A stretch of 64,000 nucleotides of DNA. Source: Micromonospora cathayae. Its GTDB lineage: Bacteria; Actinomycetota; Actinomycetes; Mycobacteriales; Micromonosporaceae. A program made the position numbers and the translations under genes. The notes beneath the pieces were generated by a model, which searched no databases, was not told the origin of the DNA, and was given only the letters and a program-made list of their open reading frames with translations. The stretch's first letter is position 1, and every line of letters begins with the position of its first letter. The DNA lies in the NCBI RefSeq assembly GCF_028993575.1, contig NZ_CP118615.1, positions 1,488,001 to 1,552,000 on the forward strand, written 5' to 3'. Below, piece after piece: positions 1-64,000 of the stretch.

Positions 1-369
1 TACGCCAGCGTCGGGCTGGACAGCTCCGGTGACCTGGACTCGTACGACCTGCTCCGGGCGCAGCAGGGCCTGACCCGGTTCGGCCTGACCGACGACGTGT
101 TCATCGACGACCCGGGTTGGGCGATCACCCGGGCGGCGGTGGTGCTGCCGTTGCTGCTGGCCGAGACGGGGCAGGTCCCGCCGGTACCGGTCGGCACCGC
201 CGCTGCGGAGGCGGCCCCGACGCCGCTCCCGGCGGCCGGCAACGACATCTGGCGGGACCGCTGGGGGTACCTGCTCGCCGTCGGTGGACTGCTGCTGGTC
301 ACCGCGCTGCTGGTCACCGTCGGCCTGATCCAGCGCCAGCGGCAGCGGCGCGCCCGGCCGGGGCAGTGA
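1..369 (+). CDS. C-terminal part of an unidentified membrane-anchored protein
   Basis: Open at the left edge in frame 1, so the start is missing. About 122 residues are visible. The first ~75 are soluble, followed by an Ala/Pro linker, one transmembrane helix (WGYLLAVGGLLLVTALLVTV) and a short basic tail (RQRQRRARPGQ). This looks like an outside-in, single-pass C-terminal anchor. Its TGA overlaps the GTG of the following aminopropyltransferase (GTGA), so the two are translationally coupled. In actinomycetes such aminopropyltransferases sit in operons with small DUF membrane proteins, and this could be one of them, but I do not recognise the domain. Confidence 0.7.
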   Translation, partial: YASVGLDSSGDLDSYDLLRAQQGLTRFGLTDDVFIDDPGWAITRAAVVLPLLLAETGQVPPVPVGTAAAEAAPTPLPAAGNDIWRDRWGYLLAVGGLLLVTALLVTVGLIQRQRQRRARPGQ

Positions 370-2048
370 CCGCCGGAGCCCCCACCCCGGCCGGCGACCC
401 ACCCACCCCGGCCGGCGGCGCGGCCGGTACCGGTGGGCTCACCCCGGCCGGCGGCGCGGCCGGTACCGGAAGATCCGCCCCGGCCGGTGACGTGCCGGCC
501 CGCCCGCGCTGGCGGCTGGCCCGCGCGGCGGTGCTGCTCGCCGTCTTCGTCTGCGCGGCCTGCGGCCTGGTGTACGAGCTGGCCCTGGTCGCGCTGGGCA
601 GCTACCTGATCGGCGACACGGTCGGCCAGGCGTCGATCGTGCTCGGCGTGATGGTCTTCGCGATGGGGGTCGGCGCGCTCGCCGCGAAGCCGCTCCAGTC
701 CCGGGCCGCCGCCGCGTTCGCCCTGGTCGAGCTGGTCCTGGCGCTGCTCGGCGGGCTGAGCGTGCTCGGTCTCTACGCGGCGTTCGCCTGGCTGGACCTG
801 TACGGCCCGGCACTGGTCGGCACCGCGTTCGTGCTGGGCCTGCTGATCGGCGCGGAGATCCCGCTGCTGATGGTGCTGCTGCAACGCATCCGGGAACAGT
901 CCGCCGGCAGCGCGGTCGCCGACCTGTTCGCCGCCGACTACGTCGGCGCGCTGCTCGGCGGGCTGGCCTTCCCGTTCCTGCTGATCCCGGTCTTCGGGCA
1001 GCTCAAGGGGGCACTCGTGGTCGGCGCGGTGAACGCCGTCGCCGGGGTCGCGCTGATCGTCACGGTCTTCCGGAAGGAACTGAGCCGCCGGGCGTGGGCC
1101 GGAATCACCGCCGGGTCCGTGGTGGTCGCGCTCTGCCTGTCGTACGCCTGGATCACCGCCCGGGACTTCGAGGTGACCGCCCGGCAGCAGCTGTACCGGG
1201 ACCCGGTGGTGCACGCCGAACGCAGCCGTTACCAGGAGATCGTGCTGACCCGGTCGGTCGCCGAGGTCGGCCGGCGGGCCACCGACCTGCGGTTGTTCCT
1301 CAACGGCGACCTCCAGTTCAGCTCGGTCGACGAGTACCGCTACCACGAGGCGCTGGTGCATCCGGCGCTGGCCGGGCCACGCGGCGAGGTGCTGGTGCTC
1401 GGGGCCGGCGACGGGCTGGCCGTCCGTGAGCTGCTGCGCTACCCGGACGTCCGGCGGATCACCGTGGTCGACCTGGACCCGGCGGTGGTGGCGCTGGCCC
1501 GCAGCGAACCGCAACTGCGTCAGCTCAACGGCGACGCGTTCGCCGACCCCCGGGTACGGGTGGTGCACGCCGACGCCTTCGGCTGGCTGCGTACCGCCGG
1601 GGAACGCTTCGACGTGGTGGTGGCCGACCTGCCCGACCCGGACGAGACGGCCACCGCGAAGCTCTACACCGTCGAGTTCTACACCCTGGTCCGCTCGGTG
1701 CTCGCCGACCGGGCCCGACTGGTGGTGCAGTCCGGTTCGCCGTACTTCGCACCCCGGTCGTACTGGTCGATCGAGGCGTCGATCCGGGCCGCCGGGTTCG
1801 CCACCCGGCCGTACCACGTGGACGTGCCGTCCTTCGGCGACTGGGGTTTCGTGCTGGCGGTACCCGGGACTACCCCGCCCGTGTTGGGTCTGCCGGCCGA
1901 CGCGCCGGCCCTGCGGTTCCTGGACCCGGGCACGCTCGCCGCCGCCGGGAACTTCCCCGCCGACCGGCGCCGGGTGGACGTACCCGCCTCCACGCTGTTG
2001 CAGCCCAGGGTGCTGGAGTACGCCCGCGCCGAGTGGCGCGGCTACTGA
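366..2048 (+). CDS. Membrane-bound polyamine aminopropyltransferase (spermidine synthase-like)
   Basis: About 560 residues from the GTG that overlaps the previous stop by 4 nt. The N-terminus (~45 residues) is Pro/Ala/Gly-rich with a repeated PTPAGGAAGTG unit. It is followed by about seven hydrophobic segments and then a cytoplasmic SpeE-like Rossmann domain. That domain shows the SAM-type loop LVLGAGDGLAVRELL, the acidic strand VVDLDP and the product-site sequence VVVADLPDPD. The upstream NGDLQFSSVDEYRYHEALVH segment is typical of the family. It should transfer aminopropyl groups from decarboxylated SAM to a polyamine or related acceptor at the membrane. Family assignment is firm; the true acceptor is unknown. 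Confidence 0.88.
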   Translation: MTAGAPTPAGDPPTPAGGAAGTGGLTPAGGAAGTGRSAPAGDVPARPRWRLARAAVLLAVFVCAACGLVYELALVALGSYLIGDTVGQASIVLGVMVFAMGVGALAAKPLQSRAAAAFALVELVLALLGGLSVLGLYAAFAWLDLYGPALVGTAFVLGLLIGAEIPLLMVLLQRIREQSAGSAVADLFAADYVGALLGGLAFPFLLIPVFGQLKGALVVGAVNAVAGVALIVTVFRKELSRRAWAGITAGSVVVALCLSYAWITARDFEVTARQQLYRDPVVHAERSRYQEIVLTRSVAEVGRRATDLRLFLNGDLQFSSVDEYRYHEALVHPALAGPRGEVLVLGAGDGLAVRELLRYPDVRRITVVDLDPAVVALARSEPQLRQLNGDAFADPRVRVVHADAFGWLRTAGERFDVVVADLPDPDETATAKLYTVEFYTLVRSVLADRARLVVQSGSPYFAPRSYWSIEASIRAAGFATRPYHVDVPSFGDWGFVLAVPGTTPPVLGLPADAPALRFLDPGTLAAAGNFPADRRRVDVPASTLLQPRVLEYARAEWRGY

Positions 2049-2050
2049 CC

Positions 2051-2112
2051 GTCCGGCGTTCCGGCGGGTCCGGCAGCTGCTGGCCGGCGTTCCGGCGGGT
2101 CCGGCATCTGCT
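2051..2112. repeat. 31-bp near-perfect tandem duplication between genes
   Basis: The segment starting at 2051 is repeated at 2082 with few changes (core GGCGTTCCGGCGGGTCCGGC in both copies). It lies just after the aminopropyltransferase stop, which suggests recent slippage or unequal recombination in a non-coding spacer. No function is evident. Confidence 0.75.
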
Positions 2113-2172
2113 GTCCGGTGCGGATGGCGGAATGCCGTTACGGTGTGGTGGCGATCCGAGGGAAGGAGAAGC

Positions 2173-3072
2173 GTGGCCGAATCCCACAGCGCGCCGGCCC
2201 GGGTGCGCCCGGGCAGCGTGACGATATCCAGTTACCTGTTGATCCTGGTGGCCGTCCTCCAGGTGCTCGCCCTGATCCTGACCCTCGCCACCATCGGCGA
2301 CACCCGCCGGGTGCTCGAGGACGCCTACCGGGACAGCTCGGTCAACGGGATGGACGCGGTGGCCGACTTCGCCACCGTCGTCGCCGTCGGGGCCAGCCTG
2401 ATCACCCTGCTGTTGGCGGTCGGCCTGGTGGTGCTGGCGGTGCTCAACAACCGGGGCAAGAACGGCTCCCGGATCACCACCTGGGTGGTGGGCGGTCTGC
2501 TGCTCTGTTGCAGCGGCGGCGGCCTGCTCAGCGGTGCGGCCGGCTCGTTCAGCGGGCCGGTGGGCGGCTCCAGCGCGGACATGCCGAGCCAGGAAGAGGT
2601 CCAGCGTCGGCTGGAGGAGGCGCTGCCGTCCTGGTACCAGCCGGTCAACCTGCTGCTCGGCATCGTGACGGTGCTCGCGCTGATCGCGGCCCTGGTGCTG
2701 CTGGCGTTGCCGGCGTCGAACGAGTTCTTCCGTAAGCCGCAGCCGGCCTGGGAGCCCCCGCTGCCCGGCGCCTACCCGGGCTACCCGCCGTCCGGCCAGC
2801 CGGGCTACCCGCCGTCCGGCCAGCCGGGCTACCCGTCCGCGCCGGGCCAGCCGGGGTACCCGCCGTCCGGCCAGCCGGGTTATCCGCCCGCCTCCGGTGA
2901 GCCCGGCTATCCGCCGGCATCCGGCCAGCCGGGGTACCCGCCGTCGGGCCAGTCCCCGTACGGCGGGCCGGCCCAGCCGGAACCGGGGCCGTCCACGGAC
3001 CGCCCGGAGTCCGGCCCGTCCACCGACCGGCCGGGGGACCAGCCCGGACAGAATCCGCCACCGGCAAGTTGA
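2173..3072 (+). CDS. Four-helix-type membrane protein with PGYPPSGQ repeat tail
   Basis: 299 residues from a GTG preceded by GGAAGGAG. There are three clear transmembrane helices around residues 18-40, 70-95 and 100-125 and another near 160-185, with a loop containing EEVQRRLEEALPSWY between the last two. The cytoplasmic tail holds about eight imperfect PGYPPSGQ units and then PSTDRP repeats. The next gene is a diverged paralogue with the same helix layout (shared TTWVV.GL and PLN.GL.VG elements). Many actinobacterial membrane proteins carry such Pro/Tyr/Gln tails. No biochemical role can be read from the sequence. Confidence 0.82.
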   Translation: MAESHSAPARVRPGSVTISSYLLILVAVLQVLALILTLATIGDTRRVLEDAYRDSSVNGMDAVADFATVVAVGASLITLLLAVGLVVLAVLNNRGKNGSRITTWVVGGLLLCCSGGGLLSGAAGSFSGPVGGSSADMPSQEEVQRRLEEALPSWYQPVNLLLGIVTVLALIAALVLLALPASNEFFRKPQPAWEPPLPGAYPGYPPSGQPGYPPSGQPGYPSAPGQPGYPPSGQPGYPPASGEPGYPPASGQPGYPPSGQSPYGGPAQPEPGPSTDRPESGPSTDRPGDQPGQNPPPAS

Positions 3073-3094
3073 TCAATCGATAAGCGGGACTCCG

Positions 3095-3143
3095 CCGATC
3101 CCTCCGAGTAGGTTGCTTCGCGACGCCTACTCGGAGGGATCGG
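3095..3143 (+). promoter_or_regulatory. 18-bp perfect hairpin that sequesters the next gene's ribosome binding site
   Basis: The left arm at 3095-3112 (CCGATCCCTCCGAGTAGG) is the exact reverse complement of 3126-3143, with a 13-nt loop. The right arm contains the only Shine-Dalgarno match (GGAGGG, 3133-3138) for the GTG at 3146. In the RNA, the stem would hide the ribosome binding site or stop transcription between the two paralogous genes. No T-run follows, so translational control or attenuation fits better than classical termination. Confidence 0.8.
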
Positions 3144-3145
3144 TC

Positions 3146-3856
3146 GTGTCGGATCAGGTTCCGCCCCGGCGACCCGCCGCCGTCGTGCTCGCCGCCGGGC
3201 TGCTCGTCGGCATGGCCGTCGCCGGGCTCGCCAACGCCGCCGCCGGGCTGCTGACCCTGGACGGCACCGCGACGCGGTTCCGGGCCGCGACGACGGACGT
3301 GGCCGACCGGAGCGCCGTCGACGCGGTGGCGACCCTGGTCGGGGTCTTCACCGTCCTGGCCGCCGTCCTGGCCGTGGTGGTCGCCGTGCTGCTGTTCGCC
3401 CTCGCCCTCGGTCTGCTCGCCCGGCGCAACGCGGTCCGGGTGACCACCTGGGTGGTCGCCGGGCTGGGTCTGCTCGCCGGCTGCGGTGCGCTGGCCGTCC
3501 TGGTCGGGCAGCGGACGATCCCGTTCCGGCTCGACCGCGACGAGGCCACCACGGCGGTGCTGTTCGATGCGCTGACCAGCGCCTACCCGGCATGGTGGAT
3601 CCCGCTCAACGCCGGGCTTTCGGTCGGCCAGGTGCTCGGTTACCTTGTGGTAGCAACGCTGCTGGCGCTGCCCACGGCGAACGCCTACTACCGTCGTCGC
3701 CCGCCGACCCCACCCCACGTCCCGCCGCCCTCCGGTCCATCGCCCTCCGCTCCGTCGTCCTCTGGTCTGTCGTCTCCGGCCCCGTCGTCCTCCGGTCCGG
3801 CGGCCCCCGACCCGCCGTCTCCGGTACCGCCGTCTCCCGGCCCCGCCGGCCCCTGA
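3146..3856 (+). CDS. Membrane protein paralogous to the upstream gene, Pro/Ser tail
   Basis: 236 residues from a GTG placed 7 nt after GGAGGG, which itself lies in the right arm of a long hairpin. There are four hydrophobic helices (about residues 12-35, 62-88, 98-118 and 150-180) with the same arrangement as the upstream protein, including ARRNAVRVTTWVVAGL in place of GKNGSRITTWVVGGL. The C-terminal 50 residues are a Pro/Ser-rich tail (SGPSPSAPSSSG). This is a gene duplication with diverged tails; the function is unknown. Confidence 0.8.
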   Translation: MSDQVPPRRPAAVVLAAGLLVGMAVAGLANAAAGLLTLDGTATRFRAATTDVADRSAVDAVATLVGVFTVLAAVLAVVVAVLLFALALGLLARRNAVRVTTWVVAGLGLLAGCGALAVLVGQRTIPFRLDRDEATTAVLFDALTSAYPAWWIPLNAGLSVGQVLGYLVVATLLALPTANAYYRRRPPTPPHVPPPSGPSPSAPSSSGLSSPAPSSSGPAAPDPPSPVPPSPGPAGP

Positions 3857-3934
3857 CCCGCCGTCTCTGGTACCGCCGTCTCCGCGACCGCTGTCTTCCC
3901 GACCGCTCCGTCCCGCCCAGGTGAGGATCCGCCC

Positions 3935-4759
3935 GTGCCCGCATCGTCCGACCCGGTTGTGCCCGGCCCCGCCGACCAGCTCGCGGTGGTCACCGGAGCG
4001 ACAGCCGGCATCGGGGCCGCCTTCGCCCGCCGACTCGCCGCCGACGGGTACGACCTCGTCCTGGTGGCCCGGGACGCCGCCCGGCTCGCCGGATTCGCCG
4101 CCGAGCTGGCCGAACGGCACGGCCGGCAGGTGGAGGCGCTGCCGGCGGATCTCTCCACCGACGACGGCTGCGCCGCCGTGGTGCGCCGGCTCACCGAGGG
4201 CACCCCGGTCGACCTGCTGGTCAACAACGCCGGCATCGCCCTGACCAGGTCCTTCCTTCGGTCCAGTGTCGAGGATGAGGCCCGGCTGCTGCGGCTGAAC
4301 GTCAACTCGGTGATGCGCCTGACGCACGCGGTGCTGCCGATCATGACCGCCCGGCAACGTGGGGCAGTGATAAATGTCTCTTCCGTTGCGGGATTTGGCG
4401 CGCTCGAACCCGGCTCGACCTACTCCGCCACCAAGGCCTGGGTGACCAACTTCAGCGAGTCGGTGGGCCAGGCCGCGCGGCCCCACGGCGTACGCGTGAT
4501 GGCCCTCTGCCCCGGCTTCACCCGTACCGAGTTCCACCAGCGGGCCGGTATCGACACGACGAAGACGCCCTCGTGGATTTGGCTCGATGCCGACGATGTC
4601 ATCGATCAGGGTCTCCGTGACCTGCGAAAAGGTCGGTTGGTGAGCGTTCCTGACTGGAAATACAAACTCGCCGTGGTGGGACTGCGGCACACGCCCCAGC
4701 GGCTGCTGCACCGTCTCACCCGGGACAAGCGGGTTCCGGCCGGGCGTCGCGGGAGCTGA
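3935..4759 (+). CDS. Short-chain dehydrogenase/reductase
   Basis: 274 residues. The cofactor loop TGATAGIG is at residues 20-27, with NNAG in the middle and the catalytic Ser/Tyr-x-x-x-Lys in INVSSVAG and YSATK. It is a classical SDR of the DltE/YqjQ-like type, ending in a basic segment ([11 protein letters not shown]). It should reduce or oxidise a carbonyl or alcohol with NAD(P)H; the substrate is not predictable. The GTG start follows AGGTGAGG. Confidence 0.88.
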
Positions 4760-4924
4760 CCGTACCCGTCCCGGCGGGCCGCCGCGACCCGGCCCGGAGA
4801 GCCGTCGACCCTGATGCATGTTGCACAGAGTGAGCGGATGCTGTCGTCAACTGGTCGCCCGCAGGACTGACCGAGGGTGGACCCGACCCACGGCTCCCAG
4901 ACTTGCGCAGTACCCTTGTGCGCC

Positions 4925-5464
4925 ATGGGGGACCGCGACGACCTGCGTAAATTCATCGCCGACCTGGCCGTGGTCCATGGACGGGTGGTGCTCTCCTCGG
5001 GGCGCGAGGCAGATTGGTACGTCGATCTGCGTCGTGTCACGCTCCATCACCAGGCCGCTCCGTTGGTGGGGCGCGTCCTGTTGGATCTCACCGCCGACTG
5101 GGAGTTCGACGCCGTCGGTGGACTGACCTTGGGCGCCGATCCGGTCGCACTGTCGATGCTGCACGCCGCAGCTGCGACAAAACGACCGCTCGACGCGTTC
5201 GTCGTGCGCAAGGCTGGTAAGGCGCACGGGCTGCAACGCCGCATCGAAGGGCCTGACGTATCCGGGCGCCGGGTATTGGCGGTGGAAGATACCTCAACGA
5301 CCGGTGGGAGTGTACTCACCGCAGTTGAAGCGTTACGAGAGGCGGGGGCTGAGGTCGTCGGCGTGGCCGTTATTGTTGATCGAGGTGCCGGCAACGCCGT
5401 AGAAGCAGCCGGGTTGCCCTACCGGGCAGCCTATACGTTGGCTGACCTTGGCCTTGTGGCCTAA
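4925..5464 (+). CDS. pyrE: Orotate phosphoribosyltransferase
   Basis: 179 residues, the usual size for PyrE. It makes orotidine 5'-phosphate from orotate and PRPP in pyrimidine synthesis. The PRPP-binding motif VLAVEDTSTTGGS is clear, as are the SGREADWYVDLR substrate region and FVVRKAGKAHG flexible-loop region. I chose ATG 4925 because upstream in-frame codons add no conserved sequence. It stands alone rather than in a pyr operon. Gene order pyrE-DedA-fba-DUF3151-purA resembles that of Mycobacterium. Confidence 0.95.
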   Translation: MGDRDDLRKFIADLAVVHGRVVLSSGREADWYVDLRRVTLHHQAAPLVGRVLLDLTADWEFDAVGGLTLGADPVALSMLHAAAATKRPLDAFVVRKAGKAHGLQRRIEGPDVSGRRVLAVEDTSTTGGSVLTAVEALREAGAEVVGVAVIVDRGAGNAVEAAGLPYRAAYTLADLGLVA

Positions 5465-5520
5465 AAGTCTGCCGATTCGGATTGCGGATATGCAGGCGTT
5501 TCGATGCTGCTGGTGGAAGG

Positions 5521-5898
5521 ATGGAAAACGTGGGAACTGCGTTGGCTGAAATGACTATGCCTCAGATCTCGCCGCTTGCCGGCGAGCCGATCGAACGTGC
5601 CGATGCCGAGCGGCTCGCGGGGGTGCTCAAGGCCCTCGCGGACCCTGCCCGGCTGCGGCTGCTCAGCCTGATCCAGTCGGCCCCCGAGGGCGAGGCGTGC
5701 GTCTGCGACTTGACCGCGCCGCTCGGCCTCTCCCAGCCGACGGTCAGCCACCACCTGCGTATCCTCACCGAGGCCGGCTTGCTGGAGCGGGAGAAGCGCG
5801 GTGTCTGGGCGTACTACCGACTGGTGCCGACGGCGATCGCCACGATCGCCGATCTGCTGACCCCGCCCCGTAAGCGCGCCACCAAGAAGGCTCGCTGA
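5521..5898 (+). CDS. ArsR/SmtB-family transcriptional regulator
   Basis: 125 residues, ATG after GGTGGAAGG. The winged-helix domain spans about residues 30-112, with the recognition helix in LSQPTVSHHLRILTEAGLL. The ACVCDL motif (Cys60, Cys62) at the start of helix 3 is the classic metal-sensing box of ArsR/CmtR-type sensors, so release from DNA on binding a soft or thiophilic metal or metalloid is likely. The tail is basic (RKRATKKAR). No metal efflux gene is adjacent, so it may act elsewhere. Confidence 0.9.
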   Translation: MENVGTALAEMTMPQISPLAGEPIERADAERLAGVLKALADPARLRLLSLIQSAPEGEACVCDLTAPLGLSQPTVSHHLRILTEAGLLEREKRGVWAYYRLVPTAIATIADLLTPPRKRATKKAR

Positions 5899-5973
5899 TC
5901 CGTCCCGGTCGTCCGGGGCCGCTCCGCCGGGAGCGGCACCGGACAACCGGTCGGGTTCGACCGTGGCGGTGTC

Positions 5974-6002
5974 CGTCAGCCACCGATGCTCGGTGGCTGA
6001 CG
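5974..6002. terminator. 13-bp perfect stem with 3-nt loop
   Basis: CGTCAGCCACCGA pairs exactly with TCGGTGGCTGACG around TGC. It sits 76 nt after the arsR stop and probably ends that transcript. No T-run is seen, as is common in actinomycetes. Confidence 0.7.
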
Positions 6003-6039
6003 ACCCGTGCTCCGGGCTGCCCTGCGGGGTGAGGCCCGA

Positions 6040-6074
6040 CCGAGAGCCTGCGGCTCACCGCCGCAGGCTCTCGG
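6040..6074. terminator. 15-bp perfect stem with 5-nt loop
   Basis: CCGAGAGCCTGCGGC at 6040-6054 pairs with 6060-6074 around TCACC. It is the second hairpin in tandem between convergent genes and could terminate either strand. Confidence 0.7.
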
Positions 6075-6188
6075 CACCATGGGAACGTCTCCGTTCCCCC
6101 GCTGACCTCTGCCCGGTCTCCGGCAGAAGACCTGCCGGCCCGCGCGGGGTTACGAACTGCCGGCCCCCCCCGGGGATGCTCTGTCGGC

Positions 6189-6300
6189 GTGCCCTTCGTC
6201 GGTGCGCCCTCCGGGTGCCCTTCGTCGGTGCGCCCGCCCTCCGGGTGCCCTTCGTCGGTGCGCCCGCCCTCCGGGTGCCCCTTGTCGGTGGGCCCTCCGG
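6189..6300. repeat. Four tandem 27-30 bp repeats
   Basis: The unit GTGCCCTTCGTCGGTGCGCC(CGC)CCTCCGG occurs at 6189, 6215, 6245 and 6275. The middle two are identical at 30 bp and the outer two lack 3-4 bp. The array is non-coding as far as I can tell and lies downstream of the DedA-family gene. Confidence 0.8.
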
Positions 6301-6414
6301 CTGGCCGGAAGCGGGCCGACCCGGCGGACCGCTGTGTCCCGATCACCGCCCTGACACGTGACCGCCCGGCGGACGAGGATCACCCCGCCCGCCGTCGGTA
6401 TCCGCTCGGGACGA

Positions 6415-7941
6415 TCAGTGCCGACCGTACGGCTGACCGCCGTGGGGCTGCTGTCCCCGCTGGTACGGCTGCTGCTCGTCACCGTAGGACTGCTGCTCGC
6501 CGTACGCCGGCTGCGGCTGGCCATACGTCGGTTGCGGCGGCTGCTGGCCGTACGCCGGCGGCTGCTGGCCGTACGGCTGCCCGTACTGCGGTTGCTCGGG
6601 GTACGGCTGCCCGTACTGCGGTTGCTCGGTGGCGGGCTGGTGCCCGCGGTACGCCGGCTGCGGCTGCGCGCCGTACGGCTGCTGCTGGTCGGCGACAGAG
6701 GGCCGTGGCTGGTCGCCGTAGGGCTGACCGTACTGCTGCTCGCCGTACGGCGAGGGCTGCTGGGCGCCGGTGCCGTATCCGGGCTGTGCGCCGTACCCCG
6801 GCTGGGCGGGCTGCGCGCTGTATCCGGGCTGGGTGCTGTATCCGGGCTGTGCGCCGTATCCGGGCTGGGTGTTGTCGTATCCCGGCTGGGTGCCGTGACC
6901 CGGCGACGACTGGGGAGCATGGCCCTGGCCGCCGTGGTCCGGCGACCGTCCGTCTCCGAGGTGCTGCTGCCGGGTGTCGCCGTACGACTGCCCGCCGTAG
7001 GGCTGCTGTTGCGGGCCGCCGGGGTAGGGCAGGGCACCGAACTGCTGGGTCTCGTCCTGGTCCGCCCGGCCGCCGTACGGCTGGCCACCACCGTAGACCT
7101 GACCACCCCGGGACGGCTGGTTGCCGCCGCCGTACTGCGGGGTGCCGCCGGCCGGGGGCAGGGCGTCGCCGTACGGCTGGCCGCCGTACCGCTGCCCGCT
7201 CTCCGGGTACGGCTGGCCGGCGTACCCGGACTGCTCCTCCTGGTTCTCGCGGGCCTCGCGGACGGCCTCCTCGGCGGCGGCCCGCTCCTCGGCGGTGGTG
7301 CCCCGCTTGGCCGCCATCCGGGCCCGGAGCAGCTCGATCACGATCGGCACCACCGAGAGCACCACGATGCCGATCAGGATCATCTCGATGTTGGCCTTGA
7401 CGAACGGGATCTGGCCGAGGAAGTACCCCAGCACGGTGACCCCGGTGCCCCAGAGGATCCCGCCGACCACGTTGTAGATCACGAAGGTGCGGTAGTCCAT
7501 CCGGCTCACGCCGGCCACGATCGGGGTGAAGGTCCGCACGATCGGCACGAACCGGGCCAGCACGATCGACCGCGGGCCGTACTTCTCGAAGAACTCGTGT
7601 GCCTTGAGCACGTTCTCCTGCTTGAACAGCTTCGAGTTGGGCCGGCGGAACAGCGCCGGGCCGACCTTGCGCCCGAAGGCGTACCCGACCTGGTCCCCGG
7701 CGATCGCGGAGAGGGTGATCAGCAGGCAGACCAGCCAGAGCGGGTAGGTGATGTACTTCCCGTCGGCGGTGAGCAGGCCGGCGGTGAACAGCAACGAGTC
7801 ACCCGGCAGGAAGAACCCGATCAACAGGCCGGACTCGGCGAAGACGATGACCAGGATGCCGAGCAACCCGAACGTCGAAATCAACCACTCCGGGTCGAGC
7901 CAGTCCGGCCCGAGGGCCAGCGTGGTCGTGGGCGTCGGCAC
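6415..7941 (-). CDS. DedA-family membrane protein with long Tyr/Gly/Gln-rich tail
   Basis: 508 residues from a GTG with GGAGGT upstream. Residues ~1-215 form a DedA/SNARE-associated domain: FFLPGDSLLFTAGLL, the conserved GDQVGYAFGRKVG and the RFVPIVRTFTPIVAGVSRM signature, with four to five membrane helices. DedA proteins act in undecaprenyl-phosphate or phospholipid scrambling and membrane homeostasis. A charged coiled-coil-like stretch (AEERAAAEEAVREARENQEEQ) follows. After that come about 260 residues of low-complexity QPYG / PGYGAQ repeats, absent from typical ~210-residue DedA proteins. The tail is predicted to be cytoplasmic and disordered. Confidence 0.9.
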   Translation of the reverse strand: MPTPTTTLALGPDWLDPEWLISTFGLLGILVIVFAESGLLIGFFLPGDSLLFTAGLLTADGKYITYPLWLVCLLITLSAIAGDQVGYAFGRKVGPALFRRPNSKLFKQENVLKAHEFFEKYGPRSIVLARFVPIVRTFTPIVAGVSRMDYRTFVIYNVVGGILWGTGVTVLGYFLGQIPFVKANIEMILIGIVVLSVVPIVIELLRARMAAKRGTTAEERAAAEEAVREARENQEEQSGYAGQPYPESGQRYGGQPYGDALPPAGGTPQYGGGNQPSRGGQVYGGGQPYGGRADQDETQQFGALPYPGGPQQQPYGGQSYGDTRQQHLGDGRSPDHGGQGHAPQSSPGHGTQPGYDNTQPGYGAQPGYSTQPGYSAQPAQPGYGAQPGYGTGAQQPSPYGEQQYGQPYGDQPRPSVADQQQPYGAQPQPAYRGHQPATEQPQYGQPYPEQPQYGQPYGQQPPAYGQQPPQPTYGQPQPAYGEQQSYGDEQQPYQRGQQPHGGQPYGRH

Positions 7942-8144
7942 GAGGTGACCTCCGATGTCAGCCAGTAGGGGCGGCGGTCGTCCGCCACCGGCGATGGCAC
8001 CCACTGAGTCTAGGTGCCCACCAACTGGCCTGGTGCGGGACGTCACGACCGACATCCGGCGTACCGGACAACCCGGCGCTCGCACCACGCGCAACGTTCC
8101 GCGTCGCCGCACCCGTCAACAGGGCAGGACCCCTGGGAGGTGCA

Positions 8145-8627
8145 GTGACGTACGAGGAGTTCGCCGACGCCCGGCTGGCCGCGATGCTGCGGTACGCGGT
8201 CATGCTGACCGGCGACCCGCACCAGGCACAGGACCTGGTGCAGGAGACCATGGTGCGGGTCCAGCTCAACTGGCGACGGGTGGCCCGCGCGGACTCCCCG
8301 GAACGGTACGTGCGCCGGATGCTCACCCACCAGTACGTCGACTGGCGACGCGGCTCCTGGGTCCGCCGCGTGTTGCTGCGGGCCGAACCGGACGACGCGG
8401 TCCCGGTACCCGCCGACCACGCGGAGACCGCCGTCGAGCGGGACCAGGTCTGGTCCTGGCTCGCGCGGTTGCCCCGCCGGCAACGCGCCACGCTGGTGCT
8501 GCGCTACTACGAGGACCTGCCCGACGCGGAGATCGCCGCGATTCTCGGCTGTGCGGTCGGCACCGTCCGTTCGTCCATTTCCCGCGCCCTGGCCACCCTC
8601 CGGGCCGAACTCGTGGAGACCTGCTGA
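8145..8627 (+). CDS. SigE-type ECF RNA polymerase sigma factor
   Basis: 160 residues, GTG after GGGAGGTGCA. The region-2 helix reads RYAVMLTGDPHQAQDLVQETMVRVQLNW. Region 4 ends in LRYYEDLPDAEIAAILGCAVGTVRSSISRALATLR, giving the usual helix-turn-helix for -35 recognition. It matches the actinobacterial SigE-family (SACE_1649-type) ECFs. Its stop overlaps the ATG of the next gene by one base (TGATG). The membrane protein downstream, with a single helix and extracellular LCP domain, is in the place of an anti-sigma or target gene but is not a zinc anti-sigma factor. Confidence 0.92.
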   Translation: MTYEEFADARLAAMLRYAVMLTGDPHQAQDLVQETMVRVQLNWRRVARADSPERYVRRMLTHQYVDWRRGSWVRRVLLRAEPDDAVPVPADHAETAVERDQVWSWLARLPRRQRATLVLRYYEDLPDAEIAAILGCAVGTVRSSISRALATLRAELVETC

Positions 8628-9697
8628 TGACCGAGGACGACCTGCGGGCCACCTTCGCCCGACACGAGACGCTGACCCCGCCGACCGGGCCACTGCGGAC
8701 GGCCATCGACCGGATCGCCGCACGTCGGCGTCGGCGTCGCCGTCGCTTCACGGCTGTCGGTACGTCGCTCGCGTTGCTCGTCGCGGTGGTCGTCGGAGCG
8801 CCGCGGTACGCAGCTGACCCCGCCCGGTCGGTGGATGGCCCGGCGTCGCGCGCCGAGCTGCTCGGCCAACCGGGCGGCCCGCTCAACGTGCTGCTGCTCG
8901 GCGTGGACGGCACCTCGGTGACGGTGGGGGACCCGCCCCGGGCCGACTCGATCCTGCTGGTGCACATACCGGCCGACCAGCGCCGGATCTACCTGATCTC
9001 GCTACCCCGGGACCTGGCGGTGCCGATCCCCGGGCACGGGGTCGACAAGCTCGGCGCGTCCTTCCCGCGCGGCGTCGGCGACCGCGAACCGAGCCTGGGT
9101 CGCGGCTACCAGCTCACCAGCCGTACCGTCACCGAGCTGACCGGCGTCCGACCGGACGCCGGCGCGGTGCTCACCTATCCGGCGGTGCAGGCGATCACCG
9201 ACGCCGTCGCCGGGGTGCCGGTCTGTCTGCGGGAGCCGGTCCGCTCGGTACACACCCAGCGGATCTTCCCGGCCGGTTGCCAACGGCTCGATGGTGCCGC
9301 CGCCGTCGACCTGCTCCGGCAACGGCATGGGCTCGCCGAGGACGCCCGGGACCGGGACCGCAACGCCCAGCGGTACGCCGTGGGACTGCTACGACGCCTC
9401 ACCGAGCAGCGACTCCTCACCGATCCGGTGGGACTGCACCGGCTGATGCAGACCGCCGGTGCGGGCCTGACCGTGGACGCCGGCCACGCGGAACTGCCCG
9501 ACCTGCTGGCGCTGCGGGCCACGGTGACGCCCACCGAGCCGGTCGGCGTGCTGCTGCCCACCGTTGCGGCCGGGGACGCGCCGGGCACCCGGCACCTGGA
9601 CGAGGGAGACGGTCGGGCGCTGCTGGCCGCGCTCCGCGACGACCGGGTAGCCGACTGGGTGGCGGCGAACCCCGAACACGTGCTGAGTCAGGGGTAG
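8627..9697 (+). CDS. LytR-CpsA-Psr (LCP) family cell-wall glycopolymer ligase-like protein
   Basis: 356 residues, one-base overlap with the sigma gene. A cytoplasmic N-terminus with a run of eight Arg precedes one membrane helix (about residues 40-58). The LCP fold follows: LNVLLLGVDG, the conserved PPRADSILLVHI, IYLISLPRDLAVPIPG and LLRQRHGLAEDARDRDRNAQR. The Asp/Arg residues that bind polyprenyl pyrophosphate in LCP enzymes are present. It should attach teichoic-acid-like or other polymers to peptidoglycan outside the membrane. Coupling to an ECF sigma suggests envelope-stress control. Confidence 0.87.
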   Translation: MTEDDLRATFARHETLTPPTGPLRTAIDRIAARRRRRRRRFTAVGTSLALLVAVVVGAPRYAADPARSVDGPASRAELLGQPGGPLNVLLLGVDGTSVTVGDPPRADSILLVHIPADQRRIYLISLPRDLAVPIPGHGVDKLGASFPRGVGDREPSLGRGYQLTSRTVTELTGVRPDAGAVLTYPAVQAITDAVAGVPVCLREPVRSVHTQRIFPAGCQRLDGAAAVDLLRQRHGLAEDARDRDRNAQRYAVGLLRRLTEQRLLTDPVGLHRLMQTAGAGLTVDAGHAELPDLLALRATVTPTEPVGVLLPTVAAGDAPGTRHLDEGDGRALLAALRDDRVADWVAANPEHVLSQG

Positions 9698-9716
9698 GCC
9701 CGACCGCGGGAGTGGG

Positions 9717-9929
9717 TCAGCGGTAGTCGTCCTCGTCGGCGGTGACGACGCGGGACTGCTCCACCGCGTCCCAGTCGGCCACCTCGAGGCCCCGGTGCGG
9801 CTCGGTGTCGCCGTCGACCGGCCCGGCCACCATCGCCTGCTCCACGGCGTCGGCCGCCGGGGCCTCCGGGTCCCGCTCGTCCGGGGTGAGGTGGTCGCCC
9901 GGGGCGAACTCCTCGTCTGGCTGGCCCAT
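9717..9929 (-). CDS. Small acidic protein of unknown function
   Basis: 70 residues from an ATG with GAAGGAGGG upstream, beginning MGQPDEEFAPGDHLTPDERD and ending VVTADEDDYR. It is very rich in Asp/Glu, with no hydrophobic segment and no Cys, and likely a soluble disordered or small adaptor protein. It resembles the short DUF5709-like acidic proteins of actinomycetes, but I cannot confirm that. It is convergent with the LCP gene, with 19 bp between the stops. Confidence 0.7.
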   Translation of the reverse strand: MGQPDEEFAPGDHLTPDERDPEAPAADAVEQAMVAGPVDGDTEPHRGLEVADWDAVEQSRVVTADEDDYR

Positions 9930-10066
9930 CGTCCCTCCTTCGGCTCGCGCGGCAGGCTCTTCCACACCGTACGGGTTGAATGTCCTGCCCACCGGGAGGC
10001 CGTGCCAAACCGGGCGGATCGGCGGATCTGCCCCTCCGGGCCGGGGCCCGGTGCCAGGATGGGGCC

Positions 10067-10438
10067 GTGGGCTTCCTGATCCGGTTGGCGACCAGCGCGG
10101 TGGCGCTGTGGGTCGCCACCCTGATCGTGCCCGGCGTCGAGGTGGGTGGCCGGTCCGGGGGGCGGACGACGCTGACCCTGCTCGCCGTCGCGCTGATCTT
10201 CGGGGTGGTCAACGCGGTGCTCAAGCCGGTCATCCAGGTGGTCGGCTGTGTCTTCTACCTGCTGACCCTGGGCCTGTTCGCGTTGGTCGTGAACGCGCTG
10301 CTGTTCCTGCTGACCGACTGGATCGCCCGTCAACTCGACCTGCCGTTCCGGGTGGACGGCTTCTGGCCGGCGTTCTGGGGGGCGATCGTGGTCGCGGTGG
10401 TGAGCTGGCTGATCAGCGTCGTGGTCCGGGACAGGTAG
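10067..10438 (+). CDS. Phage holin family 4-like four-helix membrane protein
   Basis: 123 residues from GTG 10067. It has four hydrophobic helices and the conserved ALIFGVVNAVLKPVIQVVG and DGFWPAFWGAIVVAVVSWLIS segments of the PF04020-type family (YvlD-like). Despite the family name, these chromosomal proteins are not phage genes and their role is unknown; in Bacillus they are envelope-stress induced. No phage genes are nearby. Confidence 0.85.
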   Translation: MGFLIRLATSAVALWVATLIVPGVEVGGRSGGRTTLTLLAVALIFGVVNAVLKPVIQVVGCVFYLLTLGLFALVVNALLFLLTDWIARQLDLPFRVDGFWPAFWGAIVVAVVSWLISVVVRDR

Positions 10439-10583
10439 TCCGGCACGGGGTGGACCCCTCCCGGGTCGGTTGTGCCCGCTCGGGCCTCCTACGGGATACT
10501 GCCCGCGGAGGACAGCGCGGTCTCGCACCCATGGAAGACAGTTGGCCAGCACGGCCGAGAGCGGTAGTTAAGGAGCGTTTGAC

Positions 10584-11609
10584 ATGCCCATCGCTTCCCC
10601 TGAGGTCTACGCGGAGATGCTGGACCGCGCCAAGGCCGGCCGGTACGCGTACCCCGCGATCAACGTGACGTCCTCGCAGACCCTCAACGCCGCGCTCAAG
10701 GGCTTCGCCGACGCGGAGAGCGACGGCATCATCCAGGTCTCGACCGGTGGTGCCGAGTACCTCTCCGGCCCGACCGTCAAGGACATGGTCACCGGTGCCG
10801 CCGCGTTCGCCGCGTACGCCCGCGAGGTGGCGAAGAACTACCCGGTGAACATCGCCCTGCACACCGACCACTGCCCGAAGGACAAGCTGGACAAGTTCGT
10901 CCGGCCGCTGATGGCGATGTCCAAGGAGCGGGTGGCCCGGGGCGAGGAGCCGCTGTTCCAGTCGCACATGTGGGACGGCTCCGCCGTACCGGTCGCCGAG
11001 AACCTGGAGATCGCCGCCGAGCTGCTCGACCGGGCCGCCGAGGGCAAGATCGTCCTGGAGATCGAGGTCGGCGTGGTCGGTGGTGAGGAGGACGGCGTCG
11101 AGAACGCCATCAACGACAAGCTGTACACCACCGTCGAGGACGGCCTGGCCATGGTCGAGGCGCTCGGCCTGGGCGAGAAGGGCCGCTACATGGCGGCGCT
11201 GACCTTCGGCAACGTGCACGGCGTCTACAAGCCGGGCAACGTGAAGCTCCGCCCCGAGATCCTCAACCAGATCCAGGAGGCGGTGGGCGCCAAGTACGGC
11301 AAGGACAAGCCGCTCAGCCTGGTCTTCCACGGTGGCTCCGGCTCGCTGCTGGAGGAGATCCGGGAGGCGCTCGACTACGGCGTGGTGAAGATGAACATCG
11401 ACACCGACACGCAGTACGCCTTCACCCGTCCGGTCGCGGAGCACATGTTCCGCAACTTCGACGGCGTGCTCAAGATCGACGGCGAGGTCGGCAACAAGAA
11501 GATGTACGACCCGCGGACCTGGGGCAAGCTGGCCGAGGCCGGGCTTTCCGCCCGCGTCGTCGAGGCCTGCGAGCACCTGCGCTCCACCGGTACCACGCTC
11601 GCCAAGTAA
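10584..11609 (+). CDS. fba: Class II fructose-bisphosphate aldolase
   Basis: 341 residues, ATG after TTAAGGAGCG. It cleaves fructose 1,6-bisphosphate to GAP and DHAP in glycolysis and works in reverse in gluconeogenesis. Zinc-site residues are seen in ALHTDHCPK and in the downstream GNVHGVYKPGNV and VFHGGSGS segments. The C-terminus NKKMYDPRTWGKLAEAGLSARV is typical of the actinobacterial type. It is monocistronic, with a strong terminator 14 nt after the stop. Confidence 0.97.
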   Translation: MPIASPEVYAEMLDRAKAGRYAYPAINVTSSQTLNAALKGFADAESDGIIQVSTGGAEYLSGPTVKDMVTGAAAFAAYAREVAKNYPVNIALHTDHCPKDKLDKFVRPLMAMSKERVARGEEPLFQSHMWDGSAVPVAENLEIAAELLDRAAEGKIVLEIEVGVVGGEEDGVENAINDKLYTTVEDGLAMVEALGLGEKGRYMAALTFGNVHGVYKPGNVKLRPEILNQIQEAVGAKYGKDKPLSLVFHGGSGSLLEEIREALDYGVVKMNIDTDTQYAFTRPVAEHMFRNFDGVLKIDGEVGNKKMYDPRTWGKLAEAGLSARVVEACEHLRSTGTTLAK

Positions 11610-11623
11610 CCCGTACCCGTGCA

Positions 11624-11660
11624 GGAGGAGCCCCCGGCCACCACGGCCGGGGGCTCCTCC
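11624..11660. terminator. 16-bp stem terminator after fba
   Basis: GGAGGAGCCCCCGGCC at 11624-11639 pairs perfectly with 11645-11660 around ACCAC. It lies between convergent genes (fba + and the LOG-like gene -), so it is probably bidirectional. Confidence 0.88.
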
Positions 11661-11666
11661 CGTTGC

Positions 11667-12893
11667 TCAGCCCACCCCGCCGATCAGGGCGCGGGCCGCC
11701 TCGGCGACGTCGTCGGTCAGGTAGACCGTGCCGGACAGGTCACCGAACGGCGAGGCCGCCAGCAACGGCCGCAGCAGCGCCTCCACCGGCAACTCCCGGG
11801 TCCAGTAGTCCCGGTTCAGGAAGACGTACGCGCCGCTGGCCCCGTCGGTGCCGTAGTAGGTCTTCGTCGCCGCCTGGAACACCTCCTGCACGGTCCCGGC
11901 CCGACCCGGCGCGAAGACGATCCCACCCCGGGCCAGCCGCAGGATGGTGTCCTCCCGGATGGCGTTCGAGAAGTACTTCGCGATCTTCCCGGCGAACAGG
12001 TTCGCCGGTTCGTGCCCGTACAGCCAGGTGGGGATCGCCAGACCACCGGTCCGGGCCCAGTCGAGGCTGGAGAGTTCCCCGCGCGCCCGGGGCAGGCCGT
12101 GCGCCGGGGCGTACCGCTGCCGCACCTCCAGCGCCACGGCGGTGTACCGGTCGTGGTCGGTGAAGTCGGGAGCGGTGGCGAGCAGGTCGATCGCCGCCGC
12201 CAGGTCCTCCACCGGATGCGAGGCGAGGTACGCGCCCAGGTTCGCCGCCTCCATCACCCCGGGTCCGCCCCCGGTGACGATCAGCCGGTCGGCGCGGGCC
12301 AGCTCCCAGCCCAGCGTGGCCGCCATCCGGTACGGGCCGCTGCCGCGCGGTACGGCGTGTCCGCCCATGACGCCCACCACGGACTGCGGCCCGTGTGTCG
12401 CCAACCAGGCCCTGGTCGCGTCGGCCAGCGCGTTGTCCACACCGTGGTCGTGCAACCGTTGACCGAGCGCCTCCTTCACGTCGGGCAGCGCACCGCCGTG
12501 CGCCCGGAAGTGCTCGTACACCCGGGTGTCGTACATGCCGGCGAAGCCGCCCTCGGCGAACCCGGCGGCCAGCTCCTCCGGGGTGTATAGATGCGACGGC
12601 TGGGTCGGGTAGGGCAGTCCGGAGAACGGTGGCACCACGTTCGCCCCACGCCGGACCAGGTCCGCCCCGACCTCCCGGTCGGCGAACCGGCAACCGACGA
12701 AGAGGGTCCCGGCGACGTCCGTGCCGGTCAGATCGGGTACGGGGGACAGGTCGAGCCGGAGGCCCTGCACGGTCAACCCGGCCAGGCTGCCGGTGGAGAG
12801 CCGCCGGTCGAAGGCGGCGCGGGTCTCGATCTCGTCTGGGGCGGTGTGCGGCTCGATGACGTCCGCAGGTGGTGGGGTCGGCACGAGAGCCAT
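11667..12893 (-). CDS. LOG-family (lysine decarboxylase-like fold) nucleotide-binding protein
   Basis: 408 residues from ATG 12893; a TTG six codons upstream is less likely. The Rossmann-like core has VVGVMGGHAVPRG, the conserved IVTGGGPGVMEAANLGAY and FAPGRAGTVQEVFQA, a variant of the PGGxGTxxE motif of LOG proteins. LOG enzymes hydrolyse cytokinin-type nucleoside monophosphates, and many members are uncharacterised nucleotide or ribose-phosphate hydrolases. This one is about twice the usual length, with ~130 extra N-terminal residues. Substrate unknown. Confidence 0.8.
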   Translation of the reverse strand: MALVPTPPPADVIEPHTAPDEIETRAAFDRRLSTGSLAGLTVQGLRLDLSPVPDLTGTDVAGTLFVGCRFADREVGADLVRRGANVVPPFSGLPYPTQPSHLYTPEELAAGFAEGGFAGMYDTRVYEHFRAHGGALPDVKEALGQRLHDHGVDNALADATRAWLATHGPQSVVGVMGGHAVPRGSGPYRMAATLGWELARADRLIVTGGGPGVMEAANLGAYLASHPVEDLAAAIDLLATAPDFTDHDRYTAVALEVRQRYAPAHGLPRARGELSSLDWARTGGLAIPTWLYGHEPANLFAGKIAKYFSNAIREDTILRLARGGIVFAPGRAGTVQEVFQAATKTYYGTDGASGAYVFLNRDYWTRELPVEALLRPLLAASPFGDLSGTVYLTDDVAEAARALIGGVG

Positions 12894-12954
12894 CGTGCCC
12901 AACCCGGGCAAACGGTAAAACCGTCGGTGCCCCGGTGCCCCGGTGTGCGCGCTC

Positions 12955-13006
12955 GAACCGGCAAGAGCCCGGCGACCAGGGTCACCGGGCTCTCGTCAAC
13001 CGGTTC
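12955..13006. other. Two-tier hairpin in the divergent spacer upstream of the DUF3151 gene
   Basis: GAACCGG (12955-12961) pairs with CCGGTTC (13000-13006), and GAGCCCGG (12965-12972) pairs with CCGGGCTC (12985-12992), making a long interrupted stem. It sits between the divergent LOG-like and DUF3151 genes and could be a leader structure or a terminator of an unannotated short transcript. Confidence 0.6.
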
Positions 13007-13150
13007 CTGGGGAGGCTCCGGAACATCATTTCTAGCGGAGATGAACAGCCGGTGACATGGGCCGCAGGCGTGGCCGGGCCTCAACCGTTCAGCCAGCCAC
13101 CAGGGCGGACCCCCTCGCGGGCCGATTGGCGAAGCGGGTTGAATGGGACG

Positions 13151-13579
13151 ATGCAGAACCTCTTGCCGGAGCCGCCGGCCACTCTCCTGCCCGCATACGA
13201 CGAGGCCGAGGCCGCGCTGGCCGCCGCCCGTGAGGCCGGCACCGACGAGGCGTACGCCGAGGTGGCCGGCCGATTCCCGACCTTCTCCGCAGCCTGGGGC
13301 GAGTTGGCCGCCCGCGCGTTCGCGCAGGGTCAGGTCGTCCCCGCGTACGCCTTCGCGCGTACCGGCTACCACCGGGGCCTGGACCAGCTCCGCCGCAACG
13401 GTTGGCGCGGGCACGGCCCGGTGCCGTGGTCGCACGAGCCGAACCGGGGTTTCCTGCGCTGCCTGCACGTGCTGTCGAAGGCGGCCGACGAGATCGGCGA
13501 GGCGGACGAGGCGGCCCGCTGTGCCCAGTTCCTCCGCGACTGCGACCCGGCCGCCGGTGACGCCCTCGCCAGCAACTGA
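13151..13579 (+). CDS. DUF3151-family protein
   Basis: 142 residues starting MQNLLPEPPATLLPAYDEAE. All-helical soluble protein with the strongly conserved YAFARTGYHRGLDQLRRNGWRGHGPVPWSHEPNRGFLR segment (given here as a region, about residues 73-110). This matches the actinobacterial DUF3151 family (Mycobacterium Rv0360c-type, from memory), which also lies between fba and purA there. The repeated Ala/Glu helices suggest a TPR-like packing. No function is known. Confidence 0.85.
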   Translation: MQNLLPEPPATLLPAYDEAEAALAAAREAGTDEAYAEVAGRFPTFSAAWGELAARAFAQGQVVPAYAFARTGYHRGLDQLRRNGWRGHGPVPWSHEPNRGFLRCLHVLSKAADEIGEADEAARCAQFLRDCDPAAGDALASN

Positions 13580-13585
13580 GGTGTT

Positions 13586-13635
13586 CGCCGGGGCACCTTG
13601 CTGCCACTTCCATGCAGCAGCAAGGTACCCCGGCG
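13586..13635. terminator. 19-bp stem terminator after the DUF3151 gene
   Basis: CGCCGGGGCACCTTGCTGC (13586-13604) pairs with 13617-13635 with one mismatch across a 12-nt loop, starting 7 nt after the stop codon. Confidence 0.85.
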
Positions 13636-13703
13636 CCACTCCGGGCGGGAACGGCCTGGAGCCCTCCGGCCAACGGCGGCGGACCCGACGGGCCGTGGCA
13701 GGC

Positions 13704-13789
13704 CGCCTGCCGCGATCTCGGTAGCGGACTGGATTCCTTCGAACACCGCCTGCCGCGATCTCGGGAGCGGGTTAGAGTCCCTCGGCCAC
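13704..13789. repeat. 43-bp duplication beyond the 3' end of the ATPase gene
   Basis: Two imperfect 43-bp copies (13704-13746 and 13747-13789) both contain CTGCCGCGATCTCGG, and a third partial copy is at 13790. The last copies form the end of the minus-strand ATPase gene, so the array looks like repeated copying of its 3' terminus out past the stop codon. Confidence 0.7.
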
Positions 13790-16507
13790 CGCTGCCGCGA
13801 TCTTGAGCCAGGCATCCCGGGTGGCCGAGGAGAGCTGGCCGTACCGGATCGGTTCCCCGGTGTCGATCAGCCGCTCGTACGGCGCGAGCAGCACCGCCCT
13901 GGTCCGGGCGGCGAAGTGCTGCTGGATCGCCGGTAGGTCGATCTCCTTGCGGGACGGCGGCATCGACACCACCGTCACCGCCTGCCGGACCAGCCGCTGA
14001 CGGCCGCTCTGCTCCAGGTGGTCGAGCATCCGGGCGGCGGTCTCCGCCGAGTCGTTCCGGGCCGACATGGTGACCACCAACTGGTCGGTGGCGTCCATCG
14101 CGGCCTGCCAGTTCTGGGCCCGGACGTTGTTCCCGGTGTCCACGAAGATCAGCTTGTAGAACCGGCTGACCACATCCCGGATCTCGGCGAACGCCGAGGC
14201 GGTGAGCATCTCGCCGCCGGTCGCCGACTCGTCCGAGGCGAGCACGTCGAACATCCCCTCGCCCTGCGAGCGGACGTACTGCGACAGGTCCCCGACCCGC
14301 CCGTGCGCCCCCTGGAACTGGCCCAGGTCGCGCAGCATGTCCCGGACGGTACGGGAGTGGAAGTCCTGCTGGGCCCGCATTCCGAGGGTGCCCTGCGTCT
14401 CGTTGTTGTCCCAGGCCAGAACGTACCCGCCGCGCTTCTGCCCGAAGGTCATCGCGAGCAGCAGGATCGCCACCGTCTTGCCGGCCCCGCCCTTCGGGTT
14501 CACCACGGTCACCTGACGTAGGCCACCGAAGTTCCGGCGGACCATCTCGATGTCGTGCTTGACCTCCTGCTCGTGCCGGCCCGGCGGAAGCTTCACCAAC
14601 CCCAACGTCGACTTGTTCACCACCGCCCGTACGCCCATCGTGGCCACCGGGTCGGCCGGCCGGGCCTGGCGACGCCGGGCGAAGTCCTCGGCGGTCGGCG
14701 TGGCACCGTCCGACCAGAGCGGATCCGAGTAGCCGGCGGAGGCCGGCGGAGCCACCCGGGGCACGGCCGACTCGGCCGGGGGAGCCACCTCGGTGGCCCG
14801 CCCGTCGGCCGGAAACTGCTGTCCCGGCGGTGGCTGCTGCGACCCGTACCGCTGCCCCGGCCCTGCCGACTGCGGGTCCGGCCCGTACGACTGTTGGTCG
14901 GTCCCGTACGACTGCGGGTCCGGCCCGTACGGCTGCGCAGATTGCGCCCCCGGTCCGTACGGTTGCGCCGACTGCGGGTCCGGCCCGTACGGCTGCGGTG
15001 GGAAGTGCTGATCCGGTGTACCGGGTGGTGGGGCCGACCGGGACGGCGGCCCCCAGCCGCCGCCGGCCCAACCCGGCGCGGCGGTGTCCGGTACCGGGGG
15101 TAGCGGCGCCCAGCCGGCCGGGGACGGCCCGTGCTCGCCCAACTCGTGCTCGCGTGCTTCGTAGCCGGACTGCTCACCGTCGGCCGGTTCACGGGCGTCG
15201 GGTTGCTGGGTACCGGCCGGCGTCGGCGGGGGCAGCGAATGCCAACCCGGGCCGGAGTCGCCGACCGGCGGCTGCTGCCGGGGCACCGCCACGGTGCCCG
15301 CCGTTCCGGCCGTCGAGCCGGCGGTGCCTGCCGTTCCGGCCGTCGAGCCGGCGGTGCCTGCCGTTCCGGCCGTCGAGCCGGCGGTGCCTGCCGGTCCGGC
15401 CGTCGAGCCGGCGGTGCCTGCCGTTCCGGCCGTCGAGCCGGCGGTGCCTGCCGGTCCGGCCGTCGAGCCGGCGGTGCCTGCCGTTCCGGCCGTCGAGCCG
15501 GCGGTGCCTGCCGGTCCGGCCGTCGAGCCGGCGGTGCCTGCCGTTCCGGCCGTCGAACCGGCGGGGTCTGGCGGCACGACCGCCGAGCCGGGGAATGCCT
15601 GGTGCTGCTCGCCACGGCCACCGCCGGCGGTCGCCGACGGCGCGGTCGGAGCGGCGGGGGCGCCGGGCCGGGTCGTCGGGGCGGCGGGCGGTCGTTGCGG
15701 CGGGTACGCCCACGGGGATTCCGCCGCGCCCCGCACGCTGGATTCGCCCTGGACACCACCGCCGTCGCCGCTGCCGCCCGGATGGTCCGCGCCCGGCTGA
15801 CCGGCCACAGTGGCGGGAGTGCCCGAACCGTTCGTCACCCCGCCGGTACCTGCCGCGACAGCGGCCCCGGACACGGGCGTTCCGGGCATGAACGAGGTCC
15901 CGGCCGTCGGCTCCCCGTGGCTCGGCCCGGTGGCCTCCCCAACGGCATCACCAGGAACATCACCAGCGGCATCACCAGGAACATCGCCCGTGGTGGCATC
16001 ACCAGTGGCACGGCTACGGGCACCGTCGCGCCCGGCGTCGTCGCGCCCGGCGTCGTCGCGCCGGGCGTCGTCGCGCCGGGCGTCGTCGCGCCGGGCGTCC
16101 TCCCGCCCGCCGAACGCCGGGTCGAGCGTGAACGGACCGTCCAGACCGTGCTGCGGTACCGGGGCCGGTGACCAGTGGGCGTGCCCGGTCGGGGCCCAGC
16201 CGAGACCGGCACCGCTGACCGGTGACACCGCCGGCGTCATCACCGGCTGCGGGGCCCACTGGTCACCCGCCCACTGATCACCGGACCACTGGTCACCGGT
16301 CCATTGGTCACCGGTCCATTGGTCACCGGTCCATTGGTCACCGGTCCATTGGTCACCGGTCCACTGGTCGCCGGCTGAGGGCTGCCGCGTGGGGCCGGCG
16401 TCGGACCGGACCTGCTCCGGCGGCCAGAGCGGTTCGATGTCCCGTTCGGGTATCGGTCCCCCCTGCTGACCTGGCAGACGGACCCGGTCGGCGTTCTCGT
16501 GCACCAC
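13772..16507 (-). CDS. ParA/MinD-like ATPase with giant disordered repeat N-terminus
   Basis: 911 residues, GTG after GGGGAGGAAC. The first ~620 residues are low complexity: GDQWT repeats, DDARR repeats, nine 10-residue TAGTAGSTAG-type units, then PYGPDPQS repeats. The last ~280 residues are a P-loop ATPase of the SIMIBI/ParA class, with VTVVNPKGGAGKTVAILLLA (deviant Walker A), FVDTGNN and the C-terminal YERLIDTGEPIRYGQ. This architecture resembles the EspI / SCO5717-type proteins linked to type VII secretion in actinomycetes, but no ESX genes are visible here. It probably acts as a cytoplasmic regulator or positioning ATPase. Confidence 0.85.
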   Translation of the reverse strand: MVHENADRVRLPGQQGGPIPERDIEPLWPPEQVRSDAGPTRQPSAGDQWTGDQWTGDQWTGDQWTGDQWTGDQWSGDQWAGDQWAPQPVMTPAVSPVSGAGLGWAPTGHAHWSPAPVPQHGLDGPFTLDPAFGGREDARRDDARRDDARRDDAGRDDAGRDGARSRATGDATTGDVPGDAAGDVPGDAVGEATGPSHGEPTAGTSFMPGTPVSGAAVAAGTGGVTNGSGTPATVAGQPGADHPGGSGDGGGVQGESSVRGAAESPWAYPPQRPPAAPTTRPGAPAAPTAPSATAGGGRGEQHQAFPGSAVVPPDPAGSTAGTAGTAGSTAGPAGTAGSTAGTAGTAGSTAGPAGTAGSTAGTAGTAGSTAGPAGTAGSTAGTAGTAGSTAGTAGTAGSTAGTAGTVAVPRQQPPVGDSGPGWHSLPPPTPAGTQQPDAREPADGEQSGYEAREHELGEHGPSPAGWAPLPPVPDTAAPGWAGGGWGPPSRSAPPPGTPDQHFPPQPYGPDPQSAQPYGPGAQSAQPYGPDPQSYGTDQQSYGPDPQSAGPGQRYGSQQPPPGQQFPADGRATEVAPPAESAVPRVAPPASAGYSDPLWSDGATPTAEDFARRRQARPADPVATMGVRAVVNKSTLGLVKLPPGRHEQEVKHDIEMVRRNFGGLRQVTVVNPKGGAGKTVAILLLAMTFGQKRGGYVLAWDNNETQGTLGMRAQQDFHSRTVRDMLRDLGQFQGAHGRVGDLSQYVRSQGEGMFDVLASDESATGGEMLTASAFAEIRDVVSRFYKLIFVDTGNNVRAQNWQAAMDATDQLVVTMSARNDSAETAARMLDHLEQSGRQRLVRQAVTVVSMPPSRKEIDLPAIQQHFAARTRAVLLAPYERLIDTGEPIRYGQLSSATRDAWLKIAAAVAEGL
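15301..15570. repeat. Nine tandem 30-bp repeats within the ATPase gene
   Basis: Unit CCGTTCCGGCCGTCGAGCCG plus GCGGTGCCTG. Base 5 alternates T/G from unit 3 onward (T,G,T,G,T,G,T), so a 60-bp dimer was probably the unit of recent expansion. The array encodes alternating Gly/Thr/Ala/Ser/Pro decapeptides and stays in frame. Confidence 0.92.
16028..16101. repeat. 15-bp tandem repeats encoding DDARR
   Basis: About five copies of GCGCCGGGCGTCGTC in the ATPase gene, read on the minus strand as Asp-Asp-Ala-Arg-Arg. The array gives a charged, regularly spaced disordered segment. Confidence 0.85.
16256..16375. repeat. 15-bp tandem repeats encoding GDQWT
   Basis: About seven to eight copies of the unit CCATTGGTCACCGGT near the N-terminus of the ATPase gene, giving a Trp every five residues. 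The central copies are identical, implying recent expansion. Confidence 0.88.
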
Positions 16508-16576
16508 GGTTCCTCCCCCTATCCTCCTGCCGAGGATAGGCCCTGAAAGCCGCCCATCCGGTGCCGAACCGGGCGA

Positions 16577-19042
<2,466 letters not shown>

Positions 19043-19052
19043 GATCGCCCTT

Positions 19053-19111
19053 TTGATCATGAAGTTGTTGTCACTCCGCTCGGCGTGTCATGACAACAAC
19101 TTCATGGTCAA
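19053..19111. repeat. Palindromic element copy 1 (21-bp stem)
   Basis: TTGATCATGAAGTTGTTGTCA (19053-19073) pairs with 19091-19111 with a single G-T, around a 17-nt loop that contains TCGGCGTGTC. A second copy in inverted orientation lies at 20121-20195. It follows purA and could also terminate that transcript. Confidence 0.88.
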
Positions 19112-19128
19112 CACGGGTGGGGCGGGGG

Positions 19129-19158
19129 TTATCCACAGGGCGGGGTGGGTTGTCCACA
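19129..19158 (+). promoter_or_regulatory. Two DnaA-box sequences 21 bp apart
   Basis: TTATCCACA at 19129-19137 and TTGTCCACA at 19150-19158 are exact matches to the E. coli and actinomycete DnaA-box consensus. They lie in the same orientation, two helical turns apart, just upstream of the AbiEi/DUF559 gene. No dnaA, dnaN or origin AT-rich unwinding region is nearby, so this is not an obvious oriC. They may bind DnaA for regulation or titration, or belong to the repeat element. Confidence 0.6.
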
Positions 19159-19199
19159 GGGGGTCGTGTGGGCGCGGGTCGGGCGCGAGGGTGGAAGGC

Positions 19200-20132
19200 A
19201 TGGATGCCTTCACCGTGGTGCGGCGGGTCGCGCAGGGTCGTGACGGGGTCGTGACGTTGGCTCAGGCGCAGCAGGCCGGCCTGAGTGCACACGAGATCCA
19301 CCGACTCTGCCGGGCCGGCCGTTGGCGGGTGGTGGCCCGGGGAAGCTACCTGGTGGACGCCGACCGGTACGACGACGTTCCGCGCCGCGCACGTGTCCGG
19401 GCCGCGGTGACGTCCTTCGGGCGGTACGCGGTCGCGGTGCTCGGGACGGCCGCCGAGCTGCACGGAATCGCCGGCCTGGCACGTACGGACGAGATTCACC
19501 TCTCCCTGCCGGGTCCGGCGGCGAGGCCGGCCCGGGCGGCGCATCCCGAGGTGATGGTGCACCAGTTGGTGATCGAGCCGGGGCAGGTCGGTCAGGTGTA
19601 CGGAATTCCCGCCACCGACCCGGTCCGGACCGTCGCCGACCTGGCGCTGCGGACGGACCGTTTCACCGCCGTGTCCCTGCTCGACTCGGCGGTGAACCAG
19701 CAGTTCATGACCGCCGACGACATGCTCGTGATCCCTCGCCTGCTCGGTCGGCGACGAGGGGCCGTGGCGGCACGTCTGTGCCTGGCCGAGGCGGACGGCC
19801 GGGCCCAGTCCCCGTTGGAGACGCGGGTCAGGCTGCGCTGCGTGGACGGCCGGGTCCCGCCGGACGATCTCCAGGTCGAGGTGCGTGACGACGACGGCTA
19901 CCTGCTGGGGGTCGGTGATCTGGGGTGGCGGGCTCGGAGAGTTCTGGCGGAGGCGGACGGCCGGGGGCCGCATGCTGCCCCGGAGGCGGTCTTCGCCGAC
20001 CGCCGTCGACAGAACCGCCTGGTCAACGCCGGCTGGACGGTCCTCCGTTTCACCTGGCAGGACACACTGCACCCGGCCTACGTCCCGGACACCGTCCGAC
20101 AAGCCCTCCGCACCCCACCTCCGCCCCGTTGA
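19200..20132 (+). CDS. AbiEi-like N-terminal domain fused to DUF559 endonuclease-like domain
   Basis: 310 residues. Residues ~1-60 form a winged helix like the AbiEi antitoxin domain (QAGLSAHEIHRLCRAGRWRVVARGSYLV). A middle domain includes VLGTAAELHGIAGL and DPVRTVADLAL. The C-terminal ~75 residues match the DUF559 / Vsr-like PD-(D/E)xK fold: GVGDLGW gives Asp, VLAEADGRG gives Glu-x-Asp, and DRRRQNRLVNAGWTVLRFTWQD follows. It could cut or bind DNA. No cognate AbiEii toxin lies beside it. Its stop codon lies inside the second palindromic element, and the gene with its leader is enclosed by inverted element copies. Confidence 0.82.
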   Translation: MDAFTVVRRVAQGRDGVVTLAQAQQAGLSAHEIHRLCRAGRWRVVARGSYLVDADRYDDVPRRARVRAAVTSFGRYAVAVLGTAAELHGIAGLARTDEIHLSLPGPAARPARAAHPEVMVHQLVIEPGQVGQVYGIPATDPVRTVADLALRTDRFTAVSLLDSAVNQQFMTADDMLVIPRLLGRRRGAVAARLCLAEADGRAQSPLETRVRLRCVDGRVPPDDLQVEVRDDDGYLLGVGDLGWRARRVLAEADGRGPHAAPEAVFADRRRQNRLVNAGWTVLRFTWQDTLHPAYVPDTVRQALRTPPPPR

Positions 20133-20195
20133 CCATGAAGTTGGTGGCGCGACACGCCGACGCGTAGGACAACAACTTCATGATCAACGGGGCGG
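20121..20195. repeat. Palindromic element copy 2, inverted relative to copy 1
   Basis: The 28-nt arm at 20121-20148 pairs with 20168-20195 with three mismatches. Its reverse complement shares TTGATCATGAAGTTGTTGTC and the loop sequence TCGGCGTGTC with copy 1, so the two elements form a larger inverted repeat around the AbiEi/DUF559 gene. It covers that gene's stop and ends 28 nt before purD. Confidence 0.88.
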
Positions 20196-20222
20196 AGGTG
20201 GGGGTCGGTAGGATCGGGGGTC

Positions 20223-21470
20223 GTGCGGGTACTTCTTGTGGGTGGTGGGGGGCGGGAGCATGCGCTCGCGCTCGGGTTGGCTGCCGATCCGTCGGTGGCG
20301 CGGCTGATCGCGGCACCGGGGAATCCGGGGATCGCGGGGGTGGCGGAGCTGCGGCAGGTGGACGTCACCGATCCGGCCGCCGTGGCCGCGTTGGCCGTGG
20401 AGAACGCCGTCGACCTGGTGGTGATCGGCCCGGAGGCCCCGCTGGTCGCCGGGGTCGCCGACGCGGTACGCGCCAAGGGCGTCGCCTGCTTCGGGCCGTC
20501 CGCCGAGGCCGCCCGGCTGGAGGGTTCCAAGACGTTCGCCAAGGACGTGATGACCGCCGCCGCGGTGCCCACCGCGCGGGCGTACACCTGCACCGACGAG
20601 GCGGAGACCGCGAAGGCGCTGGACGAGTTCGGCCCGCCGTACGTGGTGAAGAACGACGGACTGGCCGCCGGCAAGGGCGTGGTGGTCACCGAAGACCGGG
20701 CCGCCGCGCTGGCCCACGCCGCCGAGTGCGGACGGGTGGTGGTCGAGGAGTACCTCGCCGGCCCGGAGGTGTCGCTGTTCGTGGTGACCGACGGCGAGGC
20801 GGCGGTGCCGCTCCTGCCGGCGCAGGACTTCAAGCGGGTCGGTGACGGCGACACCGGTCCCAACACCGGCGGCATGGGGGCGTACGCGCCACTGCCCTGG
20901 GCTCCGTCCGGCCTGGTGGACGAGGTGATGGCGGACGTCGTGCACCCGACGCTGGTCGAGATGCGCCGCCGGGGTACCCCGTTCGCCGGTCTCCTCTACG
21001 TCGGGTTGGCGATCACCGCGGCCGGGCCCCGGGTGATCGAGTTCAACGCCCGCTTCGGTGACCCGGAGACCCAGGTGGTGCTCGCCCTGCTCGAGTCACC
21101 GCTCGGCGGGCTGCTGCACGCGGCGGCCACCGGCACCCTCGCCGCACATCCGCCGCTGCGGTGGCGGGACGGGTCCGCGGTGACCGTGGTGGTCGCCGCC
21201 GAGAACTACCCGGGCAGCCCGCGTACCGGGGACGTGATCACCGGCGGTGAGCTTCCGGGCGTGATTCACGCCGGCACCCGTCGGGGCGAGGACGGCAGTC
21301 TGCGTTCGGCCGGTGGCCGGGTGCTCTGTGCCACGGCCACCGGTGCCGACCTGGCCACCGCCCGGGACGCGGCGTACGCGCTGGTCGACTCGGTCGAGTT
21401 GGCCGGCTCGCACCACCGGCGGGACATCGCGGCGGCAGCCGTCCGGGGGGAGATCCACCTACCGAGGTGA
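20223..21470 (+). CDS. purD: Phosphoribosylamine-glycine ligase
   Basis: 415 residues from a GTG, VRVLLVGGGGREHAL. ATP-grasp enzyme making GAR from phosphoribosylamine, glycine and ATP in IMP synthesis. Diagnostic regions are GPEAPLVAGVAD, KNDGLAAGKGVVV, DTGPNTGGMGAYAP and IEFNARFGDPETQ. It stands alone, directly after a palindromic element whose stem may insulate it from upstream transcription. Confidence 0.97.
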   Translation: MRVLLVGGGGREHALALGLAADPSVARLIAAPGNPGIAGVAELRQVDVTDPAAVAALAVENAVDLVVIGPEAPLVAGVADAVRAKGVACFGPSAEAARLEGSKTFAKDVMTAAAVPTARAYTCTDEAETAKALDEFGPPYVVKNDGLAAGKGVVVTEDRAAALAHAAECGRVVVEEYLAGPEVSLFVVTDGEAAVPLLPAQDFKRVGDGDTGPNTGGMGAYAPLPWAPSGLVDEVMADVVHPTLVEMRRRGTPFAGLLYVGLAITAAGPRVIEFNARFGDPETQVVLALLESPLGGLLHAAATGTLAAHPPLRWRDGSAVTVVVAAENYPGSPRTGDVITGGELPGVIHAGTRRGEDGSLRSAGGRVLCATATGADLATARDAAYALVDSVELAGSHHRRDIAAAAVRGEIHLPR

Positions 21471-21521
21471 ACGTCGGCGAGCAGCAGGGACCGGTCCGGC
21501 GGTCGAGCTGGCCGGCGGCGG

Positions 21522-23048
21522 TCAGCGGGGGCGGGTCATCCGGTCCAGCAGGTTGGCGGTGGCCCGTTGGATCCGTTCGTCCCGGTGGCCGGCACGGTCG
21601 AGGGCCATCGTCCAGTACAGCGTGGCGGCGGCGAAGACCACCCCACCCTGTGGGGTCTCGTAGACGTGGGTGTTCTGTACCCGCCACAGCCCGGCCCGGT
21701 TCTGGTACGCGCTGGCGCTGAGCGTCGTACCGGTGCCGCCGACCGGCTCCGGGTAGCCTGCGGTGCGGCCGTCGGCTTCGCCACCGACCAGGGCGGGAAT
21801 CCGGTCGCCGTCGGCCAGCCCGGTGCCGGCCCAGAACCAGTGTCCGGCCGAGCTGACCACCAGCGGCTGCGGGGTGGGGACGATGCCGTTGTACTGGACG
21901 CCGAGCAGTCCCTGTTCGGCGGTGCTGCCGTCCGGGGCGACGCTGCGCCAGTAGGTGGTCGGGCCGGCGGCGTCCGACCACGGGTCCGGTGACGTCTTGT
22001 GGCAGGTGAGCAGCCGGGCGGGGCGTCCGTCCGCCGTCGACCGGAGCCGGACGTGCCAGTAGACGCTGTTCGCGGCGAGGAAGGCCAGGCTGGTCCCGGC
22101 GGTCACCGCGCGTTCCGCCGCGAGGCGCATGGGCCGTGACCAGTATTCGTCGTGTCCGCTGAAGACGATGCCCCGGTACCGGGCCGGGTCGAGCCGGCCG
22201 AGGTGCAGGTCCTCGCTGGTGGCGTAGGTGACGTCGTAGTTGTTGCGTTCCGCCCACCGGATGAAGTCGTGGTCCCGGTCGAGGTGCTTGGGCCAGCCCT
22301 GGTGGGCGTACGGGCGGTCGAACGAGACCTCCAGGGCGCGCCGGTCGTAGTCCAGCATCCCGGCGCGGTACCCGTAGTAGAGACTCCGGCCGGAGACCTG
22401 GTCCATCGGCCACTGGTTGTACGCCTGGTAGGTGGTGAAGGGCAGGACCACGCAGAGCGCGGCGGCCCGCCGGTCGTCCCGGACCACGAAGGGGGTGTAG
22501 CCGCGCCAGCCGTCGGCCGAGGTGAAGATCGCCTGGTAGAGGCCGGAAATCCAGTCGTCGGGGATGCGCAGGGTCCAGGAGACCGGCCAGCGGCAGACCA
22601 GCGTCCCGGTGCGCGGGTCGGGGGCGGGCACCGGTGCCGGTCGTCCGGTCAGCTCCGAACTCGTCAGCAGCTCCCGGGCGCCGGCCCCGTCGTACCAACC
22701 GAGGCGGACGATCGAGATCCGGTACGCCCCGGCGGGCTGGACCGCGACATGGAAGTCGATGGTCTGGCCGTGCGCGACGCTGGTCACCGAGGCGTACCCC
22801 TGGATCTGGCGGTGGCGGTCGTCGACGCCCGGCCGGCGGTCGTCGGTGGGCGGCCAGGGCCGGCCGGCGGACCTGTTCTCCTGCTCGACCGGGGTGGGGG
22901 TCGGGGTGGGGGCTCCCCACCGGTCCCGGACGGTCTCGGCGCGCCGGGCCGTCGGGTTCGGCCAGAGGGCGCCGGCGGTGGCTGCGGTGGCTGCGGACGC
23001 GCCGAAGGTGAGCAGGCCGAGGGCCCGACGCCGACGCACACCTGCCAT
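21522..23048 (-). CDS. Secreted protein related to the N,N-dimethylformamidase large subunit C-terminal domain
   Basis: 508 residues from ATG 23048 (GGAGGAGCCGCCC upstream). The N-terminus MAGVRRRRALGLLTFGASAATAATAG has an RR pair before a hydrophobic stretch and suggests Tat or Sec export. The body contains DFHVAVQPAGAYRISIVRLGWYDGAGAR (beta sandwich) and the DmfB-like core with VLPFTTYQAYNQW, FSGHDEYWSRPMR and ANSVYWHVRL. Homologues are common, secreted and uncharacterised in actinomycetes. Amidase activity is not established, so I would call it a DmfB-like secreted protein. Confidence 0.82.
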   Translation of the reverse strand: MAGVRRRRALGLLTFGASAATAATAGALWPNPTARRAETVRDRWGAPTPTPTPVEQENRSAGRPWPPTDDRRPGVDDRHRQIQGYASVTSVAHGQTIDFHVAVQPAGAYRISIVRLGWYDGAGARELLTSSELTGRPAPVPAPDPRTGTLVCRWPVSWTLRIPDDWISGLYQAIFTSADGWRGYTPFVVRDDRRAAALCVVLPFTTYQAYNQWPMDQVSGRSLYYGYRAGMLDYDRRALEVSFDRPYAHQGWPKHLDRDHDFIRWAERNNYDVTYATSEDLHLGRLDPARYRGIVFSGHDEYWSRPMRLAAERAVTAGTSLAFLAANSVYWHVRLRSTADGRPARLLTCHKTSPDPWSDAAGPTTYWRSVAPDGSTAEQGLLGVQYNGIVPTPQPLVVSSAGHWFWAGTGLADGDRIPALVGGEADGRTAGYPEPVGGTGTTLSASAYQNRAGLWRVQNTHVYETPQGGVVFAAATLYWTMALDRAGHRDERIQRATANLLDRMTRPR

Positions 23049-23127
23049 GGGCGGCTCCTCCTGCAAGCGGTACAGAGGGGGAAGAAAGCGCCCGAAGATA
23101 CCACTGTGGACGGTGGTGACCGCCGTC

Positions 23128-24729
23128 TCAGTCGTAGTGGCTGCGCAGCTCCCGGGCCAGGACCTTACCGGTGGCGTTGCGCGGCAGATGGCTCACGAAG
23201 ATCACGTCCCGGGGTACGGAGAACCGGGCCAGGTGGTGCCGGACGTGGTCGCGGACCGCGTCGGCGTCGAGGGTCCGGTCGGGGTGCAGGCTGAGGAAGG
23301 CGGCGAGCCGCTGGCCGTACTCGTCGTCCGGTACCCCGAGCACCGCGACCTCGCGGACCTCGGGTAGCCGGGCGATCAGGTCCTCCACCTCGGCGGGGAA
23401 GACGTTCTCGCCACCGGAGACGATCATGTCGTCGGCGCGGCCGTCGACGAAGAGCCGCCCGTCGCCGTCGATCCGTCCCAGGTCACCGGTGTCGAGCAGG
23501 CCGTCGTGGCTGGCCCGGCCGGCCCCGGAGGTGTACCCCTCGAAGAGCATCCCGTTGCCGACGAAGATCCGCCCGACCTGCCCGGTCGGGACCGGTCGGC
23601 CCTCGTCGTCGAGGATCGCCAGCCGGGTGCCGTGCGGTGGCCGGCCCGCCGTGGTGGGGTGGGCGCGCAGGTCGGCGGGGGTGGCGATGGAGGCCCAGGA
23701 GACCTCGGTCGAGCCGTACAGGTTGTAGACGACGTCCCCGTAGGCGTCCATGAAGGTGTTGGCCAGCCCGCCGGGCAGCGCCGACCCGCTGACCGCGACC
23801 ACCCGCAGTGGCGGGCGCGGGTGCGGCGGCGGCACCTCCAGCAACCGTTGCAGCATCACCGGTACGGCGAACAGCGCGTCGCAGCGGTGGGCGACGAGCG
23901 CGGCCAGTGTGCCGGCCGGGTCGAACCGGCGGTGCAGCACGATGGTGGCGCGCAGCGCGAACGACACCTGGAGGGCGGCGTACCCCCAGGTGTGGAAGAG
24001 CGGCGCGGCGATCATGATGCGGTTCCGGACGTGCAGCGGGATCGGGTCGATGATCGAGACCAGCGGACCGAAGCCGGTCGGGTTGCGCCGCTGTGCCCCC
24101 TTCGGCGCGCCGGTGGTGCCGGAGGTGAGCACGATGGTCCGGCCGTCCCGGGGCGGCGGGCGCAGCCCGCCCGGTATCGCTCGCCTTCCCCCGGGCCGTG
24201 GCGCACGACCGGCCCCGGCGACCAGTTCGGCGTGCTGTCGTTCGTCGATGCGCCGCACCTCGGCCGGCAGGCCGAGGGTCCGGTCGGTGAACTCGGTGTC
24301 GTGGACCAGCACCCGCAGCCGCTGCTCCCCGGCGACGGTGACCAGCTGGCCGGCGGAGAGCCCGGTGTTGACCAGTACCGCGTCCGCGCCGAGCAGGGTG
24401 GTCGCCACCATGGTCTCGATCAGGCCGGGATGGTTGCGGCCGAGCACCCCGACCCGGTCGCCGGCCCGTACGCCGGCCACCGACCGTAGGCCCCGGGCCA
24501 GCCGCTCGGCCCGGTCGAGCAGGTCGGCGTAGCTGGTCTCCCGGCCGTCCTGGTCGACGACCGCGACGCGGCCGGGATCCCGGGCGGCCGCCTGGCGCAG
24601 CTCCCCGGCGAGGCTGAACCCCCACTTCCGCAGTGCGTTGAGCTGGGCCGCCACCCGGACCGGTGGGCCGGGCGCGAGCAGCCCGCGCCGGATGAGCGTG
24701 GCGACGACGAACGGCAGGTCGGTCGGCAA
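23128..24729 (-). CDS. AMP-binding acyl-CoA synthetase (FadD-like)
   Basis: 533 residues, probable TTG start. The ANL fold has the P-loop TIVLTSGTTGAPKG, NLYGSTEVSW, the LLDTGDLGRID hinge Asp and C-terminal PRNATGKVLARELR with the catalytic Lys. It activates a fatty or other carboxylic acid to its CoA thioester via an acyl-adenylate. It is co-directional with the acyl-CoA dehydrogenase and SCP2 genes but separated by 207 bp of repeated spacer. Confidence 0.9.
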   Translation of the reverse strand: MPTDLPFVVATLIRRGLLAPGPPVRVAAQLNALRKWGFSLAGELRQAAARDPGRVAVVDQDGRETSYADLLDRAERLARGLRSVAGVRAGDRVGVLGRNHPGLIETMVATTLLGADAVLVNTGLSAGQLVTVAGEQRLRVLVHDTEFTDRTLGLPAEVRRIDERQHAELVAGAGRAPRPGGRRAIPGGLRPPPRDGRTIVLTSGTTGAPKGAQRRNPTGFGPLVSIIDPIPLHVRNRIMIAAPLFHTWGYAALQVSFALRATIVLHRRFDPAGTLAALVAHRCDALFAVPVMLQRLLEVPPPHPRPPLRVVAVSGSALPGGLANTFMDAYGDVVYNLYGSTEVSWASIATPADLRAHPTTAGRPPHGTRLAILDDEGRPVPTGQVGRIFVGNGMLFEGYTSGAGRASHDGLLDTGDLGRIDGDGRLFVDGRADDMIVSGGENVFPAEVEDLIARLPEVREVAVLGVPDDEYGQRLAAFLSLHPDRTLDADAVRDHVRHHLARFSVPRDVIFVSHLPRNATGKVLARELRSHYD

Positions 24730-24781
24730 GGGAGTGACCCCCTTCTGGCGTCCGGTGGGTACCGGATGGACCGCTTCCGCC

Positions 24782-24829
24782 GGACCGAGGGCCCGTCGGA
24801 CCGAGGGCCCGTCGGACCGAGGGCCCGTC
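24782..24829. repeat. Three exact 16-bp tandem repeats
   Basis: GGACCGAGGGCCCGTC three times in a row, followed by degenerate relatives up to about 24930, in the spacer between the acyl-CoA dehydrogenase and ligase genes. The unit contains the palindrome GGGCCC. Confidence 0.85.
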
Positions 24830-24936
24830 GTATCGGCGACTCGGCGCGCCGAGGGCCCGCCGCATCGGCGGTCCAGCGCGCCGAGGGCTCAGCGGACCTT
24901 CGGCTCAGCGTGCCGGCGGGGCAGCGGACCTGCGGT

Positions 24937-26169
24937 TCAGCGGATCTGGACGCCGGAGATGGCGCGGGAGATGACCAGTCGCTGGATCTCCGAGGTGCCC
25001 TCGAAGATGGTGTAGATCTTGGCGTCCCGGTACCAGCGTTCGACCGGGTGGTCGCGGAGGAAACCGGCCCCGCCGAGCAGCTGTACCGCCTTCTCGGTGA
25101 CCGCGACGGCCACCTCGCCCGCCTTCAGCTTGGACATCGAGCCCTCACCGGCGGCGAACGGCTTGTCGTTGCGGCCCATCCAGGAGGCCCGCCAGACCAG
25201 CAGCCGGGCGGCGTCGATCTCCATCTTCATGTCGGCCAGCGCGAACGCGACCGCCTGGTTGGTGATGATCGGCCGACCGAACTGGACCCGTTCCTTGGCG
25301 TACTCCAGGGCGTACTCGTAGGCGGCGCGGGCCACTCCGATCGCCTGCGCGCCGACGGTGGGCCGGGACAGTTCAAAGGTCCGCATCGCGGCCTGGCCGC
25401 CGGAGGAGCGCTGGCCGGAGGAGCGTTGCCCGGAGCGGGCCCGGTCGAGCCGGGCCAGCAGGGCGTCCCGCCCGCCGAGCAGGCAACTGCCCGGTACGCG
25501 TACCTCGTCGAGGAAGACGTCGGCGGTGTGGGATGCGCGCAGCCCGAGTTTGCGCAGCTTGCGGGTGGCGTGCAGCCCTTTCGTTCCGGGCGGTACGACG
25601 AACGCGGCCTGGCCGCGCGAGCCGAGTTCGGGCTCGACCGAGGCGGTGACCACGTGCACGCCGGCGATCCCGCCGTTGGTGGCGTACGCCTTCTGCCCGC
25701 GCAGCACCCACTCGTCGCGGGCCTCGTCGTAGACCGCCCGGGTCCGCATGGCGGCGACGTCGGAGCCGGCCTCGGGTTCGGTGGAGCAGAACGCGGCGAC
25801 GGCCGGGGACTCGGCGTCGCCGAAGCACTGGGGCACCCACTCGACGAGCTGTTCGGGGGTGCCGGAGCCGTAGATGGCGGCGACGGCGAGGGAGGTGCCG
25901 AAGATGCTGAGCCCGATGCCGGCGTCACCCCAGAAGAGTTCTTCGCTGGCGATCGGGAGGGAGAGGCCGGTGGGGTCACCCCAGCAGGTGACGAGGAACT
26001 CGAAGCCGTAGAGGCCGACCTTGGCCGCCTCGGTGATGACCGGCCAGGGGGTTTCCTCGCGTTCGTCCCACTCGGCCGCGGCCGGGCGCACGACCTCAGC
26101 GGCGAAGCCGTGCACCCAGTCGCGGAGGTCCCGCTGTTCCTCGTTCAGGTCGAGCGAGAACTCGGCCAT
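24937..26169 (-). CDS. Acyl-CoA dehydrogenase
   Basis: 410 residues. FAD-dependent first step of beta-oxidation. Family motifs are AAFCSTEPEAGSDVAAM, GQKAYATNGG, YAKERVQFGRPI and YTIFEGTSEIQR, where the Glu aligns with the catalytic base of MCAD-type enzymes. A short insertion with SGQRSSGQRSSGGQ near residue 250 is unusual and looks like slippage of a 7-residue repeat. It begins 2 nt after the SCP2 gene stop, so the two are one operon, divergent from the TetR gene. Confidence 0.93.
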   Translation of the reverse strand: MAEFSLDLNEEQRDLRDWVHGFAAEVVRPAAAEWDEREETPWPVITEAAKVGLYGFEFLVTCWGDPTGLSLPIASEELFWGDAGIGLSIFGTSLAVAAIYGSGTPEQLVEWVPQCFGDAESPAVAAFCSTEPEAGSDVAAMRTRAVYDEARDEWVLRGQKAYATNGGIAGVHVVTASVEPELGSRGQAAFVVPPGTKGLHATRKLRKLGLRASHTADVFLDEVRVPGSCLLGGRDALLARLDRARSGQRSSGQRSSGGQAAMRTFELSRPTVGAQAIGVARAAYEYALEYAKERVQFGRPIITNQAVAFALADMKMEIDAARLLVWRASWMGRNDKPFAAGEGSMSKLKAGEVAVAVTEKAVQLLGGAGFLRDHPVERWYRDAKIYTIFEGTSEIQRLVISRAISGVQIR

Positions 26170-26171
26170 GG

Positions 26172-26624
26172 TCAGGCCTTGGGGATGTCGAACAGGTTGG
26201 GGATGTTGGCGGCCAGGCCCAGGTCGCCCTTGGCCTTGAGCTTGCCGGTCATGAACATCATGGCCGGGTTGCCGTTGCCGGAGACGATCTTGAGGAACTC
26301 GACCGGCCCGAGGGTCAGGCTCAGCTTCGGGTCCCGCTGCGGGGTCGGGTTGACCACGCAGGTGCCGTTCTCGATGACGACCTCGTAGGTGTCGGTCGCC
26401 CCGCCGGGGCCGCCGGTGATGTTCCAGTGCAGGACGGCGTTGGTGGAGCCGGCCTTCTCCGGCCGGAAGATCGTCGGCATCCGGTTGAAGACCTCGTCGA
26501 GGATCTTGCCCCGGTGCTCGCCCGCCATGATCTCGGCGATCTGCTTGTCCGGCGTGGACTTGACCAGCTTGGCGAACTCCTTGGGGCCGACCGACGCGAA
26601 CGTGGCCGGGTCGAACTCAGTCAT
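26172..26624 (-). CDS. SCP2 sterol/lipid-transfer domain protein
   Basis: 150 residues, single SCP2-like domain (PTIFRPEKAGSTNAVLHWNITGG, PKLSLTLGPVEFLKIVSGNGNPAMMFMTGKLKAKGDL). It probably carries acyl or lipid substrates for the acyl-CoA dehydrogenase encoded 2 nt downstream. It is the first gene of the operon and faces the TetR regulator across 72 bp. Confidence 0.88.
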   Translation of the reverse strand: MTEFDPATFASVGPKEFAKLVKSTPDKQIAEIMAGEHRGKILDEVFNRMPTIFRPEKAGSTNAVLHWNITGGPGGATDTYEVVIENGTCVVNPTPQRDPKLSLTLGPVEFLKIVSGNGNPAMMFMTGKLKAKGDLGLAANIPNLFDIPKA

Positions 26625-26652
26625 GGGGCTACCTTCCGGACGGATCGACTTG

Positions 26653-26684
26653 CCTACTCTGGCGTAACCTTACGCACGGGTAGG
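26653..26684. promoter_or_regulatory. 32-bp nested dyad, probable TetR operator
   Basis: CCTAC (26653-26657) and GTAGG (26680-26684), together with GCGTAA (26662-26667) and TTACGC (26670-26675), share one centre at 26668.5. The site fills the middle of the 72-bp divergent spacer between the SCP2 operon and the TetR gene, the expected place for an autoregulatory operator. Confidence 0.72.
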
Positions 26685-26696
26685 TATGCTCGCAAG

Positions 26697-27344
26697 GTGT
26701 CCAGCCCACCCACCCCGCCCGCCTTCCGCCGGCTGCCCCGGGCCGTCCGCGAGCAGCAGATGCTCGACGCGGCCGTGCGAGCCTTCTCACGCAGGGGATT
26801 CCATGCTGCCAGCATGGACGAGATCGCCGAGGACGCCGGCATCTCCAAACCGATGGTGTACGCCTATCTCGGCACGAAGGAAGAACTCTTCGTGGCCTGC
26901 CTGCACCGGGAGGGCACCCGGATGGTGGAGGCGATCGCCGGGGCGGCCGCCCCCGACCTGCCCGCCGACGAGCGGCTCTGGCGGGGGCTGCGGGCCTTCT
27001 TCGGGTTCGTCGGCCGGCACCGCGACGGCTGGGTCGTGCTCTACCGGCAGGCCCGGGGCGAGCAGCCGTTCGCCCGGGAACTCGCCACCATGCGCGGCAA
27101 GCTGGTCGAGGTGGTCGCCGGCATGCTCGACCACGCGCTGCGCGCCCGGGGCCGCGAGGTCCGCGAAACCGACCTGGAAGTGGTCGCGTACGCGCTGGTC
27201 GGGGCGAGCGAGTCGCTGGCCGACTGGCTCGCCGACCACCCCGAGGCGGACCCGGAGAAGACCGCCACCCGGATGATGAACGTCGCCTGGCTGGGCGCGG
27301 ACCAACTCCTGCGCGGCATCACCTGGCGGCCCACCGACCGGTGA
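26697..27344 (+). CDS. TetR-family transcriptional regulator
   Basis: 215 residues from GTG 26697. The N-terminal helix-turn-helix is at about residues 15-60 (QQMLDAAVRAFSRRGFHAASMDEIAEDAGISKPMVYAYLGTKEELF, quoted as a region), followed by the all-helical ligand domain. It is divergently transcribed from the SCP2/acyl-CoA dehydrogenase operon with a nested palindrome in the shared spacer. It probably represses that operon and itself and senses an acyl-CoA or fatty acid. Confidence 0.9.
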   Translation: MSSPPTPPAFRRLPRAVREQQMLDAAVRAFSRRGFHAASMDEIAEDAGISKPMVYAYLGTKEELFVACLHREGTRMVEAIAGAAAPDLPADERLWRGLRAFFGFVGRHRDGWVVLYRQARGEQPFARELATMRGKLVEVVAGMLDHALRARGREVRETDLEVVAYALVGASESLADWLADHPEADPEKTATRMMNVAWLGADQLLRGITWRPTDR

Positions 27345-27438
27345 GCAGGCCCGCCCCGGGTGCGGGCACCGGGAGCACCGGTGCGGCACGGCCGCCCAGA
27401 GTCGCCCGTGGGGTACGGCTGCCGGGAGTGTCGGTGGG

Positions 27439-28704
27439 ATGCGCGAGCATGGGCCGGTGCTCGATCACCTCGACGACATCGACTGGGCGCGGCTCGGCCA
27501 CGCCTACGGCTCCGCCGCCGACGTACCCGACCAGCTCCGCGCGTTGCGTTCCCCGGACGAGAAGGTCCGCAAGGACGCCCTCGGCGCGCTCTACGCCAAC
27601 ATCTTCCACCAGGGCACCCGGTACGAGGCGTCCGCGTACGCGGTGCCGTTCCTGCTGGAGCTGCTCGCCGACCCGGCCACCCCGGACCGGGACTGGCTGC
27701 TGCACCTGCTGACCTCGCTGGCCATCGGGTACGACGAGAGCTGGCTGCCGGACGGCGTCGCGATCGCCGAGCACCGCGACGCGGCACAGGGCGGGCGGGA
27801 ACTGCTGGCCGCCAAGCCACCCCCGTGGACAGACGACGAGGACGACAGCGACGACGAGGACGATGACAGCGACGACGGGTACGAGGACGGCGACAAGGAG
27901 TACGTCGAGTACGCGTACGTGGAGTCGCTGAGCGAGGCCGACCAGGGGCGACTGTGGGCGTACATCGCACTGGCCGGCTACGACGCGGTCCGCGCCGGCG
28001 TACCCCTCTTCCGTGACCTGCTCACCGACCCGGACCAGGGGGTGCGGGTCGGGGCCGCGTACGCGCTGGCCTGGTTCCCGGAGGAGGCCGCCGGCAGCGT
28101 GCCGGCGCTGGTCGCGGCGGCCGAATCCGGGCGGACGCCCGGCGAGACGGCGACCGCCCTGGTGGCGGCCGGTCTGCTCGGGGCGGCCCCGGACGCCGCG
28201 CTGCTCACCGACCCGCGCCCGGTGGTGCGCTGGGCCGCCGCGGTCGCCCGCGCCCGGGTGCTGGGCGACCGGACCGACGACGCGACCGTCGACGAGCTGC
28301 TGCGCTGGAGCGCCGTCGTCCCCGAACCGGCCGGGGACGACGATTCCGTGCCGTTCCTCGGCGGGGACCTGTCCGGGTACGCCGGCACGGCGCTGCGGCA
28401 CGCCGGCCCCCGGCACGCCGACCGGGCGTTCGACGCGCTGCTGGACCGGCTGCCCCGGGTCGACGGGAAGGAAGCGCTGCGGGTGACCGCCGAGGCGCTG
28501 CGGCTGGCCTTCCCGGACGGCCGGCTGCCCGCCGGTACGCCGGCGACCGCGCTGACCCCGGCCCAGCGGCGACTGGCCGACACGCTGGTCGGCGCGCCCG
28601 GGGCCTGGCTGATCGACGGCCGGCGGTTCGGGAACTTCGAGATGCTGCTGATGGAGTACGGCCTACCCCGGGACCGCGACGAGTTGGCCGGCTACCTGGG
28701 CTGA
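27439..28704 (+). CDS. HEAT-repeat-like protein with acidic insert
   Basis: 421 residues. It has repeated Ala-rich helical pairs such as YAVPFLLELLADPATPDRDWLLHLLTSLA, VPLFRDLLTDPDQGVRVGAAYALAWFPEEA and RPVVRWAAAVARARVL, which are typical of HEAT/PBS-lyase scaffolds. A highly acidic run (DDEDDSDDEDDDSDDGYEDGD) sits near residues 132-152. It is likely a protein-protein scaffold. Its 3' end overlaps the convergent PurA-paralogue gene by 42 nt, hinting at functional or regulatory linkage with that operon. Confidence 0.82.
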   Translation: MREHGPVLDHLDDIDWARLGHAYGSAADVPDQLRALRSPDEKVRKDALGALYANIFHQGTRYEASAYAVPFLLELLADPATPDRDWLLHLLTSLAIGYDESWLPDGVAIAEHRDAAQGGRELLAAKPPPWTDDEDDSDDEDDDSDDGYEDGDKEYVEYAYVESLSEADQGRLWAYIALAGYDAVRAGVPLFRDLLTDPDQGVRVGAAYALAWFPEEAAGSVPALVAAAESGRTPGETATALVAAGLLGAAPDAALLTDPRPVVRWAAAVARARVLGDRTDDATVDELLRWSAVVPEPAGDDDSVPFLGGDLSGYAGTALRHAGPRHADRAFDALLDRLPRVDGKEALRVTAEALRLAFPDGRLPAGTPATALTPAQRRLADTLVGAPGAWLIDGRRFGNFEMLLMEYGLPRDRDELAGYLG

Positions 28705-29988
28705 CCGGGCGATCTTGTCCGCGGCGGTGGGGCCGTGCGAGGTGAGTGTCACCGGCACGTCCAGGGCCGCTTCCACCGCCGCCACCCAGTCGGTCGGCGG
28801 CCCGTCGTCGTAGACCGGGCGGGCCGCCGCCAGCCGCGCGGTGAGCGCCGCCTGCCGGTCCAGGTCGCCGGGCGGGCCGGGGTCCAGCCGGTCCAGGGTG
28901 TCGTAGCGGCGGCAGATCCGCAGCGGAGCCGGCCCGCCGTCGGTCGGGCACCCGGTCCCCGGGGCGCGCTGTGCCGGACTATCAGGCCGTCCGGTCAGGT
29001 CGAGGTGGGTGAGCGCGAGGCCGTCCACCCCGCCGGCCACCGCCAGGGCGTACCGGTGGGCGACCGCGTCGAAGTGCCCGAACCGGAACCGGCCCTGCCA
29101 GGGGTTCGTCGGGTTGCGCGGATCGGTGAACGGCAACGCCGGATCCTCGGTGACCAGCGGTCCCGGCCCGTGCCGGGTGGTGGTGGTCCGCAGTACGCCC
29201 AGCCGCTGCGCCGACCCGGCCAGCCCCGCCTCGGTCAGCAGGGTCTCCGCGTTGGCGAAGGTGGTGGTGCTCCACGTGGTGTACGGGTGGAAACCGTGCC
29301 ACTCGTCCAGCAGCACCCCCTGCGCGCCCTCGAACACGCACGTGCCGGCGCGCAGCACCCCGGCCAGGTACGTCCCGTCGACGATCCGTACCCGGTCGGC
29401 GAACCCGGTGAACGCGGGCAGGCAGTCGGCGACCGGCGGGGCGTCCAGCGGGCCGAGTTCGGCGGTCAACCGGTCCCGCAGCAGGGTGAGCCGGCGGCGC
29501 AGCCGCTCCGGGTGCCGGCAGTCGGCCACCCGGGGGGCCTCGTCGGGGTGGGCGAGCCCGTACGCGACGGACTCGCCCACCCCCAGCCCGCAGGAGCCGT
29601 GCCGGTCGGCTCCCCGGGCCATCTCCCGGGCCCGGTTGGCGGCCCGGTGGTAGGGCGTGGCGAGCAACGCGTCCCCGTCCACGGTGAGCCGGTCGAGGGC
29701 GTCCGGCACCCCGACCGAGGTGAGGTGGTCGGCCTCGGCGGCCAGCGCCAACGGGTCCACCACCACGTACCGGGACAGGTGGGTCCGGACGCCGGGACGG
29801 AACGTACCCGCCCCGAACTGGGCGAAGGTGTGCTGCCGGCCGTCCGGCAGGACGACGTTGTGCGCGGCCTGCGCGCCACCGTTGAACCGGACCACGGTGT
29901 GCACCGGCCGGGTCGCGCAGAGCCAGTCCACCACGGTGCCCTTGCCGGCGTCCCCGTAGCCGAGATCGACCACCACCACGTGGTTCAC
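28663..29988 (-). CDS. Diverged adenylosuccinate synthetase paralogue
   Basis: 441 residues, GTG overlapping the vWA stop by 4 nt. The fold markers of PurA are kept: VDLGYGDAGKGTVVDW with Asp13, and QAAHNVV with His43, the two catalytic residues. But GDEGKGK has become GDAGKGT. The aspartate-loop TTTGRERR of true PurA is replaced by NPWQGRFRFG, keeping the Gly-Arg-x-Arg pattern but losing the Thr residues. Sequence around TTTTRHGPGPLV is also distinct. Housekeeping PurA is at 17709, so this copy probably makes a different purine or amino-acid adduct as the last gene of a four-gene operon. Confidence 0.82.
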   Translation of the reverse strand: MNHVVVVDLGYGDAGKGTVVDWLCATRPVHTVVRFNGGAQAAHNVVLPDGRQHTFAQFGAGTFRPGVRTHLSRYVVVDPLALAAEADHLTSVGVPDALDRLTVDGDALLATPYHRAANRAREMARGADRHGSCGLGVGESVAYGLAHPDEAPRVADCRHPERLRRRLTLLRDRLTAELGPLDAPPVADCLPAFTGFADRVRIVDGTYLAGVLRAGTCVFEGAQGVLLDEWHGFHPYTTWSTTTFANAETLLTEAGLAGSAQRLGVLRTTTTRHGPGPLVTEDPALPFTDPRNPTNPWQGRFRFGHFDAVAHRYALAVAGGVDGLALTHLDLTGRPDSPAQRAPGTGCPTDGGPAPLRICRRYDTLDRLDPGPPGDLDRQAALTARLAAARPVYDDGPPTDWVAAVEAALDVPVTLTSHGPTAADKIARSAQVAGQLVAVPG

Positions 29989-30947
29989 AGCCGGGTGACC
30001 CCGCTGCCGCGGCCGGTGCTGGTGAACGGCAGCGTGGACACCTGGGCGCCGCGCCCGCCGTCCAGCCGGGCCAGCGCCTTCGACACCGTCGCGGTGGCCG
30101 CCGAGCCGGTCCGTTCCAGGTCCCGCAGGCCCTGCTCCAGGTCGATGGCCTGCTCGCCGAGGCCGACGGTGAGCGCGATGGTCTCGCAGACCGCGTCCAG
30201 GTCGTCCAGCTCGACGGCGTGCTGGCCGAGCAGACCGCGCCAGAAGTCGAGCACCTTGCGGTTGCCCGAGTAGTGGCTGCCGGCCGGGAGCAGGTAGTAC
30301 GTGTCCCAGCGGGCGGTCAGCTCGTCGACGAGCTGCCGGATCGGCACGTCCTCGGCCAGCCGGTCGCCGATCCGGTCGCGGACCTCGCGGGCCTTCACCA
30401 CCGGGTACGCCAGCTCGTCGCCGATGATGAACAGGTAGCCGCGCCGGCCCCGCTTCCGCCACGAGTCGGTGACCGTGTGCCGGGCCATGAAGTACATGGC
30501 CAGCTCGTACGACTCCATCATCTGGCCGCCCCCGCCGCCCTCCAGCACGATCCGGCCCAGGTCGTCGTCCATCCGGTTGTCCGACTCGAACTGGCCTACC
30601 TGCAACGGCACCCGGTCGCAGGTGGCGTCGCCGATCGCGCCGAACATGATCTGCGGGTCGCTGGCGTACCCCTGGCGCTGGAGCAGGCCGAGCAGCTGCG
30701 GCAGCTTGGCCTGGAGGGTGCGCGGCACGGTGCCCATCGAACCGGTCACGTCGAACAGCACCGCGATCGGGGTGGACTGCGGGTGCTCGGCCGAGTCCCG
30801 GCTCTCCCGGGTCGCGCCCTTCGGGTCGAGCGCGGTGTGCACCGTGCGCGCCCCGCTGTCGCTGTACGAGAACGCGCTCTTGCCGGTGGCCTTGCGGTAG
30901 CGCTTGGCGGCATCGTAGACGTCGGTGGACCAGACTCCGCTGCCCAT
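29985..30947 (-). CDS. von Willebrand factor A-domain protein
   Basis: 320 residues. The MIDAS motif DVTGSMG starts at Asp66, and the core continues through IMFGAIGDATCD and GYLFIIGDELAYPV. The N-terminal YSDSGARTVHTALDPKG segment recurs in bacterial vWA proteins of this type. The gene starts with a perfect TAAGGAGG that overlaps the upstream stop, 10 nt apart, and ends in a GTGA overlap with the PurA paralogue. vWA modules usually assemble metal-dependent protein complexes, here probably with the pseudokinase and nucleotide enzyme. Confidence 0.88.
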   Translation of the reverse strand: MGSGVWSTDVYDAAKRYRKATGKSAFSYSDSGARTVHTALDPKGATRESRDSAEHPQSTPIAVLFDVTGSMGTVPRTLQAKLPQLLGLLQRQGYASDPQIMFGAIGDATCDRVPLQVGQFESDNRMDDDLGRIVLEGGGGGQMMESYELAMYFMARHTVTDSWRKRGRRGYLFIIGDELAYPVVKAREVRDRIGDRLAEDVPIRQLVDELTARWDTYYLLPAGSHYSGNRKVLDFWRGLLGQHAVELDDLDAVCETIALTVGLGEQAIDLEQGLRDLERTGSAATATVSKALARLDGGRGAQVSTLPFTSTGRGSGVTRL

Positions 30948-30957
30948 GGCAGCCTCC

Positions 30958-31953
30958 TTAGGGGTTGAGCGTGAAGGGTCGGAAGGTGCGTGGCCCGTAC
31001 AGCCGTTCCAGCACCTCGTCGAGTTCGCCGAGCAACTGCCAGGCGTCGTCCGGCCGGCCGCGCAGGGACCGCTGCCGGCAGCCGTCGGCGAAGGAGCGCA
31101 GCTCGCGCGGGGCGTGCCGGCCCATCAGCCAGGTCATGCAGCCGGTCGCCAGCCAGATGTCGCTGCCCGGCCCGCAGGGCTGCTTCCGGCGGATCTCCTC
31201 CGGGTACCAGTCCTGGTGGCCGGGGACCAGGGCCGGTACGGCGGTGCCGGGCGCGGTGGAGAAGCACCAGTCGACCAGGACCACGCCGTGTCCGTCCGGC
31301 TCGATCAGCACGTGCGGCGGCAGCACCGCGCCGTGCACCACGCCGGCCCGGTGGGCCAGGCCGAGGGCGACCAGTAGCCGCCGCCACATCCAGGCCACGT
31401 CCCGGGCGTCCAGTCCGTCCGGGTACGCCCGGCGCACGTCGGTCAGGCTGTGCAGCCCCGGTACGGCGGCCAGCACGTTGATCCGTCGTTCCGCCCCGGT
31501 GTCGGCGTCCCGGTGCCGGAACGAGTCGACCAGCCGGGGCACGTACGGCAGGTAGCGCGGGTCGCCCTGCTCCTCGATGGTGCGCAGGGCGTGTGCCTCG
31601 CGGGCCATCAGGTCGTTGTCGGCCGGGTCACGGGGCACCTTGAGCAGCCGGCCGGCGTCGGCGTCGTACAGGTCGGCCAGGTCCCCGGCGTACGCGAGCC
31701 CGCCGAGCCGGTACGCCCCGAGGACGACCTGATCGGTGGCGGGCCGGCCCCCCCGGCCGGCCCGCCACCAGCTGGTGACCTGGACGAAGGCATCGGTGGC
31801 GGCGGCGCGTACCCGGTCGTCGGCGGTGCCCAACCGGTCCGGGTGCAGCGCCGCGACCAGTTCGCGGTAGCGGCGGGCCGGCGCGTCGGTGCCGAACAGG
31901 TCGGTGCCGGTGCGGGCCGCCGTGACCAGGCTGATCGCCTCGTCGGTCCTCAT
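30958..31953 (-). CDS. J-domain fused to a degenerate protein-kinase domain
   Basis: 331 residues. The N-terminus carries a DnaJ-like helix pair with the HPD tripeptide (YRELVAALHPDRLG, His37-Asp39). A kinase-like domain follows: Lys in GRLLKVPRD, a helix-C-like Glu in EAHALRTI, and VVHGAVLPPHVLIEPDG where active kinases have HRDxKPxN. Here the catalytic Asp is Ala, Lys is Leu and Asn is His, while the DFG Asp is kept (VDWCFS). This argues for a pseudokinase or very unusual kinase that may recruit Hsp70. ATG overlaps the NrtR-like stop (ATGA). Confidence 0.82.
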   Translation of the reverse strand: MRTDEAISLVTAARTGTDLFGTDAPARRYRELVAALHPDRLGTADDRVRAAATDAFVQVTSWWRAGRGGRPATDQVVLGAYRLGGLAYAGDLADLYDADAGRLLKVPRDPADNDLMAREAHALRTIEEQGDPRYLPYVPRLVDSFRHRDADTGAERRINVLAAVPGLHSLTDVRRAYPDGLDARDVAWMWRRLLVALGLAHRAGVVHGAVLPPHVLIEPDGHGVVLVDWCFSTAPGTAVPALVPGHQDWYPEEIRRKQPCGPGSDIWLATGCMTWLMGRHAPRELRSFADGCRQRSLRGRPDDAWQLLGELDEVLERLYGPRTFRPFTLNP

Positions 31954-32702
31954 CGGATGGTCTCCTCCCGGTCGGGGCGCAGCAGCGCGGGGTGGAGCAG
32001 CCGGGCGTCGCCGGCCCGGTAGAGCTTGGCGCGCGGGCCGCCGCGCGCCCCGCCGCGTTCGGTGCTGGTGCCGGTGCCCTCCACGAAGCCCGGCACGCTG
32101 AGCACCTTGCGGTGGAAGTTGCCGGCGTGCAGCGGCTGCCCCCAGACGGTCTCGTAGACGCCGCGCAGCTCGCTGACGGTGAACTCGGGGGCGAGGAAGC
32201 GGGTCGCCAGCGGGGTGTACTCCAGCTTGGACCGGGCCCGCTCCAGCCCGTCGTCGATGACCCGGGCGTGGTCGAAGGCGAGCTGCCGGCCGCTCAGCGC
32301 GGTCACCGGCAGCCAGCCCGCCTCGGCGGCGTCGGTGGCGGCGACCGGGTCGGGCAGGTCGGGCGCGAACGCGAGGTGCGCGATGGAGACGACCCGCATC
32401 CGGGGGTCCCGGTCCGGGTCGCCGTAGCTGCCGAGCTGCTCCAGGTGGATCCGGCGCATCCGGTCGTCGCCGAGGCCGGTCTCCTCGGCCAGCTCCCGGC
32501 GGGCGCCGGTGGCGAGGTCCTCGGTGGGCCGGACGAACCCACCGGGCAGTGCCCAGTGTCCCTGGTACGGCGGCTGGCCGCGCCGGATCAGCAGCAGGTG
32601 CAGCGCGCCCTCGCGGATGGTCAGCGCGACCACGTCCACGGTGACGGCGACCGCCGGGTAGGCGGTGGGGTCGTACCCGGCGAGGAACTCCTGCTCGTTC
32701 AC
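31950..32702 (-). CDS. NrtR-like Nudix/winged-helix regulator
   Basis: 250 residues from GTG 32702. The N-terminal Nudix domain has an intact Nudix box GGFVRPTEDLATGARRELAE followed by ETGL. The C-terminal winged helix contains YTPLATRFLAPEFTVSELRGVYETVWG and AGNFHRKVL, the hallmark of NrtR-type regulators of NAD metabolism. Those bind ADP-ribose-like ligands; the intact box means hydrolysis is also possible. It heads the operon and should control it in response to an NAD-derived or related nucleotide. Confidence 0.87.
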   Translation of the reverse strand: MNEQEFLAGYDPTAYPAVAVTVDVVALTIREGALHLLLIRRGQPPYQGHWALPGGFVRPTEDLATGARRELAEETGLGDDRMRRIHLEQLGSYGDPDRDPRMRVVSIAHLAFAPDLPDPVAATDAAEAGWLPVTALSGRQLAFDHARVIDDGLERARSKLEYTPLATRFLAPEFTVSELRGVYETVWGQPLHAGNFHRKVLSVPGFVEGTGTSTERGGARGGPRAKLYRAGDARLLHPALLRPDREETIR

Positions 32703-32717
32703 GGCTTCGTCTCTCTC

Positions 32718-32749
32718 ACGTTGAGAATTACTCGATCTGAGAACAACGT
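32718..32749 (-). promoter_or_regulatory. Candidate operator/promoter of the NrtR-like operon
   Basis: ACGTTG (32718-32723) and CAACGT (32744-32749) form a dyad with a 20-bp gap. Inside it, TGAGAA occurs twice as a direct repeat 16 bp apart (32722-32727, 32738-32743). It lies 16 nt upstream of the start of the NrtR-like gene, a natural autoregulatory position. Confidence 0.5.
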
Positions 32750-33059
32750 AGCGCACGATCGGGTGACTGTCGAGCCCCGCGTCCGGGCCGATCCCGCCGG
32801 CCGCGGCGGCGGCCCCTCGGCCGCGACGGGTGGTCGGCCCGGTAGGTCCTCGGCCGGGGGGAGCGGGTGAAGATTCACTCGACGGTCGAGAGAACGGTAA
32901 AAACATCGACGTTTGTAACATCGGAAAGGTTTGGCGTGATCATGTTGATGAACTGCGTAAACACTTAGATCGCGCAAGTGAGACCGAAGGTCGAAGTCGG
33001 GTCACATGCCGACATTGATAGACGATCATTGAAATGACGGACGGTTGATGCAATGCTGA

Positions 33060-33073
33060 TGGAAGCGCTCCCA
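33060..33073. promoter_or_regulatory. CebR-like operator upstream of the LPMO gene
   Basis: TGGAAGCGCTCCCA matches the palindromic CebR box TGGGAGCGCTCCCA at 13 of 14 positions. CebR is the LacI-family cello-oligosaccharide repressor of actinomycetes. The site lies 35 nt before the LPMO start, so repression in the absence of cellobiose-type inducers is expected. Confidence 0.78.
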
Positions 33074-33108
33074 CCACCACTCGGGGCGTCCGGATAAGGA
33101 GGATGTCA

Positions 33109-33789
33109 GTGCGTCCACAGCAGCTCGACCAATCCGGCCGGCAATCCCGGTCAGCCGCCCGCCAGTCCGTCCGCGCGGTCGTCATGGTGTTCGCCATGCT
33201 GGCCGCCACGCTCACCTGGACCGGCGCGGCCCAGGCCCACGGCACCATCGTCAGCCCGGCGACCCGCGCCTACCAGTGCTGGCAGACCTGGGGCAGCAAC
33301 CACATGGACCCGACCATGCAGCAGCGCGACCCGATGTGCTACCAGGCGTTTCAGGCCAACCCGGACACCATGTGGAACTGGATGAGCGCCCTGCGGGACG
33401 GCCTCGGCGGGCAGTTCCAGGCCCGCACCCCCGACGGCCAGCTGTGCAGCAACGGGCTCAGCCGCAACGACAGCCTGAACCGGCCCGGCGCGTGGAAGAC
33501 GACCAATGTCAGCCGCAACCTGACGATCCAGCTCTACGACCAGGCCAGCCACGGTGCCGACTACTTCCGGGTCTACGTCAGCAAGCAGGGGTTCAACCCG
33601 GCGACCCAGTCGCTCGGCTGGGGGAACCTCGACTTCATCACGCAGACCGGGCGTTACGCGCCGGCGCAGAACATCTCGTTCAACATCTCGACCTCCGGCT
33701 ACACCGGACACCACATCGTCTTCGTCATCTGGCAGGCATCCCACCTGGACCAGGCGTACATGTGGTGCAGTGACGTGAACTTCGTCTGA
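33109..33789 (+). CDS. AA10 lytic polysaccharide monooxygenase
   Basis: 226 residues from GTG 33109. The ATG at 33103 touches the AAGGAGG site, so the GTG six bases on is better placed. The signal peptide ends AQA before HGTIVSPATRAYQCW, giving the obligatory N-terminal copper His (His44 of the precursor). The second copper His is in YDQASHGADYF. It closely resembles the small single-domain Streptomyces LPMO10B-type enzymes, with Cys pairs (YQCW, MCYQ, LCSNG, WCSDV). It should oxidatively cleave chitin or cellulose outside the cell. A CebR-like operator points to cellulose-linked control. Confidence 0.92.
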   Translation: MRPQQLDQSGRQSRSAARQSVRAVVMVFAMLAATLTWTGAAQAHGTIVSPATRAYQCWQTWGSNHMDPTMQQRDPMCYQAFQANPDTMWNWMSALRDGLGGQFQARTPDGQLCSNGLSRNDSLNRPGAWKTTNVSRNLTIQLYDQASHGADYFRVYVSKQGFNPATQSLGWGNLDFITQTGRYAPAQNISFNISTSGYTGHHIVFVIWQASHLDQAYMWCSDVNFV

Positions 33790-33829
33790 CCGTCCGACCG
33801 TCGGCCCGTCTGATCGGCGGCCCGGCACC

Positions 33830-33865
33830 GGCCCCGGCCCAGGACAGCAGTCCCGGGCCGGGGCC
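33830..33865. terminator. Terminator between convergent LPMO and MaoC genes
   Basis: GGCCCCGGCCC (33830-33840) pairs exactly with GGGCCGGGGCC (33855-33865) over a 14-nt loop, 40 nt after the LPMO stop and 8 nt from the MaoC stop. It could serve both strands. Confidence 0.8.
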
Positions 33866-33872
33866 TCGCCGT

Positions 33873-34838
33873 TCAGGACAGTTGGCCCACCAGGTGCGGG
33901 CGGGTGGACTGCAGGGTGAAGGCACCGTCCGTGTCGGTGGCGAAGGTGACCGTGGACGGCAGCGGCACCGGCCGCTTGAAGGCCACCTCCACCGTGTACG
34001 CCGCCGGCAGCCGGGTCGCCAACGCGGCCAGGCAGCGGGCCTTGCTCCACATCCCGTGCGCGATCGGGCGGGGGAAGCCGAGCAGCTTCGCGCCGATCCG
34101 CGAGGTGTGGATGGGGTTGTGGTCGCCGGAGACCCGGGCGTAGTCCCGGCCGACCCGCGGCCCGACCCGCCACATTGCCGAGCCGGCCGGGACCGGAGGC
34201 CGCTCACCCCGTCCGCCCGGCTCGCCCCGTCCGCCCGGCCCGCCCCGGTCGTCGCCCGGCCCGCCGTCGCCTTGCGCACGCCCGTCCCGCCGGTCGTCGC
34301 CGCGCCCGCCCCGGCTGTCGCCGGCGGCCGGCCGTTCCCGTCCGAGGTACGTCGACACGCCCCGCCAGACCTCCTCGCCGGCCACCGAGCCGACCAGCAC
34401 CACGTCGAGCTGCCGGCCGCGCGGGTGCGGTCGCAGGTTCTCCGCGTACGTGGTGAAGTCCAGGGTCTCGTCGGCGTCGACCGGCCGGCGCACGGTGATC
34501 CGGTTGCCGACGTGCACCACCCCGGCCAGCGGGATCGGGAAGTCCGGGGCGGTGATCAGCCGCAACGCCAGCGGGAAACCCATGATGTGCGGGTATGTCC
34601 CCGGCAGCGTGTCGGTCAGCCGGAACCCGCAGACCCGGTCGTAGTCGGCCAGCCGGGCCCGGTCCACGGTGACGCCCCGCACCCGCAGCTCGACGTCGGG
34701 GAGCGTGCCGGCCCGTCGGCCGCCGAGTCCCGGCACCGATCCGAGCACCGCCCGCCGGTACAGCGGCCCGGACGCGGGCAGCGCCGGCAGCTCGACGATC
34801 CTGCGGGCCGGACCGGCCCCGGGCTCCGGTGTGGTCAT
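33873..34838 (-). CDS. MaoC-type double hot-dog (R)-hydratase/dehydratase (HtdX-like)
   Basis: About 321 residues from ATG 34838; GTG 34841 is also possible. It overlaps the end of the FabG4-like gene. The N-terminal hot-dog lacks the catalytic motif, and the C-terminal one has the hydratase Asp-x4-His in RVSGDHNPIHTS and HGMWSKARCLA. A Gly/Arg/Asp linker (GGRGDDRRDGRAQGDGGPG) separates the halves. The arrangement MaoC-FabG4-thiolase matches mycobacterial htdX-fabG4-fadA2. It should hydrate or dehydrate 3-hydroxyacyl thioesters. Confidence 0.88.
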   Translation of the reverse strand: MTTPEPGAGPARRIVELPALPASGPLYRRAVLGSVPGLGGRRAGTLPDVELRVRGVTVDRARLADYDRVCGFRLTDTLPGTYPHIMGFPLALRLITAPDFPIPLAGVVHVGNRITVRRPVDADETLDFTTYAENLRPHPRGRQLDVVLVGSVAGEEVWRGVSTYLGRERPAAGDSRGGRGDDRRDGRAQGDGGPGDDRGGPGGRGEPGGRGERPPVPAGSAMWRVGPRVGRDYARVSGDHNPIHTSRIGAKLLGFPRPIAHGMWSKARCLAALATRLPAAYTVEVAFKRPVPLPSTVTFATDTDGAFTLQSTRPHLVGQLS

Positions 34839-36268
34839 CACGCCCCCAGCAGGCTCTGGCCGCAGACCCGGACCACGTTGCCGCTGACCGCGCCGGACGC
34901 CGGCCAGGCCAGCCAGCCGATGGTCTCTGCCACGTCGACCGGCAGGCCACCCTGGGACAGGCTGTTCATCCGGCGGCCCGCCTCGCGCAGCACCAGGGGG
35001 ATCCGGGCGGTCAGCCGGGTCTCGATGAACCCGGGGGCCACCGCGTTGACGCTGATCCCCCGCCCGGCCAGCGCCGGGGCGAGTGCGTCGACCAGACCGA
35101 TCACGCCGGCCTTGCTGGTGGCGTAGTTGGTCTGGCCCCGGTTGCCGGCGATCCCGGCGATCGAGGAGACCGACACCAGCCGCCCGCCGGGTGGGAGCAG
35201 TTCCCGCTCCAGCAGCACGTCGTTGATCCGTTCCTGGCTGGACAGGTTCACGTCGATCACCTGGTCCCAGCGGTCGGCGTTCATCCGGGCGATGGTCTTG
35301 TCCCGGGTGATGCCGGCGTTGTGCACCACCGCGTCGACCCGGCCGTGCCGGGCGGCCAGGTGGTCGGCGAGCCGGCCGGCCGCGTTCGGCGCGGTCAGGT
35401 CGAGCTGTACGGCGGTGCCGCCGACCTCGTTGGCGACGGCGGCCAGTTCGTCCCCGGCCTCCGGGATGTCCAGCGCCACCACCTGCGCCCCGTCGCGGGC
35501 CAGCACCCGGGCCAGCGCCGCGCCGATGCCCCGGGCCGCCCCGGTGACCAGGACGACCTGGCCGTCCAGCGGACGGTCCCAGTCGGCCGGCGCGGACGCC
35601 GTACCGGTGCCGACCCGGACCACCTGCCCGGAGACGTACGCGGACCGGCCGGAGAGCAGGAACCGCAGGGTGGCTTCCAGGCTGGTGGCGGTGCTGGCGT
35701 CCCCGTCCGGCGTGACGTGGACCAGTTGCGCGGTGACGCCCCGGCCGAACTCCTTGCCGATGCTGCGGGTCAGCCCTTCCAGGGCGCGCTGGGCGGTCGC
35801 CTCGCGCGGGGTGGCCGCCCCGGCGGGCGGGGTACCCAGCACGATCACCCGTCCGCTGGGCGTCAGCGAGCGGGCGTACGGGTGGAAGAAGTCGTAGAGC
35901 TGGCGCAGGCCGGTGGAGTCGGTGATGCCGGTGGCGTCGTACACCAGGGCCCCGAACCGGGTGCCCGGGTCGGCGGACCCGTCGCCCCCGGTGCCAGCCG
36001 GCGTGGCCGCGGTGGCCGGCCCGGTGTCGGCCGGCGTGACTGCGGTGGCCGGGTCGGCGGTCACCACCTCGACCCCGGCGGTGGTGAGGATCCGTTCGAC
36101 CTGGTCGGCGAGCCTGCTCCCGGTGGCCGCACCGAGCCGGGCCGGGCCGGGCAGCAGCGGGTCACCGGGCCGGTGCCGCCGCAGCCGGGGCGGGTCGGGC
36201 AGGCCCAGGCGCTTGACCAGCGCACGACCGGCCCCGGATTGGACGAAGCTCGCGTACCTGTCGGTCAT
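34838..36268 (-). CDS. fabG: High-molecular-weight 3-oxoacyl-ACP/CoA reductase (FabG4 type)
   Basis: 476 residues, about twice normal FabG size. Residues ~1-215 are a flavodoxin-like domain without a classic motif. Residues ~220-476 are a complete SDR with VTGAARGIGAALA, HNAGITRDKT, SVSSIAG and NYATSKAGV, ending in GNVVRVCGQSLLGA. This is the FabG4 (Rv0242c) architecture, an NADH-preferring beta-ketoacyl reductase. It is in an operon with the MaoC gene and divergent from the thiolase, 55 bp apart. Confidence 0.92.
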   Translation of the reverse strand: MTDRYASFVQSGAGRALVKRLGLPDPPRLRRHRPGDPLLPGPARLGAATGSRLADQVERILTTAGVEVVTADPATAVTPADTGPATAATPAGTGGDGSADPGTRFGALVYDATGITDSTGLRQLYDFFHPYARSLTPSGRVIVLGTPPAGAATPREATAQRALEGLTRSIGKEFGRGVTAQLVHVTPDGDASTATSLEATLRFLLSGRSAYVSGQVVRVGTGTASAPADWDRPLDGQVVLVTGAARGIGAALARVLARDGAQVVALDIPEAGDELAAVANEVGGTAVQLDLTAPNAAGRLADHLAARHGRVDAVVHNAGITRDKTIARMNADRWDQVIDVNLSSQERINDVLLERELLPPGGRLVSVSSIAGIAGNRGQTNYATSKAGVIGLVDALAPALAGRGISVNAVAPGFIETRLTARIPLVLREAGRRMNSLSQGGLPVDVAETIGWLAWPASGAVSGNVVRVCGQSLLGA

Positions 36269-36276
36269 AGGCGTAG

Positions 36277-36292
36277 CCTACTGGCGAGTAGG
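36277..36292. promoter_or_regulatory. Palindrome in the fabG4/fadA2 divergent promoter
   Basis: CCTACT-GGCG-AGTAGG, perfect 6-bp arms, in the 55-bp spacer between divergent fabG and thiolase genes. It shares CCTACT and GGCG with the TetR operator candidate at 26653-26684, so the same or a related regulator could control both lipid clusters. Confidence 0.55.
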
Positions 36293-36323
36293 GTCAGGGC
36301 AAGTGTTTCGAGGAGGCGGGATC

Positions 36324-37616
36324 GTGCAGAGCATCCGACGGGTAGCGGTGATCGGCGGCAACCGGATCCCGTTCGCCCGGTCCAACTCGCGGTACGCCGA
36401 CGCGTCCAACGCCGACCTGCTCGGTGCGGCCCTCGACGGGCTGGTCGCCCGGTTCGGGCTGGCCGGGCAGCGGGTCGGCGAGGTGGTCGCCGGGGCGGTG
36501 CTCAAGCACGCGAAGGACTTCAACCTGGCCCGCGAGGTGGTGCTCGGCTCGAAACTCGACCCGCACACCCCGGCGTACGACATCCAGCAGGCGTGCGGCA
36601 CCGGCCTGGAGGCGGTGATCCTGGTCGCCAACAAGATCGCCCTCGGGCAGCTCGACGTGGGGATCGCCGGTGGCGTCGACACCACCAGTGACGCGCCGCT
36701 CGCGGTCAACGAGGAGATGCGCCGTACGCTGCTCAAACTCAACTCGGCCCGGACCCTGGGCGAGCGGCTGAAGGTCGCCGCGAAGCTGCGTCCGCTCCAG
36801 CCGTTCCAGCCGGAGATCCCGCGCAACGCCGAGCCGCGTACCGGGCTGTCCATGGGTGAGCACGCGGCCCGGACCGCGCTGCGCTGGAACGTCGACCGGC
36901 AGGCCCAGGACGAGCTGGCGCTGCGCAGCCACCAGCGGCTCGCCGCCGCGTACGAGCGCGGGTTCTTCGACGACCTGCTGACCCCGTACCTGGGACTCAC
37001 CCGCGACCAGAACCTCCGCCCGGACAGCACCCTGGAGAAGCTCGGCGGCCTGAAGCCGGTCTTCGGCACCCGGGGGCCGGACGCCGAACGGGCCACCATG
37101 ACCGCCGGGAACTCGTCGCCGCTCACCGACGGGGCGTCCACCGTGCTGCTGGCCAGCGAGGAGTGGGCCCGCGAGCGGAACCTGCCGGTGCTGGCCTGGT
37201 TCACCTGGTCCCAGACGGCGGCGGTGGACTTCGTGCACGGCGACGAGGGGCTGCTGATGGCACCCGCGTACGCGGTGCCGGCGATGCTCGACCGGGCCGG
37301 GCTGACCCTCCAGGACTTCGACTTCTACGAGCTGCACGAGGCGTTCGCCTCGCAGGTGCTGGCGACGCTGGCCGCCTGGGAGTCGCCGGAGTTCGCCAGG
37401 GAGCGGCTCGGCCGGGACACCCCGCCCGGCCCGATCGACCGGGAGAAGCTGAACGTGGTCGGCTCGTCGTTGGCGGCCGGGCACCCGTTCGCCGCGACCG
37501 GCGGCCGGATCGTCGCCACCCTGGCGAAGCTGCTCGCCGAGAAGGGCAGCGGGCGCGGCCTGATCTCGATCTGCGCGGCCGGCGGGCAGGGCGTCACCGC
37601 CATCCTGGAACGCTGA
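36324..37616 (+). CDS. Acetyl-CoA C-acyltransferase (thiolase, FadA2-like)
   Basis: 430 residues, GTG after GAGGAGG. The acylated Cys is Cys91 (QQACGTGLEA); the active-site His and second Cys are in AAGHPFAATGGR and SICAAGGQGV. It performs the last thiolytic step of beta-oxidation, or the reverse condensation. It is divergent from the fabG4/maoC pair, the same order as fadA2 in Mycobacterium, giving three of the beta-oxidation or acyl-elongation activities in one locus. Confidence 0.93.
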   Translation: MQSIRRVAVIGGNRIPFARSNSRYADASNADLLGAALDGLVARFGLAGQRVGEVVAGAVLKHAKDFNLAREVVLGSKLDPHTPAYDIQQACGTGLEAVILVANKIALGQLDVGIAGGVDTTSDAPLAVNEEMRRTLLKLNSARTLGERLKVAAKLRPLQPFQPEIPRNAEPRTGLSMGEHAARTALRWNVDRQAQDELALRSHQRLAAAYERGFFDDLLTPYLGLTRDQNLRPDSTLEKLGGLKPVFGTRGPDAERATMTAGNSSPLTDGASTVLLASEEWARERNLPVLAWFTWSQTAAVDFVHGDEGLLMAPAYAVPAMLDRAGLTLQDFDFYELHEAFASQVLATLAAWESPEFARERLGRDTPPGPIDREKLNVVGSSLAAGHPFAATGGRIVATLAKLLAEKGSGRGLISICAAGGQGVTAILER

Positions 37617-37671
37617 CGGTGCGGCCCGCCGACGCCTGGCCGAGCGGCGCGGGGCCGGCGGGCTGTCCGGG

Positions 37672-37908
37672 TCAGAAGCAGCGGGTCTCCTGGAAGGTCA
37701 GGTAGCCGGTGCGGACGCCGTCGAAGTACCGGGTGCCGGTGCAGCTCTCGTAGAGGCTGCCGACGACCGTGGTCTTCGAGGCGTCCGAGTAGTAGGTGGT
37801 GTAGCACTCGAAATCGATCCGGCAGGCGCGCGCCTGGGCGGGCGAGCCGGGGATCATGGCGAAGGCGCTCGCTGCGAGGACGAGCGCGACGGCGGCACGA
37901 CGGATCAT
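37672..37908 (-). CDS. Small secreted Cys-rich protein (DUF6289-like)
   Basis: 78 residues from ATG 37908 with AAGGAGATC. The signal peptide (MIRRAAVALVLAASAFAMIPGSPAQA) is followed by a ~50-residue mature protein with four Cys (ACRIDFECYTTYYSD, YESCTGTRYF, TRCF), probably two disulfides. It resembles the DUF6289 family of small exported actinobacterial proteins. The function is unknown; predicted extracellular. Confidence 0.78.
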   Translation of the reverse strand: MIRRAAVALVLAASAFAMIPGSPAQARACRIDFECYTTYYSDASKTTVVGSLYESCTGTRYFDGVRTGYLTFQETRCF

Positions 37909-38099
37909 GCTGATCTCCTTCGGGGGCGGCTCCCCGGCCGGCGCCAGGAGCCCTGAGGTGGCCAAAGGATAGGTCAACTTCTATCGGCGTGGCTACCGGC
38001 ACCTTCCGCCTTTCAGGTACGAATACGGCAAACCCTCACATTCATGTTCGAACCTCCCGACGATGGGCTTTCTAGTCCGTTTTGTCCGTGGAGGTACCC

Positions 38100-38978
38100 A
38101 TGAAGCTCAACCGGCGACTCCTGGCCCTGCTCGCCGGGGCCACCCTGGTGCTGCTGCCGCTGCCCGCCCAGTCCGTGCTGGCCGGCAGCGCCCAGGCCGT
38201 ACCCACCCGTTCCGGCGGCCCGGCCGACGTCGACCACGACCAGCGGACCCGACCAGCCGACACCGGTCCGTCCACCGGCCGCCCGCCCGCCCAGCAGGCT
38301 GGACAGCTACCGATCCAGCGGCCCGGCGGCTCCGGCTCCGTCACCGGGTCACTGTGCCGGCCCGGGGTGCCGCCGAACGCCCCGCCCACCACCGCGTACT
38401 ACGACAACAACCCGCTGCTCGGCCCGGCCCAACTGCCCACCGCCAGCCCGGTCGGCCCACTGCTCGCCGGCTACCAGCGCTTCGGCGCGCTCACCGAGCA
38501 GGAATTCCTCGACCAGTACGGCAACGCCGCCCAGGACGCGTACGTCTACCCGCCGGCCGGCGGCTTCGTGATCGCCCCGGACGGCCGCCCGATCAAGACG
38601 GCCCAGACCCTGCTGCCCGGGTACCGGCTGGACCGGTTCGGCTTCCCCGGCGGTGCCTACCTCTCCCCGCTCGGTACGCCGTTCAGCTCCCGGGCGCTGC
38701 CGCCGTCCAACCTGAACACCCCGGCCAACGCGCCGCTGGCGAACTACCACACGTACTGCGTGCTCAAGCCGTTCACCGTCGACTCCGGGCCGATCGCACC
38801 GTGGTTCGCCCAGCCCGGCATGGGTACCCAGTTCAAACTGGAGTCGAAGTACCTGCCGCAGGCCGGTACCCAGCTGAGCGTCACCTGGCTGGTCGCGCAC
38901 GGGTTCCTGGTGGAGGAGAACATCGCCGCCCCGAACGTGAACCCGTGTGCCCCGAAGACCGGCGTCACCGTCTGCTGA
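38100..38978 (+). CDS. Secreted TNT-domain protein (NAD+ glycohydrolase toxin-like)
   Basis: 292 residues from ATG 38100, GTGGAGG six bases upstream. A signal peptide ending near GSAQA precedes a Pro/Arg linker, then a TNT domain (YPPAGGFVIAPDGRP, GYRLDRFGFPGGAYLSPLGTP, YHTYCVLKPF, PGMGTQFKL). TNT of Mycobacterium CpnT is an NAD+ glycohydrolase. The Arg of LDRFG and the Gln of GTQFK occupy catalytic positions. Here it is a free secreted protein rather than a channel fusion, so it is probably an antibacterial or host-directed NADase. The small gene 26 nt downstream is the natural immunity candidate. Confidence 0.85.
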   Translation: MKLNRRLLALLAGATLVLLPLPAQSVLAGSAQAVPTRSGGPADVDHDQRTRPADTGPSTGRPPAQQAGQLPIQRPGGSGSVTGSLCRPGVPPNAPPTTAYYDNNPLLGPAQLPTASPVGPLLAGYQRFGALTEQEFLDQYGNAAQDAYVYPPAGGFVIAPDGRPIKTAQTLLPGYRLDRFGFPGGAYLSPLGTPFSSRALPPSNLNTPANAPLANYHTYCVLKPFTVDSGPIAPWFAQPGMGTQFKLESKYLPQAGTQLSVTWLVAHGFLVEENIAAPNVNPCAPKTGVTVC

Positions 38979-39004
38979 CGTCCAGCACCGACAGGAGGAC
39001 CGGC

Positions 39005-39256
39005 GTGGACCGGCACGAGTTACGCAGCGCCCTGCTGGACACCGGGCTCTCCCCGGAGTCCTTCCAACTGGCGGGCGTCCACGAACACGTGCCGGTCCCG
39101 CCGGACTTCTGGTTCCTGCGCCGGGCCGCCGGCGGGCGCTGGGAGATCGGCCTCTACGAACGCGGCGAGTACGACGTCCGCGAGGTGCATGCCACCGAGG
39201 ACGCCGCCTGCCGCGCCCTGTTCCACGCCCTCACCGCCCGCCCCGCCCCACCGTGA
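39005..39256 (+). CDS. Small cytosolic protein, putative TNT immunity factor
   Basis: 83 residues from a GTG with ACAGGAGGACC. VDRHELRSALLDTGLSPESFQLAG, then WFLRRAAGGRWEIGLYERGEYDVREVHATEDAACRALFHAL: a compact alpha/beta protein with no signal peptide. Its position 26 nt after a secreted NADase-like toxin, in the same direction, fits a self-protection role. It is much shorter than mycobacterial IFT, so the assignment rests on context. Confidence 0.72.
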   Translation: MDRHELRSALLDTGLSPESFQLAGVHEHVPVPPDFWFLRRAAGGRWEIGLYERGEYDVREVHATEDAACRALFHALTARPAPP

Positions 39257-39394
39257 TCCGGGCCCGAGCGAACCGACGGCAGGGGGTAGGAGAACGGTGG
39301 GGTGACAGCGCTCGCGAACCCCTGCGGCGTAGTTGATCCAGGAACCTCCGGTGCGGTCAGTCGGCGTGCCAACGACGGCAGGGGTCGACCCAGG

Positions 39395-39883
39395 TCAAGG
39401 ACGAGGGTTGTCCAGCGGTGCTTCCGTGCCGCCCGTCCGGGCCGTGCCGCCCAGCCGCAGGGTACGGGGGGTCGACGTTCTTCCGAAGATCACGACGGAC
39501 CTGGCGACGCGTCCTCTCGGCACCAGGGTCCTGCCTCTGGGCTCCGTACGCTCCTGCACGAGCGCTCGGAGCGCATGGACCTCCTGCCTCAGCTCTCGTA
39601 CCTCGTTGCCGAGTTCGTCGGCGGTGATCGCGGAGGTGTGGGGCGTCCGGTGCAGGGCTTCGGTGATCCACGCCCGGATCAGCGTGGTCGTGGGAAGGTG
39701 GCGAGCGGCGGCCTCGGCGCGGACTGCTTCGAGCAGGGAACGAGGAAGGCGGAGCGACGTCCCGACCATCGGATCCTCGGCGACCTCGGTCTCCCAGCGC
39801 GCGGACCCGTGCTCCAGCGCAGCGGTCATCTCGTCGGACGTGTCCGTGGTGTCGTAGTGGTCGCGGGTGTCGTCGAGATTCAT
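39395..39883 (-). CDS. CopG/RHH-type antitoxin with coiled-coil tail
   Basis: 162 residues from ATG 39883, 2 nt after the toxin stop. The ribbon-helix-helix core is at about residues 42-75 (TSLRLPRSLLEAVRAEAAARHLPTTTLIRAWITEALHR, as a region), then a coiled-coil-like segment ELGNEVRELRQEVHALRALVQERTE and a basic Arg/Pro tail. It would bind the toxin and autorepress the operon. The tail is longer than in usual BrnA antitoxins (~80-100 residues). Confidence 0.78.
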   Translation of the reverse strand: MNLDDTRDHYDTTDTSDEMTAALEHGSARWETEVAEDPMVGTSLRLPRSLLEAVRAEAAARHLPTTTLIRAWITEALHRTPHTSAITADELGNEVRELRQEVHALRALVQERTEPRGRTLVPRGRVARSVVIFGRTSTPRTLRLGGTARTGGTEAPLDNPRP

Positions 39884-39885
39884 GT

Positions 39886-40167
39886 CTACCGCCCCCTTGC
39901 TGAGAAGATGCGCCTCTCGCCTGCTGTCATCTCCCTGCTCGTGACCACGTACCAGCGTCCGTCCATGGCCGCGCTGAGGACGACCAGTAAGAATCGCCCT
40001 GCCTTCGTGGTGCCGTACACCAGGGTCGTGCCGTTCCTGCCACCCAGGACGAGTCGAGGTCGGGTGTAGATCACGTCCTCGACGTCGCCGGGTGCCACGC
40101 TGTGTCGACCGATGTGTGCCTCGGCCTCTTCTGTCCAGTTGATTTCTCGCTCTACCCACCGTACCAC
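39886..40167 (-). CDS. BrnT-family ribonuclease toxin
   Basis: 93 residues, GTG start. It shows the BrnT pattern: W-x-EEAEAHIGRH, then VEDVIY, LVYGTTKAGRFLLVV and the C-terminal VVTSREMTAGERRIF. BrnT is a RelE-fold RNase neutralised by an RHH antitoxin encoded just downstream, as here. Toxin-first gene order is characteristic of brnTA systems. Confidence 0.8.
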   Translation of the reverse strand: MVRWVEREINWTEEAEAHIGRHSVAPGDVEDVIYTRPRLVLGGRNGTTLVYGTTKAGRFLLVVLSAAMDGRWYVVTSREMTAGERRIFSARGR

Positions 40168-40281
40168 GACGTAATACGCTAGCTCCCAGCCGAAAGGATC
40201 TCACGGCAGGGTGTGACGGGGCGGGTGCACACGGTGAACGGTTGGAGCGCTCCTTGAGATCGGGCGGAAAAGGAGGTGGCG

Positions 40282-40530
40282 GTGGACCGGGGTACCGCTT
40301 CGGTGGTCGCCGGTTGGGCCGCCGCGCCAGACGTCGAGGCGTACGGGCTGGTGGAGGCGGGTGAGTTGGTCGGCTGCACCCGGACAATGCCCCGGCGCCG
40401 CGGTGTTACGCCGCCGCCGGCTACCGGCCGGTGCCGGCGGCGGAGGCCGACGGGTGGAACCGGGGGCAGCCGGCGGCGTACGTCTGGCTCCGCCACGACC
40501 CGGACGCGCCCCGCGGAACGCGAAGGTGGC
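40282..40530 (+). pseudogene. GNAT acetyltransferase remnant with internal deletion
   Basis: An AAGGAGG site and GTG 40282 open a short N-terminal GNAT-like piece (RGTASVVAGWAAAPDVEAYG to ELVGCTR). After about 100 nt the reading continues in another frame with PDNAPAPRCYAAAGYRPVPA and WNRGQPAAYVWLRHD, the unmistakable C-terminal end of a GNAT. About 45 codons, including the acetyl-CoA loop (R/Q-x-x-G-x-G/A), are missing and the frame has shifted. A dead gene. Confidence 0.78.
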
Positions 40531-40577
40531 CGACGGCCGCGGCCCGACCCACCCCGGCGGCCCCGGCGGCCGGGGTG

Positions 40578-41768
40578 TCAGGGGTGGTCGCCGGTGTCCC
40601 GGGTGGCGGCGCCGACCAGCGGAGAGGTGGCGAAGGCGCGGGCCACCCGGGCCAACTGCTCGACCTCGCGTACCTCGTCGACGGCCGGATCGGGCGGGTC
40701 CGGCTGTTCCGGTCGGCTGCTGCGCACGTCGGCGCGCAGCGCCGCCAGCGCGGCGCGCAGCTTCGCGGCCTCGACCACGGCGGCCAGGTCGTCGCCGCCG
40801 AGGCCGTGCTCCTCCGCGCGGCGGCGGGCCTGGTCACCGACGGCTTCGCTGAGGTACGGACGCAGCACCAGCCGGGCGTCGTAGATCTCGATGACCCGGC
40901 GGTGCAGCCGGTCGGCCGGTCGCCACCAGCGCCGGTCGTGGGTGAGGCGGACGGCGGGTACGGCCGCGCAGAGGGCGGCCCAGAGCGGGCGGAGCTGGTG
41001 GAGCAGCCGGATCCGGTGCGCGGTCCCGGCGGTGGTGTCGAGTTTGGGACCGAGGGCGGGCAGGGTCAGCCCGACGATGACCAGGAGCGCGCCGGTGCTG
41101 GCGGCGATCGGGACGATCCCCTCCCAGCGGGGCGGGTTCCAGCCGACGGCGGTGAGTACGTCGAGGACCCGGGCCGCGGTGTAGACCAGCCCGATCATCG
41201 CGCCGACCGCGGTGGTGCGCAGCCCACGGCGTAGCCAACCGGGCCCGACCAGCCGGGCGTACGGCCAGCAGATCCGGATGATGTCGATCAGCCCCGCCGA
41301 GAAGGCCACCAGGTACATCAGCAGGTACCCGGCGAGTTGTGGCCGGTGGGCGTAGGCGACCACGAAGTCGGTGTCGTGGGTGTCGGTGGGGCCGATGCCG
41401 ACGAAGAGGACGGTGAGCACCACCGCCACCGCGCCGAAGGTGACCAGCCGGTTGCGACTGCGGGGGCGGGCGGTCTCGGCCGGGTTGGTCCACCAGAGCA
41501 GCAGGACCTGGAGGGTGGTGGAGAAGCCGACCACGCACAGGTGGGCGATCAGGGCGGCGACGTTGTCGATGCCGGTGACCCGGTCGGCGAGCACCCAGAC
41601 GGCCGGGGTGGAGACGGTGAAGGTCAGGCCGAGCAGGGCGAACGAGCTGGTGACCGCGTGCCGGGCCGGGGCGACCGGGCCGTTGCGCATCGCCGAGCAC
41701 ATCCGGGCCCCCGCCGCGACCCAGGCGAGGACGGCGAGTCCGGGATAGAGCAGTTCGTGCACGGTCAC
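40578..41768 (-). CDS. Seven-helix membrane protein of the MAB_1171c/DUF6545 type
   Basis: 396 residues, GTG overlapping the ImmA-like stop (GTGA). About seven transmembrane helices in the first 250 residues are followed by a cytoplasmic helical domain (RRWWRPADRLHRRVIEIYDARLVLRPYLSEAVGDQARRRAEEHGLGGDDLAAVVEAAKL, region ~280-345) characteristic of the putative transporters named after MAB_1171c. It is always found with XRE and ImmA/IrrE genes in such operons, as far as I recall. It could be a membrane sensor or effector rather than a transporter. Confidence 0.8.
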   Translation of the reverse strand: MTVHELLYPGLAVLAWVAAGARMCSAMRNGPVAPARHAVTSSFALLGLTFTVSTPAVWVLADRVTGIDNVAALIAHLCVVGFSTTLQVLLLWWTNPAETARPRSRNRLVTFGAVAVVLTVLFVGIGPTDTHDTDFVVAYAHRPQLAGYLLMYLVAFSAGLIDIIRICWPYARLVGPGWLRRGLRTTAVGAMIGLVYTAARVLDVLTAVGWNPPRWEGIVPIAASTGALLVIVGLTLPALGPKLDTTAGTAHRIRLLHQLRPLWAALCAAVPAVRLTHDRRWWRPADRLHRRVIEIYDARLVLRPYLSEAVGDQARRRAEEHGLGGDDLAAVVEAAKLRAALAALRADVRSSRPEQPDPPDPAVDEVREVEQLARVARAFATSPLVGAATRDTGDHP

Positions 41769-42298
41769 GGCCCGGCGAGGGACTGTCGGATCCGGTCGAC
41801 GACGGCCGCGGTCGACGGATCGGCGGTCGGCGGGTCGGTGGGGGCGGCGGGCGGGGCGGGGCGCTGGCCGGCGTGCTTGCGGAGCAGCCCGGCGATCACC
41901 TCGGCCTCCCATTCGGTCCGCTCGTCGTAGCCGGGCATCCGGCCGAGCACCGAGGTGACCATGGCCGGGTCGAGGGTGGGCATGAGCAGCCGGGCCAGGT
42001 CGCTGGTGCCGACCGGGCGGGCGGCGTGTCCGGCGAGCAGGTGGCCGAGTTCGTGGGCGACGATGTGCCGCTGGTGCAGCGGGCTGGTCCGGTTGTCGTA
42101 CGCCACGTAGTGGCTCTGCGGGGTGGTGATCACGATGCCGCAGGGCGCGTCGGTCGGCAGCGGCAGGGGCAGAAGCTGGACGGGGCGGTCGAGGCGCTCG
42201 GCCACCGCCTGGCACAGGGCCGCGCTGTCGGCGGTGGCGGGGACCCGGATTCCGCTGGTGAGGCGCGTCAACCGTCGTTTGGCACGCCACCCGGTCAT
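41765..42298 (-). CDS. ImmA/IrrE-family metallopeptidase
   Basis: 177 residues. The zinc motif HEXXH is in RHIVAHELGHLLAGH, with a downstream Glu-rich helix (TEWEAEVIAGLL) providing the third ligand. ImmA/IrrE peptidases cleave a cognate XRE repressor to trigger phage or stress responses. The upstream overlapping XRE gene is the obvious substrate. ATG overlaps its stop by ATGA and the downstream membrane gene by GTGA. Confidence 0.88.
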   Translation of the reverse strand: MTGWRAKRRLTRLTSGIRVPATADSAALCQAVAERLDRPVQLLPLPLPTDAPCGIVITTPQSHYVAYDNRTSPLHQRHIVAHELGHLLAGHAARPVGTSDLARLLMPTLDPAMVTSVLGRMPGYDERTEWEAEVIAGLLRKHAGQRPAPPAAPTDPPTADPSTAAVVDRIRQSLAGP

Positions 42299-42831
42299 GA
42301 CTGTCCGTCCTCCGCCGCCACGCCGTCCGCTGTCGGCCCGGCGTCCGGTGCCGGCACGCCGTCCGCTGTCGCCACGCCGTCCGGTACCGGCCCGGTGTCC
42401 CGGCCGGTGAGACCCTCCAGTTCCAGGCAGCGGTCGACCATCTGCTGGATGACCTGCTGGCTGGCCGGGGAGAGGCCCTTGTGCTGGAGCACGGTACGCA
42501 GCGACACGTGCTGCACCTGGAGCTTGCGCAGCGCGTCCAGCGTCCGGAGGTCGGCGATGGTGTGCCGGGCCTGCTCGTCGTCGAAGAAGTATGCCGGGCT
42601 CACCCCGAAAAACTGCGCGAGTGCTTCTATGTGTTCCTTCGTGGGGTTTGTCCGACGACCCGTACGTAATTGCCAGATGTACACATCGGAAATGGATCCG
42701 CCCGCTGCGCGAATTGCCGCGGCCACATCTTTGTTGCTGTGCGGACTTTCCCGGCCGGCCGGCCGGATGGTCTCGAAGAGCAGGTTGAGCCGGTCCGCGA
42801 ACGAGGTACCGCTCTCGGCTGTGTCGTTCAA
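42295..42831 (-). CDS. XRE-family repressor, partner of ImmA/IrrE protease
   Basis: 178 residues from a TTG (GGAGGTGAGAAGG upstream). Helix-turn-helix at about residues 30-80 (SNKDVAAAIRAAGGSISDVYIWQLRTGRRTNPTKEHIEALAQFFGVSPAYFF, region), a helical middle and a Gly/Ala/Asp low-complexity tail with DGV repeats. First gene of a three-gene overlapping operon (XRE, ImmA/IrrE, 7TM). Confidence 0.87.
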   Translation of the reverse strand: MNDTAESGTSFADRLNLLFETIRPAGRESPHSNKDVAAAIRAAGGSISDVYIWQLRTGRRTNPTKEHIEALAQFFGVSPAYFFDDEQARHTIADLRTLDALRKLQVQHVSLRTVLQHKGLSPASQQVIQQMVDRCLELEGLTGRDTGPVPDGVATADGVPAPDAGPTADGVAAEDGQS

Positions 42832-43254
42832 GCCTTCTCACCTCCACGCTCGCCGGAAAGCTCAGGTTAACCAGCGTTCTTCTGCTATTAACGTCAGTTG
42901 ACGCTCCCCGTGCTTCATCGTAGGCTCATCGATGTTGGCGCGTGGCTCGACCCAGTCGCCATCTCGCATGCCGGTGCTCGAATCTGGGGGGATTCAGGCG
43001 CCGCTCCGGTAACGCAGAGGCCGGCATCCACGGGGGGAGATGCCGGCCTCTGCCACGCACCATAGCGACGCGTCCCGCCCGGTGCAACGGGCGGACCGTG
43101 ATCGATCGACCACGGTCGGACGGGTCGCCGTGCGGGGGGTTCCGGTCCCGTCCGGGGTGCGGCCGGACGGGATCCGGCGACCCTCCCACATCCGAGGGCT
43201 CCGGCCCCGTGACCTGGGTGGGGCGGTGGTCGACGCGTACCGGAGAATGGCCGG
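42832..43254. other. 423-bp divergent spacer between the XRE operon and purB
   Basis: It contains the XRE promoter end, a small GAATC...GATTC stem near 42980-42995 and a strong 15-bp hairpin at 43014-43053. The remainder is ordinary G+C-rich sequence. No convincing ORF is present. A hairpin this strong upstream of both flanking genes suggests a short untranslated transcript. Confidence 0.55.
43014..43053. terminator. Orphan 15-bp perfect terminator-like hairpin
   Basis: GCAGAGGCCGGCATC (43014-43028) pairs exactly with 43039-43053 across a 10-nt loop containing GGGGGG. Both adjacent genes point away from it, so it does not terminate either of them. Confidence 0.75.
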
Positions 43255-44679
43255 GTGACGACGATCCCGAACGTGCTCGCCCACCGGTACGCCTCCCCCG
43301 AGCTGGTCGCCCTCTGGTCCCCGGAGGAGAAGGTACGGATGGAGCGGCGGCTCTGGCTCGCCGTCCTGCGGGCCCAGCGCGACCTCGGGGTGGCCGTGCC
43401 GGACGGGGTCGTCGAGGCGTACGAGCGGGTGCTCGACCAGGTCGACCTGGCCTCGATCGCCGAGCGGGAACGGGTCACCCGGCACGACGTGAAGGCGCGG
43501 ATCGAGGAGTTCAGCGCGCTCGCCGGGCACGAGCACGTGCACAAGGGCATGACCTCCCGGGACCTCACCGAGAACGTCGAGCAGCTCCAGATCCGCGCCT
43601 CGCTGGAGCTGATCCGGGACCGGATCGTGGCCGCGCTGGCCCGACTGGCCTGGCTCGCCCACGAACACACCGGCCTGGTGATGACCGGCCGGTCGCACAA
43701 CGTCGCCGCGCAGGCCACCACGCTGGGCAAGCGGTTCGCGTCGGCCGCCGAGGAACTGCTGGTCGCGTACGAGCGGCTGGAGGACCTGCTCGGCCGGTAC
43801 CCGCTGCGGGGCGTCAAGGGCCCGGTCGGTACCGCCGCCGACCAGCTCGACCTCTTCGACGGCGACGCGACCAAGGTGGCCGAGCTGGAGCGGCGGGTAG
43901 CCGAGCACCTCGGCTTCGCCCGGGTGCTGGACAGCGTCGGCCAGGTGTACCCGCGCTCCCTCGACTTCGACGTGCTCGCCACCCTGGTGCAGGTGGCCGC
44001 CGCGCCGTCGTCGCTGGCCACCACGATCCGGCTGATGGTCGGCCAGGAGCTGGTCACCGAGGGCTTCAAGCCCGGCCAGGTCGGCTCCAGCGCGATGCCG
44101 CACAAGATGAACACCCGGTCCAGCGAGCGGGTGAACGGCTTCGCGGTGATCCTCCGGGGGTACCTGTCCATGGTCGGCGAGCTGGCCGGTGACCAGTGGA
44201 ACGAGGGCGACGTCTCCTGCTCGGTGGTCCGCCGGGTGGCCCTGCCGGACGCCTTCTTCGCCGCCGACGGGCTGTTCCAGACCTTCCTCACCGTGCTGGA
44301 CGAGTTCGGCGCCTACCCGGCGGTGATCAACCGGGAGCTGGAGCGGTTCCTGCCGTTCCTCGCCACCACGAAGATCCTGGTCGCGGCGGTCCGGCGGGGG
44401 GTCGGCCGGGAGGTGGCGCACGAGGCGATCAAGGAGCACGCGGTCGCGGTGGCGCTGGCCATGCGGGAGCGGGGCGCGGCGGAGAACGACCTGTTCGACC
44501 GGCTCGCCGCCGACCCGAGGCTGGGCCTGACCCGGGCCGAGATCGCCGACCTGGTCGCCGACCCGCGTACCTTCACCGGGGCCGCCGCCGCCCAGGTCGA
44601 GGCGGTCACCGCCCGGATCTCGAAGATCGTCGTCCGGCACCCCGAGGCCGCCGCCTACTCCCCGCCCCCCATCCTCTGA
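43255..44679 (+). CDS. purB: Adenylosuccinate lyase
   Basis: 474 residues from a GTG. It removes fumarate from SAICAR and adenylosuccinate in purine synthesis. The fumarase/aspartase signature is GSSAMPHKMNTRSSERV, with the catalytic His region MTSRDLTENVEQLQ and TGRSHNVAAQATTLGKR. Monocistronic; ends 9 bp from the convergent YbjQ-like gene. Confidence 0.96.
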   Translation: MTTIPNVLAHRYASPELVALWSPEEKVRMERRLWLAVLRAQRDLGVAVPDGVVEAYERVLDQVDLASIAERERVTRHDVKARIEEFSALAGHEHVHKGMTSRDLTENVEQLQIRASLELIRDRIVAALARLAWLAHEHTGLVMTGRSHNVAAQATTLGKRFASAAEELLVAYERLEDLLGRYPLRGVKGPVGTAADQLDLFDGDATKVAELERRVAEHLGFARVLDSVGQVYPRSLDFDVLATLVQVAAAPSSLATTIRLMVGQELVTEGFKPGQVGSSAMPHKMNTRSSERVNGFAVILRGYLSMVGELAGDQWNEGDVSCSVVRRVALPDAFFAADGLFQTFLTVLDEFGAYPAVINRELERFLPFLATTKILVAAVRRGVGREVAHEAIKEHAVAVALAMRERGAAENDLFDRLAADPRLGLTRAEIADLVADPRTFTGAAAAQVEAVTARISKIVVRHPEAAAYSPPPIL

Positions 44680-44688
44680 GCTGACCTG

Positions 44689-45201
44689 TCAGGCGTCGCG
44701 GGTGGGGGTTTCGGCGGCGGTGGAGAGGGTCGGTGCGCTGGGCGGTTCGGCGATGCCGCCGGGGGCCTCGGGCAGCTCCGCCTCGTGCGCGGTGCCTGCG
44801 GCCACCACCGGCTGGTCGGGGGGCATGGTCGCCGGCATCCGGGGTACGACGACCACCGCCGTCCCGTAGGCGCACATCTCCATCCACATCTCGCCGCAGT
44901 CGCGGCTGTCGAACCGCATCCCCACCACGGCGTTCGCGCCGAGGCGGCGGGCCTCCTCGCCGAGCCGGGCCACCGAGTCGGTACGCCAGCGGGTGAGGTT
45001 GTCCGGGGCCATCGGGTCGTACGCGCCGCCGCGCAGGTTCTTCACGCCCTCGCGGTACGGGTTCCGGGTCCTGGCCATCGAGGACACCACCTCGCCGAGG
45101 ACCTGGCGGATCTCGTAGCCGGGCAGGCTATCCGTCGTGACGACCAGCACGTCATCGATGCTGGCATCCGTCCGGGCGGGCGGTTCGCGAGCCGTGTTCA
45201 T
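44689..45201 (-). CDS. YbjQ/UPF0145-family heavy-metal-binding-domain-like protein
   Basis: 170 residues. The conserved core is VTTDSLPGYEIRQVLGEVVSS, ARRLGANAVVGMRFDS and EMCAYGTAVVV. UPF0145 proteins form pentamers of unknown role. The C-terminal ~45 residues are a Pro/Ala/Thr-rich extension (EPPSAPTLSTAAETPTRDA) not usual in the family. Confidence 0.88.
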   Translation of the reverse strand: MNTAREPPARTDASIDDVLVVTTDSLPGYEIRQVLGEVVSSMARTRNPYREGVKNLRGGAYDPMAPDNLTRWRTDSVARLGEEARRLGANAVVGMRFDSRDCGEMWMEMCAYGTAVVVVPRMPATMPPDQPVVAAGTAHEAELPEAPGGIAEPPSAPTLSTAAETPTRDA

Positions 45202-45223
45202 CTCGCCGGATGCTGCGAAACAG

Positions 45224-45286
45224 CACGGCGCGGACGCACCGGCTCGTGCCGGGGCATCCGCGCCGTGTCAGGTCATCCGCGCCGTG
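45224..45286 (-). terminator. Hairpin with duplicated right arm after the protease gene
   Basis: CACGGCGCGGA (45224-45234) can pair with TCCGCGCCGTG at 45257-45267 or with a second exact copy at 45276-45286, giving two alternative stems. It lies 70-130 nt beyond the minus-strand protease stop. Confidence 0.65.
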
Positions 45287-45357
45287 GCGGGCTGTTCCCG
45301 CCAGTCAGGTCCATCCGGGTCGTTCCCGGTCGGCCGGTCGGGAACCGGTCAGGCGGG

Positions 45358-46044
45358 TCAGATCCCGGTGATCGAGGTGATCCAGGAACGGCTGGATGCC
45401 ACGCTGGAGTAGTTCTGGATGGTGGTGCCGTTGGCGGTGGAGGCGACACCGACCTGGCGGCCGTTGTAGAACTGCGGGCCACCCGAGTCGCCCCGCCAGG
45501 CGTTGCCGTTGATCCGGGTGCTCTGGATCGCCGGGCCGCCGTACGCGTCGCTGGTGGTGCCGGTCACCTGCACGTTGGCGGTCTTCATCTGGCTGGACGC
45601 CGAGCAGCCGCTGTAGCAGGTCATGCCCCAGCCGTAGATGCTGTTGGTGGAGCCGGACGGCGGGTTGGCGGTGCCCAGGGTGACGTACGAGGTGCTGACC
45701 GGGCTGGACAACCGCATCAGCGCCAGGTCGTAGCGGGTGTAGCTGGCGCTGACGGTACGGGTGGTGCCGCCGGAGGCGTAGTAGACGCTGCCGATCCGGA
45801 CGGACATCGAGCCGCTGACGCAGTGCCGGGCGGTGAGCACCCAGTCGGCGCCGATGACGCTGCCGGAGCAGGTGAACGAGCCGTTGCTGAACACCGCGGC
45901 GGCCCACGGCGCGGAGGAGACGTAGCCGCCGCCGATGATGTACGGGGTGACATCGGCGGACGGGGCGGCGGTGGACGGCGCGGCGAAGCCGAGCGCGCCG
46001 ACGAACGCGGCGCTGAGCGCGGCGACCAGGTTACGGATTCGCAT
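45358..46044 (-). CDS. Secreted trypsin-like (S1) serine protease
   Basis: 228 residues. The signal peptide MRIRNLVAALSAAFVGALGFAAPSTAA is followed by a short propeptide to TPYIIGGGYV. The triad is visible: His in LTARHC, Asp in YDLALMRL and Ser in RGDSGGPQF. Cys pairs flank the His and a CYSGCSAS loop. It should be an exported digestive or processing protease. Two similar palindromes lie just upstream of its start. Confidence 0.92.
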   Translation of the reverse strand: MRIRNLVAALSAAFVGALGFAAPSTAAPSADVTPYIIGGGYVSSAPWAAAVFSNGSFTCSGSVIGADWVLTARHCVSGSMSVRIGSVYYASGGTTRTVSASYTRYDLALMRLSSPVSTSYVTLGTANPPSGSTNSIYGWGMTCYSGCSASSQMKTANVQVTGTTSDAYGGPAIQSTRINGNAWRGDSGGPQFYNGRQVGVASTANGTTIQNYSSVASSRSWITSITGI

Positions 46045-46063
46045 GGCGGGGACTCCTTAACCA

Positions 46064-46128
46064 TCGACATCTGTCGACGTACAGTAGGGGCTGCGCGGTT
46101 GCGCCGACAAGAGTCCGATAGATATCGG
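46064..46128. promoter_or_regulatory. Pair of related palindromes upstream of the protease gene
   Basis: TCGACA-TC-TGTCGA (46064-46077) and CCGATA-GA-TATCGG (46115-46128) share the pattern CGAYA-NN-TRTCG, and their centres are 51 bp apart, about five helical turns. The first is 20 nt from the protease start. It looks like a two-site operator. The rest of the 304-bp spacer to purS shows nothing else except a partial GAGCGCTCC near 46148. Confidence 0.6.
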
Positions 46129-46348
46129 CCGATACATAACGGGGTTGGTGAGCGCTCCTCGCGTACCGGCGGGGACGCCTCCCGGGCGGGCGTGTCGGTG
46201 CTGGCCGACAGCGGTCCCGGTCGGTAATGTGGATCACTGTCCGGACTGCCGCCGGCCGGTGCGTCCGGAGCCTCATCTGCCAGGTAGGCTGGCTGCGCTC
46301 GCCCGTTGTGGGTCGGCACCCAACTGCGTACACAGTCAGGAGTGCCCA

Positions 46349-46612
46349 GTGCCTCGCGTCGTCGTCGACGTCATGCTCAAGCCCGAGATCCTCGATCCGC
46401 AGGGCCAGGCCGTCGCAAACGCGCTGCCGCGGCTCGGCGTCAGTGACGTCGCCTCCGTCCGGATCGGCAGGCGGATCGAGATCGATTTCACCGGAGAGCC
46501 GGACCTGGACCGGGCCCGGGAGATCGCCGACAAGCTGCTCGCCAACCCGGTCATCGAGGACTTCACCGTCCATCTGGTCGAGACCGACGACACCGTGGAC
46601 GCGAACCGGTGA
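46349..46612 (+). CDS. purS: Phosphoribosylformylglycinamidine synthase subunit PurS
   Basis: 87 residues from GTG 46349 (CAGGAG upstream), [20 protein letters not shown]. It holds the PurL-PurQ complex together and channels ammonia. Its TGA overlaps the GTG of purQ (GTGA). Confidence 0.93.
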
Positions 46613-47292
46613 CCGCCCGCGTCGGTGTGGTCACCTTCCCCGGTTCGCTCGACGACGGGGACGCCGCCCGCGCCGTCCGGATCGCCGGCGGTGAGCCGGT
46701 CCGGCTCTGGCACGGCGACGCCGACCTGCACGGCGTCGACGCCGTGGTGCTGCCCGGCGGTTTCTCCTACGGCGACTACCTGCGCTGCGGGGCGATCGCC
46801 CGGTTCGCCCCGGTGATGGAGACGATCATCGACGCGGCCCGGGGCGGGCTGCCCGTGCTCGGCATCTGCAACGGCTTCCAGATCCTCTGCGAGGCGCACC
46901 TGCTGCCCGGCGCGCTCACCCGCAACCAGCACCTGCACTTCCGCAACCGCGACCAGGTGCTGCGGATCGAGGCCACCGGCACCGCCTGGACGAACACGTA
47001 CCAGGACGGCCAGGAGATCCTGATCCCGGTCAAGAACGGCGAGGGCTGCTACGTCGCCGACCCCGCCACGCTGGACCAGCTGGAGGCCGAGGGGCGGGTC
47101 GTCGCCCGGTACCTCGGCGGCAACCCGAACGGGTCGCAGCGGGACATCGCCGCGATCACCAACGCCGCCGGCAACGTGGTCGGCATCATGCCGCACCCGG
47201 AGCACGCGGTGGAGGCGCTCACCGGCCCGTCCCTGGACGGCCTCGGCTTCTTCACCTCGGTCCTCAAGCACCTGGTGGGAGCGCCGGCGTGA
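46609..47292 (+). CDS. purQ: Phosphoribosylformylglycinamidine synthase subunit PurQ (glutaminase)
   Basis: 227 residues. Class I amidotransferase with the nucleophile Cys in [19 protein letters not shown] and the His/Glu pair in [11 protein letters not shown]. It supplies ammonia to PurL. It overlaps purS at its 5' end, and a 27-codon micro-ORF bridges it to purL. Confidence 0.96.
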
Positions 47293-47372
47293 GCCGGCAG
47301 CACCACGGGATCATCGGTCTGCTCCGCCACCCCGGCAACGGTGGCGACGAGCGCAGCGAGGAGAAGTCATGA
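47289..47372 (+). CDS. 27-residue micro-ORF bridging purQ and purL
   Basis: GTG 47289 overlaps the purQ stop (GTGA) and the TGA at 47370-47372 overlaps the purL ATG (ATGA), so the gap between the two genes is exactly one short reading frame: [19 protein letters not shown] then DERSEEKS. The double overlap suggests translational coupling across the gap. It may encode a small peptide or simply keep ribosomes engaged. Chance cannot be excluded. Confidence 0.4.
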
Positions 47373-50143
47373 CCACCCACCCGGACCCGGTGGCGGCCAG
47401 CGCCGACCCCCGGTTCGACCGGCTCGACACCGTGCCCCGCGCCGCCGACACCGCCGGCGAGCTTCAGCCGTACGCGGAACTCGGCCTGCGTGACGACGAG
47501 TACGACCGGATCCGGCAGATCCTCGACCGCCGGCCCACCCAGTCCGAGCTGGCGATGTACTCGATCATGTGGAGCGAGCACTGCTCCTACAAGTCGAGCA
47601 AGGTGCACCTGCGCCAGTTCGGCGAGAAGGCCCCGCCCAGCGACCGGCTGCTCGCCGGCATCGGCGAGAACGCCGGTGTGGTGCAGGTCTCCGAGAAGCT
47701 GGCCGTCACCTTCAAGGTCGAGTCGCACAACCACCCGAGCTTCGTCGAGCCCTACCAGGGCGCGGCGACCGGCGTCGGCGGCATCGTCCGGGACATCCTC
47801 GCCATGGGCGCCCGCCCGGTCGCGGTGATGGACCCGCTGCGCTTCGGCGCGGCCGACCACCCCGACACCGCCCGGGTACTGCCCGGCGTGGTAGCCGGCG
47901 TCGGCGGCTACGGCAACTGCCTGGGCCTGCCCAACATCGGTGGCGAGGTGGTCTTCGACCCCTGCTACCAGGGCAACCCGCTGGTCAACGCGCTCTGCCT
48001 CGGCGTGCTGCCGGTCGACCGGCTCCAGAAGAAGGAGGCCGCCGGCCCCGGCAACGTCGTGGTGCTGATGGGCGCCAAGACCGGCCGGGACGGCATCGGC
48101 GGCGTGTCCGTGCTGGCCAGCGCCACCTTCGACGAGGGCAGCGAACAGCGTCGCCCGTCGGTGCAGGTCGGTGACCCGTTCATCGAGAAGCTGCTGATCG
48201 AGGCGTGCCTGGAGCTGTACGACGCCGAACTGGTCGTCGGTATCCAGGACCTCGGCGGTGCCGGGCTGACCTGCGCGCTCACCGAGACCGCCGCGGCGGC
48301 CGGCACCGGCATGCGGGTCTGGCTGGAGCGGGTGCCGCTGCGCGAGCCCTCGATGGAGCCGCACGAGATCCTCGCCAGCGAGTCCCAGGAGCGGATGCTG
48401 CTGGTCGTCGAGCCGGAGAAGCTCGAATCGGTGCTGAAGACCTGCGAGAAGTGGGGCGTGCTCGCCACCGCGATCGGCGAGGTAACCCCGCCCACCGGGG
48501 ACGGCAGCCCGGGACGGCTGCTGATCACCTGGCGGGACCAGCTCGTGGTGGACGTGCCGCCCGGCTCGCTGGTCGACGACGGTCCGGTCTACGCCCGCCC
48601 GATGCGGGAGCCGGCCGACCTGATCCTGCTCCAGGCCGACCGGGCCGAGACGCTGCCCCGGCCGAGCAACCCGGACGCGCTGCGGGAGACCCTGCTGCGC
48701 ATGATCGCCTCGCCGAACCTCTGCGACCGCACCTGGGTCACCGAGCAGTACGACCGGTACGTGCTGGGCAACACCGTGCTGGCCCAGCCGGAGGACTCCG
48801 GCGTGATCCGGATCGACGAGCGTACCGGGCTGGGCGTGGCCCTCTCGGTCGACGGCAACGGCCGGTACGCCCGCCTCGACCCGTACCACGGCACCCGGCT
48901 GGCGCTCGCCGAGGCGTACCGGAACGTGGCGGTGACCGGCGCGAAGCCGATCGCCGTCACCAACTGCCTGAACTTCGGCTCGCCGGAGGACCCGGGCGTG
49001 ATGTGGCAGTTCGCCGAGGCCGTGCGTGGTCTCGCGGACGGCTGCCAGGAGCTGGGCATCCCGGTGACCGGCGGCAACGTCAGCTTCTACAACCAGACCG
49101 GTGCGGCGGCCATCCACCCGACCCCGGTGGTCGGTGTGCTCGGCGTACTGGAGAACGTGACCGAGCGGGTGCCGATGGGTTTCGCCCCGCGTCCGGCCGG
49201 CGAGCACGACCTGATCTTCCTGCTCGGCGAGACCCGCACCGAGCTGTCCGGCTCGGAGTGGGCCTGGGTGACCCACGGTCACCTCGGTGGCGTGCCGCCG
49301 AAGGTGGACCTGGCCGGTGAGCAGGCGCTGGCCGAGCTGATCACCGAGGCGGCCCGGGTGGGTCACCTCAGCTCCGCGCACGACCTGTCCGACGGTGGCC
49401 TGGCGCAGAGCCTGGTCGAGTCCTGCCTGCGGCGGGGCGTGGGCGCGCAGATCGCGCTACCGGACCGGTTCGCCGACGGCTCGATGCCGTTCGTGTACCT
49501 GTTCAGCGAGTCCGCCGGTCGGGCCCTGGTCTCGGTGCCGCGCGGCCACCAGAAGGCGTTCACCGCCCTGGCCGCCGAGCGCGGCGTGCCGGTGGAGGCG
49601 ATCGGGGTCACCGACTCGACGGGCGGCGCGCTGGAGGTACGCGGGCAGTTCCGGATCGGGCTGGACGAGCTGCGCGAGGCGCACACCGCCACGCTGCCCC
49701 GGCTGTTCGGCGGCCCGGACGTGGTCGACGTGCCCGCCCCGGCGGCCGGGGTCGCCGGCGCGGCCGAGGCGGTGCCGCTGGCCGACATCCCGCCGGTCGA
49801 CGCTGAGCAGACCGACCCGCCGATCGCCGGTGCGGTGGAGGCCGGTGCGGTGGAGGCCGGGCCGACGGTGACCGAGCCGGCCGGTGGGCCGACGGTGGTC
49901 GAGCCGGCCGGTGGGCCGACGGTGACCGAGCCCGCCGATGGGCCGGTGCTGGTCGAGTCGTCCGGCGATGCGGTGCCGTCCGATTCGGTGCCGGCCGGGG
50001 CTGCTGACGGGCCGGTGCCGGTAGGGTCTGCTGACCGGCCGGCGGAGGCCGCTCCGACGGCCGCTCCGGTGGCGGCGGACGGTGCCGCGGACCAGCCGGA
50101 GACCGGCGACGCCGAGCCGCCCGCCGGTTCCGCCCGACACTGA
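47369..50143 (+). CDS. purL: Phosphoribosylformylglycinamidine synthase II with a long C-terminal tail
   Basis: 924 residues, whereas small PurL is usually ~740-760. The core is normal: [57 protein letters not shown] and [14 protein letters not shown]. It converts FGAR to FGAM with ATP and ammonia from PurQ. After about residue 785 comes a ~140-residue disordered tail with repeats such as [18 protein letters not shown] and alternating VEAG units. The tail is in frame and acidic. It is not part of the known enzyme. Confidence 0.95.
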
Positions 50144-50148
50144 GCGCG

Positions 50149-50904
50149 ATGGCCGCCTCGGTCTTCACCCAGCCCGGGTCGGGTGCCCGGTTCGACTGGG
50201 GGATCACCGGGGCGGCCGAACTCGGTCGGGTCTGTGCCGCCCTGGTGGTGGTGGACGTGCTCTCCTTCACCAGCTCGGTGGAGGTCGCGGTCGCCCGGGG
50301 CATGCGCATCCACCCGTTTCCCTGGGGTGAGCAGGCCGCCGACTACGCGCGCCGGTTCGGCGGCACCGTCGCCGTGGGCCGCCGACAGACGACCCCGGAC
50401 CATCCGTGGTCGCTCTCACCGGCCGCGTTGCGGAACGCGCCGGTCGTGGCCGACCTGGTGCTACCGTCGCCGAACGGCTCGGCCATCTGCGCGGCAGCCA
50501 GCTCGACCGGCCTGCCGGTGGTCGCGGCCTGCCTGCGTAACGCCACCGCGGTCGGGGGCTGGCTGCGTCAGGAGGGGTACGGCGGCAGCGACGCACCGAT
50601 CGGGGTGATCGCCGCCGGGGAACGCTGGCCGGACGGATCGCTCCGCCCGTCGGTGGAGGACCAACTCGGTGCGGCGTGCGTCCTCGACGCGCTCTCCGGT
50701 GTCCCGGGTGGACTGTCGGTGGAGGCGGCGATGGCGCTGGCGGCACTCGCCAGTACCCCGGACGTGCCGGCTGCGGTGCGGGGCTGCGTGTCCGGCCGGG
50801 AACTCGTCGAGAACGGCTTCGCCGAGGACGTGGAGATCGCGGTGCAGGTGGACGTCTCCACGGTGGTGCCGGTACTGCGGCAGGGCGTCTTCGTCGCGGC
50901 CTGA
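50149..50904 (+). CDS. ComB-like 2-phosphosulfolactate phosphatase family protein
   Basis: 251 residues, ATG 5 nt after the purL stop. The ComB fold is indicated by ALVVVDVLSFTSSVEVAVARG, LPSPNGSAICAAA, VVAACLRNATAV and VIAAGERWPDGSLRPSVEDQLGA. In methanogens ComB serves coenzyme M synthesis. Actinobacterial homologues next to pur genes have no known substrate. Confidence 0.88.
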   Translation: MAASVFTQPGSGARFDWGITGAAELGRVCAALVVVDVLSFTSSVEVAVARGMRIHPFPWGEQAADYARRFGGTVAVGRRQTTPDHPWSLSPAALRNAPVVADLVLPSPNGSAICAAASSTGLPVVAACLRNATAVGGWLRQEGYGGSDAPIGVIAAGERWPDGSLRPSVEDQLGAACVLDALSGVPGGLSVEAAMALAALASTPDVPAAVRGCVSGRELVENGFAEDVEIAVQVDVSTVVPVLRQGVFVAA

Positions 50905-50906
50905 CC

Positions 50907-50970
50907 GCCTGGCCGCGCCGCATCCACCGCGCCGCCCCACTGCGCCTGGCCGCGCCGCATCCACCGCGCC
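50907..50970. repeat. 27-bp direct repeat (37-bp period) in a convergent spacer
   Basis: GCCTGGCCGCGCCGCATCCACCGCGCC occurs at 50907 and 50944. It lies between the ComB-like gene and the minus-strand CNA-B membrane protein. Confidence 0.8.
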
Positions 50971-51074
50971 ACGCCCGCCTACGCATCGGCAGCCCACCGA
51001 ACGGCCCGAGCGGCCGCCCCCGGAGGAGCAGCCGCTCGGTCTTGATCCTGCCCAGCTGGCCCGCAGGCCCGTGG

Positions 51075-53066
51075 TCAGTCGTCCAGCCAGTCCAGCCGGC
51101 GACCGCCCCGGTCCTGCTGCGGGGGTTGACCGTCCCGGCCCCGACCGCCCTGCTGCTGGTCGTAGCCGCCGTACCCGCCACCCTGCTGCTGGTCGTAGCC
51201 GTAGCCGCCGGCCTGCTGGTCCTGGCCGCCGCCGTACCCGCCGCCCTGGCCGCTGTCGCCGTACCCGCCCTGGCCGCCGCCGTAACCGCCACGCTGGTCG
51301 TAGCCGCCCTGGCCACCGCCGTACCCGCCGCCGCGCTGGTCGTACCCACCGCGCTGGTCGTAGCCGTCGTAGCCGCCGCCCTGCTGCTGGCCCTGGTCGT
51401 ACCCACCACCGGGTGCGCCGCCGTAGCCGTAGCCGCCGGCCGGTTCCTGACCGTAGCCGTGGCTTCCGTCGGCCGGCTGGTAGGTCGAGGTCGGGTACGG
51501 ATCGGCGGGCGGGGCGTAACCCTGGGCGGCGTCGCCACCGTAGCGGCCGGTGGGCTCGTCGTAGCGTTCGCCGTAACCGCCGCTGCCGCCCTGGCCCGGC
51601 GTGGAGTAACCGCCGGCCGGGCTGCCGTAGTCGTGCTGCCCGCCACCGTAGCCACCGCCGGAAGCGGGCGCGGTGCCGTACGGGCTGCCCGAGGAGGGCG
51701 CGGTGCCGTACGGGCTACCGGACGACGGCGCGGTGCCGTAGGGACTGCCGGATGACGGCGCGGTGCCGTACGGGCTGCCCGAGGACGGCGCGGCGCCGTA
51801 CCCGCCGGCGCCGTAGCCGCCGGCCTGGGTGGGGGCGGGGTCGCCGTAGCCGCTGCCCGCCCAGCCGCCCTGCCCGGACTGGCCGTACCCCTGCTGCGGC
51901 AGGGGCGGCGCGCCGTACGGGTCCGGCGGGACGTCGTCGACCAGTGGACGGTTGTGCATCATGGTCGGCGCGTCGGCGAGGGCCGCCCCACCGACCATGG
52001 TCGGGTCGGTGACCCGGTTCACCACCCGGGTCTGGTCGTCCGCGCCACCCCGGTACGCACCCCGGGCGGCCGGGACCGCGCCCGCGGCGCCGGCGGCGTC
52101 CTTGGGGTCCTCCTCGTCGGCGTTCTCCTTGCGCTTCATCCACAGCAGCACGATGGTGCCGACGCCGATCGCGACGAACAGACCGCCGAGGATGATCAGC
52201 AGCCAGGAGCCGAAGCCGCCCGAGTCCTCGTTGGCGGCGTTGTCGACCGCGCCCCCGGGAGCCGCCTCGGTGGTCTCCTCGGTCGGTTCCTCGGCGGGCT
52301 CCTCGGTCGGCGGCACCTCCTCGGTGGCCTGCGGAGTCGGAGTGGCGGTCGGCTCGACGGCCAGCGCGAGCGAGATGCGCTGCCCGGAGACGCTCTGCCC
52401 GGCACCGGCGTTGATCGTCATGGTCTTGCGGACGTCGTTGAAGCTCGCGCCGAGCTGGATCTGACCCGGCGTGATCGGCTTCGAGGCGGAACCTTCGAAC
52501 CGCCAGTCGCCGTCCTCGTCCGTGGTGGTGGAGTACTGGTGCCGCTGGGAGTCCAGCAGCGCGACGGTGGCGTTGGGTACCGCCTTGCCGTTGGTGGAGT
52601 TCGTCACCCGACCGGAGATGCTGCGTACCGTCTGCGGCTGTTGCGGCGCCGTCGTGGTCGGGGCGGCCGTCGCCTTCACGGTGAGCTGGAAGGTCGCGTT
52701 GCCGGTGCCGGAGTCGGACCTGACCTGTACGGTGACCTGGCCGTTCCCGTTCCGGGCGTTGTCGTTGGCCCGGAGGGTCAACTGTCCCGGCGGGGCGTCG
52801 AACCGGAAGTCGCCGCAGCCGCCGGAGCAACTGACGCCGGAGGGTAGGCCGTTGAGGCTGATGCTGCCGGATTCCTCGTCGCCGTCCGGGCTGATCTGGA
52901 CGTTGACGGTGGCCTGTCCACCCGCGTCGATCGTGACCGAGCCCGGGGAGACACTGACGCCCGGGGCTGCCTGGGCGGGTGTGGCGGGGGAGGCGAGCAG
53001 GGCGCCGGTAACCAGCGCTACGACCACACCGGCCCGTTGCTTCCAGGCACGTCGGTGTGTTGACAC
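51075..53066 (-). CDS. Membrane protein with CNA-B/carboxypeptidase-regulatory-like domain and Gly/Tyr/Gln tail
   Basis: 663 residues from GTG 53066, better spaced from GGAAGG than GTG 53072. A signal peptide ends TPAQAAPG. An extracellular beta domain (VSVSPGSVTIDAGGQATVNVQISPDG, with a disulfide SCSGGCGD) is followed by a carboxypeptidase-regulatory-like fold (SISGRVTNSTNGKAVPNATV). Then come a Thr/Glu/Pro stalk, one helix (FGSWLLIILGGLFVAIGVGTIVLLW) and a basic stop-transfer. The cytosolic part carries DQTRV, DPTMV and DAPTMM, possible FHA-type phospho-Thr sites, then ~250 residues of GSPYGTAPSS and YGGGQGGYDQRG repeats. Confidence 0.83.
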   Translation of the reverse strand: MSTHRRAWKQRAGVVVALVTGALLASPATPAQAAPGVSVSPGSVTIDAGGQATVNVQISPDGDEESGSISLNGLPSGVSCSGGCGDFRFDAPPGQLTLRANDNARNGNGQVTVQVRSDSGTGNATFQLTVKATAAPTTTAPQQPQTVRSISGRVTNSTNGKAVPNATVALLDSQRHQYSTTTDEDGDWRFEGSASKPITPGQIQLGASFNDVRKTMTINAGAGQSVSGQRISLALAVEPTATPTPQATEEVPPTEEPAEEPTEETTEAAPGGAVDNAANEDSGGFGSWLLIILGGLFVAIGVGTIVLLWMKRKENADEEDPKDAAGAAGAVPAARGAYRGGADDQTRVVNRVTDPTMVGGAALADAPTMMHNRPLVDDVPPDPYGAPPLPQQGYGQSGQGGWAGSGYGDPAPTQAGGYGAGGYGAAPSSGSPYGTAPSSGSPYGTAPSSGSPYGTAPSSGSPYGTAPASGGGYGGGQHDYGSPAGGYSTPGQGGSGGYGERYDEPTGRYGGDAAQGYAPPADPYPTSTYQPADGSHGYGQEPAGGYGYGGAPGGGYDQGQQQGGGYDGYDQRGGYDQRGGGYGGGQGGYDQRGGYGGGQGGYGDSGQGGGYGGGQDQQAGGYGYDQQQGGGYGGYDQQQGGRGRDGQPPQQDRGGRRLDWLDD
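51669..51798. repeat. 30-bp tandem repeats encoding APSSGSPYGT
   Basis: About four and a half copies of a 30-bp unit containing GCGGTGCCGTACGGGCTGCC, in frame inside the membrane-protein gene. The copies differ mainly at silent positions. Confidence 0.85.
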
Positions 53067-53226
53067 GTCCACCGCCTTCCGGTCTGACTTCCCCGGCCGG
53101 GCGGCAACCGGGCCGGGGATCATCACGGTTTGAATAACGCCGTCGGCAACTATGCCTTGTCCGGCCGGATCAGCGCGACCCAGGGCCAGCGTCGGCAACC
53201 CTACTGCCGAGTCGTATCGTCCCGTC

Positions 53227-53589
53227 GTGTCCTCTCCGCACATAAAGTCCGCCGCGGTGACAGCGGCGCTCACCGCGCTCGACGAGGGGCGAAGGCCCGA
53301 CCGGCCGGTCCTCCGGGAGGCGGTCCGGACGCTGCTGGCCGCCCTTGCCGAGCGGGCCCCTGGCCGATCGGTGGAAGTACGGGTTCCACCATACGGTGCG
53401 ATTCAGTGCCTTCCCGGCCCACGACACACCAGAGGTACGCCACCCAACGTGGTCGAGATGGCACCGGAGGTGTGGCTGGCGCTGGCCGCAGGGCGGCTGG
53501 AATGGGACGCGGCGATCACGGAGGGTCGCGTTCAGGTCAGTGGAACGCGGGCCGATCTTTCCGGCCATCTCCCCTTGGAGCTGGGATGA
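53227..53589 (+). CDS. Sterol-carrier-family (SCP2-like) small protein
   Basis: 120 residues from GTG 53227. The core is [65 protein letters not shown] (region ~45-110), matching the bacterial SCP orthologue next to purF in Mycobacterium (Rv0807-type, from memory). Lipid or acyl-CoA binding is inferred only from the fold. Confidence 0.83.
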
Positions 53590-53745
53590 TCACTAACTGT
53601 CGATGACTCATGGGAGCGAGTTCGTGACTGTCGGTATCGCCAGTGCCTCGCGTACACTGTCAGACGACGTCCCGGCTTACCGCGCGGATCTGTGTGTGCG
53701 ACACCACCCGAGCAGTCCAGACCAGCAAGCAAGAGGGAGCGGCAG

Positions 53746-55317
53746 GTGCCCCGAGGCGACGGCCGGCTGAGCCATGACCTTGACCCCCAGCGACCCGGTC
53801 CCCAGGACGCCTGTGGCGTCTTCGGCGTCTGGGCACCCGGCGAGGAGGTCGCCAATCTCACCTACTTCGGCCTGTACGCACTCCAGCACCGGGGGCAGGA
53901 GGCGGCCGGCATCGCGGTGAGCGACGGTTCCAGCGTCGTGGTCTACAAGGATCTGGGCCTGGTCGCCCAGGTCTTCGACGAGCCGACCCTGGCCAGCCTC
54001 CGCGGCCACCTGGCGATCGGTCACACCCGTTACTCCACCACCGGCGGCTCGACCTGGGAGAACGCCCAGCCGACCATCCGGTCCACCAGCGCCGGCACCA
54101 CCATCGCGCTGGCCCACAACGGCAACCTGGTCAACACCGCCGAACTCCAGCGCGAGATCGCCGAGCGCGGCCTCGGGTCGTCGGACGGCTCGACCAACGA
54201 CACCTCACTGGTGACGATGCTGCTGGCCAGCCACCCGGACCTCTCCGTCGAGGCCGCCGCGCTGGAGGTGCTGCCCACTCTGCGCGGCGCGTTCAGCTTC
54301 GTCTTCATGGACGAGTCGACGCTCTACGCGGCCCGTGACCCGCACGGCGTACGGCCGCTGGTGCTCGGCCGGCTGGAACGCGGCTGGGTGGTGGCGAGCG
54401 AGACCGCCGCGCTGGACATCGTCGGCGCGAGCGTGGTCCGCGAGGTCGAGCCGGGCGAACTGCTCGCCATCGACGTCGAGGGGTTGCGGTCCACCCGGTT
54501 CGCCGCGCCCGAGCCGAAGGGCTGCCTCTTCGAGTACGTCTACATCGCCCGCCCGGACGCCACCCTCGCCGGGCGGAACGTGCACGCCACCCGGGTGCAG
54601 ATCGGCCGGCAGCTCGCCAAGGAGCACCCGGTCGAGGCGGACCTGGTCATCCCGGTGCCGGAGTCCGGCACCCCGGCCGCCATCGGGTACGCGGAAGCGT
54701 CCGGCATCACCTACGGCGCGGGCCTGATGAAGAACCCGTACGTCGGGCGGACCTTCATCCAGCCGTCGCAGACCCTGCGGCAGCTCGGCATCCGGCTCAA
54801 GCTCAACCCGCTGCGGGAGAACGTCCGGGGCAAACGGATCGTGGTGGTGGACGACTCGATCGTGCGGGGGAACACCCAGCGGGCGATCGTGCGGATGCTG
54901 CGCGAGGCCGGCGCGCTGGAGGTGCACGTCCGGATCTCCTCGCCGCCGGTGACCTGGCCGTGCTTCTACGGCATCGACTTCGCCACCCGGGCCGAGCTGC
55001 TCGCCAACGGGTTGGACAACGAGGGCATCCGTCGCTCGATCGGTGCCGACACCCTGGGGTACGTTTCGCTGTCCGGGCTCATCGCCGCGACCGAGCAGCC
55101 GAAGACCCGGCTCTGCCGGGCGTGTTTCGATGGTGAGTACCCGATCGGGCTGCCGGCCGGCAACCTGATCGGAAAACACGTGCTCGAAGGGGTGGGACGT
55201 CGGGTCACCGGCCCCACGCCGGAGGCCGCCGCCCGTGCCGCGTCCGACGGTACGGACCAGGTCGGCGTTCCACCACTCGTCGCCACTCCGGGCGGCGCGA
55301 CCGCACACCGCCCATAG
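53746..55317 (+). CDS. purF: Amidophosphoribosyltransferase
   Basis: 523 residues from GTG 53746 (GAGGGAG upstream). First committed step of purine synthesis, PRPP + Gln to phosphoribosylamine. The propeptide ends before the catalytic Cys of DACGVFGVW. The PRPP loop is IVVVDDSIVRGNT. The C-terminal CRACFDGEYPIG and other Cys fit the [4Fe-4S] Bacillus-type enzyme. Followed 98 bp on by purM. Confidence 0.96.
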   Translation: MPRGDGRLSHDLDPQRPGPQDACGVFGVWAPGEEVANLTYFGLYALQHRGQEAAGIAVSDGSSVVVYKDLGLVAQVFDEPTLASLRGHLAIGHTRYSTTGGSTWENAQPTIRSTSAGTTIALAHNGNLVNTAELQREIAERGLGSSDGSTNDTSLVTMLLASHPDLSVEAAALEVLPTLRGAFSFVFMDESTLYAARDPHGVRPLVLGRLERGWVVASETAALDIVGASVVREVEPGELLAIDVEGLRSTRFAAPEPKGCLFEYVYIARPDATLAGRNVHATRVQIGRQLAKEHPVEADLVIPVPESGTPAAIGYAEASGITYGAGLMKNPYVGRTFIQPSQTLRQLGIRLKLNPLRENVRGKRIVVVDDSIVRGNTQRAIVRMLREAGALEVHVRISSPPVTWPCFYGIDFATRAELLANGLDNEGIRRSIGADTLGYVSLSGLIAATEQPKTRLCRACFDGEYPIGLPAGNLIGKHVLEGVGRRVTGPTPEAAARAASDGTDQVGVPPLVATPGGATAHRP

Positions 55318-55415
55318 CACCACCATCCGGCGCGGAGTCGTCGGCGACGGCGACCAACGGTCGACGGGGACCCCGTCGCCGGCCCGGCACCGCGAGGACC
55401 ACAAAGGGGAGAACC

Positions 55416-56567
55416 GTGACGCACGTGTCCGAGCGCAGCGGCGCAGGAAGCAGCCAGACCGGCGCCGGCGGAGACCGGCCCTGGACGGGCGGCACCGGCC
55501 GTCCGGCTCGCAAACGCTCGGTGTCGTACGCGGACGCCGGGGTCTCGATCGAGGCGGGCGACCGCGCGGTGGAGCTGCTCAAGTCCAAGGTGCGGCAGAC
55601 CCGGCGGCCCGAGGTGCTGGGTGACCTGGGTGGCTTCGCCGGCCTGTTCCGGCTGGACACGAAGAAGTACACGAACCCGATCCTGGCCTCGTCGACCGAC
55701 GGGGTGGGCACCAAGCTGGTCATCGCCCAGCAGCTCGACATCCACGACACGATCGGCATCGACCTGGTCGCGATGGTGGTGGACGACCTGGTGGCGTGCG
55801 GTGCCGAGCCGCTGTTCCTGCTGGACTACATCGCCTGCGGCGAGGTCGTCCCGGACCGGGTGGCGGAGATCGGCGCGGGTATCGCCGACGGCTGCCGGTA
55901 CGCCGGTTGCGCGCTGCTCGGTGGCGAGACCGCCGAGCACCCGGGGGTGCTGCGCCCGGACGAGTACGACGTGTCGGCCACCGGCGTCGGCGTGGTGGAG
56001 GAGAGCGAGATCCTCAGCCCGGAGCGGGTCGAGGTGGGCGACGTGGTGATCGCGATGCGGTCGTCCGGTCTGCACTCCAACGGGTATTCGCTGGTCCGGC
56101 ACGTGCTGCTGGGCGCGGGCCGGATGCGGCTGGACGTGGTGATCGACGACTTCGGTCGGCAGCGGACCCTGGGTGAGGAGCTGCTCACCCCCACCAAGAT
56201 CTACGCGCAGGACTGTCTCAAGCTGATCGCCGAGGCCGAGGTGCGGTCCATCGCGCACGTCACCGGCGGCGGTATCCCCGGCAACCTGGTGCGGATCCTG
56301 CCGGAGCACGTGGACGCGGTGGTGAACCGGTCGACCTGGAAGCCGCAGCCGATCTTCGACCTGATCCAGGCCAAGGGTCGGATCGAGGACCACGAGATGG
56401 AGGCCACCTTCAACATGGGGGTGGGCATGTTCGCCATCGTCTCGGCCGAGGACGCCGACCGGGCGCTGGCCACCCTCGCCGGACGCGGGGTGGACGCCTG
56501 GCAGGCCGGCGAGATCATCGAGGGTTCCGGAAACGTGCAGATGGTGGGCCAGCACACCCGGGGCTGA
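55416..56567 (+). CDS. purM: Phosphoribosylformylglycinamidine cyclo-ligase
   Basis: 383 residues from GTG 55416 (AAGGGGAG upstream). It makes AIR from FGAM. Conserved parts are SYADAGVSIEAGDRAVELLK, ILASSTDGVGTKLVIAQ, GCALLGGETAEHPG and HVTGGGIPGNLVRILP. The first ~35 residues (Ser/Gly/Arg-rich) are an extra N-terminal extension. The GTG could be replaced by an internal start, but none is better. Confidence 0.95.
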   Translation: MTHVSERSGAGSSQTGAGGDRPWTGGTGRPARKRSVSYADAGVSIEAGDRAVELLKSKVRQTRRPEVLGDLGGFAGLFRLDTKKYTNPILASSTDGVGTKLVIAQQLDIHDTIGIDLVAMVVDDLVACGAEPLFLLDYIACGEVVPDRVAEIGAGIADGCRYAGCALLGGETAEHPGVLRPDEYDVSATGVGVVEESEILSPERVEVGDVVIAMRSSGLHSNGYSLVRHVLLGAGRMRLDVVIDDFGRQRTLGEELLTPTKIYAQDCLKLIAEAEVRSIAHVTGGGIPGNLVRILPEHVDAVVNRSTWKPQPIFDLIQAKGRIEDHEMEATFNMGVGMFAIVSAEDADRALATLAGRGVDAWQAGEIIEGSGNVQMVGQHTRG

Positions 56568-56670
56568 CCGTCACCGTCGGATGATCAGTCGTACACCCGA
56601 TGGGGGGTTCACCCGAGTGGCCATCGCCGCCTAGCCTGAAGGTTCCTCAGGTGACCGGCGAAGGAGGGCG

Positions 56671-57804
56671 ATGGCTGCCCGGGACCGCACGTTCAGCGGG
56701 ATGCGCGGGGTCGCCGCCGTCCCGACGTACGTGGTGATGCAGCCGACGACCCTCTGCAACCTGGACTGCGTCTACTGCTACCTGCCCATGCGGGCGGCGG
56801 ACCGGCGGATGCCGGTCGCGGTGGCGCGGGCCGTCGCCGGCTCGGTCAACGGCTGGGCCGAGCGGGGACGGTTCTCGGTGGTGTGGCACGGCGGGGAGCC
56901 TCTCGCGGCCGGCCGGGAGCACCTGGCCGCGCTGATGGCACCGTTCGGGCCGCAGGTGGAACACCACGTGCAGACCAACGCCACGTTGATCGACGACGAG
57001 TGGTGCGACTTCTTCGCCGCGCACCGGGTGCGGGTGAGCGTCAGCGTGGACGGGGGGCGGGCCCGCAACGCCGAGCGGGTCACCCGGGCCGGCCGCCCGG
57101 CGTACGACCGGATCGTGCGCGGGGTGGCGACGCTGCGCCGGCACGGGCTGCCCTTCTCGGCGCTCGCGGTGGTCAGCCGGCCCGCGCCCGGCCTCGCCAC
57201 CGAGCTGTACGACTTTTTCCTCGACCTGGGCTGCGAGGTGCTCGGGATCAACATCGAGGAGACCGAGGGGGTGAACCTGCGGGGCAACGCGCACGACGCG
57301 GACACCGTGACCGCCTTCTGGGCCGAGCTGGTAGCCGCGTGGCGGCGGGATCCCCGGATCCACCTCCGCGAGGTGGAGTGGTCCCTCCGGTACGCCTCGG
57401 CGGTCCTGGACGGGACGGCGGACGACGTGCTGCCCCGACGGCTGGACCCGATCCCCACGGTCGGGTACGACGGCTCGGTCACCGTGCTCTCGCCCGAGCT
57501 GGCCGGCTTCTCCGACGCCCGGTACGGGGACTTCAGCAGTGGGAACGTGTTGTCCAGGCCGCTGGCCGAGATCGTGGCGGACGCGGAGCGGACGACCTGG
57601 GTGGGGGAGTTCCTCGACGGGGTCGAGGCGTGTCGTGCCTCGTGCCCGTACTTCGGGTTCTGTGGTGGCGGACACGCCGCCAACCGGTACTTCGAGCAGG
57701 GGCGATTCGACGGTACGGAGACCGAGCACTGCCGTAACAGCAAGATCCGCCTACTGGAGGGAGTGTTGGAGCATGCCCGAGACCACCAGTCACCGGCAGC
57801 CTGA
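56671..57804 (+). CDS. Radical SAM/SPASM peptide maturase, probable cyclophane-forming enzyme
   Basis: 377 residues, ATG after GAAGGAGGGCG. The radical SAM cluster motif is TLCNLDCVYCYL (Cys29, Cys33, Cys36), followed by VVWHGGEPLAAG and HVQTNATLIDDEW. The C-terminal SPASM region has ACRASCPYFGFCGGG and EHCRNSK, ligands for auxiliary Fe-S clusters. This is the Xye/Grr-like class that crosslinks an aromatic ring to a Cbeta two residues on. The last 32 nt overlap the precursor gene. I recall homologous actinomycete pairs named AmcB/AmcA, and the fit is good but unconfirmed. Confidence 0.88.
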   Translation: MAARDRTFSGMRGVAAVPTYVVMQPTTLCNLDCVYCYLPMRAADRRMPVAVARAVAGSVNGWAERGRFSVVWHGGEPLAAGREHLAALMAPFGPQVEHHVQTNATLIDDEWCDFFAAHRVRVSVSVDGGRARNAERVTRAGRPAYDRIVRGVATLRRHGLPFSALAVVSRPAPGLATELYDFFLDLGCEVLGINIEETEGVNLRGNAHDADTVTAFWAELVAAWRRDPRIHLREVEWSLRYASAVLDGTADDVLPRRLDPIPTVGYDGSVTVLSPELAGFSDARYGDFSSGNVLSRPLAEIVADAERTTWVGEFLDGVEACRASCPYFGFCGGGHAANRYFEQGRFDGTETEHCRNSKIRLLEGVLEHARDHQSPAA

Positions 57805-58009
57805 GCGCGCCGGGGGGAAACCCGCGGATCGGATAGCGGAACGGGTACGCGCCGCCTCGGCCGGGCTCACCGCGCTGCTCGACGAGGCCGACGCGGCGCG
57901 CCGCCTGCGGGCGGAGACACCGGCCGGTGACGGGAGCAGCGCGGTCTGCGCGTGGAACCACTTCGAGAACATCCCGACGTTCTACAACTGGAACAACCGG
58001 CCCCGGTGA
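57773..58009 (+). CDS. RiPP precursor peptide with aromatic three-residue-motif core
   Basis: 78 residues, ATG inside the 3' end of the maturase gene. The leader (residues ~1-57) is helical and charged (ADRIAERVRAASAGLTALLDEADAARRLRAE). The C-terminal core is CAWNHFENIPTFYNWNNRPR (59-78). Within it are four aromatic-x-polar triplets: W61-N-H63, F64-E-N66, F70-Y-N72 and W73-N-N75, exactly the spacing needed for three-residue cyclophane links. No separate protease or transporter gene is adjacent. A strong terminator follows 16 nt after the stop. Confidence 0.85.
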   Translation: MPETTSHRQPERAGGKPADRIAERVRAASAGLTALLDEADAARRLRAETPAGDGSSAVCAWNHFENIPTFYNWNNRPR

Positions 58010-58024
58010 GGGCACGGAAGGGTA

Positions 58025-58076
58025 GGTCGAGGACCTGCCGGGCAGACCGGTCGCCCGGTCCGGCAGGTCCTCGACC
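58025..58076. terminator. 17-bp perfect terminator after the RiPP operon
   Basis: GGTCGAGGACCTGCCGG (58025-58041) pairs with 58060-58076. The 18-nt loop contains a second small inverted repeat (GACCGG...CCGGTC). Confidence 0.88.
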
Positions 58077-58113
58077 GTCAGTTGGTGACGTTGGTACCCG
58101 CAGGGCACATGCG

Positions 58114-58141
58114 TGAGCACGCGGGGCTTACCGCGTGCTCA
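58114..58141 (-). terminator. 11-bp perfect hairpin after the DUF3073 gene
   Basis: TGAGCACGCGG pairs with CCGCGTGCTCA around GGCTTA, 15 nt beyond the DUF3073 stop on the minus strand. Confidence 0.75.
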
Positions 58142-58155
58142 GCTGTGACCGTGGG

Positions 58156-58371
58156 TCAGCGGGCGGGACGGGCCCAGGGATCCGGGTCGTCGCCCGCATG
58201 GTCCTCGTCGTCGTCGTCGACATACTCTTTGTAGTCGTCGTCGAAGTCGTGGTCCGACTTGCCAGCACCCGCCAGTTCGCGCTGCAAGGCGGTGAGGTCG
58301 GTGTTCGGGGAGTGGTACTTCAACTCCCGGGCCACCTTCGTCTGCTTGGCCTTAGCACGGCCGCGCCCCAT
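58156..58371 (-). CDS. DUF3073 small basic/acidic protein
   Basis: 71 residues from ATG 58371: MGRGRAKAKQTKVARELKY at the basic start, SPNTDLTALQRELAG in the middle, then a very acidic end (DDYKEYVDDDDEDHAGDD). This is the conserved actinobacterial DUF3073 family, encoded beside purM in Mycobacterium and Streptomyces. Its charge segregation suggests nucleic-acid or ribosome binding, but no function is established. Confidence 0.9.
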   Translation of the reverse strand: MGRGRAKAKQTKVARELKYHSPNTDLTALQRELAGAGKSDHDFDDDYKEYVDDDDEDHAGDDPDPWARPAR

Positions 58372-58594
58372 GGCTCGACCCCCTCGCACAGAATTCGGGG
58401 CAGCCCGAAGGCGGTCCCCGATGACGTCAGGCATCTCTCGTGGCTCTTACGGTACATGGGGATGCCCACCTTCGGCACCTCGGGTTACCGTCGGCCGGCC
58501 CTGCGCGTCGCAGTCAACCAGCCGTCACCGATTGTACCGGGTAAGGAGCGCTGCCGAAGGTGGGCGTGACGCACCGCAAAGGTGGCAGAGGTCA

Positions 58595-58613
58595 CCGGAA
58601 CGTGACGTTCCGG
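58595..58613 (-). terminator. 8-bp hairpin after vdh
   Basis: CCGGAACG-TGA-CGTTCCGG, perfect arms with a 3-nt loop, 57 nt downstream of the vdh stop on the minus strand. Confidence 0.55.
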
Positions 58614-58669
58614 ACGTACGGGGCGGTCCACCCGGACGGGCCACGGCGGGCCGCCCCCGGTCGGGGTCC

Positions 58670-59752
58670 TCAGGGAAGGTGGATCGTCCGGAGCCGGCCC
58701 ACGTCCGCCATCCGCCGCTCGGCGAGCCGGTCGGCGGCCACCGCCGGCGGCACCCCCTCGGCGTCGGCGAGCCGGAGGATCTCCCGGGTGGTGTCGTAGA
58801 TCCGGGTGGCCCGCAGCTTGGCCCGCTCGAAGTTGAACCTCTCGATCTCGTCGGCGACCTGGATCACGCCGCCGGCGTTCACCACGTAGTCGGGCGCGTA
58901 GAGGATGCCCCGCTCGGCGAGGAGCTTCTCGATGCCCGGGTGGGCGAGCTGGTTGTTCGCCGCCCCGGCGACCACCTTCGCGCGCAGCGCGGGCACGGTG
59001 TCGTCGTCCAGGGCCCCGCCGAGCGCGCAGGGCGCGTACACGTCGAGGTCGGCGGAGACCAGCGCGGAGACGTCGGCGACCAGCTCCACCTGCGGGTAGG
59101 TCTGCCGGGCCCAGTCCAGGGCCTTCGGGTTCACGTCGGTCGCCACCACCTGCGCGCCGTCGTCCACCAGGTGACCGGTGAGGTACCGGCCGACCTTGCC
59201 CAGCCCGGCCACACCCACCGTCCGGCCAGCCAGCGACGGGGTGCCCCAGACGTGTTCGGCCGAGGCCCGCATGCCCTGGAAGACGCCCCACGCGGTGAGG
59301 ATGGAGGAGTCGCCGGCACCCCCGTGCTCGACGCTGCGACCGGTGACGAAGCGGGTCTCCCGGGCGATCACGTCCATGTCGGGGACGTAGGTGCCGACGT
59401 CGCAGGCGGTGTAGTAGCGACCGTGCAGCGACTCGACGAACCGGCCGTACGCCCGCAGCAGCGGCTCGCTCTTGAGCTGCTCCGGGTCACCCCAGATGAC
59501 CGCCTTGCCGCCGCCCAGGTCGAGCCCGGCCAGCGCGTTCTTGTAGGCCATGCCACGGGAGAGGTCGAGCACGTCGGCGAGGGCGTCGGCCTCGCTGGCG
59601 TACGGGTAGAAGCGGGTGCCGCCCAGGGCGGGACCCAGCGCGGTCGAGTAGATCGCGATGATCGCCCGCAGGCCGGTCTGCTTGTCCTGGCAGAAGACGA
59701 CCTGTTCGTGGCCGGCTGAGACCGGGTCGTCACCGCTCGCGAATACGCCCAT
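58670..59752 (-). CDS. vdh: Leu/Val/Phe (branched-chain amino acid) dehydrogenase
   Basis: 360 residues from ATG 59752. Octameric-type amino-acid dehydrogenase: [14 protein letters not shown], catalytic Lys71 and Lys83 in [34 protein letters not shown], and the NAD loop [13 protein letters not shown]. Valine dehydrogenase lies in the same place relative to bldC in Streptomyces, so valine deamination for branched-chain precursor supply is the best guess. Confidence 0.92.
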
Positions 59753-59929
59753 GACTGCTCCTGGTGTCGGTGTGCGTCCTTGTGGGACACGGAACCTTGG
59801 CAATGGCCGGCGGGATGGTGCCGGTGCTGTGGAGCCTAATATCGGTCGTCGCCGTACCGCCGCCCGCAGTGGCCGGCGATCTCCGGACGTCCCCGCCGGT
59901 CCGATCGGCTTTCGTGGGAGGATCGCGCC

Positions 59930-60769
59930 GTGCCGTCGCTCTTCGCCTCATACCTGCGCGTGTACGAGCCGCTGGCCGCCTTCGACCGCGACCGTCAGTC
60001 CTACTGGCGTCGATACGTGGAACAGGGGCGGGCGGTGGCGCCGAAGGAAGGCCCCGGACGGCAGCGGACGGCGGTGATCGAGGCGCTCGGGGCGGGCTGG
60101 ACCCGGCTACCCGACCTGCCGGACGAGGCGTACGTGCTGGAGACGCCGGAGACCATCCTGGTCTGCCCGTGGAACCTGCGGATCCGGGTGGCCGAGGCGG
60201 CGCTCAGCGCCCGGGAGGGTGTGCCGGCGGTGCTCGCCGACGCGTTCGTCCCGCCGGTCCTCGCCGGGCAGGCGAAGGCCGTGGTGGAGGACTGGCGCAG
60301 CGGGGCCCGGGTGCTGGAGCACGGGGTGCCCCGGCTGCACGAGCAGATCGCCACCTGGGGGGTGCCGCTGCGCTGGTTCGTGCTGGTCGACCCGGAGGAA
60401 CGCGAGCTGGTCACCGAGCCGGAGCGGCGGGTGCTGCGCTACCGCACCGCGATCTCCAAGGCCCGGAGCCGTTCGTCCCGGGCGCTGAACGTGCTGCGCA
60501 AGTCGGTGGGGGACGCGCCGATCACCGAGGCGGTGGAGGAGGCCGCCCGCTGGCTGGAGGAGTTCCATCCCCAGTCGGTGGTCGAACTCGACTACGGCGG
60601 CCTGGTCGACCTGCTCTCCACGGAGACGTTGCGGGCGGACGACTCGCCCGAGCTGGTGGCGGCGGGGCTGGCCGGGCTCGCCCGGGGTGAGGCCGAGGGG
60701 GCGTCGGAGGCGTACGACTCGCTGGTCGCCCGATGGCGGGCGGTGCAGCTCCTGGAAAGGTGCAACTAG
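59930..60769 (+). CDS. Conserved actinobacterial protein between vdh and bldC
   Basis: 279 residues from a [37 protein letters not shown] opens the protein, followed by a basic central [19 protein letters not shown] and C-terminal helices. No membrane segment, signal or known catalytic motif is seen. Its position between vdh and bldC is conserved in Streptomyces (from memory), hinting at a developmental or housekeeping role. Confidence 0.82.
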
Positions 60770-61020
60770 TCGTAAATCGCCCAGATAGCGCTCCCATTCG
60801 GAGCCACCTTCGTAGTTGGCGCATCACGAACCGTGATCATGAGTCCGAATAAGGTAGTTTCTGAGGCATAAAAGTCGTATAAATCGGGCATGGTTCATCC
60901 GTCCGTCTAGGGACCTTCGGCCGTTCGGCCCATGTCGGACATCGGGGACTAGCCGGACCATGGGAGACGCGTCGGCCGGCGGGACCCCGGCCGATGTCTA
61001 TACATGTGGAGGAGTGACCG

Positions 61021-61230
61021 ATGGCATCGCGAACGCACGAACCAGAGCCGCTGCTCACACCGGCCGAGGTGGCGTCGATGTTCCGTGTCGACCCGAAGAC
61101 CGTGACCCGGTGGGCGAAGGCGGGCAAGCTCAGTGCGATCCGCACCTTGGGCGGGCACCGCCGTTACCGCGAGTCGGAGGTACGCGCCCTGCTCCAGGGG
61201 CAGATCCCCCAGCAACGCCAGGGGGACTGA
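61021..61230 (+). CDS. bldC: BldC, MerR-like developmental regulator
   Basis: 69 residues, ATG after GGAGGAGTGACCG. The whole protein is a winged helix: LLTPAEVASMFRVDPKTVTRWAKAGKLSAIRTLGGHRRYRESEVRALLQ (region 11-60). BldC binds direct repeats cooperatively and controls entry into development in Streptomyces. The 250-bp upstream region holds a palindrome ATCACG-AAC-CGTGAT at 60824-60838 that could be an operator. Confidence 0.95.
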   Translation: MASRTHEPEPLLTPAEVASMFRVDPKTVTRWAKAGKLSAIRTLGGHRRYRESEVRALLQGQIPQQRQGD

Positions 61231-61254
61231 CCAGGCGACAGCACAGACGTTTCC

Positions 61255-61293
61255 CGGATCGGGGCGGTGGACATGGTCCACCGCCCCGATCCG
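61255..61293. terminator. 18-bp perfect bidirectional terminator
   Basis: CGGATCGGGGCGGTGGAC (61255-61272) pairs exactly with 61276-61293 around a 3-nt loop, between convergent bldC and the GH12 gene. Confidence 0.92.
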
Positions 61294-61355
61294 CGTTCCG
61301 GGTCCGGCCCGACCGGTGGGGCCCGCCGAGCCGGATCCGGTCGGGCCGTACCGCC

Positions 61356-62045
61356 TCAGCCGGAGACCGAGAAGCTGTTGGTGACGAAGTCCTTGCCGCC
61401 GGCCGAGGACGTGATCTCGTACCCGAGCTGTACGGCGCCGATGGTGACGTCGCCGAACCAGCCGCGCGCCCGGATCCACTCGCACACCGCCCGGATGTCG
61501 ACGGTGCCGGCGTTGGTGTTACTGGTCCGGACGAACGAGTAGACCTGGTTCGAGCCGTTGCTGCCCCGGTAGACGTTCCAGGTGTGCCCGCCGACCGTGA
61601 CGGTGGTCTGGAAGCTGCCGAGCGGGCCGACCGGGCCGTACTTGTTCATCCACAGCATGATCTCGTGCGCGTGGTCGCTGCTCCAGATGTCGTACGCGGT
61701 GGTGAAGGCGACCCCGCTGGTCGGCACGGTCACATTGAAGCTGCTGGTGACGGGGCCGAGCGCGCTGACCGGGCGGTTGATGTACCGGGTGCCGTTGGGG
61801 TAGGACTTGATCCCGCCGGTGTTGGGGTGGTCGGCCCACACGCCCCAGTTGCTGGCCGAGTTGGCCCAGATGGTCTGCGACCCGTGGCCGGAGCCCCAGA
61901 TGTTGTTGTAGAGGGTGTACGGCCCGCTGGTCCAGGTGCCCCAGCGGTCGCTGGAACTCCAGACCGCGGCCTGGGCCGGGCCGGTCGAGAACGCCAGTGT
62001 GAGGGCCAGCGCGAGGACACCGACGGCGGCACGCACGGAACGCAT
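61356..62045 (-). CDS. Secreted GH12 endoglucanase
   Basis: 229 residues. Signal peptide (MRSVRAAVGVLALALTLAFSTGPAQA), then a single GH12 catalytic domain: YTLYNNIWGSGHGSQTIWANS, the nucleophile Glu in DHAHEIMLWMN, and the acid/base Glu in LGYEITSSAGGKDF. No cellulose-binding module. It would cut beta-1,4-glucan outside the cell and could act with the AA10 LPMO at 33109. No exact CebR box is seen upstream. Confidence 0.93.
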   Translation of the reverse strand: MRSVRAAVGVLALALTLAFSTGPAQAAVWSSSDRWGTWTSGPYTLYNNIWGSGHGSQTIWANSASNWGVWADHPNTGGIKSYPNGTRYINRPVSALGPVTSSFNVTVPTSGVAFTTAYDIWSSDHAHEIMLWMNKYGPVGPLGSFQTTVTVGGHTWNVYRGSNGSNQVYSFVRTSNTNAGTVDIRAVCEWIRARGWFGDVTIGAVQLGYEITSSAGGKDFVTNSFSVSG

Positions 62046-62179
62046 GGCTTACCTCCGGGAGACGGCCGGCACCGGGCCTGCCCGACGAGCCGGCGGGACG
62101 GATGTCGCGGGGACGCCGGCCCCGGGGCGGTGGTGGTGGGGGCCGTGGAGGCGACGCCGCTGGCTTACCCTTGGGAAAT

Positions 62180-62200
62180 TTAGTTTGATAACCCAACTAA
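62180..62200. promoter_or_regulatory. 21-bp MarR-like palindrome in the spacer upstream of the GH12 gene
   Basis: TTAGTTTGATAACCCAACTAA: TTAGTT and AACTAA arms around an imperfect centre at 62190. It is A+T-rich against a G+C-rich background and lies between the minus-strand F420/PPOX gene's stop (62238) and the GH12 start (62045), so GH12 control is likely. The form resembles MarR-family operators. Confidence 0.58.
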
Positions 62201-62237
62201 GTCAAGTGAAGCTGATGTATGTCCTGGGGTGGTGGTG

Positions 62238-62651
62238 TCAGTCCGTACCCGGGCCGCCGGAAGCGTCCAGGACGACCCGGACCCCGACCGTGCCCCGCTC
62301 ACCCCGACGCAACCGGCTGCCGAGCAGGGTCAGCCGGCCCATCAGCCGGTACTTCTGCTTGAGCAGCCCCCGGATCCGCTGACTCCCGGCCGGGTCGCAG
62401 ATCGTCGCGTACCCGGGCACCGCCGGGCCGTGCGGCCGGCCCCGCACGTCACACGGGGCCACCGTCACCGTGCCGTCCCGCCGGATCCGCTTGACCTTGC
62501 CGGAGTCGGCGACGGTCCACACCGCCAGGGCGTCACCGTCGCGGACCGCCCAGACCGGGGTCGGCACCGCCCGGCCGTCCCGACGGAACGTGGTGAGCAG
62601 GACGTACTTCTCCGCAGCCAGGCGGTCCAGATCAGTCACGTCCGCCACCAT
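62238..62651 (-). CDS. PPOX-class F420-dependent oxidoreductase-like protein
   Basis: 137 residues from ATG 62651. Split-barrel flavin/F420-binding fold: EKYVLLTTFRRDGRAVPTPVWAVRDG, SGKVKRIRRDGTVTVAPCDVRG, PAVPGYATI. Members bind F420, FMN or heme and reduce diverse compounds. The cofactor cannot be fixed from sequence alone. Confidence 0.87.
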   Translation of the reverse strand: MVADVTDLDRLAAEKYVLLTTFRRDGRAVPTPVWAVRDGDALAVWTVADSGKVKRIRRDGTVTVAPCDVRGRPHGPAVPGYATICDPAGSQRIRGLLKQKYRLMGRLTLLGSRLRRGERGTVGVRVVLDASGGPGTD

Positions 62652-62694
62652 ACGGCGGTGCGGCCCCGAGGGTGCGCCGGATAGCGTGACGTCC

Positions 62695-63474
62695 ATGACG
62701 GACGAACCGCTGCTGGGTGACGTCTTCGGCGAGGTGGTCCGGGACGCGCTCGCGGTGCAGATCGGGACCGGCCGCCGACCGCTGGCCGGCGGCCGGCTGC
62801 CCCGACCCGTCATCGAGATCATCGAACGGGACGACGGGTTGATCAACGGCGCGCCGGCCGCGCACTACCTCGCCGGGCCCGAGGACTGGCAGCCGTACGA
62901 CCACCGGGCGGTGGCCCGGGTCCGGGGCGCGACCCTCGACATCGGGGTCGGGGCCGGCCGGATCGCGCTGCTGCTCCAGGAACGGGGCGTACCGGTGACC
63001 GGGCTGGACACCTCACCCGGGGCGCTGGCGGTGAGCCGCCGTCGGGGCGTACGGGACCTGGTGCACGGGACGGTCGACGCGCACGTCCCGGACGGCCGGC
63101 GGTACGACACCTTCCTGCTGCTGGGCAACAACCTCGGGCTGCTGGAGGGGCGGGACCGGGCACCGGCCCTACTCGCCGCGCTGGCGGCGCTGGCCCGCCC
63201 CGGTGCCCAGGTCATCGCGCAGGGCACCGACCCGTACGGCACCAGCGACCCGGTGCACACCGGCTACCACCAGCGGAACCGGCAGCGGGGGCGGCTGGGC
63301 GGGCAGCTCCGGCTGCGGCTGCGGTACCGCGAACTCCGTACCCCCTGGTTCGACTACCTGGTCTGCTCCCCCGGGGAACTCGCCACCCTGGTCGACGGCA
63401 CCCGGTGGACGCTCGACGACGTCGACGACCGGGACGCCCCGTACTACCTGGCCACCCTCCGGCTCACCGGCTGA
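62695..63474 (+). CDS. Class I SAM-dependent methyltransferase
   Basis: 259 residues from ATG 62695. The SAM loop is TLDIGVGAGRIALLL with the acidic residue in VTGLDTSP, and the later TFLLLGNNLGLLEGRDRAP. The N-terminal helical cap (VVRDALAVQIGTGRRPL) and C-terminal YRELRTPWFDYLVCSPGEL suggest a small-molecule methyltransferase. Substrate unknown. Confidence 0.86.
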   Translation: MTDEPLLGDVFGEVVRDALAVQIGTGRRPLAGGRLPRPVIEIIERDDGLINGAPAAHYLAGPEDWQPYDHRAVARVRGATLDIGVGAGRIALLLQERGVPVTGLDTSPGALAVSRRRGVRDLVHGTVDAHVPDGRRYDTFLLLGNNLGLLEGRDRAPALLAALAALARPGAQVIAQGTDPYGTSDPVHTGYHQRNRQRGRLGGQLRLRLRYRELRTPWFDYLVCSPGELATLVDGTRWTLDDVDDRDAPYYLATLRLTG

Positions 63475-63499
63475 CGCCCCGCCCCGGTCGCCCCCGGCC

Positions 63500-63778
63500 T
63501 CACACCTGGACGGTCGGCGGGAGCTGGCGGGGCGGGAGGCCACCGTCGCCGTCGACCACCTCGTCCGGGGTGCCGTCCTCGTCGATGTCGACCATGGTGA
63601 TGTCCACCTTGCCGTCGCCGTCGGTGTCGAACTGGAACAGGTCGGCCTTGCCGTCACCGTCGGTGTCGACCACCCAGACGTCGGTCTTCCCGTCGTTGTT
63701 GGTGTCCGCGCGGAGCAGTTCCACCCGCTCGTCGCCGCGGGTCTCCACGGTCTCCTGGGTGCCGGTAACCTCGTTCAT
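63500..63778 (-). CDS. EF-hand/dockerin-like calcium-binding repeat protein
   Basis: 92 residues from ATG 63778. Four consecutive Asp-rich repeats: DTNNDGKTDVW, DTDGDGKADLF, DTDGDGKVDIT and DIDEDGTPDEV, each an EF-like loop every ~13 residues. No signal peptide, so it is probably cytoplasmic. It may bind calcium or act as a beta-helical repeat. Ends convergently with the methyltransferase, 25 bp apart. Confidence 0.83.
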   Translation of the reverse strand: MNEVTGTQETVETRGDERVELLRADTNNDGKTDVWVVDTDGDGKADLFQFDTDGDGKVDITMVDIDEDGTPDEVVDGDGGLPPRQLPPTVQV

Positions 63779-63870
63779 CGATCGTCCTTCCCTCGGTTGG
63801 GGTGCGCAGTACCCTGATCGTCCGGCCCCCACGCCTGCCCGTACGGGCCAAGCTGCCATAGGGTCGCCAC

Positions 63871-64000
63871 ATGAACGATCGTTTTGTCGTCGTCGGGGCC
63901 GGCACCATGGGGCTCGGCATCGCGTACGTGGCGGCTGGCGCGGGCCACGCCGTCGAACTGGTCGAGGTGGATCCGGGCCGGGCCGCCGACGCCTCGGCGA
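63871..64000 (+). CDS. Start of a 3-hydroxyacyl-CoA dehydrogenase-family protein
   Basis: ATG 63871, open at the right edge; about 43 residues are visible: MNDRFVVVGAGTMGLGIAYV then AAGAGHAVELVEVDPGRAAD. The NAD loop GAGTMG and the acidic residue of VEVDPGRA are typical of the N-terminal Rossmann domain of 3HCDH enzymes. Confidence 0.82.
   Translation, partial: MNDRFVVVGAGTMGLGIAYVAAGAGHAVELVEVDPGRAADASA

What the first reader, a model, noticed from the sequence alone, without database searches (positions are those of the whole stretch)
28663..32702. Four-gene coupled operon: NrtR-like Nudix regulator, J-domain pseudokinase, vWA protein, PurA paralogue
All four genes are translationally coupled: an ATGA overlap, a 10-nt gap with TAAGGAGG across the stop, and a GTGA overlap. 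The parts are a nucleotide-sensing regulator with intact Nudix box, a chaperone-type J domain on a kinase fold that has lost HRD Asp, a MIDAS vWA protein and a second adenylosuccinate-synthetase-like enzyme. vWA plus kinase-like plus nucleotide enzyme combinations recall Ter-linked stress modules, but no Ter gene is present. Inference: a regulated system that makes or senses a modified purine nucleotide, possibly for stress or phage defence. I know of no characterised system with this composition.
Basis: partly seen in the sequence, partly recalled or inferred. Interest (0 to 1): 0.9.

Follow-up and report, generated by a model that had tools for sequence, protein, structure and literature searches.

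The report
Phage-shared purine-ligase chaperone operon
Four neighbouring genes in a soil bacterium form a conserved unit whose three core genes also travel together in many bacterial viruses, and they encode an unusual relative of a purine-making enzyme with two helper proteins whose job is still unknown.

Summary
In detail: nrtR-like, J-domain/kinase-like, vWA and PurA-like genes lie head to tail at 28663-32702 (-) with the stated overlaps. The arrangement is conserved: 75 of 80 fetched actinobacterial loci hold all four in this order. The last three genes also travel together in phages: 62 of 80 IMG/VR stretches found with the vWA hold all three, and 76 of 80 found with the PurA-like enzyme hold the vWA. 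The PurA-like proteins form a clade apart from PurA and PurZ; Asp13, Lys16, His41 and Gln224 are kept in 218 of 218 rows, while the pocket for the IMP phosphate and ribose is rebuilt and the aspartate loop partly so. The kinase fold never has the HRD Asp (0 of 55) and mostly keeps a J domain; the vWA has an intact MIDAS and an invariant second residue, Gly (217 of 217). A tandem palindromic operator precedes the operon. Best reading: a module, probably phage-born, making a purine-amine adduct other than adenylosuccinate, assembled by Hsp70-recruiting adaptors and, in bacteria, switched by a Nudix repressor. Substrate, product and benefit are unproven; host phage defence is not supported.

The parts
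31950..32702 (-). NrtR-like regulator: Nudix domain plus NrtR winged helix, Nudix box intact, GTG start
   Evidence: Pfam NUDIX 71.9 bits and NrtR_WHD 42.3 bits above cut-off; NF050029 130.9 bits, below its cut-off of 400; nearest solved sequences AraR 5bs6 and MutT/nudix 3gz5
30958..31953 (-). J domain (N-terminal) fused to a kinase fold without HRD Asp
   Evidence: 55 rows: HPD 49, beta3 Lys 51, alphaC Glu 53, DFG Asp 47, Asp at the HRD position 0; model pLDDT 94.2; best Foldseek match 4wb7_A DnaJ-PKA chimera, E 3.1e-11
29985..30947 (-). vWA protein with MIDAS (D66-x-T-G-S, D107, D177) and Met-Gly N-terminus
28663..29988 (-). PurA-like enzyme of a clade apart from PurA and PurZ, GTG start
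   Evidence: PF00709 191 bits; phrog_1211 248 bits; residue census; tree
32714..32743 (-). operator array TTCTCA-n4-GAG / TTCTCA-n3-TGAGA, two palindromic repeats 16 bp apart
   Evidence: at least one site in 77 of 78 upstream regions against a mean of 4.4 in shuffles, 16-bp spacing in 67 of 70 neighbouring pairs; only place in this genome that fits the 30-base double pattern at up to 3 mismatches
32745..32750 (-). putative -10 hexamer TACGTT abutting the operator (inferred)
   Evidence: sequence; TAAGTT, TAGGTT or TATGTT at this place in at least 57 of 77 loci with a site (one search lists only the commonest 15 forms); no promoter was tested
31950..31953 (-). ATGA stop/start overlap, regulator to kinase-like
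   Evidence: -4 in 65 of 75 loci
30948..30957 (-). 10-nt gap, kinase-like to vWA, AGGAGG at the stop
   Evidence: 9 or 10 nt in 51 of 75 loci
29985..29988 (-). GTGA overlap, vWA to PurA-like
   Evidence: -4 in 34 of 75 loci by script-picked starts

Best explanation
The three downstream genes are one functional unit, shared with and probably born in large DNA phages, and taken up more than once by bacteria. The enzyme is an adenylosuccinate-synthetase-type ligase: GTP phosphorylates the 6-oxo group of a purine and an amine displaces it, but the purine carrier is probably not plain IMP, and the amine may differ from free aspartate (inferred from changed pockets). The vWA protein binds the enzyme or its target through its MIDAS; the J-domain pseudokinase docks on the same complex, may bind ATP as a switch, and recruits host DnaK as ATPase motor, in place of the MoxR AAA+ partner of other vWA proteins. 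In bacteria the unit is kept off by a Nudix-winged-helix repressor on its own operator and is induced when an ADP-ribose-type nucleotide accumulates. Shown here: conserved linkage, residue pattern, folds by motif and model, operator sequence. Inferred: reaction, complex, DnaK recruitment, repression and inducer, origin, benefit to phage or cell.
For: Linkage: 75/80 actinobacterial loci with all four, all in order; IMG/VR loci found with the vWA: kinase-like+vWA+PurA-like 62, vWA+PurA-like 14, kinase-like+vWA 4 of 80, order kinase-vWA-PurA in 58 of the 62; found with the PurA-like: 76 of 80 have the vWA; found with the kinase-like: 29 of 29 have the vWA, 25 of 29 the PurA-like. These three sets share contigs. 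In 83 viral loci gene clustering gives the three core families (73, 70, 58 loci), then one of antisense frames (12 loci) and one real-looking downstream gene (11 loci). Same order in phage Sebata. Enzyme, 218 rows (118 viral, 100 bacterial): D13, K16, H41, Q224 all 218, D333 217; N38 is Gln in 216, T129 kept in 7, T301 in none, Arg at the 143 column in 5. Family split from PurA+PurZ with 100/100 support; bacterial rows need 4 label changes, at least 2 forced by well-supported branches. Folds and motifs. Operator. A Nudix-type gene lies beside the module in 6 of 8 plasmid loci, and NrtR-type genes near it in phage contigs L136, L140, L141.
Against: No substrate, product, complex, inducer or DNA binding is shown. 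The R303 column is Arg in 72 of 218 rows, in 63 of 100 bacterial ones and, as read in the loop WQGRFRF, in this protein itself, and one loop Arg is kept in 217, so aspartate may still be the amine; the two alignments place this loop one column apart. 14 of 80 viral loci lack a detectable kinase-like gene, HPD is missing in 6 of 55 rows and the Variovorax member has no J motif, so the DnaK step is not universal. Most phage loci have no Nudix gene. Phage origin rests on one tree with 25 of 83 inner branches under 80 and with a sample of our making (73 phage, 11 bacterial, 4 PurA, 2 PurZ rows); IMG/VR contigs were not checked one by one.
Confidence: 0.43

Rival explanations
1. Redundant adenylosuccinate synthase: a second PurA that adds purine capacity for phage replication or under stress, with two unrelated neighbours.
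For: Fold, catalytic residues and GTP residue D333 are kept; the R303 column is Arg in this protein and in 63 of 100 bacterial rows.
Against: N38, T129 and T301 are replaced almost throughout, His stands at the V273 column, Arg at the R143 column in only 5 of 218; 151.6 bits against a PurA cut-off of 402; close linkage to vWA and pseudokinase; the true purA lies about 10 kb away in the same genome.
Confidence: 0.14
2. PurZ-type enzyme that supplies 2-aminoadenine (dZ) or another base for phage DNA.
For: PHROGs and RefSeq records name the phage members 2-aminooxy adenylosuccinate synthetase; PurZ is a phage paralogue of PurA (PMC12884076).
Against: Catalytic Asp13 is Ser in phage PurZ (PMC12884076) but Asp in 218/218 here; the two PurZ rows keep Arg at the R143 column, the family does not; separate clade; NF038379 33 bits against 300; present in 105 of 151 sampled genomes of this bacterial genus, by its vWA. 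DpoZ and DatZ were not searched for.
Confidence: 0.07
3. Counter-measure to deaminated purines: the enzyme re-aminates inosine nucleotides (ITP, dITP, IDP-ribose or similar) raised by host defences, sparing a phage, or in bacteria limiting self-damage, with the Nudix regulator sensing related nucleotides.
For: 6-oxopurine chemistry kept while the phosphate and ribose pocket changed; present in many phages; the defence enzyme Cad1 converts ATP to ITP (title in the listing; that RADAR also raises inosine nucleotides is recalled).
Against: No deaminase system was looked for in the hosts; gives no role to the vWA and pseudokinase; no recurring defence family around bacterial copies.
Confidence: 0.2
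4. Host antiphage system of the Nudix-regulated ADP-ribose type (relative of the ARG-centred systems) or a Ter-linked stress module.
For: Nudix regulator and vWA also occur in ARG-centred systems (PMC9503650 section 3.8, read).
Against: No ARG or phosphatase among the four genes; this genome's two ARG matches lie elsewhere; no TerD match; no recurring defence family around bacterial copies; core is phage-borne.
Confidence: 0.08

Closest known systems
PurA, adenylosuccinate synthetase (EC 6.3.4.4)
   Same: Fold, GTP residue D333, catalytic D13/K16/H41/Q224
   Different: IMP phosphate/ribose ligands replaced, aspartate loop partly replaced; own clade; linked to vWA and J-pseudokinase
PurZ (phage 2-aminoadenylosuccinate synthase)
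   Same: Phage-borne PurA paralogue
   Different: PurZ has D13 to Ser and keeps the Arg of the 143 column; here the reverse on both counts
NrtR/AraR Nudix repressors
   Same: Nudix plus winged helix, palindromic operator upstream of own gene
   Different: The double operator occurs once in the genome, at this operon; 16-bp tandem array; below the NF050029 cut-off
MoxR-vWA chaperone pairs; TerY-type vWA/kinase sets (the latter recalled)
   Same: vWA MIDAS protein with a presumed chaperone role, next to a kinase fold
   Different: No AAA+ partner or phosphatase in the operon; J domain instead, and the kinase fold lacks the HRD Asp
ARG-centred Nudix/vWA systems (PMC9503650)
   Same: Nudix-HTH regulator plus vWA in one operon
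   Different: No ADP-ribosylglycohydrolase or phosphatase; PurA-like enzyme instead
Bixzunavirus genes annotated kinase / hypothetical / PurA-like (phage Sebata)
   Same: Same three genes in the same order
   Different: No Nudix gene in the stretch read; one extra small gene between vWA and PurA-like; not described as a module in the passages seen

Membership tests
PurA (adenylosuccinate synthetase) | Adenylsucc_synt fold and catalytic Asp13/His41/Gln224 | tested here: met
   PF00709 191 bits; 218/218
PurA (adenylosuccinate synthetase) | IMP phosphate/ribose ligands N38, T129, R143 (in trans), V273 | tested here: not met
   of 218 rows N38 is Gln in 216, T129 kept in 7, Arg at the 143 column in 5; V273 is His in 84 of 84 rows picked without regard to it (the 218 were selected by this His). 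The cross-dimer Arg-phosphate contact is stated for PurZ in PMC8342488; its equivalence to R143 and the other roles are recalled
PurA (adenylosuccinate synthetase) | Aspartate loop T300-T301-R303 plus following Arg | tested here: inconclusive
   T300 and T301 kept in 0 of 218; R303 column Arg in 72, this protein among them by its loop WQGRFRF; a later loop Arg kept in 217; R303 role from PMC8342488
PurA (adenylosuccinate synthetase) | NCBIfam equivalog cut-off NF002223 (402 bits) | tested here: not met
   151.6 bits
PurA (adenylosuccinate synthetase) | Makes adenylosuccinate from IMP and Asp | not testable with these tools
   needs an assay
PurZ | Asp13 replaced by Ser | tested here: not met
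   Asp 218/218; Ser in phage PurZ
PurZ | Falls in the PurZ clade / NF038379 cut-off 300 bits | tested here: not met
   tree with two PurZ rows; 33 bits
NrtR-type Nudix regulator | Nudix domain plus NrtR winged helix above Pfam cut-offs | tested here: met
NrtR-type Nudix regulator | Palindromic operator upstream of its own operon | tested here: met
   (sequence only, binding not shown)
NrtR-type Nudix regulator | NF050029 NtrR equivalog cut-off (400 bits) | tested here: not met
   130.9 bits
NrtR-type Nudix regulator | Controls NAD genes | tested here: inconclusive
   no second double operator in the genome, single sites not searched; a second NrtR_WHD protein exists elsewhere
NrtR-type Nudix regulator | Binds ADP-ribose-type ligand | not testable with these tools
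   needs binding assay
J-domain co-chaperone | HPD motif in a helical N-terminal domain | tested here: met
   HPD 49/55; helices within 3-69; best match a DnaJ-PKA chimera; no Pfam DnaJ match at E<=1
Active protein kinase | HRD catalytic Asp | tested here: not met
   0/55; ATP-site Lys 51, Glu 53, DFG Asp 47 of 55
vWA MIDAS protein | DxTGS and second Asp in a vWA fold | tested here: met
Ter stress system | TerD present | tested here: not met
   0 matches at E<=0.001 in the genome; other Ter genes not searched
ARG-centred ADP-ribose system | ARG (PF03747) in the operon | tested here: not met
   two genomic matches, both over 1.3 Mb away

The most novel reading that the evidence does not exclude
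The amine acceptor of the PurA-like ligase is the N-terminal glycine of the vWA protein itself (or of proteins it presents): the enzyme joins the C6 of a purine nucleotide to a protein amine, a nucleotide-protein conjugation that I know of in no described system. The hint is that the second vWA residue is glycine in 217 of 217 distinct sequences with a start codon directly before it in 215, while the enzyme's aspartate loop is changed at T300-T301 and the two genes are almost never apart. The glycine could equally be structural, and R303 is kept in many bacterial members.
Probability: 0.05. Interest if true: 0.95.

Novelty: categorically new. Interest (0 to 1): 0.8.

Why it matters
A three-gene unit found in about 190 mycobacteriophage records (some phages are held twice), in other phages and in many actinobacteria has been annotated as unrelated pieces (kinase, hypothetical, PurA- or PurZ-like). 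All 8000 protein clusters that one search scored match the vWA profile at E<=1e-10, so the family is large. The unit holds an adenylosuccinate-synthetase-type enzyme of a separate clade whose product is unknown, beside a natural J-domain-pseudokinase fusion. Working out the product would show either a new nucleotide, a counter to purine-based immunity, or a new protein modification, and phage members grow on a standard laboratory host. It also flags a probable naming error: phage enzymes called 2-aminooxy adenylosuccinate synthetase keep Asp13, the residue that phage PurZ has lost.

Tried and rejected
Neighbour hunting for a fourth conserved phage gene: clustering 1578 predicted genes of 83 viral loci gave the three core families (73, 70 and 58 loci), then a family of minus-strand frames over the module (12 loci), a downstream gene of about 256 aa in 11 loci (as in L155 and L185), and families of 8 or fewer. 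The 11-locus gene was not identified. Pfam and PHROG scans of 125 flank proteins (124 of the 323 listed, plus L130:4390-5022 added by hand) found scattered hits, among them NadA, NAMPT, NADAR, NUDIX and the Thoeris inhibitor Tad3, 1 or 2 proteins each among the 25 commonest families shown: too few to argue an NAD role.

Defence-island idea: 79 of 84 listed flank proteins, from 19 bacterial loci, against PADLOC; 19 models matched, one protein each. The 84 were chosen by length, distance and GC by codon position, so genes may be missing. One plasmid (L103) has the module beside an AAA ATPase/DUF5682/DUF4132/VWA cluster; the four other annotated plasmid loci seen do not.

PurZ and Ter readings: set aside by residues, tree and no TerD match. 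Phylum samples: phrog_2971 4 of 396 genomes, profile A5 3 of 396; the two samples were drawn with different completeness limits and need not be the same genomes, and the A5 search scored only a few candidates a genome, so both are lower bounds.

Literature: no description of the composition found in searches (listings). Passages were seen in PMC7159879, PMC7824862, PMC8342488 and PMC9476963; passages plus one whole section in PMC9503650 (section 31, 3.8) and PMC12884076 (section 24). Supplements and most subscription papers were not searched. One search for PurA ligand residues gave nothing useful; one search gave titles and abstract starts only.

No structure of the PurA-like protein was predicted (both jobs went to the vWA and the kinase-like protein), and no complex could be modelled. 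Protein searches listed only close relatives (best 120 each) and served for scale.
Full report

Linkage in bacteria. A scan of one genome per species found 231 stretches encoding a relative of the PurA-like protein; the best 80 were kept. In 75 of 80 all four genes lie on one strand in this order, spanning about 3.6-4.5 kb; of the five others three are cut by a contig end and two (L034, L047) lack the kinase-like gene. Spacing is -4 nt in 65, 9 or 10 nt in 51 and -4 nt in 34 of the 75. Within this genus 105 of 151 sampled genomes have the vWA, while samples of the phylum give 3 or 4 of 396. Eight plasmid loci were read, from Rhodococcus, Tsukamurella, Agrobacterium, Rhizobium, Acetobacter, Variovorax, Methylorubrum and Rhodovulum; all have the vWA, seven the PurA-like gene (not Rhodovulum), seven a kinase-like gene (not Methylorubrum), and six a Nudix-type gene beside it, divergent or downstream. 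Of two of these Nudix proteins tested, the Agrobacterium one has the NrtR winged helix and the Rhodococcus one only the Nudix domain.

Linkage in phages. PHROGs has a phage family for each of the four proteins. tblastn finds the vWA in 207 and the kinase-like protein in 191 of 50,697 phage records, 189 and 190 of them from mycobacteriophages (some phages have two records); in phage Sebata (Bixzunavirus) the order is kinase, vWA, small gene, PurA-like. A Vibrio and a Rhizobium phage have vWA plus PurA-like. In IMG/VR 343 stretches encode a relative of the vWA; of the 80 kept, 62 have kinase-like, vWA and PurA-like, 14 vWA and PurA-like, and 4 kinase-like and vWA within the stretch fetched. From the PurA-like side 76 of 80 have the vWA; three of the other four begin at a contig end, and L226, which starts about 1 kb from one, has a partial kinase-like frame but no vWA. 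From the kinase-like side all 29 have the vWA and 25 the PurA-like. These sets come from one collection and share contigs. The commonest other neighbour families are antisense frames (12 loci) and one unidentified downstream gene (11 loci).

The enzyme. On an alignment with E. coli PurA in literature numbering, 220 rows were collected; 218 have His at the V273 column and were taken as the family, the other two being ordinary PurA of other genomes. The 218 are 118 viral and 100 bacterial rows, with many near-copies. Asp13, Lys16, His41 and Gln224 are kept in 218, Thr239 in 214, Asp333 in 217. Asn38 is Gln in 216, Thr129 is kept in 7, Arg stands at the 143 column in 5, Thr300 and Thr301 are kept in none. 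The R303 column is Arg in 72: 9 of 118 viral but 63 of 100 bacterial rows, and this window's loop reads WQGRFRF; a later loop Arg is kept in 217. The 84-row set (73 phage, 11 bacterial, not selected on position 273) gives the same picture with His at 273 in 84 of 84, and aligns this loop one column differently. R303 lies by the IMP 2'-OH and interacts with aspartate, and in PurZ the partner subunit's Arg pairs with the phosphate (PMC8342488, passages); that R143 is its PurA equivalent and the roles of N38, T129, T300 and T301 are recalled. Phage PurZ has Ser at position 13 (PMC12884076). In a maximum-likelihood tree the 84 rows are one side of a 100/100 branch against 4 PurA and 2 PurZ rows; the label bacterial needs 4 changes, at least 2 forced by well-supported branches. 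Deep forks are partly open and the row choice was ours. So the chemistry of a GTP-driven 6-oxopurine ligase is likely kept, the purine carrier is probably changed, and the amine may be.

The vWA N-terminus. Among 304 vWA frames 298 align from the first four model positions. In 217 distinct sequences the second residue is always Gly, and position 1 is a start codon in 215; in 167 the frame holds no earlier start codon, in 50 it does. After methionine removal this would expose an N-terminal glycine. This is the basis of the most novel reading; it may equally be a docking or folding need.

Regulation. Upstream of the regulator gene 77 of 78 actinobacterial regions hold at least one CTCA-n(3-5)-GAG site and 61 at least two, against means of 4.4 and 0.14 in shuffled sequence; 67 of 70 neighbouring sites are 16 bp apart. 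Most of these regions are from one genus, so they are not independent. The window's array is 32714-32743, directly downstream of a TACGTT hexamer, and the 30-base double pattern fits nowhere else in the 7.2-Mb genome at up to three mismatches (the second line of that output is the same palindrome on the other strand). Single sites were not searched. The inference is an autorepressor of this operon. Its ligand is unknown; NrtR relatives sense ADP-ribose (PMC9503650 section 3.8). NrtR-type genes with the winged helix also lie near the module in phage contigs L136, L140 and L141, and L217 has a related frame.

What it is not. TerD has no match in the genome. The genome's two ADP-ribosylglycohydrolase matches lie over a megabase away. 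Among 79 flank proteins of 19 bacterial loci no defence family recurs, and the commonest Pfam families are amino-acid permeases and other metabolism. The ordinary purA of this genome is about 10 kb away and 38% identical over the shared part.

Verdict. Its parts are known folds; the combination matches no system found in the searches made. Function remains to be measured.

Noticed in passing
window 27439-28704 (+): HEAT-repeat gene (HEAT_2) convergent with the operon; its 3' end overlaps the PurA-like 3' end by 42 nt. A relative was found at L001, L027, L031, L042 and L084 only among the other loci scanned (several of those stretches are short).
   Followed up: partly
window about 17718-18998 (+): The ordinary purA lies about 10 kb from its paralogue; in several same-genus relatives the two are also within about 20 kb.
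   Followed up: partly
phage records H204-H216, H221-H224: In some Bixzunavirus-type records the vWA match is split in two pieces over about 1.6-1.7 kb, with an HNH endonuclease annotated in one, H211: perhaps an intron or intein in the vWA gene.
   Followed up: no
L103 (Agrobacterium vitis plasmid pAvCG78a): The module sits directly beside an AAA ATPase / DUF5682 / DUF4132 / VWA cluster.
   Followed up: no
L136, L140, L141 (phage contigs; L136 and L140 come from contigs over 400 kb): NrtR-type genes near the module, with NAMPT and a second Nudix protein in L136 and a cytidylyltransferase-like protein in L140.
   Followed up: partly
phrog_1211 and RefSeq Bixzunavirus records: Named 2-aminooxy adenylosuccinate synthetase, as PurZ is, although the sequences keep Asp13 and fall outside the clade of the two PurZ rows.
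   Followed up: yes
G000:C1:2418304-2418474: A second NrtR-type winged-helix protein in the same genome, not examined.
   Followed up: no
L034, L047: Two Micromonospora loci lack a kinase-like match but keep regulator, vWA and PurA-like.
   Followed up: no
L106 (Variovorax plasmid): The kinase-like protein has a cysteine-containing, zinc-ribbon-like N-terminus in place of the J motif (alignment).
   Followed up: no
L155:4488-5306 and ten other viral loci: An unidentified gene of about 256 aa recurs downstream of the PurA-like gene in 11 of 83 viral loci.
   Followed up: no
G527:C1:188270-189184 and 337604-338518: One same-genus genome has two copies of the vWA.
   Followed up: no
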